Assembly: GCA_022511425.1 (NCBI GenBank)
Contig: JAFLRO010000001.1
Coordinates: 33,571-97,570, forward strand
From: Acetatifactor sp.
GTDB taxonomy: Bacteria; Bacillota; Clostridia; Lachnospirales; Lachnospiraceae
Direction of reading: 5' to 3'
Length of the DNA stretch: 64,000 nucleotides
Under the pieces are notes generated by a model, which saw only the letters and a program-made list of their open reading frames with translations, had not been told where the DNA came from and made no database searches. The first letter of the stretch is position 1; every line of letters begins with the position of its first letter. Shown here piece after piece: positions 1 to 64,000 of the stretch. Position numbers and translations under genes: made by a program.

Positions 1-73
1 GAGCACTCCGCCCAAGGTGGGGTGCTTCAAGTTGTCAGGCAGCTGAATGATTACCTGAGATGATTTAGGGGAG

Positions 74-1456
74 ATGATTGATGTGGATGAAAGCAAAACA
101 TCCAATAAATATGAAATAGATATGTGCAACGGCCCTCTGCTGGGCAAGATTCTGATTTTCTATGTCCCTTTGATGTTGTCCGGTATTTTGCAGCTGCTGT
201 TCAATGCTGCGGATATTGTAGTAGTTGGCCGGTTTGCCGGAAATGAATCACTGGCAGCGGTAGGAGCTACCAGTTCTCTGACAAATCTGATCGTGAATCT
301 GTTTATTGGTCTCTCCGTGGGAGCCAATGTACTGGTGGCCCGGTTTTATGGGGCAGGACAGAAGAACGAATTAAAGAGCATGGTGCAGACAGCTTTGGTG
401 ACTGCTGCCATAAGCGGCATCCTTTTGATCTTCATCGGTTTCTTTGTGTCAAAGCCTGCACTGGGGATGATGGGGACACCGGATGATGTAATTGATCACT
501 CGGTGCTTTATATGCGTATTTATTTTGCCGGCATGCCTTTTATGATGGTATACAACTTTGGCGGAGCTGTACTGCGCGCAGTCGGTGATACCAGACGTCC
601 GCTTTATTATCTGTTAATTGCTGGTGGAGTAAATGTTGTTTTGAATTTGATCTTTGTTATTCTGTTACAAATGGGAGTAGCAGGTGTGGCCACGGCCACC
701 GTAATCTCTCAAGCCATATCTGCAGCACTGGTAGTCCGCTGTCTGCTAATGACCGACAGTGCATATAAGTTGGTGTTGAATGACTTACAGATTGCTCCGG
801 ACAAGTTGATCAAGATGTTCCAGATAGGCATGCCTGCAGGGTTGCAGGGCGCGTTGTTCTCAATATCCAATGTACTGATACAGTCCTCTGTGAATAGCTT
901 TGGTTCTATTGCCATGGCGGGTAACACTGCTGCCAGCAATATAGAAGGTTTTGTGTACACTGCCATGAATGCCTTCCATCAGGCTTCCATAAGTTTTTGC
1001 GGCCAGAATTACGGCGCAAAGAAGTATAAGAGAGTGGGAAAGGTCACTGCTATATGTCTGGGGCTTGTGACTGCTGTGGGGCTTGTCATGGGAAGTGGCG
1101 CATATCTAGCCTCCGGCATCCTGTTGCGGCTTTACTCACCCGATGCGGAAGTGATACGCTATGGCACGCTGCGCATGGCTTATATCTGCATTCCATACTT
1201 TCTCTGTGGCGTTATGGATGTGATGGTGGGAACTTTGCGCGGCATGGGTTATGCGATTATGCCCATGCTGGTGTCGCTGTCGGGAGCATGTTTGTTCAGG
1301 GTGGTTTGGATATACACGCTCTTTCGGCAGTTTCCCACATTGGAATGTCTTTACATTTCATATCCTATCAGCTGGAGCTTGACCTTCCTGGTACACTTGA
1401 TTTGCTTTATGGTTGTGTACCGAAAGCTGCTTACTCCCCAACCTGTGACAACATAG
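74..1456 (+). CDS. MATE family efflux transporter
   Basis: 460 aa polytopic protein; N-terminal PLMLSGILQLLFNAADIVVVGRFAG and internal repeat typical of MATE transporters. Confidence 0.93.
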   Translation: MIDVDESKTSNKYEIDMCNGPLLGKILIFYVPLMLSGILQLLFNAADIVVVGRFAGNESLAAVGATSSLTNLIVNLFIGLSVGANVLVARFYGAGQKNELKSMVQTALVTAAISGILLIFIGFFVSKPALGMMGTPDDVIDHSVLYMRIYFAGMPFMMVYNFGGAVLRAVGDTRRPLYYLLIAGGVNVVLNLIFVILLQMGVAGVATATVISQAISAALVVRCLLMTDSAYKLVLNDLQIAPDKLIKMFQIGMPAGLQGALFSISNVLIQSSVNSFGSIAMAGNTAASNIEGFVYTAMNAFHQASISFCGQNYGAKKYKRVGKVTAICLGLVTAVGLVMGSGAYLASGILLRLYSPDAEVIRYGTLRMAYICIPYFLCGVMDVMVGTLRGMGYAIMPMLVSLSGACLFRVVWIYTLFRQFPTLECLYISYPISWSLTFLVHLICFMVVYRKLLTPQPVTT

Positions 1457-1515
1457 GAGAGAAAAGAATTAAAGTAGTAAATTCTCAAATCAATATAAAA
1501 AATTAAGAAGCGCTT

Positions 1516-1529
1516 GAAACATATGTTCG
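1516..1529. promoter_or_regulatory. Candidate LexA/SOS box upstream of ruvA
   Basis: GAAACATATGTTCG; reverse complement CGAACATATGTTTC fits the Gram-positive consensus CGAACRNRYGTTYC. Confidence 0.75.
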
Positions 1530-1616
1530 GATATGATAAACTGACAAAAGAAGAGCTATTCAGGGAATGACCGCGGATTGGGAATGCCATCCGCCCGGCA
1601 ACAGGAGATACGAACT

Positions 1617-2228
1617 ATGATAGCATATGTAAACGGAATCATTGACGATATCACCGAGGATAATGTGGTGGTCGATGTAGGCGGTGTGGGCATGAATGTA
1701 AAGATATCTGCGGACACTGCAGCGCGACTTCCGGGTGTGGGAGAGCCTGTGAAGCTTTATACTTATACCAGTGTCAGAGAGGATGCATTCTGGCTGTACG
1801 GTTTTTTGAGCCGAAATGATCTGGATATCTTTAAAAAGTGTATCACAGTCAGCGGAATTGGACCCAAGGGCGCACTTTCCATTTTGTCCGTTCTGGATGC
1901 TGATTCCCTGCGTTTTGCCATTGTTTCGGGTGATGCTAAGGCGATTGCCAAAGCACCCGGCGTAGGCGCCAAGACAGCAGAACGGCTTATTTTGGAGCTT
2001 AAAGGCAAACTTAACATCAACGATTCTATGATCAATAAAGAAATTGCTAATTATGGTGAGACTCACGCAGTCGCCATTGATACTCCTCAGAAACGAGAAG
2101 CTGTGGAGGCGCTGGTTTCTTTGGGTTATGGTCAGGCGGAGGCCCTGAAGGCTGTAAATGCTATTGAAAATATAGAAGATATGGATTCCGGCGCTGTTCT
2201 GAAAGCAGCACTGAAGCATTTGTTTTGA
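1617..2228 (+). CDS. ruvA: Holliday junction branch migration protein RuvA
   Basis: MIAYVNGIIDDITEDNVVVDVGGVG start; helix-hairpin-helix GVGAKTAERLILELKGKL; adjacent to ruvB. Confidence 0.96.
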   Translation: MIAYVNGIIDDITEDNVVVDVGGVGMNVKISADTAARLPGVGEPVKLYTYTSVREDAFWLYGFLSRNDLDIFKKCITVSGIGPKGALSILSVLDADSLRFAIVSGDAKAIAKAPGVGAKTAERLILELKGKLNINDSMINKEIANYGETHAVAIDTPQKREAVEALVSLGYGQAEALKAVNAIENIEDMDSGAVLKAALKHLF

Positions 2229-2259
2229 TTCCTGTGAGCAATTGAGCCAAGTAACCGTT

Positions 2260-2304
2260 CTTGCACGGATATTTGACAAATACCAAGAGGTATTTGATTT
2301 TAAG
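2260..2304. repeat. Dispersed intergenic repeat, copy A (contains hairpin CAAATACC-aaga-GGTATTTG)
   Basis: Shares CTTGCACGGATATTTG with 39541-39556 and further partial similarity downstream. Confidence 0.5.
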
Positions 2305-2333
2305 CGCTTTATGGCACATGCTGAAAGAAAGGA

Positions 2334-3335
2334 ATGCTTTCCATGCCCAAGAGAATGATTGAGACTAATATAACAGAAGAAGATATAAAGATCGAAGGTT
2401 CCCTTCGCCCGCAGACCCTGGATGATTACATTGGTCAGACGAAAGTAAAGGAAAATCTGAAGATATATATAGAAGCAGCAAAACAGCGCGGAGATGCCCT
2501 GGATCACGCCCTGTTTTATGGTCCTCCCGGGCTTGGCAAGACCACATTGGCCGGCATTATTGCAAATGAAATGGGGGTACACCTGAAAGTTACCAGTGGT
2601 CCCGCCATTGAAAAGCCAGGGGAAATGGCAGCCATTCTGAACAATTTGGAGGAGGGGGATCTGCTCTTTGTAGATGAGATTCACCGTCTGAATCGTCAGG
2701 TGGAAGAAGTGTTGTATCCGGCTATGGAAGATTACTGTATCGATATTATGATTGGCAAGGGATCCACCGCTCGCTCTGTTCGTCTGGATCTTCCTAAGTT
2801 CACTCTGGTGGGAGCCACCACCAGGGCAGGACTCCTGACGGCTCCTTTGCGTGACCGATTTGGCATGATTTATCATCTGGAATTTTACACGGTGGAGGAA
2901 CTGCAAAGGATTATCCTTCATTCTGCCAGAGTGCTTGAGGTGGAGGTGGAACCGGAGGGAGCCCTTGAGATGGCTCGCAGGAGCCGAGGAACTCCAAGGC
3001 TTGCAAATCGTATTCTGAAGCGGGTTCGTGATTTTGCCCAAGTGAAGTATGATGGTGTGATAACTGAGGATGTAGCAAGAACAGCCTTGGATCTGATGGA
3101 TGTGGACAAGCTGGGACTTGATCACATCGACAGGAATATGCTTGTTACCATGATACAGAAGTTTGACGGCGGGCCGGTAGGTTTGGATACTCTTGCTGCG
3201 GCTATCGGCGAGGATGCCGGTACCATCGAGGATGTTTATGAGCCCTACCTGATCAAAAATGGATTTCTGAACCGTACGCCAAGGGGCAGAGTGGTGACGG
3301 ATCTGGCATACCGTCACCTGGGATTGGGACTATAG
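2334..3335 (+). CDS. ruvB: Holliday junction branch migration helicase RuvB
   Basis: [12 protein letters not shown], Walker [38 protein letters not shown]. Confidence 0.97.
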
Positions 3336-3380
3336 CCGGCTGATTAGGAGAAGCTGATTAAGAGAAAATATATATTTTAC

Positions 3381-3409
3381 TTGCCTGTATGAATATTTTG
3401 AGATATACT
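3381..3409 (+). promoter_or_regulatory. Putative sigma-70-type promoter upstream of zapA
   Basis: TTGCCT-17 nt-TATACT. Confidence 0.45.
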
Positions 3410-3485
3410 GTACGGGAAGGTTTGTCATGCACCATATAACGGACAGAAATAGGTTAAGAGGCTGAAATACAAAAGGAGTACGAAT

Positions 3486-3887
3486 ATGTCTTCCAAAACA
3501 GATACAGAAGTAATCATTGGCGGCAAGGTTTTTACACTAAGCGGTTACGAGAGCGAGGAATATCTTCAGAAGGTGGCCTCCTATATAAACAATAAGCTCA
3601 ACGAGTACAATAAAGTCGAGAGTTTCCGGAGACAGCCCATGGATACTCAGGGAGTGCTGCTTCAACTTAATATTGCGGACGATTATTTCAAAGCAAAAAG
3701 ACAGATATCGGAGCTGGAAGAGGATCTTCAAGCTAAGGAAAAGGAGCTTTACGACTTAAAACATGAGTTGATTTCGACGCAGATTAAATTGGAAAGTTCT
3801 GAAGAGCAGGTAAAGGAACTTCAGCAGAGCCAGGCAGACGATGCGAAAAAGATTATTCAGCTGGAGACGGAACTGAAAAAGAAGTAA
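3486..3887 (+). CDS. zapA: Cell division protein ZapA-like
   Basis: N-terminal IIGGKVFTLSGYESEEYLQKVASYINNKLNE plus C-terminal coiled coil. Confidence 0.85.
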   Translation: MSSKTDTEVIIGGKVFTLSGYESEEYLQKVASYINNKLNEYNKVESFRRQPMDTQGVLLQLNIADDYFKAKRQISELEEDLQAKEKELYDLKHELISTQIKLESSEEQVKELQQSQADDAKKIIQLETELKKK

Positions 3888-3908
3888 TCCTAAAATTGAT
3901 AATTGTGC

Positions 3909-3938
3909 TGGCTGTCCGCTTGTTCGGACAGCTTTTCT
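3909..3938 (+). terminator. Intrinsic terminator
   Basis: GCTGTCCG-cttgtt-CGGACAGC followed by TTTTCTT. Confidence 0.75.
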
Positions 3939-3965
3939 TATTACTGTTTATATAAGGTATTTCAT

Positions 3966-6272
3966 ATGGAAATTTCAAAAAAAGTGGAACTTTTGGCTCC
4001 TGCGGGCAATCTTCAGGCCTTTTACGGAGCTGTCAACGCTGGAGCGAATGCTGTTTATTTGGGCGGTTCAAAATTTGGAGCCAGAGCTTATGCGGAAAAC
4101 TTAACAGAGGAAGAACTTGTGGCCTGTATCCGATATGGCCGCCTTTTTGGAGTGAAAGTATATCTGACAGTGAATACACTACTGAAGGAGCAGGAAATTC
4201 AAGACCTGCCCGGATATCTTGAACCTTTTTACCGGGCAGGACTGGCTGGAGTCATTGTACAGGATATAGGAGCGCTCACAATAATCCGAGAATCTTTTCC
4301 TTGTTTAGAGCTCCATGCCAGCACCCAGATGACTCTGTGTGCAAGCTACGGTCCTGAGCTTTTAAAAACAATGGGTGTCAATCGGATTGTACCGGCCAGG
4401 GAATTGAGTTTACAGGAACTGATTGACATAAAGCGCCGAACGGGTATGGAACTGGAGACATTTATTCACGGGGCAATGTGCTATTGTTACTCCGGTCAGT
4501 GCCTTTTCAGCAGCATTTTGGGCGGCCGAAGCGGCAACCGGGGAAGATGTGCCCAGCCCTGTCGTCTGCCGTACATAGTGAACAGCAGAAAGAAAGGAGC
4601 TCAGTGTTATCCATTAAGCCTGAAGGATATGTGTACCATTGATTGTATTCCGGATCTGATTGAGGCAGGGATAGACTCATTTAAAATTGAAGGAAGGATG
4701 AAAAAGCCTGAGTACGCTGCAGGCGTCACTGCGATTTACCGGAAATACATAGATTTGTACTATGAACTCAGGCAGAATTTAGGAGCTGAGAAAGCCGCAG
4801 AAATCTATCAGGTAGTTCCGGAAGACAGGAAAGCCTTGAAAACACTGTATGTAAGAAGTCAGCTTCAGGACGGCTATTATTTTAGACGAAACGGCCGGGA
4901 GATGATAACTCTTGCAAATCCTGCCTACAGTGAAACGAAAGATGAATTGCTGGAAAAGATCAACGGAGAGTATTTACAGAATCGGCGGCGACTGGCTGTG
5001 AAAGTAGAGGCTGAATTTCTCGTCGGAAAGCCTGCATCGGTTTCACTTAGCTGCAAAGAAACAGTGGGAAAAGCCACGGGGGAACTGGTACAACCGTCTA
5101 GAAATCAGCCTGTGACAGAGGAAGATTTGCGTCGTCAGCTCGGAAAGCTGGGAGACACTCCATTTGAGGCCTCCGAAATGCAGATATTGTTAGAGGAAAA
5201 TGCTTTTTATCCTCTGAAACAAATGAACGAACTGCGAAGAAAATCTGCGGAAGCACTTGAACAGGAACTAATAAAAGCAAGAGAGTGTAAAAAATCTGAG
5301 GTACAGCAGAAAATATGGTCTGCAAGCAATCGACCTGCTCAGTCAATAAAATGCATTAAAAATAGACCGATTCAGTCAACCGCCTATTCAATATCCGTTG
5401 CTGCCATGGAACAGCTGAGGGTTCTGGCAGAATTTCAGACAGATAAGAAAAGTGAGCAGAAACTTGCTCTTCAGCATGTCTACGTGAACAGCGATTTGCT
5501 GATTGAAAGATATAACGAGTGCCTGGCTCTTATGAAACAGATCAATACAGCAGGAGCAGATGTAACGGCAGAAAAAAATGTAACGTCAGGAACAGAATTA
5601 CTTGCAGCCCTGCCATATGTTATGAGGCAGTCAGATTTGGCTTACATGGAAAAAATCTGGTCATTGGCAGAGAAGGGTGAAATAGACGGATTTTTAGTTC
5701 GATCTTTGGATGAATTAGGATTTCTTCTTAATAGGGAGCAGAAAAGCAAAAAAGGGGTAAAGATACGGACTGATGCTGGTGTTTATATTTGGAATCTGTC
5801 TACAGCCCAAAGCCTTTCAGTGCTAACAGACGGTTTTTGTATTCCCTATGAGTTGAATGCCCATGAACAGCGCAAACTCATTGAAAATTCCTCATCAGAG
5901 GACGGACATTTTTTATCATGGGAGAAAATCATTTATGGCAGGATTCCCATGATGATTACTGCAAATTGTGTGCAAAAGACTACGGATATATGCATTAAGG
6001 ACGGACAGGGCGTTTTATGGATGAAAGACCGCTATCAGACGGACTTTCCCGTGCTTCGTAACTGTGCCCACTGTGTCAATATCATATACAACAGCGTTCC
6101 CCTGGCGCTATTTGGGGAACAGAACCGTGTCAACGGGATTGATGTCCTGCGGCTGGATTTTACCATAGAGACTGAACAGGAGGTTGTTCAGGTCTTGAGG
6201 GCATGTATGGATGGTCTCAGCCTGAAACGGGGCACTTACACTACAGGACATGAGAAGCGCGGTGTGGATTAG
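3966..6272 (+). CDS. U32 family peptidase
   Basis: KKVELLAPAGNLQAFYGAVNAGANAVYLGG...FIHGAMCYCYSGQCLFSSILGGRSGNRGRCAQPCRLPY; start re-assigned from the longer ORF. Confidence 0.93.
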   Translation: MEISKKVELLAPAGNLQAFYGAVNAGANAVYLGGSKFGARAYAENLTEEELVACIRYGRLFGVKVYLTVNTLLKEQEIQDLPGYLEPFYRAGLAGVIVQDIGALTIIRESFPCLELHASTQMTLCASYGPELLKTMGVNRIVPARELSLQELIDIKRRTGMELETFIHGAMCYCYSGQCLFSSILGGRSGNRGRCAQPCRLPYIVNSRKKGAQCYPLSLKDMCTIDCIPDLIEAGIDSFKIEGRMKKPEYAAGVTAIYRKYIDLYYELRQNLGAEKAAEIYQVVPEDRKALKTLYVRSQLQDGYYFRRNGREMITLANPAYSETKDELLEKINGEYLQNRRRLAVKVEAEFLVGKPASVSLSCKETVGKATGELVQPSRNQPVTEEDLRRQLGKLGDTPFEASEMQILLEENAFYPLKQMNELRRKSAEALEQELIKARECKKSEVQQKIWSASNRPAQSIKCIKNRPIQSTAYSISVAAMEQLRVLAEFQTDKKSEQKLALQHVYVNSDLLIERYNECLALMKQINTAGADVTAEKNVTSGTELLAALPYVMRQSDLAYMEKIWSLAEKGEIDGFLVRSLDELGFLLNREQKSKKGVKIRTDAGVYIWNLSTAQSLSVLTDGFCIPYELNAHEQRKLIENSSSEDGHFLSWEKIIYGRIPMMITANCVQKTTDICIKDGQGVLWMKDRYQTDFPVLRNCAHCVNIIYNSVPLALFGEQNRVNGIDVLRLDFTIETEQEVVQVLRACMDGLSLKRGTYTTGHEKRGVD

Positions 6273-6286
6273 TGAGGATAAGATAG

Positions 6287-7663
6287 ATGCAGTATTATAT
6301 CACCGAATTATCAAAATATGGGATTGCCGCAGCAATGATATTATTTACCATTGTGAGCATACTTGGACTCTTTTTGAAAGAAAGCAGACAGAGGACGCTC
6401 TATGTATGGCAGTGTGTACTGATGTTTCTGGTACAACTCTTATGTTTTCTGAATCTGGCGATTATCAGCGGTAAGTTGGAATATGTGTTCTTTTATGTAT
6501 TTGTCCAGATTTTTCTATTGGTAATGGCTATTATGGTGCCCATGATCTATGAGGATGTGAACAGACCGTTACTTGGCGGCATGAGCATGTTGATGGGAGT
6601 GGGCTTATGTATTGTGTCAAGGCTTAATTTCAACCGGGCGATCAGACAGTATATTATCGCGTTGATTTCTCTGATTTTTGCGCTGCTCATACCGTATCTG
6701 TTTTCGAGGATTCGGTTTTTTAAGAAACTGACATGGGTTTACGGTCTTCTTGGGATCGCTATGCTCAGTGTTGTGCTGATATTGGGAGAGATTACTTACG
6801 GCTCCAAACTTTCCTTTACGGTTTCCTTTGATATTGCTCAAGTGACTTTTCAGCCCTCTGAATTTGTGAAGATTCTGTTCATTTTTTTCCTTGCCGGAGC
6901 CCTGTGGGAGGATGTCTCGTTTGTAAGAGTTGCAATAACTGCCGTGATTGCCGGCATGCATGTGATGATACTGGTGCTCTCCAGGGATTTAGGCAGTGCG
7001 GTGATCTTTTTTATAGGTTATATTTTTATTGTGTTTATAGCAACAAGAAACTATCTATATCTGATGTTCGGAGCAGTGGGGGGATGTGCTGCATCCTGGG
7101 CTGCCTATCAGCTGTTCGCCCATGTCAGGACAAGGGTATTGGCATGGCAGGATCCCTGGACTTATATAGACAATCAAGGTTATGCTATCACCCAGTCATT
7201 GTTTGCCATCGGAAGTGGAAGCTGGTTTGGCATGGGACTCATGCAGGGGAATCCGGATGATATACCGTATGTGATGGAAGATTTCATTTTTTCCTCTATC
7301 TGTGAGGAACTGGGGGTCATATTTGGCATTTGTGTCGTGCTGGTTACAATGGGAATGTTTCTGATGATGATGCAGATCGCTTTGAAGATTCATGACCATT
7401 TTTACCGGATTATTGTATATGGGGTGGGCGTTATGTATATTTTCCAGATTTTTCTCACCGTGGGTGGTGGTATCAAGCTGATTCCACTTACAGGTGTGAC
7501 TCTGCCCTTTATCAGCTACGGCGGCAGTTCTGTAATGGTATCCATGATCATGTTCTTTATTGTTCAGGGAATTTATATCCGGCTAAAACAGGAGGGAACA
7601 AGGCATAATGACAGTAAGAAGCAAAAATCAAAAGTCTCAAAAACAGGGAAGCAAAACCGATAG
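6287..7663 (+). CDS. FtsW/RodA/SpoVE family lipid II polymerase/flippase-like protein
   Basis: Polytopic; SRDLGSAVIFFIGYIFIVFIATRN, TGVTLPFISYGGSS signatures. Confidence 0.92.
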   Translation: MQYYITELSKYGIAAAMILFTIVSILGLFLKESRQRTLYVWQCVLMFLVQLLCFLNLAIISGKLEYVFFYVFVQIFLLVMAIMVPMIYEDVNRPLLGGMSMLMGVGLCIVSRLNFNRAIRQYIIALISLIFALLIPYLFSRIRFFKKLTWVYGLLGIAMLSVVLILGEITYGSKLSFTVSFDIAQVTFQPSEFVKILFIFFLAGALWEDVSFVRVAITAVIAGMHVMILVLSRDLGSAVIFFIGYIFIVFIATRNYLYLMFGAVGGCAASWAAYQLFAHVRTRVLAWQDPWTYIDNQGYAITQSLFAIGSGSWFGMGLMQGNPDDIPYVMEDFIFSSICEELGVIFGICVVLVTMGMFLMMMQIALKIHDHFYRIIVYGVGVMYIFQIFLTVGGGIKLIPLTGVTLPFISYGGSSVMVSMIMFFIVQGIYIRLKQEGTRHNDSKKQKSKVSKTGKQNR

Positions 7664-9074
7664 CTGCGAACCGATTTGGATAAGCAGCGCTCTTTTTGTA
7701 TTCATTTTTTCTGTTTTGATTGGCTATCTGGCATATTTTACAGCCACCGGTCAGCAGGATATGATCAACAACAGCTACAATTCCCGACAGGAACTTTTGC
7801 TTTCTCAAAACTACCGCGGCACCATCTACTCAAGGGACGGTGATATTTTGGCAGAGACGGTGCTTGACGCTGCTCAGAATGAGACAAGAACTTATCCCTA
7901 TGGCAGCCTTTTTTCTCATGTAATAGGGTATTCCACACATGGAAGGACAGGAGTGGAGGCCCTGGCAAATTATTATCTTATCAATACCAATATACCGTTA
8001 AGCGGCAAGGTAGCCAACGATATGGCAGGTGTAAAAAATCCCGGTGATAATGTGTATACTACACTGGATGTTGAACTTCAGGAGACAGCCGACAGTCTAT
8101 TAGGGATTTACAAGGGGGCTGTCATTGTGTCAGAAGTACAGACCGGCAAGGTGCTGGCTATGGTGTCACACCCGGATTTTGACCCCAATGAGATTGCAGA
8201 TATCTGGGATACCCTGCTTAAAGATTCGGAGAGTTCCATACTGGTAAACCGGGCAACCCAGGGTTTGTATCCGCCCGGTTCCACTTTTAAGATCGTGACT
8301 GCATTAGAATACATTCGGCAGAATCCGGAAACCTACGATCAGTACTCCTTTAACTGCCCCGGGTTTTACAGCTATGGAGGAAGTCGCATCAACTGTTATC
8401 ATGGGAGTAATCATGGCAATGTAAATTTCATGAGTTCCTTTGCCAAATCCTGCAACGCATCCTTTGCCAACATTGGCATGAGTCTGGACAGGGATAAATT
8501 GCAGGACACTTTGGACGAGCTCCTGTTTGGCAGAGAACTTCCCGTAACAATTCGTTACGCGGAAAGTAGCGTGCATATTTCGGAGAATATCTCGGACAAT
8601 GAAATGATGCAGACGTCTATCGGTCAGGGTAAAACGCTGATCACGCCCATTCACCTGCACCTGATCACAAGCGCTATCGCAAATGACGGAATTCTTATGA
8701 AACCCATCTTTATGGAGCGGGTGGAAAATGACGGGGGAAGCGTGATTAAAGCATTCAAGCCCCAAACTTACGGTAGGCTTATGAGTGAAAATGAAGCTGC
8801 TATACTCAGGGAGATGATGACGGCAGTTGTTGAGAAAGGAACGGCTTCGAAGCTTAGCGGACGGGATTACACTGCAGCCGGAAAGACAGGCTCTGCAGAG
8901 TACAACAATATGAATGACGACAGCCATGCCTGGTTCACAGGGTTTGCCCCGGCGGAAGCTCCTGAAGTCTGTGTAACTATCATTGTTGAGGGGGCCGGCA
9001 GCGGAGGCGATTATGCAGTCCCCATGGCAAGAAGATTATTTGACTGTTATTTTAAAGAAAAAACTGAAGATTAA
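7608..9074 (+). CDS. Class B penicillin-binding protein (PBP2/PbpA-like transpeptidase)
   Basis: NYRGTIYSRDG, PGSTFKI (SxxK), KTGSAE motif; overlaps FtsW-like gene. Confidence 0.93.
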   Translation: MTVRSKNQKSQKQGSKTDSCEPIWISSALFVFIFSVLIGYLAYFTATGQQDMINNSYNSRQELLLSQNYRGTIYSRDGDILAETVLDAAQNETRTYPYGSLFSHVIGYSTHGRTGVEALANYYLINTNIPLSGKVANDMAGVKNPGDNVYTTLDVELQETADSLLGIYKGAVIVSEVQTGKVLAMVSHPDFDPNEIADIWDTLLKDSESSILVNRATQGLYPPGSTFKIVTALEYIRQNPETYDQYSFNCPGFYSYGGSRINCYHGSNHGNVNFMSSFAKSCNASFANIGMSLDRDKLQDTLDELLFGRELPVTIRYAESSVHISENISDNEMMQTSIGQGKTLITPIHLHLITSAIANDGILMKPIFMERVENDGGSVIKAFKPQTYGRLMSENEAAILREMMTAVVEKGTASKLSGRDYTAAGKTGSAEYNNMNDDSHAWFTGFAPAEAPEVCVTIIVEGAGSGGDYAVPMARRLFDCYFKEKTED

Positions 9075-9154
9075 TAATTTTCCTTGCGTATCTTGTCCAA
9101 TTAAGCTATACTGTTCCTAGTTGTTCTTTTTCACACCAGTCAGGAGGAATTGCA

Positions 9155-9607
9155 ATGATAGAAGCAACAAGCTGTGGTGGTGTGGTAATATTTCGTGGAA
9201 AGATTCTGCTTTTGTACAAAAATATAAAAAACAAGTACGAAGGATGGGTCTTGCCGAAGGGCACGGTAGAACAGGACGAGGACTACAAAGACACCGCGCT
9301 GCGTGAGGTGCTGGAGGAATCCGGCGCGAAGGCTACTATTATCAAGTACATCGGAAAAAGCGAATACAGCTTTGTTGTTCCCGAGGACACCGTAAATAAG
9401 GAAGTTCACTGGTACCTGATGATGGCAGACAGTTATTACAGCAAACCACAAAGAGAAGAATTTTTTATGGATTCAGGGTATTACAAGTACCACGAGGCAT
9501 ATCACCTGTTGAAATTTAATAATGAAAAACAGATATTGGAAAAAGCCTACGAGGAATACCAGGAATTAAAGAAAAGCAATTTATGGGGAAGCCGGAAGTA
9601 CTACTAA
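9155..9607 (+). CDS. NUDIX hydrolase
   Basis: GWVLPKGTVEQDEDYKDTALREVLEESG Nudix box. Confidence 0.9.
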   Translation: MIEATSCGGVVIFRGKILLLYKNIKNKYEGWVLPKGTVEQDEDYKDTALREVLEESGAKATIIKYIGKSEYSFVVPEDTVNKEVHWYLMMADSYYSKPQREEFFMDSGYYKYHEAYHLLKFNNEKQILEKAYEEYQELKKSNLWGSRKYY

Positions 9608-9625
9608 AGTACTCCCGGCTTTTCA
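9590..9625. terminator. Bidirectional terminator between convergent genes
   Basis: AGCCGGAAGTACT-actaa-AGTACTCCCGGCTTTTC, overlapping the NUDIX stop codon. Confidence 0.65.
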
Positions 9626-9627
9626 TC

Positions 9628-10680
9628 TTACATCATCTTAACAATTTCAAGCTCCGGATGTTCTCTCAGATCAAGTGTTTCTTGTTTTGCGTTCTTAAGA
9701 ACGGGACGGGAGAGCTTTGTGGCATGAATATGGGATACTTCCCAAACTGAATCGTCATTCAGGCAGACGGAAGATCCAATTTGGGCATCAGCAATATGTA
9801 TCATCAACGGAATTAGTAATTCCTTGTCATATTGGGCTACATTCTTTTCAAAATTGCCCATGATCTGCAATGGGGTGAGAGCATTTCTATGAGGTCTGGG
9901 GGAAGCCATGGCGATATAAGTATCGATAATAGCAATGTAACGGGCAAAAATGCTAATTTCATCACCCTTTGCATGTTTGGGGTAGCCGCTGCCATCCATA
10001 CGCTCGTGATGCATAAGAACAGCATCCTGAATATGACTGGAAAGCCCGGTATTTCCCAGCATGGCCCAGCCGATAGAAGGATGCTTTTTCACTACATCGA
10101 ATTCCTCCTGGGATAATTTACCCGGCCTCCAAAGTACATCGTAGGGAAGTTTGAGCTTACCGATATCATAATAGAATCCAGATAGAATAAGCTCTTCCCG
10201 GTCTTCCTCCGACATAGCAGTCCATTCGGCGAACACACCGGCCAAAAGCGCAGAGTTCAGAGAATGATTAAAGGTCAGTTCATCCTCATTGGGCATAAGG
10301 TTATAAAGGTAGTCCAACAGAATGGCACCGTTTGAATAGGTTGATCGCAGGTCACTGTAAATCTCCATAAGCGCCTGTGCCGGAATCTGCTTTCCGGAAG
10401 TAGCAAAATCCATCATCAATTTTTTGTATTTGTAAAGATTCTGGGCATGCTTTTGTTCAAAAATTTTAAAATCATGAGAATATCTAAGCCTTTCGTAATG
10501 TGTGGTGGCAAAGTCCACGTCCTCCATTACAGTAACAATCATGATATTATAGCGCTTAAGTCTCTCAATGTTGGCCTGAGATAAAACAGTACCTTCGCTG
10601 AAAAGAATCTTTTCCTGCCATCGCACATCCTCCCCAAGTGTCATACCTGGTTTTAATTCCATTCTGGCAACAGCTTTCAT
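9628..10680 (-). CDS. HD-GYP domain protein (putative c-di-GMP phosphodiesterase)
   Basis: HSLNSALLAGVFAEW, YDIGKLKLPYDVLWRPGKLSQEEFDVVKKHPSIGWAML, HHERMDGSGYP. Confidence 0.88.
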   Translation of the reverse strand: MKAVARMELKPGMTLGEDVRWQEKILFSEGTVLSQANIERLKRYNIMIVTVMEDVDFATTHYERLRYSHDFKIFEQKHAQNLYKYKKLMMDFATSGKQIPAQALMEIYSDLRSTYSNGAILLDYLYNLMPNEDELTFNHSLNSALLAGVFAEWTAMSEEDREELILSGFYYDIGKLKLPYDVLWRPGKLSQEEFDVVKKHPSIGWAMLGNTGLSSHIQDAVLMHHERMDGSGYPKHAKGDEISIFARYIAIIDTYIAMASPRPHRNALTPLQIMGNFEKNVAQYDKELLIPLMIHIADAQIGSSVCLNDDSVWEVSHIHATKLSRPVLKNAKQETLDLREHPELEIVKMM

Positions 10681-10880
10681 TTGCTTGCAACCTCCCCTTC
10701 TGAAACATAATCATATTGCATGATTAGAAATTTTCCCCACATACATAAGTATAAAAGATTTTGTCGAATTGTCAACTATCATCCGCTCAACAGTTTTTTG
10801 GTTACAAATTGAAATTAATATGATATACTTATTCAGACAGGAAATAATCCATACCGTGATGCGGAGGCTTCAGAGTACCT

Positions 10881-11204
10881 ATGGCAATTTTGCTAGAGTA
10901 TCATCCAAAGCTGTATCTGGGCGATAGTATCAGCGAAAAAAAACTGGATAGGATTAAGAAAAAGTTGGAGAACAAGCCCCTGACCACGGGCGTTTTTCTG
11001 ATTACCATGTCACGGAATTCCTATGATCAGCTGGATATCTTTTCAGCCAGGCTGCTGGTGCAGAGATATTACGCAAAAAATCCGCCCTATGTGGTAGGAA
11101 TTGCAGGAAACTATGAGGAAGCGGTTGAAATGGTGGAACAGCTTGTTCAAGAATGTCTGAAAGCCCGGGGGGACTGTGCGCTGAAGGAGTACTTGCGATG
11201 TTAG
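10881..11204 (+). CDS. Conserved hypothetical protein
   Basis: 107 aa ORF with plausible context; followed by an overlapping DUF2953-like gene. Confidence 0.65.
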   Translation: MAILLEYHPKLYLGDSISEKKLDRIKKKLENKPLTTGVFLITMSRNSYDQLDIFSARLLVQRYYAKNPPYVVGIAGNYEEAVEMVEQLVQECLKARGDCALKEYLRC

Positions 11205-12163
11205 ACGTGATTTTACAGATATTGTCCGTCCTGGGCATCATATTGCTGGTTCTCCTTGCTGTGCTTATAACAGTGTTACTGCTGGTGCTTTTTTTCCCTG
11301 TTTTGTACCGTGTGCGGGGCAGGAAAGATACGGAACATATTGAGCTTGCTGCCAGAGCAGACTGGCTTTTTGGACTGCTGAGACTGCGGTATGCCTATCC
11401 TGAACCGGGAAAACTAACTGTAAAGGTATTGTGGATTACAATCTTTGACAGTTCAAGAAGAGAAGAAAGTGAAGAGAGAGAAGAAAAAGAAGGGAAAGAA
11501 GGGAAAGAAGAAAGAGAAGAAAATAAAGAAGAGGAATCAAAAGAGACTCCGACGGTAGTGACATCTTCGGAAATCGCTGATACGGAAGAAGAACCGGTGC
11601 CAAAAACCTTTGAACAAACAGAAGGAAAACAGAACGAAAAAGAAACGGATGACCAGGATTCGAAAGCCATTGATGAGTCAAAACAAAAAAAATTTATAAA
11701 GATTTCCGAAAAAATTGCAAAGTTAAAGTACACAATCTTGACCATATATGATAAAATAAAAAAGATGTGGCAAAATATATCCTATTACATGGAACTTTTG
11801 AATGATAAAGACACGAAACTGCTTCTTTCGCACGCAAAGATCAGGCTCTGTAAGATCATAAAAAGTATACGCCCAAGAAGATTAGAAGCTGATATAGTTT
11901 TTGGGACAGGAGCGCCGGATACCACAGGATATGCTTACGGTGTGTATGGTATGTTAATGCCGTTTCTTGGTTCGTATGTGGTAGTGACGCCGGATTTTCA
12001 GCAGGCGGTGCTGGAGGGAAACTTTCAGGCATCAGGTCATGTTACTCTTGCCGTGCTGTTATGGCAGGCGATAAGAATAGCCATGGATAAAAAACTTTGG
12101 CAGCTTTTGAATAAACTAAAACGACAAGGTACAACGCAGGATAAGAAAGCAGAAGATAGTTAA
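11198..12163 (+). CDS. DUF2953-like membrane protein with acidic low-complexity insert
   Basis: N-terminal TM, then KDTEHIELAARADWLFGLLRLRY and C-terminal TGYAYGVYGMLMPFLG...VVVTPDFQQAVLEGNFQASG. Confidence 0.7.
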   Translation: MLDVILQILSVLGIILLVLLAVLITVLLLVLFFPVLYRVRGRKDTEHIELAARADWLFGLLRLRYAYPEPGKLTVKVLWITIFDSSRREESEEREEKEGKEGKEEREENKEEESKETPTVVTSSEIADTEEEPVPKTFEQTEGKQNEKETDDQDSKAIDESKQKKFIKISEKIAKLKYTILTIYDKIKKMWQNISYYMELLNDKDTKLLLSHAKIRLCKIIKSIRPRRLEADIVFGTGAPDTTGYAYGVYGMLMPFLGSYVVVTPDFQQAVLEGNFQASGHVTLAVLLWQAIRIAMDKKLWQLLNKLKRQGTTQDKKAEDS

Positions 12164-12217
12164 GGACATAGACATTAATAAATGTGAGTCGCTTGAATGC
12201 GGCAGATTGGAGGAGAT

Positions 12218-12637
12218 ATGGCAGACAGGGAAAACCAGTTTCAGGGCGTGGTAGAGGCACTTCTTCAGGGCATGGATACCGTGCTTTCTACAAAGACTGT
12301 AGTTGGTCAGGCAACACAGGTGGGAGATACCATAATTTTGCCTCTGGTTGATGTGAGCTTTGGTGTTGGAGCAGGTGCTGGTTCAAACGGAGAAAAGCAT
12401 TCCTCATCAGGCGCGGGAGGTTTGGGCGGCAAGATGACCCCCAGCGCCGTGATCGTCATAAAAGACGGTTACACAAAGCTTGTAAATATAAAGAATCAGG
12501 ATGCAGTAACCAAGGTTCTGGATATGATTCCGGATCTAGTGGATAAATTTACAAAACCAAAGAGCAAGGACGAGATGTCCGACGATGAAGTGGTTGACAT
12601 TGCATTTCCTGAGAATACGGAAAAATCAGGAAAATGA
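12218..12637 (+). CDS. GerW/YtfJ family sporulation protein
   Basis: TVVGQATQVGDTIILPLVDVSFGVGAG...GGLGGKMTPSAVIVIKDG. Confidence 0.9.
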   Translation: MADRENQFQGVVEALLQGMDTVLSTKTVVGQATQVGDTIILPLVDVSFGVGAGAGSNGEKHSSSGAGGLGGKMTPSAVIVIKDGYTKLVNIKNQDAVTKVLDMIPDLVDKFTKPKSKDEMSDDEVVDIAFPENTEKSGK

Positions 12638-12695
12638 TTCAAAAAAGAGTGATTGTTTGCATATATTGAGAGTAAGATAAGTCTTTCAGGGTGTT

Positions 12696-12836
12696 ATGAA
12701 AAAGATTATAGGACTCGCCTGCTTTTTTATAGCGATTGGCATGCTGATCATGCTGATTACCCACAATCGTCTGGTGGGCCTGATTATCATTGCTCTGTTA
12801 TTATTTTTGGGATATAATTGTTTTTGCAGCGACTAG
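12696..12836 (+). CDS. Small membrane protein (46 aa)
   Basis: MKKIIGLACFFIAIGMLIMLITHNRLVGLIIIALLLFLGYNCFCSD; not in the supplied ORF track. Confidence 0.6.
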   Translation: MKKIIGLACFFIAIGMLIMLITHNRLVGLIIIALLLFLGYNCFCSD

Positions 12837-12876
12837 CGTGGAATTATTTCCGCGCATTTTGTGGCGTTTTAGACAG

Positions 12877-13428
12877 ATGATCGGAAGGTTGATTCAAATG
12901 ATTGATTGGGAAGAGATTAACAGAGCAGAAGAAATGGACGAACTCAAGGAAGCTAAGATCTGGCTTTTTCAGGAGAACATTCGGTTAGAGAATGCGCGCA
13001 AGGAGCTTGCGATCTCTCAGGAACGTTTTATGAATGAAAGCGGACAACTGCGCAAGGAACTGGAGGAGTTGCACCATCGCACAGTTCAGGAGCGGAAGCG
13101 CCTGAAGGAAGAGAATCTGTTTTTTGAGAAAAAACTGGCAATTCTTCAGGACGGTTTTCGTAAGTTGGATGAGGACAAGCGTGATTTCGAACGTCAGAGA
13201 AGGGCATTGGAGGAGCGGACAAGACATGCCGTTCAGGATGAGCCTAAGGGTCTGGTAATGGAGGAGTCTGTGCGCCTGCTATTCCGCGGAGCGAACAATC
13301 CATTAGCTCTCCGTAAGCGGTATAAAGACTTGGTGAAGATATTTCACCCGGACAACCTATTCGGAGACGAAGAATTGGCTCAAAGTATTAACAGGGAGTA
13401 TCTGCGGCGGAAGGGCAGAGAAGAGTAA
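12877..13428 (+). CDS. Coiled-coil protein with C-terminal J-domain-like segment
   Basis: LRKRYKDLVKIFHPDNLFGDEELAQSINREYLRRKG (HPD motif); start uncertain (12877 or 12898). Confidence 0.6.
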   Translation: MIGRLIQMIDWEEINRAEEMDELKEAKIWLFQENIRLENARKELAISQERFMNESGQLRKELEELHHRTVQERKRLKEENLFFEKKLAILQDGFRKLDEDKRDFERQRRALEERTRHAVQDEPKGLVMEESVRLLFRGANNPLALRKRYKDLVKIFHPDNLFGDEELAQSINREYLRRKGREE

Positions 13429-13508
13429 CACGATAGTATATCGGATACAAATTTCATGAAAAATGGAAACTTTGTTGAATCAAAGCGCCAAAAGAAGATA
13501 TAAAGCAT

Positions 13509-13542
13509 AAAAAAGAGTAGGATAAATGCCTACTCTTTTAAT
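13509..13542. terminator. Bidirectional intrinsic terminator
   Basis: AAAAGAGTAGG-ataaatg-CCTACTCTTTT between convergent genes. Confidence 0.75.
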
Positions 13543-13578
13543 GATTAGTGTTCATGTGTTTTTTCATCAGCGACAAAC

Positions 13579-13764
13579 TTAAGCTCTTTCAACCCTGCCG
13601 GACTTTAAGCATCTGGTGCACACATGCATTCTTTTGGAACCGCCGTTTACTTTGCATTTAACGTTCTTTACGTTAGAGTTCCAAATCGCATTGCTTCTTC
13701 TATGAGAATGGCTTACATTATTACCAAAATGAACACCCTTTCCGCAAACATCACACTTAGCCAT
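13579..13764 (-). CDS. rpmB: 50S ribosomal protein L28
   Basis: MAKCDVCGKGVHFGNNVSHSHRRSNAIWNSNVKNVKC...MHVCTRCLKSGRVERA. Confidence 0.96.
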   Translation of the reverse strand: MAKCDVCGKGVHFGNNVSHSHRRSNAIWNSNVKNVKCKVNGGSKRMHVCTRCLKSGRVERA

Positions 13765-13931
13765 CTTGACACCTCCTCGACACCTTCATTTTCTTTAAAT
13801 AAACCGGCAATTCGCCCGCAACATTGATATACTAACAGAAATATGCAGAAAAAGCAAGCAAAAAAAAATCTTTTTTTATTTTTTGCTTTTAATGTTTCCT
13901 TTTTATGGGAAAGATGATAAGATAGATTACA

Positions 13932-13999
13932 GTTCAGGCACGGCTTTGCGAATGGCGCGTCCTGAACGTCATTCGCAAAGCAATCCAACTTTGCGAATG
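13932..13999. repeat. Structured repeat upstream of the Asp23-family gene; pseudoknot-compatible pairing
   Basis: GTTCAGG(13932)/CCTGAAC(13961) interleaved with CTTTGCGAATG(13944)/CATTCGCAAAG(13970); third CTTTGCGAATG at 13989; core shared with 60329-60355. Confidence 0.7.
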
Positions 14000-14028
14000 A
14001 AAAATCATTAGAAAGGAAAGATATTGCT

Positions 14029-14388
14029 ATGAAAGGTTCTTCTATGAATACCCATATGGGAAATATAGTTATTGACAATGATGTGATTGCCCAGTATGCA
14101 GGCAGCGTTGCCGTAGAATGCTTTGGTATCGTTGGAATGGCAGGTGTCAGCGTCAAAGACGGCCTCGTCAGACTTCTTAAACGTGACAGCATAACCAGAG
14201 GAATCAGTGTGGGCCTGGTCAATAATAAGCTTGTTCTGGATTTTCATGTCATTGTTTCTTACGGAGTCAGTATTCTGGCGGTGGCAGACAATCTTGTCAG
14301 CAGTGTGAAGTACAAGGTAGAGGAGTTTACCGGCATTGAAATTGAAAAAATTAACATCTATGTAGATGGTGTCAGAGTGATTGATTAA
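14029..14388 (+). CDS. Asp23/Gls24 family envelope stress response protein (YloU-like)
   Basis: GNIVIDNDVIAQYAGSVAVECFGIVGMAG...KYKVEEFTGIEIEKINIYVDGVRV; next to DAK2-domain gene. Confidence 0.92.
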   Translation: MKGSSMNTHMGNIVIDNDVIAQYAGSVAVECFGIVGMAGVSVKDGLVRLLKRDSITRGISVGLVNNKLVLDFHVIVSYGVSILAVADNLVSSVKYKVEEFTGIEIEKINIYVDGVRVID

Positions 14389-14400
14389 GGAGGATATGTC

Positions 14401-16089
14401 GTGGGATTACAACAAATCGATGCTAAGATGCTTTCTAAGATGTTCTTGGCCGGTGCAAAAAATCTGGAAAATAAAAAAGAGTGGATCAACGAACTGAACG
14501 TTTTTCCCGTTCCCGATGGCGATACAGGTACCAACATGACCATGACGATTATGTCCGCTGCAAAAGAGGTGGTTGCTCTTGGGGAAAATCCAAGCATGGA
14601 AGCCGTATGTAAGGCTATTTCCAGCGGTTCTCTGAGAGGCGCAAGGGGCAATTCGGGCGTGATTTTATCCCAGATATTCCGGGGATTTACCAAACGTCTT
14701 AAGAGCGAACAGATACTCACTGTTCCCGTAATGGCGGAGTCTTTTGAGAAAGCAGTTGAAACAGCTTATAAAGCTGTCATGAAGCCCAAGGAAGGTACCA
14801 TTCTCACCGTAGCCAGGGGCATTGCAGAGAAGGGCCGCGAACTGGTGGACGACGGTGTTGAGGATATGGAGACATATCTTAATGCCGTGATAGAACATGC
14901 TAAGTATGTTCTGAGCCAAACACCCGAGATGCTTCCAGTATTAAAGCAGGCTGGCGTAGTGGATTCCGGTGGACAGGGATTAGTTGAGGTAATTACCGGA
15001 TTCTATGACGCTTATCTGGGCAAGGAACTTACATTGGATTTTGACGCTGCTGCAGGGCAGAGCGTCAGCAGGAAGTCCTCCAGGGAAGCCCAGGCAGAGG
15101 CGGAAATCAAGTTTGGCTATTGTACGGAATTTATTATTATGCTGAACAAGACTTTCAATGTCAAGAGTGAGATGGATTTCAAGGCATATTTGGAGTCCAT
15201 CGGAGATTCCATTGTATGCGTGGCTGATGACGATGTGGTCAAGGTGCACGTACATACCAATGATCCAGGATTGGCCATCCAGAAGGCATTGAAGTACGGC
15301 GCACTTTCCAATATAAAAATAGATAATATGCGCCTGGAGCATCAGGAGAAGCTCTTTAAAATGGCAGAAAAGGAAAACGCAGAAAAAGAAAAGAAAGAAC
15401 CTGAGCCGACTACCCCGGCGGAACCGCCTAAGGATTTTGGCTTTATAGCTGTTTCCGCAGGCAAGGGCATGAGCGAAATTTTTAAGAGTCTGGGCGTAGA
15501 TTATATCATTGAAGGCGGTCAGACCATGAATCCCAGCACTGCTGATATTCTGGATGCAGTGGATAAGGTGAATGCAAAGACTGTATTCATTCTGCCCAAC
15601 AACAAGAATATTATTCTTGCGGCAAACCAGGCGGCTGAGCTGACCACGGAGAAAGATTTGCTGGTGATTCCCACCAAGACCATTCCTCAAGGCATCACTG
15701 CTGTTATTAACTTTGTTCCAGAATTGTCTGCTGACGAAAATGAAGAAACTATGATTCAGGAGATCAGCACAGTAAGGAGCGGCGAAGTAACCTATGCAGT
15801 CCGTGATACAATGATCGATGACAAAGAGATCAAAAAAGATGATTATATGGGCATTGGCGACAAGGGACTTCTGGCAGTGGGACAGAGTCTGGAACAAGTT
15901 GCGGAGGAAACCATTGATGGGTTGATGCGTGATGATGCTGAACTGATCAGCATCTATTATGGAGAAGATATAAAGCAAGAGGATGCAGAAGCATTCAGCG
16001 AAAAGATTTCTGAGAAGTATGGCAGTTGTGATGTGGAACTGCAATATGGCGGCCAGCCCATCTACTACTATGTGATGTCGGTGGAATAG
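14401..16089 (+). CDS. DAK2 domain fatty acid kinase-like protein (FakA/YloV)
   Basis: NVFPVPDGDTGTNMTMT, SLRGARGNSGVILSQIFRGF; GTG start. Confidence 0.93.
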   Translation: MGLQQIDAKMLSKMFLAGAKNLENKKEWINELNVFPVPDGDTGTNMTMTIMSAAKEVVALGENPSMEAVCKAISSGSLRGARGNSGVILSQIFRGFTKRLKSEQILTVPVMAESFEKAVETAYKAVMKPKEGTILTVARGIAEKGRELVDDGVEDMETYLNAVIEHAKYVLSQTPEMLPVLKQAGVVDSGGQGLVEVITGFYDAYLGKELTLDFDAAAGQSVSRKSSREAQAEAEIKFGYCTEFIIMLNKTFNVKSEMDFKAYLESIGDSIVCVADDDVVKVHVHTNDPGLAIQKALKYGALSNIKIDNMRLEHQEKLFKMAEKENAEKEKKEPEPTTPAEPPKDFGFIAVSAGKGMSEIFKSLGVDYIIEGGQTMNPSTADILDAVDKVNAKTVFILPNNKNIILAANQAAELTTEKDLLVIPTKTIPQGITAVINFVPELSADENEETMIQEISTVRSGEVTYAVRDTMIDDKEIKKDDYMGIGDKGLLAVGQSLEQVAEETIDGLMRDDAELISIYYGEDIKQEDAEAFSEKISEKYGSCDVELQYGGQPIYYYVMSVE

Positions 16090-16138
16090 GATAGAATGGT
16101 CTATTTTTTGAAATGATATGAAAACGGTGTGATAGTGT

Positions 16139-16214
16139 CGGCCGGGAAATCACAGGAGGCTCTTTTTCTAAATTCTTTGCTTACGAAAAAGAGCCTCCTG
16201 CACTTTCCCGGCCG
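16139..16214. repeat. Long near-perfect inverted repeat upstream of recG
   Basis: CGGCCGGGAAATCACAGGAGGCTCTTTTTC / GAAAAAGAGCCTCCTGCACTTTCCCGGCCG: 30-nt arms with one 3-nt symmetric mismatch and a 16-nt loop. Confidence 0.9.
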
Positions 16215-16257
16215 CTGTTTCCACATATTTTCATTTTTGAGTATGAGGTACTGGAAC

Positions 16258-18315
16258 ATGGACAGAAATACATCCATTTTGGAGTTGAAGGGCGTAGGAG
16301 AGAAATCTCAGAAGCTCTTTGCAAAACTGGATATCCGAACGGTTGGAGACTTGCTTGCCCATTCTCCCAGGGATTATGAAGTTTTTGAGGAGCCTGTCAA
16401 GATCGCACAGGCAGCTACGGGAGCTGTCTGTGCTGTTTATGCAGCAGTTACCGGGATTCCCAATGAGCGCAAAGTACGGAAGCTTCACATTCTCAATGTA
16501 AGTATTTCTGACGGTTCCGGAACGATGCAGCTGACCTTTTTTAACATGCCTTTCCTGAAAAAGGTGTTAAAACAGGGCGGCTATTATCTTTTTCGCGGTA
16601 CCGTTCAAAGCCGTGGCATCACAAAAATCATGGAGCAACCCAAGCTTTTCTCTATCGAGGAATACCGAAAACAAACCAATAAACTGATCCCCAAGTATTC
16701 GCTGACAAAAGGATTGACAAATCAAGCGATTCAGAAAGCAGTAAAACAAGCGCTGAACCATTGTTCCTTTGAAGAGGAATATTATGACAGCAACATTCTT
16801 AAGTCCTGTGCTCTCATACCGGAGAGGGAAGCAGTGGAAACCATCCATTTCCCATCTGATCGGGAAGCGCTGCTTAAGGCGAGGCACAGACTTGTGTTTG
16901 ACGAGTTTTTCTCATTTATGTATCTGCTTAGGCGCAATAAGCAGATAGGGGAGGGGCTGGAAAACGGTTATCAGATGTTTGAAACCGCGGATACAGTGCG
17001 CTTTCTGGAACAGCTCCCATTTCCGCTGACAAAAGCGCAGGCAAAGGTCTGGCAGGAGATTCGAAACGATATGGGGAGTTCTGTGTGCATGAACCGCTTG
17101 ATTCAGGGTGATGTTGGATCTGGCAAGACTATTCTTGCAGTGCTGGCGCTGTTGATGACAGCAGCCAACGGCTATCAGGGAGCGCTTATGGCACCCACGG
17201 AAGTGTTGGCTGTACAGCACTTTGAGACTATTCAGGGCTATGTGCAAAAGTATCATATCTGCTTTCAACCCGTTCTGCTTGTGGGCTCTATGACAGCCAA
17301 GGAGAAACGGGAGGCATATGCAAGAATTGTCGCCGGCGAGGCAAATCTGATCATTGGTACACACGCGCTGATACAGGAGAAGGTGCAATATAAGTCGCTG
17401 GCTCTGGTGGTCACGGACGAACAGCACCGTTTCGGCGTCCGTCAGAGAGAACATCTGGCGGAAAAAGGTGAAAGTCCTCATATTCTGGTCATGAGCGCAA
17501 CGCCAATTCCCAGGACACTTGCCATTATCCTATATGGCGACCTGCATATCTCTGTAGTGGACGAGCTGCCCCAGGGAAGACTGCCCATTAAAAACTGTGT
17601 TGTAAATACTTCATATCGGCCAACCGCCTATAAATTCATTGCCGGTCAGGTAGCAGAAGGCCGACAGGTCTATGTGATTTGCCCCCAGGTGGAGGAAGGC
17701 GAGATGGAAGATCTGGAAAATGTGGTGGATTACACGGAGAAGCTAAAGAGCGCTCTACCTCCAAGTGTTCAGGTGTCATATTTACATGGAAAGATGCGTC
17801 CTGCGGATAAAAATCGAATTATGGAGGAGTTTTCAGCTCATTCCATTGATGTACTGGTGTCAACCACTGTTATTGAGGTTGGTATCAACGTACCCAACGC
17901 CACGGTGATGATGGTGGAGAATTCGGAGCGGTTCGGCTTGGCCCAGCTCCATCAGTTGAGAGGCCGTGTAGGGCGGGGCGAGCATCAGAGCTACTGTATT
18001 TTTGTGTGTACCAAAGAAGATCAGGAGACCATGGAGCGGCTCCAGATCTTAAATAAATCAAACGACGGCTTCTATATTGCCTCTGAGGATCTTAAGCTAA
18101 GAGGCCCCGGCGACTTGTTCGGTGTGCGTCAGAGCGGCGAATTCGCCTTTCGGATGGGCGATATCTACACGGATGCAGCTGTCCTCAAGCAGGCATCTGA
18201 TGCTATTGATCAGCTGATGGCACAGGATCCGGAGCTTGTTCAAAACGAGCATCAAGCCTTGAAACGTCACCTTTTGGATACAGCCGCAAATACAGTTGAC
18301 TTTCGCTCCATTTAA
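16258..18315 (+). CDS. recG: ATP-dependent DNA helicase RecG
   Basis: LKGVGEKSQKLFAKLDIRTVGDLL; LIQGDVGSGKT, DEQHRFGVRQRE, MSATPIPRTLAI, QLRGRVGRG. Confidence 0.96.
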   Translation: MDRNTSILELKGVGEKSQKLFAKLDIRTVGDLLAHSPRDYEVFEEPVKIAQAATGAVCAVYAAVTGIPNERKVRKLHILNVSISDGSGTMQLTFFNMPFLKKVLKQGGYYLFRGTVQSRGITKIMEQPKLFSIEEYRKQTNKLIPKYSLTKGLTNQAIQKAVKQALNHCSFEEEYYDSNILKSCALIPEREAVETIHFPSDREALLKARHRLVFDEFFSFMYLLRRNKQIGEGLENGYQMFETADTVRFLEQLPFPLTKAQAKVWQEIRNDMGSSVCMNRLIQGDVGSGKTILAVLALLMTAANGYQGALMAPTEVLAVQHFETIQGYVQKYHICFQPVLLVGSMTAKEKREAYARIVAGEANLIIGTHALIQEKVQYKSLALVVTDEQHRFGVRQREHLAEKGESPHILVMSATPIPRTLAIILYGDLHISVVDELPQGRLPIKNCVVNTSYRPTAYKFIAGQVAEGRQVYVICPQVEEGEMEDLENVVDYTEKLKSALPPSVQVSYLHGKMRPADKNRIMEEFSAHSIDVLVSTTVIEVGINVPNATVMMVENSERFGLAQLHQLRGRVGRGEHQSYCIFVCTKEDQETMERLQILNKSNDGFYIASEDLKLRGPGDLFGVRQSGEFAFRMGDIYTDAAVLKQASDAIDQLMAQDPELVQNEHQALKRHLLDTAANTVDFRSI

Positions 18316-18375
18316 CGTTAAAATGGTCATAAGTTTTTTCTCAATACATAGGGATTTTGGAAAGGTTGGATAAAA

Positions 18376-19251
18376 ATGTCTAAAGTAGCAATTGTGACAG
18401 ACAGCAACAGCGGTATCACTCAGGCTGCGGGCAAGGAGATGGGAGTGTTTGTGCTTCCCATGCCCTTTATGATAGGTGATGAGACCTTTTATGAGGATAT
18501 CAGCCTGACTCAGGAGGAGTTTTATTTAAGACTTGCCGCCGGTGCCAACATCAGCACCAGCCAGCCTTCACCGGAGTCGGTGTTAGAACTGTGGGATAAG
18601 GTTTTGAGTGAGTATGACGAGCTGGTTCACATACCCATGAGCAGCGGTCTGTCCGGTTCCTGTCAGAGTGCCATCATGCTGTCGGAGGATTACGACGGAA
18701 AGGTACAGGTGGTGAATAACCAGCGTATTTCCGTGACACAGCGACAGTCCTGCCTGGATGCTCTTGCCTTGGCGGAAAAGGGCATGAGTGCAAAAGAGAT
18801 TAAAGAATTTCTTGAGGCAGATAAATTTAACAGCAGTATTTATATCATGCTGGATACCCTGTATTATCTGAAAAAAGGAGGACGTATTACACCTGCGGCA
18901 GCGGCTTTGGGAACAATTCTTAAGTTGAAGCCTGTGCTTCAGATACAGGGCGAGAAGCTGGACGCCTTTGCCAAGGCACGAACAACAGCTCAAGGTAAGT
19001 CCATCATGATAAGCGCTATTAAGAGCGATATTGAGAACCGTTTTGGCGGTCTCACTGAAGATAAGCATATATGGCTTGAAATAGCACATACAGCCAACCA
19101 GGAGGCAGCAGAGGCATACAAGCAGGAGATCCTGGAGGTATTTCCCGGCTACGATATTCATATTGATCCGCTTTCCTTAAGCGTAGCCTGCCATATCGGC
19201 CCCGGTGCGCTGGCATTTGCGTGCAGTAGGAAGATTCCGGAGAGGATGTAG
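18376..19251 (+). CDS. DegV family protein
   Basis: VAIVTDSNSGITQAAGKEMGVFVLPMPF, SSGLSGSCQSA, YYLKKGGRITPAAAALG. Confidence 0.93.
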   Translation: MSKVAIVTDSNSGITQAAGKEMGVFVLPMPFMIGDETFYEDISLTQEEFYLRLAAGANISTSQPSPESVLELWDKVLSEYDELVHIPMSSGLSGSCQSAIMLSEDYDGKVQVVNNQRISVTQRQSCLDALALAEKGMSAKEIKEFLEADKFNSSIYIMLDTLYYLKKGGRITPAAAALGTILKLKPVLQIQGEKLDAFAKARTTAQGKSIMISAIKSDIENRFGGLTEDKHIWLEIAHTANQEAAEAYKQEILEVFPGYDIHIDPLSLSVACHIGPGALAFACSRKIPERM

Positions 19252-19271
19252 GATTAAACGAAAGGATCATT

Positions 19272-19970
19272 ATGAAGAAAAAATTAATTTTATTTGCGAT
19301 ACTTATATTAGTCATGTTTGGAACAAGCGGCTGTATGGAAAATTACGGAGTGGCACGGGGAAGCATGAAATCATATCTCAAAGATAAGTATAATGCCAAG
19401 TTTACTTATGTTTCCGCAGGTCGCCTTGGTTGGCCGGCTAAAGACGTATATACTGTTTTTAAGGATGAAGACGGCAATGAGTTAAAAATTCATTCTTATG
19501 TCGGTGATTCTATATTTACAAAGAAATACAGCGATAATTACTATTCTGTAATTTATGATAAACAAGTGCAAGACCAGCTTCAGCTTCAGATGGACTCACA
19601 GTATAAAATATTTATAAGCACTAAAAGAGAATTTACCATCGGAAAGGAAAAGTATGACAATGCTGAAGATTATATGAGAGATTGCTTATATGTATACATA
19701 GCAATTTGTACAACAGAAGACCCCGACTTTGATAAAATCTATGAATTATTATTGAATGAAATGAGTGACGTAAATATGTCAGTTAGTGTTTATACTTTAA
19801 CGGAGGAAGGATTCGACACTGTTTCCGAATACCCTGATTATGTCAAATATGGGATCAAACAATCGGATATTATTTACAGGGATTCATTTGTGATAAAAGA
19901 AAATGAGGTACAAGATATTAACAGGGAGTCATTTGTGATAAAAGAAAATGATGTACAAGATATTAACTGA
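19272..19970 (+). CDS. Putative lipoprotein with C-terminal 15-aa duplication
   Basis: Signal peptide plus lipobox GTSGC; tandem RDSFVIKENEVQDIN/RESFVIKENDVQDIN at the C terminus. Confidence 0.75.
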   Translation: MKKKLILFAILILVMFGTSGCMENYGVARGSMKSYLKDKYNAKFTYVSAGRLGWPAKDVYTVFKDEDGNELKIHSYVGDSIFTKKYSDNYYSVIYDKQVQDQLQLQMDSQYKIFISTKREFTIGKEKYDNAEDYMRDCLYVYIAICTTEDPDFDKIYELLLNEMSDVNMSVSVYTLTEEGFDTVSEYPDYVKYGIKQSDIIYRDSFVIKENEVQDINRESFVIKENDVQDIN

Positions 19971-20000
19971 AAATCAGTCTGTTGTTGAAACAGAAATGGC

Positions 20001-20031
20001 AGGACGTTTCCAGCACGGAAGCGTCCTTTTC
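20001..20031 (+). terminator. Intrinsic terminator
   Basis: GGACGTTTCC-agcac-GGAAGCGTCCTTTTC. Confidence 0.7.
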
Positions 20032-20129
20032 ATATTTTATAACTTTTGGGCACAATACGAATAATTGGTCTCGTCATGAAAAAGATGTAGATATTTTACA
20101 AGATATGTGCAAGATATAGTAGTTTTTAC

Positions 20130-20159
20130 TTGTACAAAGCACAAAATGTATGATATAAT
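20130..20159 (+). promoter_or_regulatory. Putative promoter of topoisomerase B-subunit gene
   Basis: TTGTAC-18 nt-TATAAT. Confidence 0.4.
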
Positions 20160-20210
20160 ATGCTTAATTATGTAAAGTTTTTCCATAAGAGCAAGGAGTG
20201 TTTACCCAAA

Positions 20211-22139
20211 ATGGCTAATACAAATAATTACGACGCTTCCAGTATTATGGTCCTGGAGGGGTTGGAGGCTGTGCGGAAGCGGCCCGGAATGTACATTGGC
20301 AGCGTATCCACAAAGGGGTTGAACCATCTGATCTACGAGATAGTTGATAACTCTGTGGACGAGCATTTGGCAGGCTTCTGTGACACTATTACCGTGACAT
20401 TGGAAGCCGATGGTTCAGCCACTATATCCGACAACGGCAGAGGTATTCCCGTGGGAATGCATGAAAAGGGAATCAGCGCAGAACGGCTGGTATTCACCAC
20501 CCTTCATGCCGGCGGTAAATTTGACAACGGCGCCTATAAGACCAGCGGAGGACTGCACGGTGTGGGTTCTTCGGTGGTAAATGCCCTGTCTACCAGATTG
20601 ACTGTAACGGTCAAGACGGGCGGTTTTATATATGAGGACAGCTATGAGAGAGGAAACCCTACAGTGGAACTGGAAAAGGGTCTTTTGCCGGTGAAGGGTA
20701 AGACCCGGGAAACCGGCACTACCATCAACTTCCTGCCCGATGATACTATCTTTGACAGAACCAGGTTCAAGGAGGACGACGTAAAGAGCCGTCTCCATGA
20801 GACTGCTTACTTAAACCCCAATTTGACAATCATCTTTAAGGATCTTCGCAAAGAGGAGCCTGAAACTGTCACATACCACGAACCCGAAGGAATCACAGGA
20901 TTTATAAAGGACATGAACAAATCCCAGGAGTCGATTCACGATGTGATTTATTTCTCCGGGGAGAGCGAGGGTATCTCAGTAGAGGTGGCATTCCAGTATA
21001 TTAATGAGTTCCATGAAAATGTATTGGGTTTCTGTAACAATATTTATAACTCCGAGGGCGGCACTCATCTGACGGGCTTTAAGACCATGTTCACAAATGT
21101 GATCAATACTTACGCCAGAGATCTTGGAATCCTGAAGGAGAAGGACGTGAACTTTACCGGCGCTGATGTGCGTAACGGCATGACTGCCGTGGTGTCTATC
21201 AAGCATCCGGACCCAAGGTTTGAGGGCCAGACCAAGACGAAACTGGACAACCAGGACGCGGCAAAGGTAGTCAGCAAAATTACCGGAGACGAGGTTGTCA
21301 GATTCTTTGACAGAAATTTGGAGACCCTGAAAAATATTATTAGCTGCGCGGAAAAAGCGGCTAAAATCCGCAAGACGGAAGAAAGGGCAAAGACGAACCT
21401 CCTCACAAAGCAGAAGTTTTCTTTTGATTCCAACGGAAAGCTGGCAAACTGTGAGTCCAAGGATCCATCCAAGTGCGAAATCTTCATCGTAGAGGGTGAT
21501 TCCGCAGGAGGCAGCGCAAAGATGGCCCGAAACAGGATGTACCAGGCGATTCTTCCTATCCGAGGAAAGATTCTGAACGTGGAGAAGGCAAGCATTGACA
21601 AGGTGCTGGCAAATGCGGAGATCAAGACCATGATCAACGCATTTGGTTGTGGTTTCTCCGAAGGATACGGAAATGACTTTGACATAAACAAGTTACGCTA
21701 TGACAAGATTGTGATCATGGCCGATGCGGATGTGGACGGAGCCCATATATCCACGCTGCTTTTGACATTGTTTTATCGGTTTATGCCGGAATTGATCTTT
21801 GAAGGACATGTCTATATTGCCATGCCGCCTTTGTATAAGGCGATGCCTTCCAAGGGCGCGGAGGAGTATCTGTATGATGACAAGGCACTTGAAAAGTATA
21901 GAAAGACCCATAAAGGCGCCTTTACGCTTCAGAGATACAAGGGGCTTGGTGAGATGGATGCGGATCAGCTTTGGGAGACTACACTGAATCCGGAGACCAG
22001 ACGGATGAAACTTGTGGAGATCGAGGATGCCAGAATGGCGTCGGAGATGACTGAACTTTTGATGGGAACAGAGGTTCCGCCCCGGAAGGAGTTTATATAT
22101 AAACATGCTACGGATGCGGAGTTGGATATGCAAGCGTGA
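20211..22139 (+). CDS. Type IIA DNA topoisomerase B subunit (GyrB/ParE family)
   Basis: LEGLEAVRKRPGMYIGS, DNGRGIPVG, EGDSAGGSAKMARNR, IMADADVDGAHI. Confidence 0.93.
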   Translation: MANTNNYDASSIMVLEGLEAVRKRPGMYIGSVSTKGLNHLIYEIVDNSVDEHLAGFCDTITVTLEADGSATISDNGRGIPVGMHEKGISAERLVFTTLHAGGKFDNGAYKTSGGLHGVGSSVVNALSTRLTVTVKTGGFIYEDSYERGNPTVELEKGLLPVKGKTRETGTTINFLPDDTIFDRTRFKEDDVKSRLHETAYLNPNLTIIFKDLRKEEPETVTYHEPEGITGFIKDMNKSQESIHDVIYFSGESEGISVEVAFQYINEFHENVLGFCNNIYNSEGGTHLTGFKTMFTNVINTYARDLGILKEKDVNFTGADVRNGMTAVVSIKHPDPRFEGQTKTKLDNQDAAKVVSKITGDEVVRFFDRNLETLKNIISCAEKAAKIRKTEERAKTNLLTKQKFSFDSNGKLANCESKDPSKCEIFIVEGDSAGGSAKMARNRMYQAILPIRGKILNVEKASIDKVLANAEIKTMINAFGCGFSEGYGNDFDINKLRYDKIVIMADADVDGAHISTLLLTLFYRFMPELIFEGHVYIAMPPLYKAMPSKGAEEYLYDDKALEKYRKTHKGAFTLQRYKGLGEMDADQLWETTLNPETRRMKLVEIEDARMASEMTELLMGTEVPPRKEFIYKHATDAELDMQA

Positions 22140-22203
22140 TAGGGTAATTTAGTTCCATTTTACATTTGTATTGTAATATAATCGGAACTTGGTGGAGGTA
22201 AAT

Positions 22204-22605
22204 ATGCGTGATTGTATATTCTGCAAAATAATAGAAGGGTTTGTACCCTGCATGAAAATATATGAGGATGAACACACATATTCATTCATGGATATTGCAA
22301 AAGATGTTGACGGTCATATACTGGTTGTTCCCAAAATACATAAGAAAAATATATTGGATTGTGATGAAGAAACCTTAATAAATCTTATGAGGACAGTCAA
22401 AAGGATATCAAATCATTTGGTAGACAACTGCGGCTATGATGGTGTTAATATTCTCAACGCAAGTGACGAAAGTGCAGGTCAATCGGTTCCCCATTTCCAC
22501 ATTCATATTATTCCAAGGAGAAAGAATGATGGAATCGATGCATGGCCTAAGTTTGAGGGAGCAAAAGAGGAAATAACCGAAATCTGGGAAAAGATAAAGC
22601 TGTAA
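22204..22605 (+). CDS. HIT family hydrolase
   Basis: CIFCKIIEGFVPCMKIYEDE...SAGQSVPHFHIHIIPRR (HxHxH). Confidence 0.92.
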   Translation: MRDCIFCKIIEGFVPCMKIYEDEHTYSFMDIAKDVDGHILVVPKIHKKNILDCDEETLINLMRTVKRISNHLVDNCGYDGVNILNASDESAGQSVPHFHIHIIPRRKNDGIDAWPKFEGAKEEITEIWEKIKL

Positions 22606-22663
22606 ATTCTTATTTTATCGTAGGAACACTTTTTAAAGAGAGAAAATTTAAAGGAATATCAAT

Positions 22664-24904
22664 ATGGAAGACAACAGAATCATTAAAACCGAATATTCCG
22701 AGGAGATGCAGAAGGCGTTTATTGATTACGCCATGAGCGTTATCATCGCCAGGGCGCTGCCGGATGTAAGAGATGGGCTGAAACCGGTGCAGAGGCGCGT
22801 GCTGTATGATATGTATGAGCTGGGCATCCGATGGGACAGACCTTACAGGAAGAGCGCCCGTATCGTGGGTGACACCATGGGTAAATACCATCCCCACGGC
22901 GACAGCTCCATCTATGACTCGCTGGTGGTCATGAGTCAGGATTTCAAGAAGGGACTGCCCCTGATAGACGGACACGGTAACTTCGGAAATATCGAGGGAG
23001 ACGGTGCCGCTGCCATGCGTTACACGGAAGCAAGGCTTCAGAAGGTAACACAGGAGGCTTTTCTGGGAGATTTGGACAAAGATGTGGTGGACTTTGCGCC
23101 CAACTTTGACGAGACTGAAAAAGAACCAGTGGTGCTGCCGGTGCGGATTCCCAATTTTCTTGTGAACGGTTCTGAGGGTATCGCCGTGGGTATGGCAACC
23201 AACACCCCTCCCCACAATTTAGGTGAAGTCATCGATGCCATGAAGGCATTTATGCTGAACGAAAGCATTACCACGAGAGAGCTGATGCGTTATTTGAAAG
23301 GTCCCGATTTCCCCACCGGAGGCATTGTCATCAATAAAGATGAATTGCCGGAGATCTACGAGACCGGTGTGGGCAAGATCAAGATCAGAGGCAAGGTGGA
23401 ATTTGAACATGTCAAGGGCGGCAAGACCAACGTTGTGATCACAGAGATCCCATATACCATGATTGGCTCCGGAATCTCAAAATTCCTGTCCGACGTAGCA
23501 GCCCTTGTGGAGACCAAGAAAACCCAGGATGTGGTAGATATCTCCAATCAATCCTCAAAAGAAGGCATCCGTATCGTCATCGAGCTGAAAAAAGATGCCG
23601 ATGCAGAGAATTTTGTGAACCTGCTTTACAAAAAGACCAGGCTGGAGGACACCTTCGGCGTGAACATGCTGGCTATCTGCGACGGCAGACCCGAGACCAT
23701 GGGTCTGAAGCAGATCCTTAAGGCCAATGTGGACTTTCAGTATGAGATAGCCACCAGAAAATATACCAATCTCTTGGCAAAAGAAATGGAGCGCAAGGAA
23801 ATTCAGGAAGGCTTGATCAAAGCCTGTAACGTCATCGATCTGATCATCGAGATTCTGCGGGGATCCAAGGATCGGAACATGGCGAAAGCCTGTCTGGTGG
23901 AAGGCAAAGTTGATGGAATCAAGTTCAAGACCAAGGAATCCAAGATTATGGCTACTCAGCTTATGTTCTCCGAGAAACAGGCTAACGCCATCCTTGAGAT
24001 GCGGCTGTATAAGTTGATTGGATTGGAGATTGAAGCTCTGATCAACGAACATGAGGAGACCATGGCAAACATCTATCGCTATGAGGATATTCTGGAGCGA
24101 AGAGATTCCATGGCACAGGTCATTATTAATGAGCTGGATGAATATAAAAAAGAGTACGGAAGAAAACGCCGCACTGCCATTGAGAATGCCGAGGAGGCTG
24201 TGTACAGGGAGAAGGAAATCGAGGAGACAGATGTCTGTATTCTTGTGGATCGCTTCGGCTACATCAAGACTATAGACACTGCAACCTACGAGCGCAATAA
24301 GGAAGCGGCGGATGCTGAGAACCGCTTTGTATTCTACTGTAAGAACACGGGAAGGGTCTGTGTATTTACCGATACGGGGCAGCTTCATACCATCAAGGTC
24401 ATGGATATTCCCTTCGGCAAATTCCGTGACAAGGGAACACCTTTGGACAATATCAGCAATTATAATTCCGAGAAGGAACAGATTGTCTATATTACCAGCC
24501 AGACAGAGCTGAACCTGAGGCAGGTAGTGTTTGTCACCGCCCAGTCCATGATGAAATTGGTGGACGGAGGCGAATTCGACGTATCAAAACGAACTGTGGC
24601 TGCTACAAAACTGGCGGACGGCGATTCCGTCGTCAGCGTCGTAACTCTTCTGGAACAGAGAAATATTGTTCTTCAGACAAAGGATGGCTTTTTCCTGAAG
24701 TTTTCCCTAGAGGAGATTCCCGAGAAAAAGAAGGGTGCCATTGGCGTCCGAGGAATGAAGCTGGGGACGAAGGATGCTGTTGAGAATGTATATTATACCA
24801 TGGTGCTGGACAATTCGGAGATCGAATATAAAGGCAAGATAATTGTCTTGAATGATTTAAAGAGTGGAAGGCGTGACAGCAAGGGAACAAAGATTCGTGT
24901 ATAA
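22664..24904 (+). CDS. Type IIA DNA topoisomerase A subunit (GyrA/ParC family)
   Basis: YAMSVIIARALPDVRDGLKPVQRRVLYDMYE, GKYHPHGDSSIYDSLV, AAAMRYTEARL; no canonical QRRGGKG GyrA box seen. Confidence 0.92.
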   Translation: MEDNRIIKTEYSEEMQKAFIDYAMSVIIARALPDVRDGLKPVQRRVLYDMYELGIRWDRPYRKSARIVGDTMGKYHPHGDSSIYDSLVVMSQDFKKGLPLIDGHGNFGNIEGDGAAAMRYTEARLQKVTQEAFLGDLDKDVVDFAPNFDETEKEPVVLPVRIPNFLVNGSEGIAVGMATNTPPHNLGEVIDAMKAFMLNESITTRELMRYLKGPDFPTGGIVINKDELPEIYETGVGKIKIRGKVEFEHVKGGKTNVVITEIPYTMIGSGISKFLSDVAALVETKKTQDVVDISNQSSKEGIRIVIELKKDADAENFVNLLYKKTRLEDTFGVNMLAICDGRPETMGLKQILKANVDFQYEIATRKYTNLLAKEMERKEIQEGLIKACNVIDLIIEILRGSKDRNMAKACLVEGKVDGIKFKTKESKIMATQLMFSEKQANAILEMRLYKLIGLEIEALINEHEETMANIYRYEDILERRDSMAQVIINELDEYKKEYGRKRRTAIENAEEAVYREKEIEETDVCILVDRFGYIKTIDTATYERNKEAADAENRFVFYCKNTGRVCVFTDTGQLHTIKVMDIPFGKFRDKGTPLDNISNYNSEKEQIVYITSQTELNLRQVVFVTAQSMMKLVDGGEFDVSKRTVAATKLADGDSVVSVVTLLEQRNIVLQTKDGFFLKFSLEEIPEKKKGAIGVRGMKLGTKDAVENVYYTMVLDNSEIEYKGKIIVLNDLKSGRRDSKGTKIRV

Positions 24905-25032
24905 CAGCATAGTTACATCAGGATTGATTCGAATACGAAAGAATCCTTTGGGAATGCTACAAAGCCAGTAAAACACAATAAACTTGTAAGAACACGGCAA
25001 AAACTGTCAGAATGTGGCAGAAGGGAGACAGC

Positions 25033-25584
25033 ATGAGGGTAATTGCAGGAACGGCCAGAAGCCTGCCGTTAAAGACACCTGAGGGTCTTGACACCAGACC
25101 TACCACAGACAGAATCAAGGAGACCCTTTTCAACATATTGCAGGGGGATGTACAGGGGAGTGTATTTGTAGACCTTTTCAGCGGCAGCGGCGCTATAGGC
25201 ATTGAGGCTTTGAGCCGGGGCGCCCGGAAAGCTTACTTTGTGGAGACAGCTTCCAGAGCTTTAGACTGTATACAGCAAAATCTTACATTTACGAAACTGC
25301 AGAACCGTGCTATATTAATAAAGCAGGAAGCCTGCAGCGCTTTGTCAAGTATTGTCGAGGAGGCTGTGGACATTATCTTTATGGATCCACCATACGATAA
25401 GGGACATGAAAAATCCGTTCTTGCAGTGTTGCAGAATAAGGCGTATGTGACAAAGGATACCCTGATTATTATAGAGGCCTCGCTGGACACGGATTTTTCC
25501 TGGCTTGAGGAACTGGGATTTCTATTGGAAAAAGAAAAAAGGTATAAGACAAATAAGCATATGTTTATTCGAAAGGCATGGTGA
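25033..25584 (+). CDS. rsmD: 16S rRNA (guanine(966)-N(2))-methyltransferase RsmD
   Basis: MRVIAGTARSLPLKTPEGLDTRPTTDRIKETLFNIL, FMDPPYDKG. Confidence 0.94.
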   Translation: MRVIAGTARSLPLKTPEGLDTRPTTDRIKETLFNILQGDVQGSVFVDLFSGSGAIGIEALSRGARKAYFVETASRALDCIQQNLTFTKLQNRAILIKQEACSALSSIVEEAVDIIFMDPPYDKGHEKSVLAVLQNKAYVTKDTLIIIEASLDTDFSWLEELGFLLEKEKRYKTNKHMFIRKAW

Positions 25585-25587
25585 AAG

Positions 25588-26076
25588 ATGAAAAGAGCGG
25601 TTTATCCCGGAAGTTTTGATCCTGTTACATATGGACACCTGGATATTATCAGGCGTGCCTCAGAAATATTTGATGAACTGATTGTAAGTGTTTTGAATAA
25701 TAAAGAGAAAACTCCGTTGTTTTCTGTGGAAGAACGTGTTAAGATACTTAAGGAGGCTACTAAGGATATTCCCAATGTACATGTGGAAAGTTTTAGCGGA
25801 TTGCTGATCAATTACGCCGCTGAAAATAATCTGCACATAGCGGTCAGGGGATTGCGGGCTATCACCGATTTTGAGTATGAGCTTCAGATTGCTCAGACGA
25901 ACCGCAAGCTTTCTAATGAGAAACTGGATACGATGTTCCTTACGACCAGTCTGGAATATGCATACCTCAGTTCTTCCAGTGTAAAGGAAATTGCAAGCTT
26001 TGGCGGCGATATCAGTCAATGCGTGCCCGACTTTGTGGCGGATTTGATTTATGAAAAGTATCAGATAAAAAGATAA
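25588..26076 (+). CDS. coaD: Phosphopantetheine adenylyltransferase
   Basis: [56 protein letters not shown]. Confidence 0.96.
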
Positions 26077-26090
26077 AGGAGTGATCACCT

Positions 26091-26699
26091 ATGAGCAGCA
26101 GAATAGAGCAGTTAATAGACGAGTTAGAAGAATACATCGAGAGTTGTAAGCCAAAGTTCATGTCAAATTCAGAGATTATTGTCAATAAAGATGAAATCGA
26201 CGAGCTGCTTCGTGAGCTGCGTATGAAGACTCCGGATGAGATTAAGCGCTATCAAAAGATTATCAGCAACAAAGAGGCTATTTTAAACGATGCCAGAGCT
26301 AAGGCAGAAGCGCTGATCAATGAGGCGACAATACATACTAACGAATTGATCAGTGAACATGAGATCATGCAGCAAGCCTATGCTCAGGCTAACGAGGTGG
26401 TTACTCAGGCGGCACAACAGGCCCAGGATATTTTGGACAAAGCCACCATGGAAGCCAATGAGCTGCGTATGCAGGCAGCTCAGTATACGGAGGATCGGCT
26501 GGCTGAGCTGGAGAGTATTATCCTGTCATCTATTCAGTCTGCCACCGCAAATTACAGTACGCTGATAAACTCATTGAACCAGTATAAAGACGTAATCCAG
26601 TCTAACCGCCGAGCCCTGTATCCTTCGGAAGAAGATATTGTTGAATCGCTACCGCTGGAGACTTCTGCGGACGGAAGCGGACTGGATGTGATCCAATGA
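26091..26699 (+). CDS. Coiled-coil protein, ATP synthase subunit b/DivIVA-like composition
   Basis: Long Ala/Glu/Gln-rich helical region; stop overlaps the start of the amidase gene. Confidence 0.65.
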   Translation: MSSRIEQLIDELEEYIESCKPKFMSNSEIIVNKDEIDELLRELRMKTPDEIKRYQKIISNKEAILNDARAKAEALINEATIHTNELISEHEIMQQAYAQANEVVTQAAQQAQDILDKATMEANELRMQAAQYTEDRLAELESIILSSIQSATANYSTLINSLNQYKDVIQSNRRALYPSEEDIVESLPLETSADGSGLDVIQ

Positions 26700-28063
26700 G
26701 CAGAAAAACCGGTTTTCGCAAGGGAGCCGGTTTTTTTACACTGATGACAACTCTCCTGATATTTTTGCTGCCGATTCAGCCCGTACAGGCAGCGGAGAGG
26801 CTGCAGGATGTTGGAGATAAGGTGGTTATTGTCATAGATCCCGGTCACGGTGGCGAGAATCTGGGTACGACTGAAAACGGCCACGAGGAAAAACTCATGA
26901 CCATGACTACGGCGCTTGCCATGTACGAAGAACTCTTGCTTTATGATGATGTGGAGGTCTATCTGACAAGGACTGAAGATGTGGAGAAGGATATCAAACT
27001 TGAGGACCGCGCCGCATTTGCAGCATCTGTGGAGGCGGATTTTCTTTTCAGCATCCACTATAACGCATCGGAAAACCATGATTTTTTCGGATCAGAGGTA
27101 TGGGTATCAGCTTTTGCTCCTTTCAATGGCTATGGCTATCAGTTCGGCAATGAATTGCTAAGTGACATGAGGAACATAGGTCTGTTTATTCGAGGCGTCA
27201 AAACACGGCTTGGAAATAGTGGGAACAATTATTATGGTATTATCCGATATTCAGAGGCTGTGGGCGTTCCGGCTGTGATCATTGAACACTGCCATGTGGA
27301 TGAGTCAAGGGATGAGGGCTACTGTGATAACGATGAGAAACTTAAGGAGTTCGGCCGCATGGATGCCACGGCAGTGGCCCGGTATTTCGGCTTGAAAAGC
27401 TCTGTACTTGGGGTGGATTACTCGAACTACTCCCTGGCAGAATCAAACGACACCATGCCGGTGAGCTTCACAGTCCGCGATAGCACCGCACCGGAAGTGT
27501 GCCAGATCGAGTTTGTTGAAACCGACTATGATACAGGCCTTTTAAGCCTGAAAGTAACGGCCGCGGATTATGATACGCCTCTTTTGTATTATACATACAG
27601 CCTGGACGGAGGTCAGACCTTTCTGCCAAGGGAGCCCTGGCCCGGGAGTGATGCACTGACTGGCCGCTATTCGGATACCTTTACCCTAAATCTTACGATT
27701 CCAACTGATACCACACCAAATGTGATTTTGCGTGCTTATAACATGTATGATATGTACACGGAGAGTAATACATATATAAGCCCGCAAGTATATCACTATC
27801 CGGATTCCGAAGAGATAGTGGAGGTTCTGGCGCCTGTTCAGGATACGGAAGATTCAGAAAACGCCCCTGACAGTGATATAGATACAATTCCTATCGAAAA
27901 CAATGATGTTAGTGAAAATAATGTTTCTGATAACCAAGAGGAAAGAGAAGTCAGTTTTCTCTCTTTTCTGGTAATCTGTCTTGTGGTAGTATTTGTTTTT
28001 TTCATCATTCTATTGATTTCTCAGGCCATAGCAGGTCTCAATCGACGCAGATATAAGCGTTAG
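26696..28063 (+). CDS. N-acetylmuramoyl-L-alanine amidase (Amidase_3 type), C-terminal TM
   Basis: VVIVIDPGHGGENLGT, YLTRTED, FSIHYNAS, PAVIIEHCHVD. Confidence 0.88.
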   Translation: MSRKTGFRKGAGFFTLMTTLLIFLLPIQPVQAAERLQDVGDKVVIVIDPGHGGENLGTTENGHEEKLMTMTTALAMYEELLLYDDVEVYLTRTEDVEKDIKLEDRAAFAASVEADFLFSIHYNASENHDFFGSEVWVSAFAPFNGYGYQFGNELLSDMRNIGLFIRGVKTRLGNSGNNYYGIIRYSEAVGVPAVIIEHCHVDESRDEGYCDNDEKLKEFGRMDATAVARYFGLKSSVLGVDYSNYSLAESNDTMPVSFTVRDSTAPEVCQIEFVETDYDTGLLSLKVTAADYDTPLLYYTYSLDGGQTFLPREPWPGSDALTGRYSDTFTLNLTIPTDTTPNVILRAYNMYDMYTESNTYISPQVYHYPDSEEIVEVLAPVQDTEDSENAPDSDIDTIPIENNDVSENNVSDNQEEREVSFLSFLVICLVVVFVFFIILLISQAIAGLNRRRYKR

Positions 28064-29145
28064 AGCAGAAACGTTGAGGGCGACAGCAGAAACCAGCACA
28101 TATAGAATCCGGCATTCAGCAGTGTCAGAATGACTTTGTGGGAAATATAATCTGCCAATGAAAGATCTGTGTTTTTAATACAGCTATATGTCTGGGCAAT
28201 GCAGGAAAGTCCTCCAAAAGACAGTACAAGCAGGCTGTACAGCGGCAGACTTGTCTGTAGAAGACCAAGACCGCCCGTAATCTCCAGAATAGGGCCAAGA
28301 AGTTCCACAGGCCTGCCAAGAATTACATGTGGGATAAGGTTCATGATATTGAACAGAATCATATACCCGCCCAATATCAAGATGCTCTGTATGGAGGCTT
28401 GCACGGACTGTTCTGTCGCATTTAAAATCCGAAGCCAGAGGGAATTTCCCTTGGATTTTCCCTTCTGAGGAAGTTCGCAGCTGTGAAGCTCATGTCTGTG
28501 AAGTGCAAAGTTATGAAGCTCGCAACTATGAAGCTCATTTTTGTGAAGTTCCGTTTGGTTCTGCCTCTTGATATATGCCTTGATTACGGAGGATGATGCT
28601 ATCTTATTTGAAAATGTGACACCAATGTCATTGTAGACAGTATAACGCAGCACAAGCCCATATAGCAGTGGAATTCCGTACATGCCAAAAAGATATGGGA
28701 ATACCAGACGACGACTCAGCAGTGGAAGTACAAAACTGCAAAAATACACAGGACCTATGTTGTTACAGAAAGCCAAGAGGTATTGGGCTTCCCGGGCAGT
28801 GAGAAGGTTTCGTTCCCGAAGGTCTGCCGTTACTCTGGCACCCATGGGAAAACCACAGAGAAAGCCCAACAACATGCAGTAACACACATTTTTCCGTACC
28901 CTGTATAAAGGTCCCACTGCAGGATAAACTGCCATGGACATTTTTTCCGTTAAATTCAACCGCACCATGATGCCGGAGAGAATCATAAAAGGAAGCAGTG
29001 AGGGAATCATCTTATGCAGCCACAATTCCAGCCCAAGCTCCGCATAGGTGAGACTCTGAGCGGAATGAGTCAGGATACATCCGGTGAGAAGCAGGAAGAA
29101 TAACGTAAGAAGTTTCATAGTAACCCTGAAAAATTTCTTTGTCAA
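28060..29145 (-). CDS. Nucleoside-recognition domain membrane protein (YlbJ/SpoIIM-like sporulation protein)
   Basis: LWLHKMIPSLLPFMILSGI, GFLCGFPMGARVTADL, FCNNIGPVYF. Confidence 0.8.
   Translation of the reverse strand: MTKKFFRVTMKLLTLFFLLLTGCILTHSAQSLTYAELGLELWLHKMIPSLLPFMILSGIMVRLNLTEKMSMAVYPAVGPLYRVRKNVCYCMLLGFLCGFPMGARVTADLRERNLLTAREAQYLLAFCNNIGPVYFCSFVLPLLSRRLVFPYLFGMYGIPLLYGLVLRYTVYNDIGVTFSNKIASSSVIKAYIKRQNQTELHKNELHSCELHNFALHRHELHSCELPQKGKSKGNSLWLRILNATEQSVQASIQSILILGGYMILFNIMNLIPHVILGRPVELLGPILEITGGLGLLQTSLPLYSLLVLSFGGLSCIAQTYSCIKNTDLSLADYISHKVILTLLNAGFYMCWFLLSPSTFLL
28467..28556. repeat. 15-bp minisatellite, about 6 units, coding for ELHxx pentapeptides
   Basis: Consensus TRTGAAGCTCRYRWY on plus strand; protein ELHKN-ELHSC-ELHNF-ALHRH-ELHSC-ELPQK. 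Confidence 0.85.
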
Positions 29146-29169
29146 AATATATGAGGCATATGTAAGTTT

Positions 29170-29874
29170 ATGCGTTTGGACAAATTTCTATGTGACAGGA
29201 ATATAGGCACCAGAAGTCAGGTGAAGACCTATATACGGAAAGGCCTGGTCACCGTGAACGGTAAGATTGCGACGGCTGTAGACCTAAAAATTGACGAAGC
29301 CTCCGACATTGTGACTTACCAAGGCTGTCAATTGCATTCTCAGGGCTATGTCTATTATATGCTGAATAAGCCTCAGGGCGTGGTTTCAGCCACACAGGAT
29401 AATACTGCAAAAACTGTAGTGGAACTTCTTAAGGACTGTAATTTGCCGAGACATGGCATTTTCCCTGTTGGCAGACTCGACAAAGATACGGAAGGTCTTT
29501 TGCTCCTTACAGACGACGGAGAGCTGGCACATCGGCTTCTTTCCCCAAAAAGACACGTGGACAAAACCTATCTTGTGACGGCAGAACACCCTATATCACC
29601 GGAGGATATTGAAAGACTTGAGCAGGGAGTGGACATCGGAGATGAGCAAATTACACGTCCGGCGAAAGTGGTGCCTGAGACGGATTTTATATTTTACCTG
29701 ACCATCCATGAGGGTAGATATCATCAGATAAAGCGGATGCTTCAGGCAGTAAACAATCGAGTGGCAGCCCTGAAGCGTATAACTTTTGGCGGAATTACAT
29801 TGGATGAGGGGCTTAAGCCCGGAGAGTACAGAGAACTGACAGAACAGGAGGTTGATAAACTGCATGAAGCATGA
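29170..29874 (+). CDS. RsuA/RluB family rRNA pseudouridine synthase
   Basis: MRLDKFLCDRNIGTRSQVKTYIRKGLVTVNG, GRLDKDTEGLLLLTDDGELAHRLLSPK. Confidence 0.94.
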   Translation: MRLDKFLCDRNIGTRSQVKTYIRKGLVTVNGKIATAVDLKIDEASDIVTYQGCQLHSQGYVYYMLNKPQGVVSATQDNTAKTVVELLKDCNLPRHGIFPVGRLDKDTEGLLLLTDDGELAHRLLSPKRHVDKTYLVTAEHPISPEDIERLEQGVDIGDEQITRPAKVVPETDFIFYLTIHEGRYHQIKRMLQAVNNRVAALKRITFGGITLDEGLKPGEYRELTEQEVDKLHEA

Positions 29875-30523
29875 GATGCTGGATGGGATAGAGGCAGTGA
29901 TCTTTGATCTGGATGGCTCGCTGGTGGATTCCATGTGGATGTGGAGGGCTATTGATATCGAGTACCTTGGCCGATTTGGAATTCCGCTTCCGGAGGATCT
30001 CCAGTCGAAGATCGAGGGCATGAGCTTCAACGAGACAGCAATATACTTTAAGGAGAATTTTCACATTCCGGATTCCCTTGACAGGATCAAGGATGACTGG
30101 AATAAGATGGCTTGGGATAAATATGCGAATGAAGTGCCTCTAAAGCCCGGAATACCGGAATTTCTGGAAAAATGCCGGACCAATGACATCAAGCTTGGCA
30201 TTGCCACCAGCAATTCCAGGGAATTGGTCGAGAACATTGCTCTGGTGCATGGGCTCAAGGATTATTTTTCCTGCATTATGACCGGATGTGATGTGGGAAA
30301 AGGAAAACCTGCGCCGGATATTTATCTGGCTGTGGCAAAGGAACTTGGTGTAAATCCGGACAGATGCCTTGTATTTGAGGATATCATTCCCGGTATACAG
30401 GCAGGATTAAGCGCCGGGATGCGGGTCTGTGCCGTAGATGACGCTTACTCTGTTCCTCAGAGAGAGGCAAAACGCGGACTGGCAAACTATTACATTGAGG
30501 ATTATTATGGATTATTCTTCTAA
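29864..30523 (+). CDS. HAD family hydrolase (beta-phosphoglucomutase-like)
   Basis: AVIFDLDGSLVDSM, GIATSNSRELV, VFEDIIPGIQAGLSAGM. Confidence 0.92.
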   Translation: MKHEMLDGIEAVIFDLDGSLVDSMWMWRAIDIEYLGRFGIPLPEDLQSKIEGMSFNETAIYFKENFHIPDSLDRIKDDWNKMAWDKYANEVPLKPGIPEFLEKCRTNDIKLGIATSNSRELVENIALVHGLKDYFSCIMTGCDVGKGKPAPDIYLAVAKELGVNPDRCLVFEDIIPGIQAGLSAGMRVCAVDDAYSVPQREAKRGLANYYIEDYYGLFF

Positions 30524-30549
30524 ATTATTTAGCAGAAAGGATATTTGAG

Positions 30550-31323
30550 ATGAATGTTATTGTAATCACCGGAGCGTCTTCCGGAATGGGAATGGAATTT
30601 GCCAGGCAGATGGATCTTGCTTTCAGCAATATCGACGAATTTTGGCTGGTGGCAAGAAGCCGCGACAAGCTGGCACAACTTGCCGGAGAACTGGTGCATA
30701 AGACAAGGGTTTTTGCCATGGATGTAACAGATAAAGCGGGAATGGACCGTTTAGAGGAGGCGTTGAAGGAGCAAAAAGCGATTGTCAGAATTTTAATCAA
30801 CTGCGCGGGCTATGGCATTATGGGGTCTTTTGAAAATCTGGACAGATCGCAGACCCTTGGCATGGTGCGTTTAAACTGCGAGGCGCTGACGGACATGACC
30901 TATCGATTGCTTCCTTTTATGCGTCAGAACAGCCGCATCATCCAGCTGGCTTCCAGCGCTGCCTTTATTCCACAGCCGGACTTCGCAGTCTATGCCGCCA
31001 GTAAAGCCTATGTGCACAGCTTTTCTAGAGCGATTGGCGCAGAGCTTAAGGAACGTGGCATTTATGTGACCAGTGTATGCCCCGGTCCTGTTGATACCCC
31101 CTTCTTTGACATTGCAGAAAAAGACGGTAAGACCTTAGCGGTAAAGAAACTGACTATGGTAAAACCGGAGAAAGTAGTAGATTTAGCACTGCGGGATTCT
31201 TATTACAAACGCCCAGTTTCGGTCTGCTCCCTTCCTATCAAGACTTTTAACGTTGCCGCAAAGATAGTACCGCATGGCTTGATACTAAAAGGAATTAATA
31301 TATTAAAAAATATGACTATCTAA
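30550..31323 (+). CDS. SDR family oxidoreductase
   Basis: VITGASSGMGMEFA, NCAGYGIMG, YAASKAYVHSFSRA. Confidence 0.93.
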   Translation: MNVIVITGASSGMGMEFARQMDLAFSNIDEFWLVARSRDKLAQLAGELVHKTRVFAMDVTDKAGMDRLEEALKEQKAIVRILINCAGYGIMGSFENLDRSQTLGMVRLNCEALTDMTYRLLPFMRQNSRIIQLASSAAFIPQPDFAVYAASKAYVHSFSRAIGAELKERGIYVTSVCPGPVDTPFFDIAEKDGKTLAVKKLTMVKPEKVVDLALRDSYYKRPVSVCSLPIKTFNVAAKIVPHGLILKGINILKNMTI

Positions 31324-31394
31324 AAAACTGATATATGAAAAACAGACTGACATCTGATGAGAGAAATGACATCTGACAGAAGGGTTGATATACC

Positions 31395-32042
31395 ATGCAA
31401 TTAGTACGAATGTTTTCAACTTCCAAGGTAAAGGGAACCAGAGATTACCTTAATACGCAAAAGAAGTATGAACTGCTAAGGACTTTCCTTTATTTCGCCA
31501 TACCAATCACCTTGTTCATAGCGGGCATCATGCAGACTGAGGCTGGCATTTCTGAAGATTTAAAGGGTTTTTCTCTATTACTCGCCGGACTTGCCAATTC
31601 GGAGAGTAGAGTGAATCTGCTCAGTATTGTAGCAGTACTGGGATTGCTGCCTGCCAGCAAGAGTCTGGTGGGCGCGATCATGTTTCTGCGCTTCCACAGC
31701 TTTACCGGTGAGGTTGCAGATCAGGTACAAGCAGCCAGTCAGGAGCTTGAAACCCTTTATGACTGTGTTTTTACCTCTTACAAGAAGAACTTTGTGGTGG
31801 CTCACATGACGGTGCGCGGAAACACTGTGTGCGGTTATACGGAAAATGATAGATTTGAAGAAAACGAGTTTTATAAGCACATAGGAGATATCCTTAAATT
31901 GGACGGTCACAAGGAGGTCACAGTGAAGATCTTCACGGATCTGAAAAAATATACGGAACGTATGGGACAAATGGCTTCTCTGGAAGAGAATTCCGAGAAA
32001 ACATCGGCTATTGTGGATACCCTTAAAAGCGTGATGCTGTAA
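31395..32042 (+). CDS. Conserved hypothetical membrane protein
   Basis: 215 aa ORF with two predicted TM stretches and a soluble C-terminal domain. Confidence 0.65.
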   Translation: MQLVRMFSTSKVKGTRDYLNTQKKYELLRTFLYFAIPITLFIAGIMQTEAGISEDLKGFSLLLAGLANSESRVNLLSIVAVLGLLPASKSLVGAIMFLRFHSFTGEVADQVQAASQELETLYDCVFTSYKKNFVVAHMTVRGNTVCGYTENDRFEENEFYKHIGDILKLDGHKEVTVKIFTDLKKYTERMGQMASLEENSEKTSAIVDTLKSVML

Positions 32043-32117
32043 ACGGTCAATTCCCGATAGGCCTGTAAACTGTCTTAATGTATTCTCCTTTAAGCCAAGC
32101 TGTATAATGGGGGTACT

Positions 32118-33239
32118 ATGCAATCAGTGATAATCAATAGTAATCAGGCCGGACAGCGGCTTGATAAATTTCTTCGCAAATATCTTCCGGAAGCCGGAAC
32201 AGGTTTCCTGTACAAGATGTTACGAAAGAAAAACATTACTCTGAACGGGAAAAAGGCGGAAGGATCGGAGCTGTTATATCAGGGCGATCAGGTCAGTTTC
32301 TTTTTCTCTGATGAAACTTTTGCGAAATTTTCGGGCAGGAATGGCGTAAGTGTCGGCAGGATTGCCGGTGAAGACATTATTTCCTGTAACCGACAAGGAT
32401 TCAGGGATGCATCGGAACTTGCGGAATACAACAGGGCTTACCGGGAACTTACAGGTATTGATGTGGTTTATGAAGACGAACATGTGCTGATTTTGAATAA
32501 ACCTGTGGGAATCCTGACCCAGAAGGCCGAAGAAAAAGGTTCAAGCTTGAATGAGTGGATGATAGGATACCTGCTGTACAGTGTTCCGGACTTCGAGACC
32601 CAATTGGAAGGCTTTCGCCCCTCCGTATGTAACCGTCTGGATCGGAATACCTCCGGTCTTGTGCTCTGCGGCAAATCCCTTCCAGGACTTCAATTCTTGA
32701 GCCGATGTATTCGGGAGCGAAGCATCCGAAAGTTCTACCGGACTATCTGCCTTGGACAGCTGCGAGAACCTAAGCTGGTGAAGGGATACTTGCAGAAGGA
32801 CGTTAACAGGAATCGTGTAAGTATTGTTCCTGTAGAATCGAAACAAAATATTTCGTCGGAACATGCAGGAGAGTACATCGAGACAGCTTACAGGCCTATT
32901 TGTGTGGGAGAAGAATACACCTTGCTGGAGGTGGAGTTAATTACCGGCAAACCTCACCAGATTCGCGCACATCTTGCCGGACTGGGGCATCCGATTATCG
33001 GCGATTTTAAGTACGGAAATACTGTGGTGAATAAAGAAATGCAACAGGCTTATGGTTTGAAGTATCAGATTCTGCATGCATTTCGCGTGGAATTCCCGGA
33101 AAAAGAAGAGATAAAGGGGAGTGCGGAGACCGCAAAGACTGCGGAAACAGCAGGCCTGAATCTCAGCGGTAAAACTTTCACAGTTCCCTGTCCAAAGCAG
33201 TTTCAGCAGCTTCAGATTAAGTTAGGGTTGTCAGATTAA
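32118..33239 (+). CDS. RluC/RluD family pseudouridine synthase
   Basis: S4-like N terminus; VCNRLDRNTSGLVLCGKS; GKPHQIRAHLAGLGHPIIGDFKYG. Confidence 0.94.
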   Translation: MQSVIINSNQAGQRLDKFLRKYLPEAGTGFLYKMLRKKNITLNGKKAEGSELLYQGDQVSFFFSDETFAKFSGRNGVSVGRIAGEDIISCNRQGFRDASELAEYNRAYRELTGIDVVYEDEHVLILNKPVGILTQKAEEKGSSLNEWMIGYLLYSVPDFETQLEGFRPSVCNRLDRNTSGLVLCGKSLPGLQFLSRCIRERSIRKFYRTICLGQLREPKLVKGYLQKDVNRNRVSIVPVESKQNISSEHAGEYIETAYRPICVGEEYTLLEVELITGKPHQIRAHLAGLGHPIIGDFKYGNTVVNKEMQQAYGLKYQILHAFRVEFPEKEEIKGSAETAKTAETAGLNLSGKTFTVPCPKQFQQLQIKLGLSD

Positions 33240-33302
33240 TTTTTGCATCTAATTCGAACGACTCAATATCGGTGACAAGTATAAAAAAGAGTATTAAGAA
33301 AA

Positions 33303-33358
33303 AGAATATCAGGATTAGAATATCAGAATCAGAATATCAGGATTAGAATATAAGGATC
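33303..33358. repeat. 4 x 14-bp tandem repeat upstream of recU
   Basis: AGAATATCAGGATT / AGAATATCAGAATC / AGAATATCAGGATT / AGAATATAAGGATC. Confidence 0.9.
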
Positions 33359-33365
33359 AGAAAAA

Positions 33366-33899
33366 ATGGCAACATGGAATTCCCGCGGCCTTAGGGGCTC
33401 CACACTGGAGGACATGATAAACCGCACAAATGAAAAATACAGAGAATCAGGGCTGGCATTGATCCAGAAAGTGCCCACACCCATCACACCTATCAAGATG
33501 GACAAGCAACATCACCAGATTACTCTGGCCTATTTTGACCAAAAAAGCACCGTGGACTATATCGGCGCTGTTCAAGGATATCCTGTCTGTTTCGATGCAA
33601 AAGAGTGCGCTACAGACACTTTCGCCCTTCAGAACATCCATGAGCATCAGGTAACATTTATGCAGGACTTTGAAAAGCAGGGCGGAATCTCTTTTTTTCT
33701 AATCTATTACACCCATAAAGACATCCTCTATTATCTGCCCCTTGAAATGCTTCTGTATTTTTGGAACAGATCAAAAGAGGGCGGCAGAAAAAGCTTTCGT
33801 TATGAGGAGCTGAATCCCGAATATGTGCTGCCCAAGAAGCATGGTATTCTCGTTCCTTATCTGGATGTGCTTCAAAAAGATTTGGAGGATAGGGAATGA
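33366..33899 (+). CDS. recU: Holliday junction resolvase RecU
   Basis: TWNSRGLRGSTLEDMINRTNEKYRESGLALIQKVPTPITP, VDYIGAVQGYPVCFDAKE. Confidence 0.94.
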   Translation: MATWNSRGLRGSTLEDMINRTNEKYRESGLALIQKVPTPITPIKMDKQHHQITLAYFDQKSTVDYIGAVQGYPVCFDAKECATDTFALQNIHEHQVTFMQDFEKQGGISFFLIYYTHKDILYYLPLEMLLYFWNRSKEGGRKSFRYEELNPEYVLPKKHGILVPYLDVLQKDLEDRE

Positions 33900-33936
33900 G
33901 ATAATGATTCTTCCATAAATATAACAAAAATTATTC

Positions 33937-33966
33937 TTGACAAGGAGTATATGTTTTCGCTATACT
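33937..33966 (+). promoter_or_regulatory. Putative his operon promoter
   Basis: TTGACA-18 nt-TATACT. Confidence 0.6.
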
Positions 33967-34045
33967 ACACCTAGTTTACTTCTCTGCCATGTTACCATGG
34001 TAGCACTTTAAAGTGATAAAGTAAAGAAAGAGAGCAAAGAGGAAA

Positions 34046-35164
34046 ATGAGTAAGAGATTATTACATACCCCCGAGGGGGTGAGAGACATATATGGCAGAG
34101 AATACGCAAGGAAACTGCAGGTAGAAGAGAAGCTACAGGAGAGCATTCGTCTTTATGGCTACCAAGATATCCAGACGCCTACTTTTGAATTCTTTGACGT
34201 GTTTTCCAGAGAGATTGGCACCACGCCCAGTAAGGAGTTATACAAGTTCTTTGACAAAGAGGGAAATACCCTGGTACTGCGTCCGGATTTTACTCCTTCC
34301 ATCGCGCGCTGTGCTGCTAAATACTTTGGTGAGAACTTAAAACCCCTACGATTTCATTATGTTGGTAACACATTCACGAACACCTCCAACCTACAGGGGA
34401 AATTGAAGGAGGTAACACAGATGGGCGCGGAGTTGGTAGGTGATCCTTCTGTGGAGGCAGATGCGGAGATGATCAGCCTGGTGATAAAAGCATTGCTGAA
34501 CGCAGGTCTTCAGCGCTTTCAAATTAGCATCGGACAGGTGGAATACTTCAAGGGACTCTGTGAGGAGGCTGGTTTGGATGAGGAGACGGAATATGATCTG
34601 CGTTCTTGTATCTCCGGAAAGAATTACTTTGCAGCTCAGGAGCTTTTGATAGAAAGAGGCGTTAAAGAACCCTATCAGAGCAGGCTCTTAAAGGTGGCTG
34701 ACATGTTTGGGGATATGTTCTCTCTGGAAGAAGCAAGAGAGATGGCAGAGAATGAGCGTTCTGTCGGTGCCATTCAACGGCTTGAGAAGATTTATGAAGT
34801 ACTGAAGCTTTACGACGTTGCAGATTTTGTGTCTTTTGACCTTGGAATGCTAAGTAAATACAATTATTACACGGGTGTCATTTTCAGGGCTTATACATAT
34901 GGTGTAGGTGACGCGGTCGTCAAGGGTGGAAGATATGATAATCTATTGAGGCAGTTCGGCAAAAATGCACCTGCGGTGGGATTTGCAATTGTGGTAGACA
35001 GTATACTTGAGGCACTGGCACGCCAGAAGGTTGAGATTAGCCTTCCAAAAGAACCTGAGGTCATTACTTACAGTCCTGAAACTTACCGGGAATGTCTGGC
35101 AGAGGCACAAAAGCTGCGAGAACAGGGAATCTCGGTCTCATTAATACCGGATGACAAGGTATAG
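34046..35164 (+). CDS. hisZ: ATP phosphoribosyltransferase regulatory subunit HisZ
   Basis: LHTPEGVRDIYGREYARK, class II HisRS-like core, adjacent hisG. Confidence 0.9.
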   Translation: MSKRLLHTPEGVRDIYGREYARKLQVEEKLQESIRLYGYQDIQTPTFEFFDVFSREIGTTPSKELYKFFDKEGNTLVLRPDFTPSIARCAAKYFGENLKPLRFHYVGNTFTNTSNLQGKLKEVTQMGAELVGDPSVEADAEMISLVIKALLNAGLQRFQISIGQVEYFKGLCEEAGLDEETEYDLRSCISGKNYFAAQELLIERGVKEPYQSRLLKVADMFGDMFSLEEAREMAENERSVGAIQRLEKIYEVLKLYDVADFVSFDLGMLSKYNYYTGVIFRAYTYGVGDAVVKGGRYDNLLRQFGKNAPAVGFAIVVDSILEALARQKVEISLPKEPEVITYSPETYRECLAEAQKLREQGISVSLIPDDKV

Positions 35165-35183
35165 GAATCGTACGAACCGGACA

Positions 35184-35236
35184 AGTGCCATAAGATGTAG
35201 GAGTGCCATAAGACGGAAAATGCCATAAGGCTGCTT
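35184..35236. repeat. Degenerate direct repeat (about 3 units) between hisZ and hisG
   Basis: AGTGCCATAAGA...AGTGCCATAAGA...AATGCCATAAGG. Confidence 0.7.
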
Positions 35237-35239
35237 GTT

Positions 35240-35962
35240 ATGGAACTTAGAGAAAAAGATTGTGATAAGGGATTAAGAGAAATGAGTGAAGATAAATATA
35301 TAAGTGAAGACAAATATTTAACCTTTGCCCTGGGCAAGGGAAGGCTGGCAAATAAAACACTGGAACTGTTTGAAGAGATCGGTATCACCTGTGAGGAAAT
35401 GAAGGACAAGAACTCCCGAAAGCTGATTTTTGTAAATGAGGAATTTAAGTTCAAATTCTTTCTGGCAAAAGGTCCTGATGTGCCCACCTATGTAGAATAT
35501 GGTGCTGCAGATATAGGAGTAGTTGGCAGGGATACCATTTTGGAGGAGAATCGGAATGTCTACGAAGTATTGGACTTAGGCTTTGGGAAATGCCGGATGT
35601 GCGTCTGCGGACCGGAATCCGCCAGAGAATTGCTTAAGCATCATGAACGCATCAGAGTCGCCAGCAAATATCCCAACATTGCCAAAGAATATTTTTACAA
35701 CAAAAAGCATCAGACTGTTGATATCATTAAACTAAACGGCTCCGTGGAGCTGGGACCTCTGGTTGAGCTGTCGGATGTGATCGTGGATATTGTGGAGACC
35801 GGTTCCACGCTTCGGGAGAACGGACTGGGAGTTCTGGAGGAAATATGCTCGTTGTCCGCAAGGATGATCGTAAATCCGGTGAGCATGCAGATGGAGACTG
35901 AGCGTATCAAAAGCCTGGTGAATAATATCCAGAAAAAACTTCAAACGAAAATGATATCGTAA
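35240..35962 (+). CDS. hisG: ATP phosphoribosyltransferase (short form)
   Basis: LTFALGKGRLANKTLELFEEIGI, DIGVVGRDTILEE, IVDIVETGSTLRENGL; start uncertain (35240 or 35284). Confidence 0.94.
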   Translation: MELREKDCDKGLREMSEDKYISEDKYLTFALGKGRLANKTLELFEEIGITCEEMKDKNSRKLIFVNEEFKFKFFLAKGPDVPTYVEYGAADIGVVGRDTILEENRNVYEVLDLGFGKCRMCVCGPESARELLKHHERIRVASKYPNIAKEYFYNKKHQTVDIIKLNGSVELGPLVELSDVIVDIVETGSTLRENGLGVLEEICSLSARMIVNPVSMQMETERIKSLVNNIQKKLQTKMIS

Positions 35963-36071
35963 ACATGGTGAAAAAAGTAGGAAGTAAAAAAGTTGAAAAA
36001 GATTTTAGATTTATGAAATATTGAAAAGAAAGAACATGGATTAAGATGTAAGGATTAAGGAGTAAGGATGG

Positions 36072-37385
36072 ATGAAATATGATAATAAAGGCGTCATGCG
36101 CATAGTAGAACTGACCGGCGAGACAAAGCAGAGCATTCTTGATGATCTATTGAAAAGAAGCCCTAACAATTATTCCCAATATGAGGAAAAAGTAAATGAA
36201 ATAATCGGAAAGGTAAAAACAGAAAGAGACCAGGCTCTGTTTGAATATACCTTAAAATTTGACAAATTTGTCCTGACAGAGGATAATATTAAAGTGACCG
36301 GACAGGAAATTGACGAGGCTTATAAAAAACTTGATCCCAAGCTGGTGGATGTCATTCGGAAATCAGCAGAAAACATCAGAACTTTCCACACAAAACAGCT
36401 GCGTAACAGTTGGTTTGATGCCCGTGAGGACGGTACGATTTTAGGCATGAAAATCACCCCCATTGCAAAGGCAGGTGTCTATGTGCCCGGCGGAAAAGCC
36501 GCCTATCCCTCCAGCGTATTGATGAACGTGATTCCTGCCAAAGTAGCGGGAGTAGGGGAGATCATCATGACGACCCCTCCGGGATCTGATGGCTCTGTAA
36601 ATCCCGGCACACTGGTTGCTGCTGACATTGCTGGAGTGGATGCAATCTATAAGGTGGGCGGAGCTCAGGCCATCGCTGCTATGGCTTTTGGCACTCAGTC
36701 CATTCCCAAGGTTGACAAGATTACCGGCCCCGGCAATATATTTGTGGCTTTGGCCAAGAAAGCCGTATACGGTTATGTGAGTATTGATTCCATCGCCGGT
36801 CCCAGTGAAATACTGGTTCTGGCGGATGAGACGGCAAATCCCCGGTATGTGGCAGCGGATTTGCTTTCTCAGGCGGAGCACGACGAACTGGCAAGCGCCA
36901 TTTTGATCACTACCTCCAGGCAGTTGGCGGAGCAAGTATCCGTACAGGTGGGAGAGTTTGTGGAACAGCTTTCCAGAACGGAAATAATGCGGAAATCCCT
37001 GGATAATTACGGTTATATCCTTGTTGCGGATAACATGAGAGATGCTATTGATGCAGTGAATGAGATTGCTTCCGAACACTTGGAGATTCTGACCGCAAAT
37101 CCCTTCGAGGTTATGACAAAGATAAAGAATGCCGGAGCCATTTTCCTGGGTGAGTATGCCTCCGAGCCTCTGGGAGATTATTTTGCAGGCCCTAACCATA
37201 TTCTGCCGACGAACGGCACTGCAAAGTTCTTCTCGCCGGTGAATGTGGATGACTTTATAAAAAAGACCAGCATCATATCATATTCCCGGGAAGCCCTTGA
37301 GAAGGTGCACAGGGATATTGAGAAATTTGCGGAGAGCGAGGGTCTGACGGCTCACGCGAACAGTATTAAGGTTCGTTTTGAATAA
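36072..37385 (+). CDS. hisD: Histidinol dehydrogenase
   Basis: AGVYVPGGKAAYPSSVLMNVIPAKVAGV, KITGPGNIFVALAKK, AGPSEILVLAD, GPNHILPT. Confidence 0.97.
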   Translation: MKYDNKGVMRIVELTGETKQSILDDLLKRSPNNYSQYEEKVNEIIGKVKTERDQALFEYTLKFDKFVLTEDNIKVTGQEIDEAYKKLDPKLVDVIRKSAENIRTFHTKQLRNSWFDAREDGTILGMKITPIAKAGVYVPGGKAAYPSSVLMNVIPAKVAGVGEIIMTTPPGSDGSVNPGTLVAADIAGVDAIYKVGGAQAIAAMAFGTQSIPKVDKITGPGNIFVALAKKAVYGYVSIDSIAGPSEILVLADETANPRYVAADLLSQAEHDELASAILITTSRQLAEQVSVQVGEFVEQLSRTEIMRKSLDNYGYILVADNMRDAIDAVNEIASEHLEILTANPFEVMTKIKNAGAIFLGEYASEPLGDYFAGPNHILPTNGTAKFFSPVNVDDFIKKTSIISYSREALEKVHRDIEKFAESEGLTAHANSIKVRFE

Positions 37386-37439
37386 ATTATTAATAATTGA
37401 TTCAAAAAATGCCATAAACAGGCGGAATGAGAGGAATAA

Positions 37440-38030
37440 ATGACAAACAGGATAGCAAAAATAACCCGGAAGACAAAAGAAACTGACATATCTGTCACGA
37501 TTAATCTGGACGGCAGTGGAAATTCTGAGATTTCAACGGGTATAGGCTTTTTTGACCACATGTTGGAGGGATTTGCGAAGCACGGCTTTTTTGACTTAAA
37601 GTGCAATGTGAAGGGAGATCTTCAGGTGGATGGGCATCACACCGTTGAAGATGCGGGAATTGTACTGGGACAGGCCATTGCAAAGGCTGTTGGAGACAAG
37701 AAGGGCATCAGCAGATACGGCTTTTTTCTTCTGCCCATGGATGACGCTCTGGCTCTCTGTGCCGTGGATTTCTGCGGCAGACCGTACCTGAATTTCGACT
37801 GTAATTTCCCTACGGAGCGGGTGGGTGAACTGGACACAGAGCTGGTGCGGGAGTTCTTTTATGCAGTAAGCTACAGCGCAGGAATAAATCTTCACATAAA
37901 AATGCTGGATGGCATCAATTCCCATCACATGATCGAAGCTGCCTTTAAATCATTTGCTAAGGCTTTGGAACAGGCCGTGGGCTTTGACCCCAGAGTGACA
38001 GATGTATTGAGCACCAAGGGAACATTATAA
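37440..38030 (+). CDS. hisB: Imidazoleglycerol-phosphate dehydratase
   Basis: TGIGFFDHMLEGFAKHGFFDL, DGHHTVEDAGIVLGQA, NSHHMIEAAFKSFAKAL. Confidence 0.97.
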   Translation: MTNRIAKITRKTKETDISVTINLDGSGNSEISTGIGFFDHMLEGFAKHGFFDLKCNVKGDLQVDGHHTVEDAGIVLGQAIAKAVGDKKGISRYGFFLLPMDDALALCAVDFCGRPYLNFDCNFPTERVGELDTELVREFFYAVSYSAGINLHIKMLDGINSHHMIEAAFKSFAKALEQAVGFDPRVTDVLSTKGTL

Positions 38031-38194
38031 AAGATTTAACATTTAGGCTTGACTTTTACATCAAAATGTATAGCTACCATCTTGCAACACGATTGTTCAA
38101 TTCAAATGATATCAAAGATAGGATTTTTGAAAATTAATATCAATATAATGTTTATGAAATTTTTAATCATGGAAAAACTATATGAGGAAAACTT

Positions 38195-39481
38195 ATGATA
38201 ATCAAAAAATTCGTACCCTGTATCTATCTGTATAACGGTCATGCAGTAAAGAACCTGACGGACAAAAGCGTGGTGGAGACAGACCCTCTGAGGATGGTTC
38301 ATCTTTACAATGAGAACAATGCCGACGAACTGATCGTGTTCGATATGTCCGAGGATGACGCAGAACATGATGCTGCACTGGAGATGATCAAGGAAATCTG
38401 CGCAATGGCAGAGATTGATGTGATCGGTGCAGGAAACATCAAGCGCATGGAGGATGTAAAAAAGCTGCTTTATGCCGGCTGTAAGCGCGCTATTTTAGAC
38501 TATGAGATGGCAGGCAATATTGCAGCCACCGAAGAGATCTCCCTGAAATTCGGACGTGACAAGCTATTAGCTTCATACAATGACCCTGCGGTTATAACTG
38601 AGAATAAAGAACTTCTGGAAAAATATATATCGGGACTGGTACTGATGAATCCTCATCAGATCCGGGAGACACAGGAGATCATCGGCCTGCCTTTTTATGT
38701 ACAGATCAACAATATCGCCCTCAACAAGCTGATGGAGATTTTCGCATACGATAATGTCTGCGGTGTTACTGGCAATGCCATCAATGACAACTACAAGGAA
38801 ATCCTGGCGCTTAAGACTCTCTGCAAAGAAAACGGTATTCAGGTGGAGACCTTTGAGGCTGCTTTCAAATGGGAGGATTTTAAGAAAAACAGCGACGGCC
38901 ATGTACCTGTAATCGTACAGGATTACCGCACCCGCGAAGTACTACAGATGGCTTACATGAATGAGGAGTCATATGACCAGACCATCCGCACAGGCAAGAT
39001 GACTTATTTCAGCAGAAGCAGACAGGAATTGTGGGTTAAGGGAGAGACCAGCGGTCACTATCAGTATGTGAAAAGTCTTACAGCCGACTGCGACATGGAC
39101 ACCATCTTAGCCAAGGTATCACAGGTGGGCGCAGCCTGCCACACAGGCGCCAGAAGCTGTTTTTTTAACGAGATTACCAAGAAGGATTATCAGGAAGCCG
39201 AGAATCCCCTCCAGGTATTCCAGGAGGTCTACGACGTAATCAAGGATAGAAAGATACACCCCAGAGAAGGCTCCTATACCAATTATCTCTTTGACAAGGG
39301 CATCGACAAGATCCTGAAAAAGCTGGGCGAGGAAGCCACAGAGATTGTCATTGCCGCCAAGAACCCCGGTGCCGGCGAGGTCAAATACGAAATCAGCGAT
39401 TTTCTGTACCACATGATGGTACTTATGGCAGAGAAAGACATTTCCTGGGAGGAGATTACAACAGAGTTGGCAAACAGGTAA
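38195..39481 (+). CDS. hisIE: HisI-HisE bifunctional enzyme with N-terminal degenerate HisA/HisF-like barrel
   Basis: C-terminal PVIVQDYRTREVLQMAYMNEESYDQT...TYFSRSRQELWVKGETSGHYQ...AACHTGARSCFF (HisI) and GSYTNYLFDKGIDKILKKLGEEATEIVIAAKN (HisE); N-terminal KKFVPCIYLYNGHAVKN resembles HisF RIIPCLDVKDGRVVKG. Confidence 0.9.
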   Translation: MIIKKFVPCIYLYNGHAVKNLTDKSVVETDPLRMVHLYNENNADELIVFDMSEDDAEHDAALEMIKEICAMAEIDVIGAGNIKRMEDVKKLLYAGCKRAILDYEMAGNIAATEEISLKFGRDKLLASYNDPAVITENKELLEKYISGLVLMNPHQIRETQEIIGLPFYVQINNIALNKLMEIFAYDNVCGVTGNAINDNYKEILALKTLCKENGIQVETFEAAFKWEDFKKNSDGHVPVIVQDYRTREVLQMAYMNEESYDQTIRTGKMTYFSRSRQELWVKGETSGHYQYVKSLTADCDMDTILAKVSQVGAACHTGARSCFFNEITKKDYQEAENPLQVFQEVYDVIKDRKIHPREGSYTNYLFDKGIDKILKKLGEEATEIVIAAKNPGAGEVKYEISDFLYHMMVLMAEKDISWEEITTELANR

Positions 39482-39540
39482 AAAAGCAACGCTCCAGTCT
39501 TTGCCTGTGCATTAGTTGTAGGAAAGGAAGCGACGCAGAG

Positions 39541-39585
39541 CTTGCACGGATATTTGTCGAATGCTGCGAAGGTCTTTGATTACGT
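39541..39585. repeat. Dispersed intergenic repeat, copy B
   Basis: CTTGCACGGATATTTG identical to 2260-2275. Confidence 0.5.
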
Positions 39586-39619
39586 ACGAATTAAAGCAAT
39601 AAATAATAAACGAAAATGC

Positions 39620-39654
39620 AAAAAGAAGTTGTCGGTATACGGCAACTTCTTTTT
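39620..39654 (+). terminator. Intrinsic terminator after hisIE
   Basis: AAAAAGAAGTTGTCG-gtata-CGGCAACTTCTTTTT, 15-bp stem including one G-U pair. Confidence 0.8.
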
Positions 39655-39768
39655 AGTACGACTTGCGTCTAATATATTATCATATCTAAAAATAAAAGTC
39701 TAGTATTATTTTTTGTTTTTTATATACTTATATTTGTCACTCATAAACACCTCAGAAAGGAGAATCAC

Positions 39769-42700
39769 ATGAGAAAAGAACACATTCAGGGAACCTCCCG
39801 TCTGGATGAGGAGAAGCACCTGGAGGAGACACTTGCCGTAATCCGTGACAACATGGAGGAATACGGCCGCCAGGTCGGGAAAATGCAGGCCGACATCGAT
39901 GAGATGTTGGAGCATTACCACGACAATGACGTAGAAGTGTACACGATCCTGAGCAACACCATCACCATGCACGATCACATGAAGCGTGCGCTTTTGAGGA
40001 ATGAAAAGGCCTCGGACAAGCCCTATTTTGGCAGAATCGTCTTTCACGATCATGCTACAGACCGGGAAGAATCCCTCTACATCGGACGGGGCGGTATTTC
40101 CCGTGACACAACCCATCAACAAGTAGTGGATTGGCGTGCACCGGTGGCAACCGCCTATTATGAGAACGGGCTGGGAGAATGCTCGTACTCCGCACCGGAC
40201 GGAGAACCTGTGGAAATTGATCTAAAACTGAAACGCACCTACGAAATTGTAAAGGGACAACTGCAGGATTATTTTGACAGCGAAGTGATTTCTAACGACG
40301 AGCTGCTCACAAAGTATCTGGCGAGAAACAAACAGGCCGTTCTGGGTGAGATTGTTGCCACCATACAGAAGGAGCAGAATGAGATCATCCGCCGCTCCCC
40401 TTACCACAACACCATAGTCCAGGGAGTGGCAGGCTCCGGTAAGACCACTGTTGCAATGCACAGAATATCCTTCATTCTTTACAACTATGCAGAACGATTC
40501 CGGCCGGAGGATTTCTATATTGTGGGAAGTAACAGGATTCTATTGAACTACATCACCGGAGTACTGCCAGATCTGGACGTGTACGGAGTGCGACAGATGA
40601 CCATGGAGCAGTTGTTCGTCCGTCTGCTCTATGAGGACTGGGATGACAAGAAATATCGCATTAAAATGGGGATTTCGGCTTCTGACCGCGGGGATTCTGT
40701 CTCAGGAAACGGCGGAACGGTCTATGGTCGGAGTGAGCGGAAAGGAACCGCCGACTGGTTTAGGGAACTGCAAAAATTCTGTGATGACCTGGAGCGCGCA
40801 TCCATCTCCACAGAATCCATCTACCTGAATCCGAAACAGTTCGTTGAAGGTATCCAGGACGGAAAGAATGGAGTTTACGACAGAAGTACCGGAAAAGATG
40901 CGTTGATTCAGCTTGTGGACGGTGAGGCGGTGGAAAGGTATATTTCACAGAATCCCACGATATCTATCCAAAGCAAGATCAACATGCTAAACGATCGGCT
41001 GATGATAAAAATACATGATGAATTCCTGGGAAAAGGAATCAAATATACGGAAGAGGAGAGAAAGGCCATTTTGAAGGCCTATCGAAACAGATACGGAAGT
41101 AAGGTCTGGAAGCAGTCAACCTATGAGCTGTATCGGGAATTTCTTTTGAAACAGACAGAGACTGGGATAGAAATTACTCTGCCCGATAAGGAATTCGACG
41201 TATATGACTTGGCTGCCCTTGCTTACATCTACAAGCGTACTAAAGAAACGGAGGTAATAAGCGAGGCACACCATATTGTCATTGACGAGGCACAGGACTT
41301 CGGAATGATGATTTATCATTGCCTGCATGCCTGCATTAATGGCTGTACCTACACGGTTATGGGTGATGTCTCTCAGAACATACATTTCGGAGTAGGACTG
41401 AATGACTGGGAACCTCTCAGAAATCTGATTCTTACAGATCCAATGGATCATTTCGACACTTTGAAAAAGAGCTACCGGAACACGGTGGAAATTTCCAACT
41501 TTGCCACAGAAATCCTCCACCACGGAAGGTTTTTCCATTATCCTGTGGAGCCCATTATCCGCCATGGAAAAGAAGTTCAGGTAGAACAGATTAACGAAAA
41601 TACGTTTTATAAAAGAAGCGCTGAAATATGTCGTGACTGGCAGGAGAGAGGCCTTATGACGATAGCCTTGGTATGCAGGAATGCAAAGCAGGCGGAAATT
41701 GCAGCAAAAGCCCTTTCTCCCATGATCGACATTATGGAAACAGATTTGGAAAAAGCTGAATTTGGCAACGGTATCATGGTACTTCCGGTGGAATACACAA
41801 AAGGTTTGGAATTTGATGCAGTGCTGGTTCTTGACCCCACCAAGGAAGAGTATCCGGTTGATGACGGTCATGCAAAGCTACTCTATGTGGCTGCTACCAG
41901 GGCCCTGCATGAGCTCTGCATCCTTCACAGGGGAAATCTTACCGGACTGATTGCCGATCCTGTGCCTAAGGAAGATGGAGAAAGAAGCATTGATGAGCCC
42001 ACGGTTTCAGAAACTTCATCGGGCGAAGAGAGTACAATATCTGCAAAAAACACCTCCGCCATTGCTGACGTAGCTGCGCCCGTCAGCGTCACCGCCACAG
42101 TTCCAGTGCCAAAGCAACGCCCAGTTCCAGCGCCAAAACAACGCCCGAGAGCCACAATAGTTCTCAAGTCCAATCCCACGCCTGAGACACCGGCTCACGT
42201 AAAGCCCATGACCTCATATGCCGCTCACCCCGTGCAGCCCATACCCGGTTCTGCCGGGAAACCAAAAGCAAGCACATCCTCAGACCTTCCGAAGTTCGGA
42301 GCAGAAGTGCCTTCAGAAAAACTTCGGCTCTCGGGCCATACCAAGATTGACCTGTCCGTCCGCTGGATCACAAAGAACCCCGACGGACTTTACCTGCATA
42401 GTCGTTATGGCATTTTGCGCCTGAGCCCAATAAACAGCAATATCATCCGCATTACCTTTGCCAAGGGCGGCAGCCTTGCAAAGGTGCGCCATCCTTTGAT
42501 TGCAGTGGACAGACTGGAGCGCTTCTGGACTTACAAAGACGCCGGAGGAGTAGTGGAACTGGCAACAGACGAACTGTTGCTCAGAGCCGAAAAAACTTCC
42601 GGAAGCTTAAGTTTTTATAACCGCGACAAAAAACTTCTTCTGACGGAGCGCGACAGAGAGTGCCGACAGATAGAATACATCTCTCAGGAAACGACAAGAT

Positions 42701-43011
42701 GCTGGATTATCCTGAATACTGCAAAAAAGGAACAGCTCTTCGCATTGGAGAATACAGGTACGGAACCCATCTCTCTAAACGGCGTTGCACGGTATATCAA
42801 CGTTTCATGGAATGACAGTCTCCCTTTCCTGTTTTCCGACAGGGGCTGGGGGCTGCTGATTCCCACAGACGGGACTGTCATTTGCAATCCGGCCTCCCAG
42901 GGTACATGTCTCTGCGTGGAAGGCCAGGAGCAAATGGATATGTACTTTATCGCAGGTAACGATGTCGGGACAATGAAAAACGCTTGTAAATTCTTATATG
43001 GAAGGCTGTGA
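39769..43011 (+). CDS. HelD-like UvrD/Rep superfamily helicase with C-terminal GH31 N-domain-like extension
   Basis: HelD-like N terminus YIGRGGI...VVDWRAPVATAYY, Walker A VQGVAGSGKTTVAMHR, HIVIDEAQDFG, LLYVAATRALHELCI; Pro-rich linker; C-terminal about 225 aa beta-rich domain ending MDMYFIAGNDVGTMKNACKFLYGRL. Confidence 0.9.
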   Translation: MRKEHIQGTSRLDEEKHLEETLAVIRDNMEEYGRQVGKMQADIDEMLEHYHDNDVEVYTILSNTITMHDHMKRALLRNEKASDKPYFGRIVFHDHATDREESLYIGRGGISRDTTHQQVVDWRAPVATAYYENGLGECSYSAPDGEPVEIDLKLKRTYEIVKGQLQDYFDSEVISNDELLTKYLARNKQAVLGEIVATIQKEQNEIIRRSPYHNTIVQGVAGSGKTTVAMHRISFILYNYAERFRPEDFYIVGSNRILLNYITGVLPDLDVYGVRQMTMEQLFVRLLYEDWDDKKYRIKMGISASDRGDSVSGNGGTVYGRSERKGTADWFRELQKFCDDLERASISTESIYLNPKQFVEGIQDGKNGVYDRSTGKDALIQLVDGEAVERYISQNPTISIQSKINMLNDRLMIKIHDEFLGKGIKYTEEERKAILKAYRNRYGSKVWKQSTYELYREFLLKQTETGIEITLPDKEFDVYDLAALAYIYKRTKETEVISEAHHIVIDEAQDFGMMIYHCLHACINGCTYTVMGDVSQNIHFGVGLNDWEPLRNLILTDPMDHFDTLKKSYRNTVEISNFATEILHHGRFFHYPVEPIIRHGKEVQVEQINENTFYKRSAEICRDWQERGLMTIALVCRNAKQAEIAAKALSPMIDIMETDLEKAEFGNGIMVLPVEYTKGLEFDAVLVLDPTKEEYPVDDGHAKLLYVAATRALHELCILHRGNLTGLIADPVPKEDGERSIDEPTVSETSSGEESTISAKNTSAIADVAAPVSVTATVPVPKQRPVPAPKQRPRATIVLKSNPTPETPAHVKPMTSYAAHPVQPIPGSAGKPKASTSSDLPKFGAEVPSEKLRLSGHTKIDLSVRWITKNPDGLYLHSRYGILRLSPINSNIIRITFAKGGSLAKVRHPLIAVDRLERFWTYKDAGGVVELATDELLLRAEKTSGSLSFYNRDKKLLLTERDRECRQIEYISQETTRCWIILNTAKKEQLFALENTGTEPISLNGVARYINVSWNDSLPFLFSDRGWGLLIPTDGTVICNPASQGTCLCVEGQEQMDMYFIAGNDVGTMKNACKFLYGRL

Positions 43012-43347
43012 GACATCCGTTGCCCATGTCTCTATCACCTCTTCAAAGTCGGCCGAGATTGCCTGGAAGATTCTTTCAGCGGTGATCCCGGCCACACTTA
43101 TGCCGTTTACATCCATGAAAATCACAAATCCCAAAAGTCCCGCCGCCAGAGCCAGACGCACACGGAAAAATGCGGGATTCTCCGGCACCGTGCCTTCCTC
43201 CTGCGGTGTTTCCAGCCCCTCCACAGGCCGACTGCTTCTTCCGTAAAGGATTTTCTCCCGGTTGGACATATCATACTGATTCTCATTATACCTGGAGCGT
43301 ATCTGTTTCAACAGTTGCAATCTTTTCTCCGTACTAGCATCACTCAT
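42994..43347 (-). CDS. Hypothetical single-TM protein
   Basis: 117 aa with charged N terminus and one TM (VRLALAAGLLGFVIFMDVNGI); overlaps the 3' end of the HelD-like gene by 18 nt. Confidence 0.6.
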   Translation of the reverse strand: MSDASTEKRLQLLKQIRSRYNENQYDMSNREKILYGRSSRPVEGLETPQEEGTVPENPAFFRVRLALAAGLLGFVIFMDVNGISVAGITAERIFQAISADFEEVIETWATDVSQPSI

Positions 43348-43533
43348 ACCATCATACCCGTCCCAAAAGATTTACTATAAAATATGCAAAGCTAGGCTTT
43401 TTAGAACCTCCATGCGTCCTGTCATCCGCTGCTATTGCCATTTTTCTGTAGTAATTCAGGCTCCGTTGTGCTATACTATCCGTAAAAGGCGCAGCCTTCG
43501 AGGCTCTGCCTTTAGAAAGGAATTCGCCCAACC

Positions 43534-44484
43534 ATGGAACACAACGGCAAGCAGATAAACGATCGTATCCTTGAAAATATTTCAAAAGTCATCGTGGGAA
43601 AGGAACAGACTGCAAGACTTCTTCTGACGGCGCTCTTGGCTGACGGCCACGTACTACTGGAGGATGTGCCCGGCACTGGCAAGACAAAGTTAGCGAAGAC
43701 TTTAGCAAAGACTATTGACGCGGCCTTTTCCAGAATTCAGTTCACCCCCGACCTTCTTCCCAGCGATATCACGGGTCTTAACATCTATGACCGCCGTGAA
43801 AATGAATTTGTGTTGCGCAGAGGTCCCGTCTTCACCAATATTCTGCTGGCGGACGAGATCAATCGCGCCACTCCAAGGACACAGGCGGGACTTCTGGAGT
43901 GTATGGAAGAACATCAGGTCACCATCGACGGCGAAACGCTGCCCCTTGACAGTCCCTTCTTTGTCATTGCAACGCAAAATCCGGTAGAGACTGCCGGTAC
44001 ATTTCCCTTGCCGGAAGCCCAGCTTGACCGCTTTGTCATGAAGCTTTCCATGGGATTGCCCGACAGGGAACAGGAACTTGCAATTTTGGACCGTTACATG
44101 GAGATTGAGCCATTAGACAACCTTACAAGTGTGCTGACATTAGAAGAACTGGCTAAAGCGCGCAGAGAAGCAAACAAGATATTTGTTCACACCTGTGTAA
44201 GAGAGTACTTGATTGATGTGGTGTCCGCCACCAGATCGGGAGCACAGGTAATCATGGGCGCAAGCCCCAGGGGAAGCCTGGCTTTACTTCGCTGTGCCAA
44301 GGCATATGCCTTTCTGGACGGGAGAGGATATGTGACGCCGGACGATATTAAAGCTCTGGCTGTGCCTGTGCTGGCACACCGCATTGTGCTGGGATTCGGC
44401 TCCGGAGGCCCGGACAGGGCAACGGCTCTGATAGAACGCATCCTTTCCACCACACCTGTACCCACTGAGGATTTCACTGCATGA
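43534..44484 (+). CDS. MoxR family AAA ATPase
   Basis: LLEDVPGTGKTKLAKTLA, LLADEINRATPRTQAGLLECMEEHQVTIDG, ATQNPVETAGTFPLPEAQLDRF. Confidence 0.96.
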   Translation: MEHNGKQINDRILENISKVIVGKEQTARLLLTALLADGHVLLEDVPGTGKTKLAKTLAKTIDAAFSRIQFTPDLLPSDITGLNIYDRRENEFVLRRGPVFTNILLADEINRATPRTQAGLLECMEEHQVTIDGETLPLDSPFFVIATQNPVETAGTFPLPEAQLDRFVMKLSMGLPDREQELAILDRYMEIEPLDNLTSVLTLEELAKARREANKIFVHTCVREYLIDVVSATRSGAQVIMGASPRGSLALLRCAKAYAFLDGRGYVTPDDIKALAVPVLAHRIVLGFGSGGPDRATALIERILSTTPVPTEDFTA

Positions 44485-45599
44485 TCAAGATATTGATAAT
44501 CGGTATTCTGTTTTTTCTGCTCTACATGCTGCAGCTTAATGTGTACAAGCGTCTCTGGCACAAGAATCTGAACGTGAATCTCTCTTTTGCCAGAGACCAT
44601 ATTTTCCAAGGCGAGCAGGGCGAATTACAGGAGATTATAGAAAATAGAAAACACCTGCCCCTGGCTATGCTTAAGGTAAAATTTCAGACTGACAGAAACT
44701 TGGATTTCGGTTCCGCCAAAGGATCCCGCACCACAGATCAGTATTACCGCAATGACGTGTTTCGGATCGGTGGCGGTGAGAAAGTCACCCGCACCTTGAA
44801 ATTTCAGGGCAAAAAGCGGGGATATTACACTATTGAGGGAGCGGACCTGGTGGCGGCAGATCTGCTTTTGACAGCCAGTTTCGTGACAGAAGCGCAAACT
44901 CAGACCGCCCTTTATGTCTATCCTATGCCCTACGACAGCGAGGAACTGCGCCGGTCTCTGATCAGACTGAGCGGTGAGATTCTCACAAGACAGCACCTTC
45001 TAGAAGATCCCTTTGAGTTCCGTGGCATCCGTGAATACCAGCCCTATGATAATATGCGCACCATCAACTGGAAAGCCACAGCTAGGACGGGCGACCTGAA
45101 AGTCAACCGCAAGAACTATACTTCCTTAAAATACGTCCGCATCTTTTTTAATATTCAGGATGACGGCATTCTAAAGAAAGAAGACTGTGTGGAAGCCTGC
45201 CTCAGCATTGTGGCCGGAATCAGCAGCGGTTTCTTGAGCCAGGGCCTCCAGGTTTCCTGTCAGGGAAACGGAATGGATCTTGTGACAGAAAGCTATGTGA
45301 CCGTTCCTGCAAGAGGCGGTGAGGGTCAGATAGATAATATCTATCGAGCGCTGGCAAGAATTGATTTGGATAAGACACCGGTAAATTTTACTGAAACCTT
45401 CCGGGAAAAGATTCTCCTTCAGTCAGGTGACATGATCACCTGTTTTGTTGCGCCGAACCAGTATGATGACTTTCTTGAACTTCTCAGGGAATACCGGGAC
45501 AGCGGCAGGGATTATCGCTGGTTTTATCCGGTGTCCGGGAACAGTGATCCGGAGTTGCCCGGAGACCTAAAAAGCCATATCCAGATCATTCATATCTAA
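44481..45599 (+). CDS. DUF58 domain-containing protein
   Basis: DPFEFRGIREYQPYDNMRTINWKATARTGDLKVN; downstream of and overlapping MoxR. Confidence 0.93.
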   Translation: MIKILIIGILFFLLYMLQLNVYKRLWHKNLNVNLSFARDHIFQGEQGELQEIIENRKHLPLAMLKVKFQTDRNLDFGSAKGSRTTDQYYRNDVFRIGGGEKVTRTLKFQGKKRGYYTIEGADLVAADLLLTASFVTEAQTQTALYVYPMPYDSEELRRSLIRLSGEILTRQHLLEDPFEFRGIREYQPYDNMRTINWKATARTGDLKVNRKNYTSLKYVRIFFNIQDDGILKKEDCVEACLSIVAGISSGFLSQGLQVSCQGNGMDLVTESYVTVPARGGEGQIDNIYRALARIDLDKTPVNFTETFREKILLQSGDMITCFVAPNQYDDFLELLREYRDSGRDYRWFYPVSGNSDPELPGDLKSHIQIIHI

Positions 45600-45605
45600 A
45601 CACCC

Positions 45606-46895
45606 ATGAAGGGAAAGAGAACAGCATATATGAGATTCAGAAAACTTGACCTATTGCACGAATTTCTTGCAGAACAGATGAACCATTGGCTGCTGTTTCC
45701 GGCAGTTCTTATGGTCATGGGCTTGTCAGGCGCTTACTTGCGGCGCGGCACGCCTAACATATTGTTATGGGTACTGTGCGGACTTTTGCCTCCCTTATTT
45801 TTTCTTGTGAGAGATAGGGTCAGGCATTTTTTCCCCTTTCTGCTGCTGCATATAGCAGTGGCTGCTCCGGCTTTTCTTTTCCCTTTTAGAAACTCTATTG
45901 AGCGTTTTATTTGTGCTGCTTGCAGCATAGGATACTTGCTCCATTCCTTTTATGTCCGCATGAAGGGAAAAAGTCCTTACACAGCTTCTTTTCATCCCGG
46001 TGTGGGCATCATCCTGGCTATTATCTCTATCATACTGCAGCATTATCAGGGGGAGAAAGGTTGGGATATTTACTATGTGATTTCCCTGGCAGCTTCACTT
46101 GCGATATATGCCTTGGTCATGTACATCCAACAATACAAGGATTTTCTTGCAATCAATGAGAGCAGTACGGGATTTCTGCCCGCTGCGGAAATGTTCCGTT
46201 CGGGATTTCTGTTAGTACTTTTCTATGTAATCCCGGGTGCCTTCTTGTTGATCCTCTGTGCAAGCATTGGTGATTTGGAGAATTTCTGGGCTGCAGTCAA
46301 AAACAGGTTGATTTTATTGTTGCGCAGTTTGTTCACCCGTTTCAATCAGGAGGGTCAGTTGGCAGACCCCTTACCCGATACGGAAATGCCTTTGGAAGAG
46401 TTTACGCCTCAGATAATGGATGCTTCAAAAACCTGGATGATATGGCGTGTTCTGGAAATAATTGCTTTTGTTGTTATGTCTCTGGCACTGGTGATTTTCC
46501 TGGTATGGGCAACAATTGCTGTGATACAGTTTATTCGCAGCCGATTTGCTCATGGCTTTCGCCATAAAAAGAATGTCCGGGATGATGAGGAGGATATTGA
46601 TTTTCGGGAAAAATGTGAGATGGAATCAATCCCGTTTCGAAGACGCCGCTTGACGGAGTTTTTAAGCCCCGCCCAACGGATCAGAAGATTATATAAGAAA
46701 AGGCTGCTTGCCGATGTGCAGTTCCTGGCGGACGGCAACCTGCAAAGACTCGGCCTGCTCACCCCCAAGGAATGCGGGGAACGCCTGGAGGAGCAGCAGA
46801 TGGCGCGAATTTATGAACAGGTACGGTATTCTGATAAAGAAGCCACCCATGACACACTGCGGCAGATGAAAAACTCACTGCAGCAAAAGAATTGA
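45606..46895 (+). CDS. Membrane protein with C-terminal DUF4129-like segment
   Basis: Multiple TM; C-terminal AQRIRRLYKKRLL...GLLTPKECGERL; MoxR-DUF58 context. Confidence 0.65.
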   Translation: MKGKRTAYMRFRKLDLLHEFLAEQMNHWLLFPAVLMVMGLSGAYLRRGTPNILLWVLCGLLPPLFFLVRDRVRHFFPFLLLHIAVAAPAFLFPFRNSIERFICAACSIGYLLHSFYVRMKGKSPYTASFHPGVGIILAIISIILQHYQGEKGWDIYYVISLAASLAIYALVMYIQQYKDFLAINESSTGFLPAAEMFRSGFLLVLFYVIPGAFLLILCASIGDLENFWAAVKNRLILLLRSLFTRFNQEGQLADPLPDTEMPLEEFTPQIMDASKTWMIWRVLEIIAFVVMSLALVIFLVWATIAVIQFIRSRFAHGFRHKKNVRDDEEDIDFREKCEMESIPFRRRRLTEFLSPAQRIRRLYKKRLLADVQFLADGNLQRLGLLTPKECGERLEEQQMARIYEQVRYSDKEATHDTLRQMKNSLQQKN

Positions 46896-46953
46896 TTTTT
46901 TGATATGGGGCTTAATTTCTCTAAAGATATCATTTCTCCAAAGGAGACTCATT

Positions 46954-48858
46954 ATGTTTGACAAACTTGCACTCTCAGACGATATATTATTAAAGATTGA
47001 AAAGCCGGAGCGCTATATTGGTCACGAGGTCAATTCCGTGGTCAAGGATTTAAGCGCGGTTCGCGTGCGTTTTGCCATGTGTTTTCCCGACGTCTATGAA
47101 ATCGGCATGTCACATTTGGGCATTCAGATTCTCTATGATATGTTCAATTCCATGCCCGATGTTTGGTGTGAGAGAGTTTATTCTCCCTGGGTGGATCTGG
47201 ACGCCATTATGAGAGAACAGAAGATTCCGTTGTTCGCCCTGGAATCCCAGGATCCTATAAAGAATTTTGACTTTCTTGGCATCACCATCCAGTACGAAAT
47301 GTGCTATACCAATATCCTTCAGGTGTTGGATCTGGCTCAGATTCCTTTAAACGCCGCTGACCGGGGAGAGGATTGCCCTATTGTGATCGGCGGTGGACCC
47401 TGTACCTACAACCCGGAGCCGCTGGCGGACTTTTTCGATATCTTTTACATAGGCGAGGGAGAGACCCAGTATGAAAATCTATTAAACCTCTACAAGGAAT
47501 GTAAGGATAAAGGTCTGGGAAGAAAAGAGTTCCTTCGCAGGACAGCCAAGGAGATACCCGGCATGTATGTGCCCTGTTTTTATGAGGCTTCGTACAATGA
47601 GGACGGTACGTTGAAAAGCTTTGCACCTACAGAAAATGACATCCCTGTCATCATCCGCAAGGAGATTGTTTCAGACATGTCAGATGCCTGTTACCCCATG
47701 AAGCCCGTGGTGCCATTTATCAAGATTACACAGGACAGAGTAGTACTGGAAATTCAGCGGGGTTGTATCCGCGGATGCCGCTTCTGTCAGGCCGGGCAGC
47801 TCTATCGGCCCATTCGTGAGCGGGATGTGGACACCCTGAAACAATATGCTCTAGAAATGCTGAAAAACACCGGTCAGGAGGAAATCTCGCTGAGTTCCTT
47901 AAGCTCCAGCGACTACTCAAAGCTTCCTGAGCTGGTGAATTTCCTAATTGAGGAGTGCTCCAGACAACACACCAATATTTCACTGCCTTCTCTGCGTATT
48001 GATGCCTTTTCCCTGGATGTGATGAGCAAGGTTCAGGATGTGAAAAAATCCAGTCTCACCTTTGCTCCGGAAGCGGGCAGTCAGAGGCTTAGAAACGTGA
48101 TAAATAAGGGGTTGACGGAGGATGTGATCCTGAAAGGAGCGGCACTTGCCTTTGAGGGCGGCTGGACCAGGGTAAAGCTTTATTTCATGCTGGGATTGCC
48201 CACGGAGACGGAAGAAGACATCCGGGGCATCGCGGATCTTTCCAATAAGATTGCCGCTGTGTTTTTTGAGACTGTTCCCAAGGAGAAGCGGGTAAACGGT
48301 AAAGTCCAGATTGTGGCAAGCACTTCCTTTTTTGTGCCGAAACCCTTTACTCCCTTCCAGTGGGCTGGGCAGTGCACGAAGGAGGAGTTTCTCCACAAGG
48401 CCTACCTGACCAGGACTGCCATATCTGAGCAGCTGAATCAAAAGAGCATCAAGTATAACTGGCATGAAGCTGATGCCAGCGTTATGGAAGGAGTGCTGGC
48501 AAGGGGCGACAGAAGGCTGTGTCAGGTAATCAGGAAGGTTTATGAGAAGGGCAGTTTTTACGATGCCTGGAGCGAATATTACGACAATGCCAGATGGCTG
48601 GAAACCATGGCTGAGTGTGGTTTGACACCGGAATTTTATACTCACAGAGAGCGGCCAACGGATGAGCATTTACCATGGGATTTCATTGACTGCGGAGTCA
48701 GTAAGGAGTTTTTGAAGCGGGAATGGGAGAGGGCGAAGCGGGAGGAGGTCTCTGAGAACTGTAAAGTGAAATGCCAGGGGTGCGGTGCGGCAGGATTTGG
48801 GTGCGGGATTTGTGTTGTGCCGCGAGTAGAAAGAGTTGCTATGGATGCAGGGTGTTGA
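46954..48858 (+). CDS. TIGR03960-type B12-binding radical SAM protein
   Basis: KPERYIGHEVNSVVKDLSAVRVRFAMCFPDVYEIGMSHLG; QRGCIRGCRFCQAGQLYRPIRERD; C-terminal Cys cluster. Confidence 0.93.
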   Translation: MFDKLALSDDILLKIEKPERYIGHEVNSVVKDLSAVRVRFAMCFPDVYEIGMSHLGIQILYDMFNSMPDVWCERVYSPWVDLDAIMREQKIPLFALESQDPIKNFDFLGITIQYEMCYTNILQVLDLAQIPLNAADRGEDCPIVIGGGPCTYNPEPLADFFDIFYIGEGETQYENLLNLYKECKDKGLGRKEFLRRTAKEIPGMYVPCFYEASYNEDGTLKSFAPTENDIPVIIRKEIVSDMSDACYPMKPVVPFIKITQDRVVLEIQRGCIRGCRFCQAGQLYRPIRERDVDTLKQYALEMLKNTGQEEISLSSLSSSDYSKLPELVNFLIEECSRQHTNISLPSLRIDAFSLDVMSKVQDVKKSSLTFAPEAGSQRLRNVINKGLTEDVILKGAALAFEGGWTRVKLYFMLGLPTETEEDIRGIADLSNKIAAVFFETVPKEKRVNGKVQIVASTSFFVPKPFTPFQWAGQCTKEEFLHKAYLTRTAISEQLNQKSIKYNWHEADASVMEGVLARGDRRLCQVIRKVYEKGSFYDAWSEYYDNARWLETMAECGLTPEFYTHRERPTDEHLPWDFIDCGVSKEFLKREWERAKREEVSENCKVKCQGCGAAGFGCGICVVPRVERVAMDAGC

Positions 48859-48875
48859 TTTTATCTGAGAGTTAC

Positions 48876-49004
48876 GGCAACGTGCGGCGGCATGCCTATG
48901 TGCACGCGGCAACGCTCCGCTGAACTAACTGCCAACTTTAGTGGGCATGTCGGCATAAGTGCGCCGCTGAATTGTGCTCATAGGCATGCCCGCCGCGCGT
49001 TGCC
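48876..49004. repeat. Long foldback element (about 129 nt)
   Basis: GGCAACGTGCGGCGGCATGCCTATGTGCAC (48876-48905) vs reverse complement of 48974-49004 GGCAACGCGCGGCGGGCATGCCTATGAGCAC; inner GCGGC/GCCGC continues the stem. Confidence 0.88.
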
Positions 49005-49152
49005 TGTATGCTGAATTTCATGAAATATAGAGGTCGGATTATTGCTATACTTATTCTGACAGCTCAAACAGAAAAATGTATTATTCCTTATTAGCAGTAA
49101 GGGATATTATCCATAAATACATTGTAGCAAGTAGGAAGGATTATAGAACGGC

Positions 49153-50031
49153 ATGAAGCTTCGTATAAAATTTAAAAAATATGGCCCGGTGCGATTTATA
49201 GGGCATTTGGATGTGATGCGTTTTTTCCAGAAGGCAATACGTCGGGCGGGGATTGATGTGACGTACAGTACGGGGTTTAGTCCTCACCAGATCATGTCTT
49301 TTGCTGCGCCTTTGGGAGTTGGGCTTACCAGCAATGGGGAGTATATGGATATTCAGGTAAATTCGCTTCCGGCACCTGGGAATGGACTTACAGCTTGTCA
49401 GGTGTTGGTGGAGCAGTTGAATTCTGCAAGTGTAAAGGGGTTGGATGTGGTATCGGCCAGGGTACTGCCGGAGACAGCGGGTAATGCCATGGCGAGTGTG
49501 GCGGCAGCTTCCTATACTGTTAGATTCCGTGAGGGCAGGGAGCCACGTATGCTTAGAGATATTGCAAGTTTTTCGGAATCTTCAGCAGCTTCAGAAGATT
49601 TCGTAACTTCAGTAGCCTCAGTGGTTTCAGAAGTTCCAGATACTTCGTTATGCAGGAAATCCATACGGGATGCTGTCAGATCCTTCTTGGAGAGGGATGA
49701 TATTCTGATTACTAAGGAGACGAAGAAGGGAACAAGGGAGGTAAATCTTCGTCCGGGTATCTATGAACTCACCTGGGAGAAGGATGCCTTTTATATGCTG
49801 GTGGATGCCTCCAGTGCAGGAAATATCAAGCCCATACAGGTGATTACCGCGTTGCTTGCAGACTGCGGAGAAACACTGCAGGAGAATGCCCTGTTGATCA
49901 CACGGGAAGACTTGTTCACGGATAATAATGTCATGGAGAACGATGTGACGGAGGGTGATACCAGGAATTTTATCTCCCTGGGAGAGATTGGCTGGGAGCA
50001 TGTTGACGTCGCAAGCGGAGGTGTTAGATGA
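49153..50031 (+). CDS. TIGR03936 family radical SAM-associated protein (DUF2344)
   Basis: MKLRIKFKKYGPVRFIGHLDVMRFFQKAIRRAGIDVTYSTGFSPHQIMSFAAPLGVGLTSNGEYMDI. Confidence 0.92.
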   Translation: MKLRIKFKKYGPVRFIGHLDVMRFFQKAIRRAGIDVTYSTGFSPHQIMSFAAPLGVGLTSNGEYMDIQVNSLPAPGNGLTACQVLVEQLNSASVKGLDVVSARVLPETAGNAMASVAAASYTVRFREGREPRMLRDIASFSESSAASEDFVTSVASVVSEVPDTSLCRKSIRDAVRSFLERDDILITKETKKGTREVNLRPGIYELTWEKDAFYMLVDASSAGNIKPIQVITALLADCGETLQENALLITREDLFTDNNVMENDVTEGDTRNFISLGEIGWEHVDVASGGVR

Positions 50032-51374
50032 GCCGCAATATTCCCGCAAAGCACTCTGTCACTATCACGGATAATGAGCGCGGTCTGCGGGATACCGAGA
50101 GTGGAAAACTGATTTTTACCGAGTACAGAGGCCGTAGGTGCGCCTTGCTTCTGAGGGGCGGAAGGCTCACTGCGGCTTCCTTCCTTACAGATACCGACGT
50201 AAACGCTATTGGCGCTATTTACATCGGTAAAATAAAAAATATTGCAAGAAATATAGATGCCTGTTTTGTGGAAATAGGAGAAGGTCAAATCTGCTTTCTT
50301 CCCCTGAAGAAGGCCGCCACCCCTTTCCTGACAAACCGCACCTACGACGGCCGTCTGTTGGAAGGGGACGAACTGCTGGTACAAATAGAGCGGGATGCCC
50401 AAAAGACTAAGCAGCCTTCCGTTACTGCTAATATCTCCATATCCAACGATTATTTTGCCCTTATGCTGGGGTCCACCCGTTTGGGCTTTTCTGCAAAGCT
50501 GGAGCGGAATAGAAAGGAGGCTCTCGTAAGGCTTTTCACAGAAAAGGCAATACTGCGCGACGGCTGTCTGATGAATGATCCGTCAGCCCTGTTGAACATG
50601 AACAGCAGAGAGGAGCTTTTAGCCTGGAAACAGTCCGGCATAGACCTTCCTCCCGTTGGTGCCATCGCAAGAACCCGACTGGGTGAGGAACAAGTCAATG
50701 CAGACATTGTCCTGAATAATTTCTTCCAGCTTACAGAACAAATGTGTCATCTGCTGCAAACAGCCCTTACCAGAAGTTGCTATACATGTCTGCTGACAGC
50801 TCCTGCACCATGGGAGGCTGTTATTAATAGCTTAGCTTTTCCGGAGGAATACCGGGAAATTGTCACCGATAGCCCTGAACTGTATCAGGAGCTGGATGCC
50901 TATTGTCATGCGCACCTGCCGGAGAAGGAACTACGCCTGTATCAGGACAACCATCTTTCCCTTGCAAATCTCTATTCCTTGGAAACACGCCTTGATACGG
51001 CCTTAAAGCCAAGGGTATGGCTGAAATCAGGAGGATACCTGGTCATCGAGCCCACGGAAGCTTTGACTGTCATCGACGTGAACTCTGGCAAGAATGATAC
51101 AGGCCGGAATGCGACAGAAGCTCTGCGAAAACTAAACCACGAGGCTGCCGAAGAGATTGCCCTTCAACTCAGACTTCGAAATCTTTCCGGTATCATTCTG
51201 GTTGATTTTATCAACATGGCAAACCAGAAGAGCGGAATAGAGCTCTTAGAGCATCTGCGTGAGCTGGTTCGTTTCGATAGGGTCAAGACCACCGTAGTGG
51301 ACATCACGCCACTTGGCCTCGTAGAAATCACCCGCAAGAAAACAAGCCCGCCCCTGGCGGAACAATTTGATTGA
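50028..51374 (+). CDS. rng: Ribonuclease E/G family protein
   Basis: YIGKIKNIARNIDACFVEIG (S1), GGYLVIEPTEALTVIDVNSGK, GIILVDFINM. Confidence 0.92.
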   Translation: MSRNIPAKHSVTITDNERGLRDTESGKLIFTEYRGRRCALLLRGGRLTAASFLTDTDVNAIGAIYIGKIKNIARNIDACFVEIGEGQICFLPLKKAATPFLTNRTYDGRLLEGDELLVQIERDAQKTKQPSVTANISISNDYFALMLGSTRLGFSAKLERNRKEALVRLFTEKAILRDGCLMNDPSALLNMNSREELLAWKQSGIDLPPVGAIARTRLGEEQVNADIVLNNFFQLTEQMCHLLQTALTRSCYTCLLTAPAPWEAVINSLAFPEEYREIVTDSPELYQELDAYCHAHLPEKELRLYQDNHLSLANLYSLETRLDTALKPRVWLKSGGYLVIEPTEALTVIDVNSGKNDTGRNATEALRKLNHEAAEEIALQLRLRNLSGIILVDFINMANQKSGIELLEHLRELVRFDRVKTTVVDITPLGLVEITRKKTSPPLAEQFD

Positions 51375-51474
51375 TATGCCTAACTAAGAACCATTAAAAT
51401 GAGAAAATATATTACTTTAGCAAGCTTGCAGACAAGCTCCAGCGCGGAGTAGAGAGTACAGAAAAATAATTGTT

Positions 51475-52068
51475 ATGATAGTTACCTACACGAAAGGCAA
51501 GAACATGGAATGTATCAGATTTGAAAAGGTAAGAGACGGAAAATATTTAAAGAATTACGAGATAACCTACCTGAACAGGCAGGGTAAAGAAAAGAAATAC
51601 GAGATTGTGAGCCGCCGGGAGCTGAGCGGTGTGGAAGATCTGGGTGCAAAGCCCAGTGGCGTCTCCATCGTGGCGACCTGTCAGGACAAACTGCTGTTGC
51701 TCCACGAATTTCGCATGGGTGTGAACCGTAGTATCTACAATCTCTGCGCTGGAATGCTGGAGCCAGGTGAAACGCTAGAAGACTGCATCGCCAGAGAGCT
51801 GATGGAAGAGACCGGTATGCGGTTGATCCGCATCAAAAAAATCCTTCCGCCATCCTTTGCCGCGGTTGCCATCTCCGATACCACTACATATATCGCCTTT
51901 GCAGAGGTGGAAGGCGAACCCTGCAGCAGCGGAAACTCTGCCAATGAAGAGATCCAAGCCGACCTTTACAGCCAGGAACAAGTAAAAGCACTGCTTGAGA
52001 CCGCAGAATTCAGTTCACGAGCCCAGATGGCAGCTTATTATTTTACAGAAATTAATGATTTTTTCTGA
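51475..52068 (+). CDS. NUDIX hydrolase (ADP-ribose pyrophosphatase-like)
   Basis: NLCAGMLEPGETLEDCIARELMEETGMRL; start could be 51505. Confidence 0.9.
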   Translation: MIVTYTKGKNMECIRFEKVRDGKYLKNYEITYLNRQGKEKKYEIVSRRELSGVEDLGAKPSGVSIVATCQDKLLLLHEFRMGVNRSIYNLCAGMLEPGETLEDCIARELMEETGMRLIRIKKILPPSFAAVAISDTTTYIAFAEVEGEPCSSGNSANEEIQADLYSQEQVKALLETAEFSSRAQMAAYYFTEINDFF

Positions 52069-52327
52069 CCATTTAATGGTTTTAAATGATTAGATAGATA
52101 AATATAACACTCTATATTATGATCGACAATAATAAATTATCTAATAATGCTTGATTGAAAATTGGGAACAGGTATGCTACTGGGGAGATAGATGCAACTA
52201 TGCGCAAAACAACAGTTTAACGAATAGTTGGCTCGGTAACAATATATATTATTGAAATAATTTGCCTAATTTCATTGCATATAATAGGCTGTAATATGCT
52301 TATTAGTAAGTATTTAATGCTAAAATT

Positions 52328-53308
52328 TTATTCTATAATGTCCAAAAATTCATCCATCATTGTATCAGTATCCATATACCATGCCTTTTTTTCAGAGCTT
52401 GTAAGGTATGCGTTGTCTGAATTAATATATGGTTGATAAATTCGAGTGATTGCCACTGGTTTTTTCAAGATATCATTAACTTTTTCCAAGGGTGCTTCAT
52501 ATTTTATACATAATTCGTCTGATAATTTATTTTGATGAAAAAACCACTCTATATAATCTTTAGAAAAATTCTTATATTCCGGTAATGTAATTGAATTAAA
52601 TTCTTGCTCAGAAAAAATATGTTTAGCGAGTATAAGCAATCCATATGCATTTTGACATTGTATTTTCATATATGCTGCAATATTCATTTTATTATAACTT
52701 TCACATACATTTTGTAAGTTTTTGGATAATCCGGAAACATCGTGTTCCATAATCGCCAATAAACAGGAAATCACTGAGCGTTCCCACATTGGTTGCTTTG
52801 ATTTAGCATATTTTTCTGCTTTTGCTGTTACTTTGTCCTTCGCATATGGCGCATTATCCTCATTATTATATAACAGACAAAGCAGTATATTAATTCCATT
52901 GACATTCATCGCATAACCATTTGATGAAAGCGGCAATTCCTTTGGAAGTATTCTATAAATATTATCTATTTCTGTACATGACAACAAATCTAACAAAGGC
53001 CATAGCCTATTACAATGGTCACAACCGCTGGAACTACATGGCAGAAGCTTAACTTTCGCTGCGTGATAAAATACACTCTTTAATGTAGCAAAATCATTTC
53101 CTTTTAATGCGTCCACAATTTGATTCTCATACACAGCCTGTAAGTATGTATGGTTTGCATAAATAGCATATAAAATCTTCTTAATGTATGTCGGACTGTT
53201 TTCACCGTATTTCTCTTTTGTATTTTCGCTGCATTCAAGTATTTTATTCATGTATTTATCAATTTCTGCATTTAACAAGAATGATTTCCTCCTAAGTTCC
53301 ATGAACAT
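52328..53308 (-). CDS. Hypothetical protein, AT-rich; possible Imm49-like immunity protein
   Basis: 326 aa alpha-helical; VDALKGNDFATLKSVFYHA and WERSVISCLLAIMEHDVSGLSKNLQNV loosely recall Imm49-type proteins; family call speculative. Confidence 0.55.
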   Translation of the reverse strand: MFMELRRKSFLLNAEIDKYMNKILECSENTKEKYGENSPTYIKKILYAIYANHTYLQAVYENQIVDALKGNDFATLKSVFYHAAKVKLLPCSSSGCDHCNRLWPLLDLLSCTEIDNIYRILPKELPLSSNGYAMNVNGINILLCLLYNNEDNAPYAKDKVTAKAEKYAKSKQPMWERSVISCLLAIMEHDVSGLSKNLQNVCESYNKMNIAAYMKIQCQNAYGLLILAKHIFSEQEFNSITLPEYKNFSKDYIEWFFHQNKLSDELCIKYEAPLEKVNDILKKPVAITRIYQPYINSDNAYLTSSEKKAWYMDTDTMMDEFLDIIE

Positions 53309-53324
53309 TTAATTTCAAGAACAA

Positions 53325-53353
53325 GGGATCAAAGTGAATTTGACCTTTGATCC
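53325..53353. terminator. Hairpin, probable terminator downstream of flotillin gene
   Basis: GGGATCAAAG-tgaatttga-CTTTGATCCC. Confidence 0.5.
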
Positions 53354-53416
53354 CTTTTCACACGTACTAATTAATCTATATTATTTATTTGTGCTCTCCC
53401 TATCACTACTCTCCTG

Positions 53417-54922
53417 TCACTCTTCTGGTTGATCTTTCTTGGTTACAGTTCCTGTACTTCTAGGAGCGCCTTTGGAGCCTTGGGCATCTGCTTGAGTACT
53501 TGCCACCTTACCTGCCAGGAATCCGGACAGCACAGCTTGAAGATCTACACCGGTAGCCTCCTTGAGACCGTCTGTGATCTGTACAACGGTTCCCATCACG
53601 TCCTTCATCAGCTTCGCTGAATTGCCATCTCCGTACATGGTAATTCGATCCACACTTGATAAGGGTTCAGCAGCATTCTTAACCACCTCAGGAAGGGCTT
53701 TAAAGTACATTTCCAGCACTGCAGCTTCACCCATCTTCTGCATGGCTTCAGCTTTCTTCTCAATACCTTCAGCCTCTGCCACAGCCTTTGCACGGATAGC
53801 TTCAGCCTCTGCAAGACCTCTGGTACGGATACCGTCTGCTTCCTGTTCCATGGTATATCTCTTCGCTTCAGCCTGAGCCCTCATAGCCTCAGCTTCCTTC
53901 TCAGTCTCAAATTTTTTAGCTTCAGCCTCACGCTGGCGCTCATAGAGGATAGCATCTGCCTGTTGCTGTTTCGCAAACTTGTCAGCCTCAGCCTTCTTCT
54001 TCACCTGAGCGTCAAGAGCCTGCTCCATAACTTCAGCTTCACGCTGCTTTAAGAGGATTTCTTTCTCCTGTTTTGCAATATTGGCATTAGCTGTGGTAAT
54101 TTCTACCGTTTTACGCTGTTCCTCTTCCTGTATACGGTAAGCAGCATCTGCCTCAGCATTCTTGATATCAGCTTCCTTCTTCAATTCTGCACGTTGAATT
54201 GCCAGTTCATTCTGTTTCTTAGCAATTTCAGACTCTGCGTTCACTTCGGCTTCGTTTGCTTCACGTTTTGCATAAGCCTGTGCCTTTGCGATTTCCTTCT
54301 CGCTTTCTGCTCTGGAGATAGCCGCGTTTTTCTGAATCTTTACGATGTTATCCACACCCAGGTTTTCGATGACACCGTTGCCATCAACGAAATTCTGCAC
54401 ATTGAAGCTTATGATGTCTAGACCCATTGCTGCCAGATCCGGCTCTGCGTTCTCCTTCACCAGAAAAGCAAACTTCTGTCGGTCGGAAACCATCTCCTCC
54501 AGAGCCATCTTGCCGACGATCTCACGGACGTTACCTTCAAGCACTTCCCTCGCCACCCGGCCGATGTACTCGGCATTCTTGTTCAGAAAGTTCTGAGCAG
54601 CCAGCTTCAAACGTTCTTCATTATCGCTGATCTTAACGTTCACTGTGGCATCCACATTGATGTTTATGTAGTCCGCTGTGGGAACGGCATTGGATGTCTT
54701 CACATCAATTGGAATCAGCTGAAGGTTCAGTTCATCCTTTCTCTCAAGGAAAGGTATCTTGATACCGGCCTTACCGATTAAAACCTTGGGATTTTTCCTC
54801 AGACCCGAGATGATGATGGCAGTATCAGGAGATGCCTTCACATAGCCTGTCAAAAAGATCAGGATGAGAATCAGCACAACTACTGCCACAACAATGCCAA
54901 CAATAGCCATTTCGTCTAACAT
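53417..54922 (-). CDS. Flotillin/SPFH domain protein
   Basis: GYVKASPDTAIIISGLRKNPKVLIGKAGIKIPFLERKDELNLQLIPIDV; long Ala/Glu/Lys coiled coil. Confidence 0.93.
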   Translation of the reverse strand: MLDEMAIVGIVVAVVVLILILIFLTGYVKASPDTAIIISGLRKNPKVLIGKAGIKIPFLERKDELNLQLIPIDVKTSNAVPTADYININVDATVNVKISDNEERLKLAAQNFLNKNAEYIGRVAREVLEGNVREIVGKMALEEMVSDRQKFAFLVKENAEPDLAAMGLDIISFNVQNFVDGNGVIENLGVDNIVKIQKNAAISRAESEKEIAKAQAYAKREANEAEVNAESEIAKKQNELAIQRAELKKEADIKNAEADAAYRIQEEEQRKTVEITTANANIAKQEKEILLKQREAEVMEQALDAQVKKKAEADKFAKQQQADAILYERQREAEAKKFETEKEAEAMRAQAEAKRYTMEQEADGIRTRGLAEAEAIRAKAVAEAEGIEKKAEAMQKMGEAAVLEMYFKALPEVVKNAAEPLSSVDRITMYGDGNSAKLMKDVMGTVVQITDGLKEATGVDLQAVLSGFLAGKVASTQADAQGSKGAPRSTGTVTKKDQPEE

Positions 54923-54950
54923 TTCTTTTTCCTCCGTTTTTTAATAATAT

Positions 54951-55415
54951 TTATGAACCAATTTGTGAAAAAATATCTTCTGAATCCAGTAGTATTGTGA
55001 AGGGACCGTCATTCACAAGGGAGACCTTCATGTCTGCACCGAAGCATCCCTCTTCCACCACCGGAACCTCCCTGCGGCATTGCTCCAATATGTACTGATA
55101 AAGGTCATTTGCCATACCGGGTTCCCCGGCATTGATAAATGAGGGGCGATTTCCCTTCCTACAGTCTGCATAGAGAGTAAACTGGGAAATAATCAACAGC
55201 TGTCCCTCAATTGTCTTCAGATCCAAGTTGGTCTTTCCATTCTCATCCTCAAAGATACGCAGACTGATCATTTTTTTTACCATTTTATCTGCCACTGCTC
55301 TGGTGTCCGATTGTGCAATGCCAACAAGTACCAAAAAACCACTGCCAATTCGTCCTATCTCTTCACCATCAACAGAAACAGCTGCCTCTTTCACCCTTTG
55401 TATCACAAATCTCAT
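54951..55415 (-). CDS. dtd: D-aminoacyl-tRNA deacylase
   Basis: [54 protein letters not shown]. Confidence 0.97.
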
Positions 55416-56821
55416 TATTTTGTATCCTTTGAATCATTCTTTTCAGCGTCAGTCAAGGCTTTTCCAGAGTGCCCGAAAGCGTCATCTCCTGCATTCTCAG
55501 AAGTATTCTCAAGCTTTTTGGAGCGTTTCCAACGTTTGTTCTTCTCCGCAAGCTTTTTCACAACAGATTCTGAAAGCTGTTCATGATCATGAAAGCCCTC
55601 GTCATCCACATATTCCAATTTTTCATACTTATCAGTATCTATGGACAATTCTTTTTTGACCAACGCAGTGTTCACGAGAGATTTAATAGCTGCATAAATC
55701 ACCGCAAAAATAGGTACACCAACAATCATGCCCACAACCCCGAAAAGGCCTCCAAAGAAGGTAATGGCAAAAATCACCCAAAAACTGGTGAGGCCTGTAG
55801 AACTGCCAAGAATCTTAGGCCCAAGAATATTGCCGTCAAATTGCTGAAGCACTAAGATAAATATCAGGAAGTAAACACAGTTCAGTGGATGTAGAGGATC
55901 TACAATCAATACCAGAATCGCACTGGGTATGGCACCCAAATACGGTCCAAAAAAGGGAATCACATTCGTTACACCAATTATGATACTGATCAATGCACCA
56001 TAAGGCGTGCGCATCAATGTTACGCCAATAAAGCAAAGAAGCCCAATAATGATGGAATCGGCAATTTTTCCTCCAAGAAAACCTATGAAGGTTTTATGGG
56101 TAAAGCGGAAATTACTGATAATAATATTTGCCGTATCACGTTCAAACAAGGCATAAGTAATCTTTTTTGCCTGGGCCTTAAACTTCTCCTTGCTTATCAT
56201 CACATAGATAGAGATAATAAAGCCGATAATGAAATTCCATAATACGCCCAGAATATTTGTGGCAGTGTTAGTAACCGTCCGGAGCCAGATTCTTGCATTG
56301 GCAGGAAGCTGCTTGATCAACTCATCCAACTGTTCTGAGTATTGATTGACTGTTTGAAGCGCATAATTCCTTACATCAGGGTTGTCATCCAATAGACGGT
56401 TGATCCAGCTCATGACATTCCCTGTATATCGGTCGAAATTGTTGATAATATTCTGGATACTAGGTACCAGCTGGGATATCAGCATATAAAACAGCATATA
56501 GATTAAGCCAAGAAAAACAAATGCTGTCAGGAATACGCTAATCCCTCGAACAATAGAATCACGGCGCTTTGTTTTTTTGATCCCACATTTCTCGCATATA
56601 GGAATAATAATTCTTCTCTCAATATAATTGAGTACAGGTGACAACAAATAGGCCATAGCAAGGCCGACCACCACCGGCATCAAAATGTTGGTAAGCCTAT
56701 TCAGTCCTGCCAGGATATTATTGCTGTGAAATACAAAATAATAAAAGAGAATTGCCGCTGCAATCACTAAAAAGGCTGTCACACCCCAGCGGACATATTT
56801 GTTGTTTAGTTTAAACTTCAT
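55415..56821 (-). CDS. AI-2E family transporter
   Basis: [61 protein letters not shown]. Confidence 0.93.
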
Positions 56822-57137
56822 TTGCTTATCCCCCCCAATTCTCCTCTTTATGTCTTTACATATATCATACTATCAATAAGCCAACATAACAAGCAAATTT
56901 TGGTTATTTCTAATGTAAAAATGTGTTTATTTACACCCGATCAATTGCACATCCACTCCAGTTCAACATCTGATACAAAAAGTATTCCTTCCTCCCATAT
57001 TCCAACTTTTATAAATGGTTATATTTTCAAGTAAAAGTTTATCCTGGCGGAATAAAAATATAATTTCTATTGTCATTATTTTACAAAAATACTAAAATAG
57101 AGATAGTACAATCTGGTGCATAATCAATTGAGAAAGG

Positions 57138-58217
57138 ATGGGCAACTCCTTGGCAATTATAAATTCAAACAATTATCATGATGAACAGAATAAGCAGAAT
57201 ATTCTGAAGATGCGTGCTGTGTTGGAAACTCTTCCCTCTTTCTGCAGAACCTATTTTCGTGGCATTGAGGAGTATACATCCGCTCGCACGAGACTGGCTT
57301 ATGCCTATGATATCCGGCTCTTTTTTGAATTTCTACACGAAAAAAATCCAATTTGTTCAAAACTTGAAATCATAGACTACCCTCTCTCTATCCTGGATCA
57401 ACTGACCCGTATTGACATTGAAGAGTATCTGGAATATATGTCTCTTTATCAAAAAGACGGTAGAGAGATCACTAACGATGAACGTGGAAAAGCCCGAAAG
57501 CTGGCAGCACTTCGCAGCTTCTACAACTATTTCTATCAGAATGAGATGATAACAAAAAATCCGGCATCCCTGGTTCCCCTTCCTAAACAGCACGAAAAGG
57601 CAATTATCCGACTTGAGCCTAATGAGGTTGCCATTCTTCTGGATCAGGTGGAAGATGGAACAAAATTGACTAAAAAGGAACTGGAGTACCACAAGAAAAC
57701 TAAAATCCGCGACATAGCCTTGCTGACGCTGCTCTTAGGCACGGGAATCCGTGTATCCGAGTGTGTTGGTCTGGATGTGTCAGACGTGAATTTTGACGTT
57801 GGCGGAATTAAGGTAAGACGCAAAGGCGGATATGAAGCAATCATCTATTTTGGTGAAGAAGTAGAAACAGCACTGTTGGACTATCTTGAACAGAGAGAAT
57901 TGGTCATACCGGCTGAAGGTCATGAGGATGCGCTTTTCCTGTCGCTCCAGAATCGGCGTATTGCCGTGCGTTCCGTAGAAAACCTTGTGAAAAAATATAC
58001 TTCCCGAGTGACTCCTCTTAAGAAAATTACGCCTCACAAGCTGAGGAGTACCTATGGCACTACTCTCTATCAGGAATCAGGGGACATATATCTGGTTGCA
58101 GATGTTTTAGGTCATAAAGATGTTAATACCACTCGTAAGCATTATGCAGCACAGGCGGATGAACGCCGCAGAAAAGCTGCAAAATATGTGCGTCTACGGG
58201 AAGACACGGAACAATAG
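57138..58217 (+). CDS. Tyrosine recombinase/integrase (XerC/XerD-like)
   Basis: LTLLLGTGIRVSECVGLDVSDV, PHKLRSTYGTTLYQESGDIYLVADVLGHKDVNTTRKHY. Confidence 0.92.
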   Translation: MGNSLAIINSNNYHDEQNKQNILKMRAVLETLPSFCRTYFRGIEEYTSARTRLAYAYDIRLFFEFLHEKNPICSKLEIIDYPLSILDQLTRIDIEEYLEYMSLYQKDGREITNDERGKARKLAALRSFYNYFYQNEMITKNPASLVPLPKQHEKAIIRLEPNEVAILLDQVEDGTKLTKKELEYHKKTKIRDIALLTLLLGTGIRVSECVGLDVSDVNFDVGGIKVRRKGGYEAIIYFGEEVETALLDYLEQRELVIPAEGHEDALFLSLQNRRIAVRSVENLVKKYTSRVTPLKKITPHKLRSTYGTTLYQESGDIYLVADVLGHKDVNTTRKHYAAQADERRRKAAKYVRLREDTEQ

Positions 58218-58252
58218 AGCAAGATGTTTGTTGCTTATCGCACATATTACTC

Positions 58253-58645
58253 TTATCGAACATACTCCTGGGAGTAATAAGGAAGAATCAACATCTGCCC
58301 TGCAGTTATGGCATTTTCGTCAGCCAGATGGTTGATACTGCATACTTCTGCAATATAGCTTTCACGGCTGTCATAGTGTACTCCGTCCACATACTCTTCT
58401 GCCAGCACCCACAGAGACTCTCCTGCCTCCACAGTAACGCTGGTGTAATATTTGAAACCGTCATTTGCACTGGAATTGATTGAGCCGTAAGACACAGAGC
58501 AGATAAGAATCATTCCCACGGCTGCAAGCAATGCTATAAATGCTGAAAGACACTTTCTTCTGCGCTCTCTTTGAAGACGCAGCATTCTGGCGTATCTCTT
58601 TGCTTCTCTCTCATTCATCTCATATTGGTTTCTCTGTGTTCTCAT
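58253..58645 (-). CDS. LysM domain small membrane protein (YneA-like candidate SOS cell-division inhibitor)
   Basis: One TM plus VTVEAGESLWVLAEEYVD...EVCSINHLADENAITAGQMLILPY; divergent from lexA. Confidence 0.8.
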   Translation of the reverse strand: MRTQRNQYEMNEREAKRYARMLRLQRERRRKCLSAFIALLAAVGMILICSVSYGSINSSANDGFKYYTSVTVEAGESLWVLAEEYVDGVHYDSRESYIAEVCSINHLADENAITAGQMLILPYYSQEYVR

Positions 58646-58742
58646 TCTTTCATTCCTTTCCTAATCAACTATCTTATTAACACTCGGTTTGCAATGATAT
58701 CAACTATCTTTCTGACGCCCCAGTTCACAATCATATGTTCGA

Positions 58743-58754
58743 GAACATCTGTTC
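58743..58754. promoter_or_regulatory. SOS box (GAACATCTGTTC)
   Basis: GAAC-N4-GTTC in the lexA/LysM divergent region. Confidence 0.8.
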
Positions 58755-58773
58755 TGATTGTATGTTAACACAA

Positions 58774-58785
58774 GAACATCTGTTT
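58774..58785. promoter_or_regulatory. SOS-box-like site (GAACATCTGTTT)
   Basis: One mismatch to GAAC-N4-GTTC. Confidence 0.65.
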
Positions 58786-58800
58786 GTCAACATAAAAATC

Positions 58801-58825
58801 GAACATATTTTTGGAATATATGTTT
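58801..58825. promoter_or_regulatory. Degenerate SOS-like sites upstream of lexA
   Basis: GAACATATTTTT and GAATATATGTTT. Confidence 0.4.
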
Positions 58826-58932
58826 GCTTTTTTTAAAGGACTATGTTAAAATTATGGAAAGAAACATAAATATTCAGGGGAATAACTTTAAAACCCCTTT
58901 TGCGCCAAAAAAGGCAGAATGGGAGGCAATAT

Positions 58933-59550
58933 ATGGGATTTGGTAAGATCACACCAAAGCAGCAGGAAATTCTCAATTATATTAAGGATGAAATATTGCG
59001 CAAAGGCTATCCGCCTACAGTTCGAGAAATCTGTGAGACTGTCAACCTGAAGTCCACATCTTCTGTTCACTCTCATTTGGAAACTCTTGAAAAGAACGGC
59101 TATATACGCCGTGACCCAACCAAGCCAAGAGCTATTGAAATTTGTGACGACAATTTTCAGATGGTACGTACGGAGATGGTGAGTCTGCCCATAGTTGGAA
59201 ATGTAGCCGCCGGACAGCCCATTCTGGCTGAAGAAAACATTCAGGATTACTTTCCTGTTCCAGCAGACGTTGTTCCCAGAGGCGAATCTTTTATTTTGAA
59301 TGTGAGAGGCGATTCCATGATAAATGCCGGAATCTTCAACGGAGACCGAGTCTTTGTCAACGTATGCTCCACTGCAAATAACGGCGAGATTGTTGTTGCT
59401 TTAATTGATGACTCTGCAACAGTAAAAACATTTTATAAAGAAAACGGTCATATCCGCCTGCAGCCAGAGAATGATACTATGGATCCCATTATCGTAGATG
59501 ACTGTCAAATACTTGGTAAAGTATTCGGTGTATTCCGTTTCTATCGTTGA
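58933..59550 (+). CDS. lexA: Transcriptional repressor LexA
   Basis: [82 protein letters not shown]. Confidence 0.97.
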
Positions 59551-59624
59551 CATAGAGACAAACCCTATATTTCACAACCTATATTTCCAAAAATTTAATA
59601 TAGTGATGTTTTTATGACAAAAAA

Positions 59625-59702
59625 TTACGGATATTCCTTTATTCGCCAGCAGCCGACGTGCTGATTACAGCAAAATCAAAGGGAATGTCCGTGTTTTTTT
59701 GG
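59625..59702 (+). terminator. Extended hairpin terminator after lexA
   Basis: ACGGATATTCCTTT...AAAGGGAATGTCCGTGTTTTTTT, with a nested AGCA/TGCT stem. Confidence 0.75.
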
Positions 59703-59836
59703 TAATACTACATTTTAGCCCCTGTATAAAATAAAATATTTTGCAGAAATTAATACAGCCGGTCCTGTAAAAGCCGTGTGGAAACTTTAGAATGAAAGGT
59801 CAAACAGCCGCTAAAGCGGCAGAAATGAGGGAAAAT

Positions 59837-60058
59837 ATGGGAAATAAATTTTTGGACAGTACTGCGCTGACCATCGCAATCATCGGTGCTATCAACTGGG
59901 CGCTGATTGGTCTGTTCCGCTTTGACCTGGTGGCTTATATCTTCGGAAACATGTCATGGTTTTCCAGGATTGTCTACACACTTGTAGGTATCTGCGGACT
60001 CTATCTGATCAGCTTCTTTATGCACCTGGCTGACAGACACAACGAGACCACAGTATAG
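59837..60058 (+). CDS. DUF378 domain-containing membrane protein
   Basis: ALTIAIIGAINWALIGLFRFDLVAYIFG...SRIVYTLVGICGLYLI. Confidence 0.9.
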   Translation: MGNKFLDSTALTIAIIGAINWALIGLFRFDLVAYIFGNMSWFSRIVYTLVGICGLYLISFFMHLADRHNETTV

Positions 60059-60123
60059 CGAATTGGCAGCATAAACTGCATACAATAGAAAATACGCTCC
60101 GCGAATCTTCTATTGTTAAGAAC

Positions 60124-60168
60124 GAAAAAGAAAGTTCCAAGACAACGCTCTTGAAACTTTCTTTTTTT
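60124..60168 (+). terminator. Intrinsic terminator
   Basis: AAAAAGAAAGTTCCAAGA-caacgc-TCTTGAAACTTTCTTTTTTT. Confidence 0.8.
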
Positions 60169-60184
60169 ACCCCAACAGTTCACG

Positions 60185-60355
60185 CGTCGATACATACGTA
60201 AAAAGCTTATGCTTGCATAAAAGCTTTTTTACGTATGTATCGACGAAGTGAGTGCCACTCTATGAGCCAGAGGGTGTTTACACCCCTCTTTAGGAGCTGC
60301 AACGCAGCGGGAAGCGCCGGAGGCGCGTTTTGCGAATGGCGTGTCGTGAACGTCA
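60185..60355. repeat. Composite multi-hairpin intergenic element
   Basis: 60185-60245 long hairpin CGTCGATACATACGTAAAAAGCTTATGC/GCATAAAAGCTTTTTTACGTATGTATCGACG, then AGGGTG/CACCCCT, GCTGC/GCAGC, GCGCC/GGCGC, ending in TTTGCGAATGGCGTGTCGTGAACGTCA shared with 13945-13971. Confidence 0.85.
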
Positions 60356-60378
60356 CTTTTATTAGTTCTTTCAAAAGA

Positions 60379-60732
60379 TTACAAATCCTTCACATCAATC
60401 TGTTTCCCATCCCTCCAGATACGCTCCAGGTCATACAACAGCCGGTTTTCCTTGTCAAAAATGTGAACGATCACATCACCAAAATCAAGCAAAATCCAAT
60501 TTGCTGTGTCATACCCTTCAATTTGGCGTACCGGACAGCCCGCTCTGCCGAGTTTTTCCTCCACATAATCACTAAGTGCCTGTATCTGGCTCTGATTCCC
60601 GCCTCCGGCTATGATAAAGTAATCCGCCAGCACAGATACCTGGCTGATATCAATCACCCGGATATCCTCGGCTTTCTTATCTTCCAAAGCCGAAATTGCC
60701 AGCTTTGTCATCTCCAATGATTTATTATCCAT
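60379..60732 (-). CDS. rsfS: Ribosome silencing factor
   Basis: DIRVIDISQVSVLADYFIIAGGGNQSQIQALSDYVEE; WILLDFGDVIVHIF. Confidence 0.96.
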   Translation of the reverse strand: MDNKSLEMTKLAISALEDKKAEDIRVIDISQVSVLADYFIIAGGGNQSQIQALSDYVEEKLGRAGCPVRQIEGYDTANWILLDFGDVIVHIFDKENRLLYDLERIWRDGKQIDVKDL

Positions 60733-60764
60733 AAAATTCCACCTTTCCAAAATAACAGTAATCT

Positions 60765-61385
60765 TTAGACCATCTTATGTTCGGATGTTTTCTGCTCCAC
60801 GTATGCTTTGTAATAGTTCCATGTCTCCACTGTCCTGGAATCGATTGTCCATCCGTTCGATTTCAAGTGTGAAAGTGTTCCTTCCAGAATCTGCAACAAT
60901 GCCTTATCCAAATCCTGAAAGGCTAATTCCCTCAATTCCCCCAAATAGGGTGCACGATTTCTTCCCGGCTCTATATAGTCTGCTACAAATACAATTTTTT
61001 CAAGCAGACTCATGTCTTCTCTTCCCATGGTGTGATAAAGAATGGCATTTATTACATCTTGATTGCGGATACCATACTTATTTTCTGCCAGAAAGCCACC
61101 AACTTTGCCATGGAGCAGAAACGGAAGCTGACGCTCAGTTTCCGTCACCGGAATGCCCTGTTTTTCACAGATATTAAGCAATTTCTCATCTGACATGCAC
61201 TTGGCGCAGTCGTGTAAAAGCCCTGCCAATACAGCATCCTGTACGTTTGCTCCATAGCGCATGGCCAGGGCAGCTGCCGTGTATTCTACGCCCAAAGTGT
61301 GTTCATAACGCTTAGCATTCTGCGCTTTCCGAATAGCTTTTCGCAGCTTTTTCAAGGACAGTTTTTTTACTTTCCCCTCACTCAT
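60765..61385 (-). CDS. yqeK: YqeK-like HD domain phosphohydrolase
   Basis: RYEHTLGVEYTAAALAMRYG, AGLLHDCAKCM, VFVADYIEPGR. Confidence 0.93.
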   Translation of the reverse strand: MSEGKVKKLSLKKLRKAIRKAQNAKRYEHTLGVEYTAAALAMRYGANVQDAVLAGLLHDCAKCMSDEKLLNICEKQGIPVTETERQLPFLLHGKVGGFLAENKYGIRNQDVINAILYHTMGREDMSLLEKIVFVADYIEPGRNRAPYLGELRELAFQDLDKALLQILEGTLSHLKSNGWTIDSRTVETWNYYKAYVEQKTSEHKMV

Positions 61386-61983
61386 GATACAACCCCATAT
61401 GCTGAATATATTGAAGCACCTTGTCCGGAACCATATAGCGCACGCTCTCTCCACAACTTAGACGCCTTCGTATCTCCGTGGAAGAAATGGATATTTGAAG
61501 AAACGGCATCAGCTGTATTTCACCGCCATAACGCGCAAGAAGTTCTGTCCGCTTTTCTTCTAATTTCTGAATCGAGACATCTCCCCGCACCGCCGCCAGT
61601 ATAGTACAGCCAGCCAAAAGACGTTCAGGGCATTTCCAATTCTCCATGGTAAAGAGACAGTCTGCACCCTCGATAAAGTAAAACTGATGCTCCGGATACA
61701 GTTCATGCAGCTCCTCTACGGTTTCATAACTATATGTGTAGCCCCCTCTTTTAATCTCCAGGTCCAGGCATTTCAGTCTGTCGTTCCCATCTATGGCCAG
61801 CCTGACCATATGCAGCCGCTCATTTCCCGGCAGTATACTCCTGTCAGCCTTCATATAGGACTGACCTGTAGGTATGAGCCATACCTGTTCCAGTCCTGCG
61901 GCATCTGCAGCCCACTCTGCCAGCATCAAGTGAGCTATATGGATTGGATCGAAAGTACCTCCCATGATACCAATCTTGCTCAT
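61378..61983 (-). CDS. nadD: Nicotinate-nucleotide adenylyltransferase
   Basis: MSKIGIMGGTFDPIHIAHLMLAEWAAD; ISSTEIRRRLSCGESVRYMVPDKVLQYI. Confidence 0.96.
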   Translation of the reverse strand: MSKIGIMGGTFDPIHIAHLMLAEWAADAAGLEQVWLIPTGQSYMKADRSILPGNERLHMVRLAIDGNDRLKCLDLEIKRGGYTYSYETVEELHELYPEHQFYFIEGADCLFTMENWKCPERLLAGCTILAAVRGDVSIQKLEEKRTELLARYGGEIQLMPFLQISISSTEIRRRLSCGESVRYMVPDKVLQYIQHMGLYHE

Positions 61984-61995
61984 AAAAATACTCCT

Positions 61996-62286
61996 TTAGT
62001 TGGGCAGCTGTATCTTGGGCTTGTCCTTGTCAGGCTTGTACAGCACAAATTTCTTTCCGATCACCTGCACTACCTGAGAATGGGTACGGTCTGCAACCGT
62101 CTGGGCAATCTCCCTGGGGTCATCCAGACAGTTTTTCAGCACAGCAACCTTAATCAGCTCATTGTTGTTAAAAAACTCACCGATAGCTTCCGTAAGTTCT
62201 GGAGTCAAACTTGACTTACCCACCTGAAAAACGGGATCCAGCTTACTTGCAAGACTCTTTAAATATGCTCTCTGCTTGCTTGTCAT
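61996..62286 (-). CDS. yhbY: YhbY family CRM-domain RNA-binding protein
   Basis: MTSKQRAYLKSLASKLDPVFQVGKSSLTPELTEAIGEFFNNNELIKVAVL. Confidence 0.94.
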   Translation of the reverse strand: MTSKQRAYLKSLASKLDPVFQVGKSSLTPELTEAIGEFFNNNELIKVAVLKNCLDDPREIAQTVADRTHSQVVQVIGKKFVLYKPDKDKPKIQLPN

Positions 62287-62406
62287 TATCTTTTACCTCA
62301 CTTTTACCCCTTAACAAACTTTATACCCTGTTAATTTATAACCTGTTAACTTGCTGGGGTATTTGACTGTCACACATTCTGCCTACACCATTCAGCAGTT
62401 TATTTC

Positions 62407-63720
<1,314 letters not shown>

Positions 63721-63810
63721 TCACACATCCCGTCATGCCGCCTATGACAGCACAAACAATCACCGAAAAGTATCGCTGTCCTTGCTTTTCACACTTTTCA
63801 CACTGAGAAA

Positions 63811-63837
63811 AGGCTCCAGGCAGCGCCTGAAGCCTTG
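63811..63837 (-). terminator. Hairpin between rpmA and obg
   Basis: AGGCTCCAGGC-agc-GCCTGAAGCCT; possible attenuator, no strong U tract. Confidence 0.4.
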
Positions 63838-63851
63838 AATCACTCGTAAGC

Positions 63852-64000
63852 TTATTTCTCTACAGGATACACAGAAGCCTGCTTCCTGTCGCGGCCCTTT
63901 CTCTCAAAACGAAGAACACCGTCAACCAATGCAAACAGGGTATCATCTCCGCCGATGCCAACATTGACACCGGGATGGATCTTGGTACCGCGCTGTCTGT
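63852..64000 (-). CDS. rpmA: 50S ribosomal protein L27, truncated by window edge
   Basis: Reverse-strand translation [48 protein letters not shown]. Confidence 0.95.

Follow-up and report, generated by a model that had tools for sequence, protein, structure and literature searches.

The window analysed here, a stretch of 64,000 nucleotides from Acetatifactor sp., carries a gene in which a HelD-type motor is joined through a linker to a relative of the N-terminal beta-sandwich domain of GH31 glycosidases. HelD clears stalled RNA polymerase (RNAP) from DNA. The fusion is a real and conserved architecture, of single origin, in one branch of the Lachnospiraceae. No report of HelD joined to a glycoside hydrolase or galactose-mutarotase domain was found in the open-access papers searched.

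The fused gene and its motor

The features of the locus are as follows.

39620..39654, + strand: perfect inverted repeat with a T-run, terminator-like, located 3' of hisIE and closing the his operon (read directly; the loop is longer than the scanner permits)
39756..39762, + strand: Shine-Dalgarno sequence AAAGGAG, with the ATG 6 nt downstream (read directly)
39769..43011, + strand: fused gene, 1080 aa, composed of HelD-type motor, linker and GH31 N-domain-like tail (uninterrupted ORF with the expected motifs)
39769..40332, + strand: secondary-channel-arm region (long antiparallel helices with an acidic tip) and Gre-like globular part, residues 1 to ~188 (AF2 model, alignment with B. subtilis HelD and its published domain limits)
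40420..40449, + strand: Walker A, QGVAGSGKTT, residues 218-227 (invariant in the family)
41278..41298, + strand: Walker B / motif II, VIDEAQD, residues 504-510 (family alignment)
41884..41907, + strand: motif VI, YVAATRAL, residues 706-713, closing the 2A head (Pfam and family alignment)
41971..42285, + strand: linker rich in Pro, Ala, Ser and Thr, predicted to be disordered, residues ~735-839 (full-length model, pLDDT ~30 at residues 736-838)
42295..42351, + strand: conserved motif FG..P....L...GH..ID, residues 843-861, absent from GH31 enzymes (alignment)
42364..43008, + strand: GH31 N-terminal beta-sandwich-like domain with no barrel, residues 866-1080 (hhalign, AF2, Foldseek, and PF13802 in relatives)

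As the preliminary description stated, the gene is one uninterrupted ORF with HelD/UvrD motifs. Since a terminator-like repeat follows the his operon, the fused gene is probably its own transcription unit. A 117-aa ORF encoding a probable membrane protein (42994-43347, − strand) converges on it, the two 3' ends overlapping by 18 nt; members of this ORF's family are neighbours of helD in about 16 of about 99 loci. No conserved operon partner emerged from these loci, the commonest neighbour family adjoining 19 of about 99. In locus L011 an alpha-galactosidase-like ORF (from position 4536) lies directly 3' of the clade-B fused helD, an arrangement conserved nowhere else.

Residues 1-734 constitute the motor and are matched by the Pfam UvrD/AAA_19 models and by NCBIfam HelD models. 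Compared with B. subtilis HelD (BsHelD; 6wvk), the motor gives an E-value of 1.7e-65 as a single sequence and 5e-92 as a profile, aligning from residue 50 onward. Walker A, Walker B (DEAQD) and motif VI are all intact and invariant in the family. The full-length AF2 model has helices at residues 11-48 and 55-81, within the region assigned to the secondary-channel arm using the BsHelD domain limits (PMC7749167), and an arm is inserted in domain 1A, not 1B, as a helical insertion of about 220 aa. These elements—secondary-channel arm, split 1A with clamp-arm insertion, 2A head, Walker A and B, and motif VI—are common to class I HelD of B. subtilis, with which the motor is alignable throughout. 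On the grounds of sequence the motor is of the HelD-type SF1 class of RNAP-recycling motors and is predicted to work as HelD does, with ATP-dependent RNAP binding and release of nucleic acid; it is not to be named a BsHelD equivalent, however, since it scores 322.4 bits with the NCBIfam equivalog model NF041464 (HelD_BACSU), under the curated cut-off of 419. Motors of this group are acidic, with a median net charge of about −18.

HelD proteins reach into RNAP with two arms, through the secondary and the main channel respectively, and release nucleic acid (PMC7749167, PMC7749165). A survey of the family describes proteins of ~680-850 aa, with size differences in the arms and no mention of a C-terminal domain (PMC8655204). 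BsHelD, with 774 aa, ends after the 2A head, whereas in the fused protein this head is followed by a linker of 100 aa and a GH31-type domain of 215 aa.

The linker and the tail

A Pro/Ser/Ala-rich linker had been recognised in the preliminary description at about 41970-42330; its presence stands, and its limits are corrected to those listed above. Linkers of the relatives are usually basic (median pI 10), and the window's own is neutral. Owing to a shallow alignment, the full-length AF2 model is of low quality (pTM 0.43), and it gives the tail no position on the motor. According to the modelling, the tail is an independent domain, predicted to hang from the 2A head by a flexible tether of about 100 aa that is mostly basic in the clade. 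The GH31-like part extends from residue 866 onward; it is preceded by residues 843-861, which form the conserved motif foreign to GH31 enzymes.

The window's tail alone has no Pfam or NCBIfam match in a single-sequence search, and its best PDB match, BoGH31A, is weak (E 0.21) and not significant, so that relatives are needed to show the GH31 homology. A profile that includes 15 same-genus relatives matches BoGH31A (E 1e-11), a Xanthomonas alpha-xylosidase (1e-10) and further GH31 enzymes. The tail of locus L003 scores 30.3 bits with PF13802, against a gathering score of 27, and 51 of 77 tails match this model at E<=0.01. In an hhalign comparison of the tails with N-domains taken from complete GH31 enzymes of this genus, the match had a probability of 99.9 and an E-value of 1.5e-33 over 215 columns, and it stops at the YRxLTGK segment that immediately precedes the barrel. 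AF2 predicts the tail to be a confident beta-sandwich (pLDDT 92.5, pTM 0.91), and the best 50 Foldseek matches listed for this model are all GH31. The catalytic (beta/alpha)8 barrel (PF01055) is absent from the 1080-aa protein and present in the GH31 relatives.

Judged by these alignments and models, it is beyond doubt that the tail is homologous along its full length to the GH31 N-domain and ends where the barrel would start; it is a relative of that domain, not a GH31 enzyme. The preliminary description had proposed just this—a HelD-like motor joined to a GH31 N-domain that lacks the barrel, with the stop at the barrel's border—and had named a structural match and an AlphaFold model as checks, both of which came out in its favour. 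A second tail subclade (L008-L015) lacks the last helix (~20 aa) of the window's tail, and this helix is therefore not needed for retention of the domain.

Relative to the alpha-xylosidase-like GH31 enzymes of the Lachnospirales (~800 aa; BoGH31A, 5jou, is the closest solved structure), the tail has the whole N-terminal beta-sandwich and the same barrel border, but it lacks the barrel and the C-domains. Its structural core is kept (R894, LLxE, P1019, S1023, GY, G1045 and D1057). On the pocket side, the GLGQxEEG and HQAN loop residues conserved in GH31 relatives are mostly lost and their TADGxK hairpin is deleted. New invariants have appeared in the tails—G856-H857 and D861, of the GH..ID motif preceding the domain, together with K986, R966 and, in nearly all, C1039. 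The charge is also reversed: all 31 tails of 31 are basic (pI 8.3-9.8), whereas GH31 N-domains are acidic (median pI 5.5), with acidic-to-basic switches at R865, K899, K923, K955, R963, K986 and R1008. This contrast is one evolutionary event, all tails being one clade, and a statistical test of it overstates independence.

Having neither barrel nor pocket residues, the tail cannot hydrolyse sugar and is unlikely to bind it; these losses, and the change from acidic to basic charge, disfavour the carbohydrate-binding role raised in the preliminary description. A tail that senses a carbohydrate or sugar metabolite, coupling RNAP recycling to sugar supply, would suit its ancestry among sugar-handling, alpha-xylosidase-like enzymes, and a GH31 N-domain is able to contact sugar at subsite +1 (PMC9061262). 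We consider such a sensor improbable nonetheless, as the substrate-side loop residues and hairpin are gone, the GH31 sugar pocket lies mostly in the missing barrel, and the charge is reversed.

Distribution and descent of the fusion

Of 138 species sampled in the genus, 68 have the tail at E<=1e-40, and nearly all of these carry it in an open frame 1006-1277 aa long; the same search also picks up complete GH31 enzymes (~790-870 aa), which match less strongly and group apart. Across the family, 25 of 333 sampled genera have the fusion, and none was seen outside the Lachnospiraceae in samples of the order and the phylum (~400 genomes each), nor in viral contigs. Strong tail matches beyond the family are GH31-length frames of 784-825 aa and, once, a broken frame of 364 aa. 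The best 80 relatives in a species-representative genome collection are all tailed, one being truncated by a contig end. Many of the sampled genomes are MAGs, and the carriers include isolates and the complete chromosome of CE91-St56; among them are Acetatifactor muris DSM 23669, Eisenbergiella tayi DSM 26961, E. porci and Parablautia intestinalis.

A frameshift or an assembly error joining two genes, which the preliminary description named as a way in which the fusion could fail, is ruled out by recurrence across dozens of genomes and in isolates. Apparent standalone tail genes in three genomes are accounted for by contig ends (L136 and L137) and by a frame break in the linker (L135). In the last of these (genome G301, at ~4419-4528), two overlapping frames encode the motor (750 aa) and the tail (323 aa) separately; sequencing error, mutation and frameshifting are all possible.

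In the motor tree the tailed motors form one clade (FastTree 0.99; IQ-TREE SH-aLRT 99), and a HelD form without the tail, found in this genus too, is their sister. A tail shared by all HelD homologues, another way in which the preliminary description could have failed, is likewise ruled out, the tail being absent from sister and paralogous HelDs. The state of the tail on the HelD tree is explained by two changes, a single gain and a single loss. Locus L173 (genome G135) shows the loss: its motor, 66% identical, is cut off within the linker, with EKPARRR before the stop, and the flanking convergent gene follows; L173 is thus a natural tail deletion with its downstream flank preserved.

The tail-less sister form (L016-L021, ~690-730 aa) has ~43% identity to the tailed form in the motor and ends after the 2A head. 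It is present in 30 of the 138 species and never shares a genome with the tailed form in the genus (Fisher p 4e-11, kinship ignored), so that the two look like alternatives for one job. More distant tail-less HelD paralogues (~715-812 aa; L144-L149) occur in several tailed genomes, where two HelD types coexist.

The tails, too, form one clade (0.82), which adjoins the subfamily of ~800-aa GH31 enzymes and stands apart from the ~700-aa GH31s (0.994); this position shows the donor to have been of the ~800-aa kind, whose closest solved relative is an alpha-xylosidase. Distances between tails correlate with those between motors (r 0.86), indicating that the two have been co-inherited. Among 49 close pairs, the median dN/dS from a simple counting method is 0.10 for the motor, 0.51 for the linker and 0.15 for the tail, and the tail is under purifying selection.

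These results bear on whether the tail does anything at all. The natural deletion in L173 and the frame break in the linker of L135 are what one might expect of a neutral remnant without function, or of an assembly error. Such an explanation is extremely unlikely in view of the tail's dN/dS, the open frames of mostly 1006-1277 aa in 68 species, the presence of the fusion in isolates and a complete chromosome, and the high-confidence fold.

Role of the tail

Conserved, basic, folding independently and held on a flexible tether, the tail is most naturally taken as a module that binds nucleic acid or surfaces of RNAP or HelD, the latter being in line with the protein-binding option of the preliminary description; the choice between these putative partners is one that we infer. 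We tentatively favour, at somewhat under an even chance, the reading in which a GH31 N-domain was captured once and exapted as a basic, tethered module binding nucleic acid or RNAP. By this account the HelD motor of an ancestral member of the Lachnospiraceae gained, in a single event, the beta-sandwich that forms the N-terminus of an alpha-xylosidase-like GH31 enzyme, and this domain would then have been exapted as a non-catalytic binding module. The basic face of the tail would most likely grip the DNA or RNA that is being removed from RNAP, or else an acidic surface on RNAP itself, and the tail may raise the motor's affinity for stalled complexes or its residence on them. Some observations weigh against this basic binding module: basic charge alone is no proof of nucleic-acid binding, L173 has deleted the tail and kept the motor, so that the tail is not indispensable everywhere, the loci offer no conserved operon partner, and the full-length model leaves the tail unplaced.

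Such gripping might be of use where HelD's helper is missing. In Bacillus the acidic RNAP delta subunit assists HelD and the two act together (PMC8655204, PMC7749165). Delta was not detected in this genome or in 20 relatives, in a search whose B. subtilis control was positive, and most Clostridia are without it (PMC8655204). Binding of the tail to delta was dismissed, delta not having been found. That the charge-reversed glycosidase domain, without its catalytic half, serves as a third HelD prong that grips nucleic acid or RNAP and replaces delta's help is a bolder proposal, and we regard it as rather unlikely. Other relatives without delta have tail-less HelDs, which counts against the basic binding module. 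A stricter version, in which the tail substitutes for delta as an accessory factor helping HelD to open the clamp and strip nucleic acid, would follow from the undetected delta and from the cooperation of delta with HelD in Bacillus, but is very improbable: most Clostridia lack delta and yet lack the tail, delta's active tail is acidic and the HelD tail basic, and the same genus has tail-less sister HelDs.

The tail could alternatively be a domain for protein-protein docking or oligomerisation, contacting RNAP, HelD itself or another partner, with no direct role in nucleic-acid binding and with its basic charge serving an acidic protein face. In known enzymes GH31 N-domains take part in oligomer contacts (PMC9061262), a basic tail could plausibly dock onto its own acidic motor or mediate dimerisation, and RNAP-delta-HelD dimers occur in Bacillus (PMC7749165). 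The lack of a conserved neighbour gene as partner and of a docked position in the full-length model tells against docking, which we take to be a serious possibility, if not a probable one.

Whichever partner the putative binding module has, HelD has in this clade gained an entire domain derived from an enzyme, whereas in the published survey its size varies only in the arms (PMC8655204). It is a clean case of a glycosidase domain moved from carbohydrate metabolism to the transcription machinery. With tailed motors, tail-less sisters and one natural deletion, a single genus constitutes a natural experiment, and how HelD works without delta becomes directly testable in gut anaerobes.
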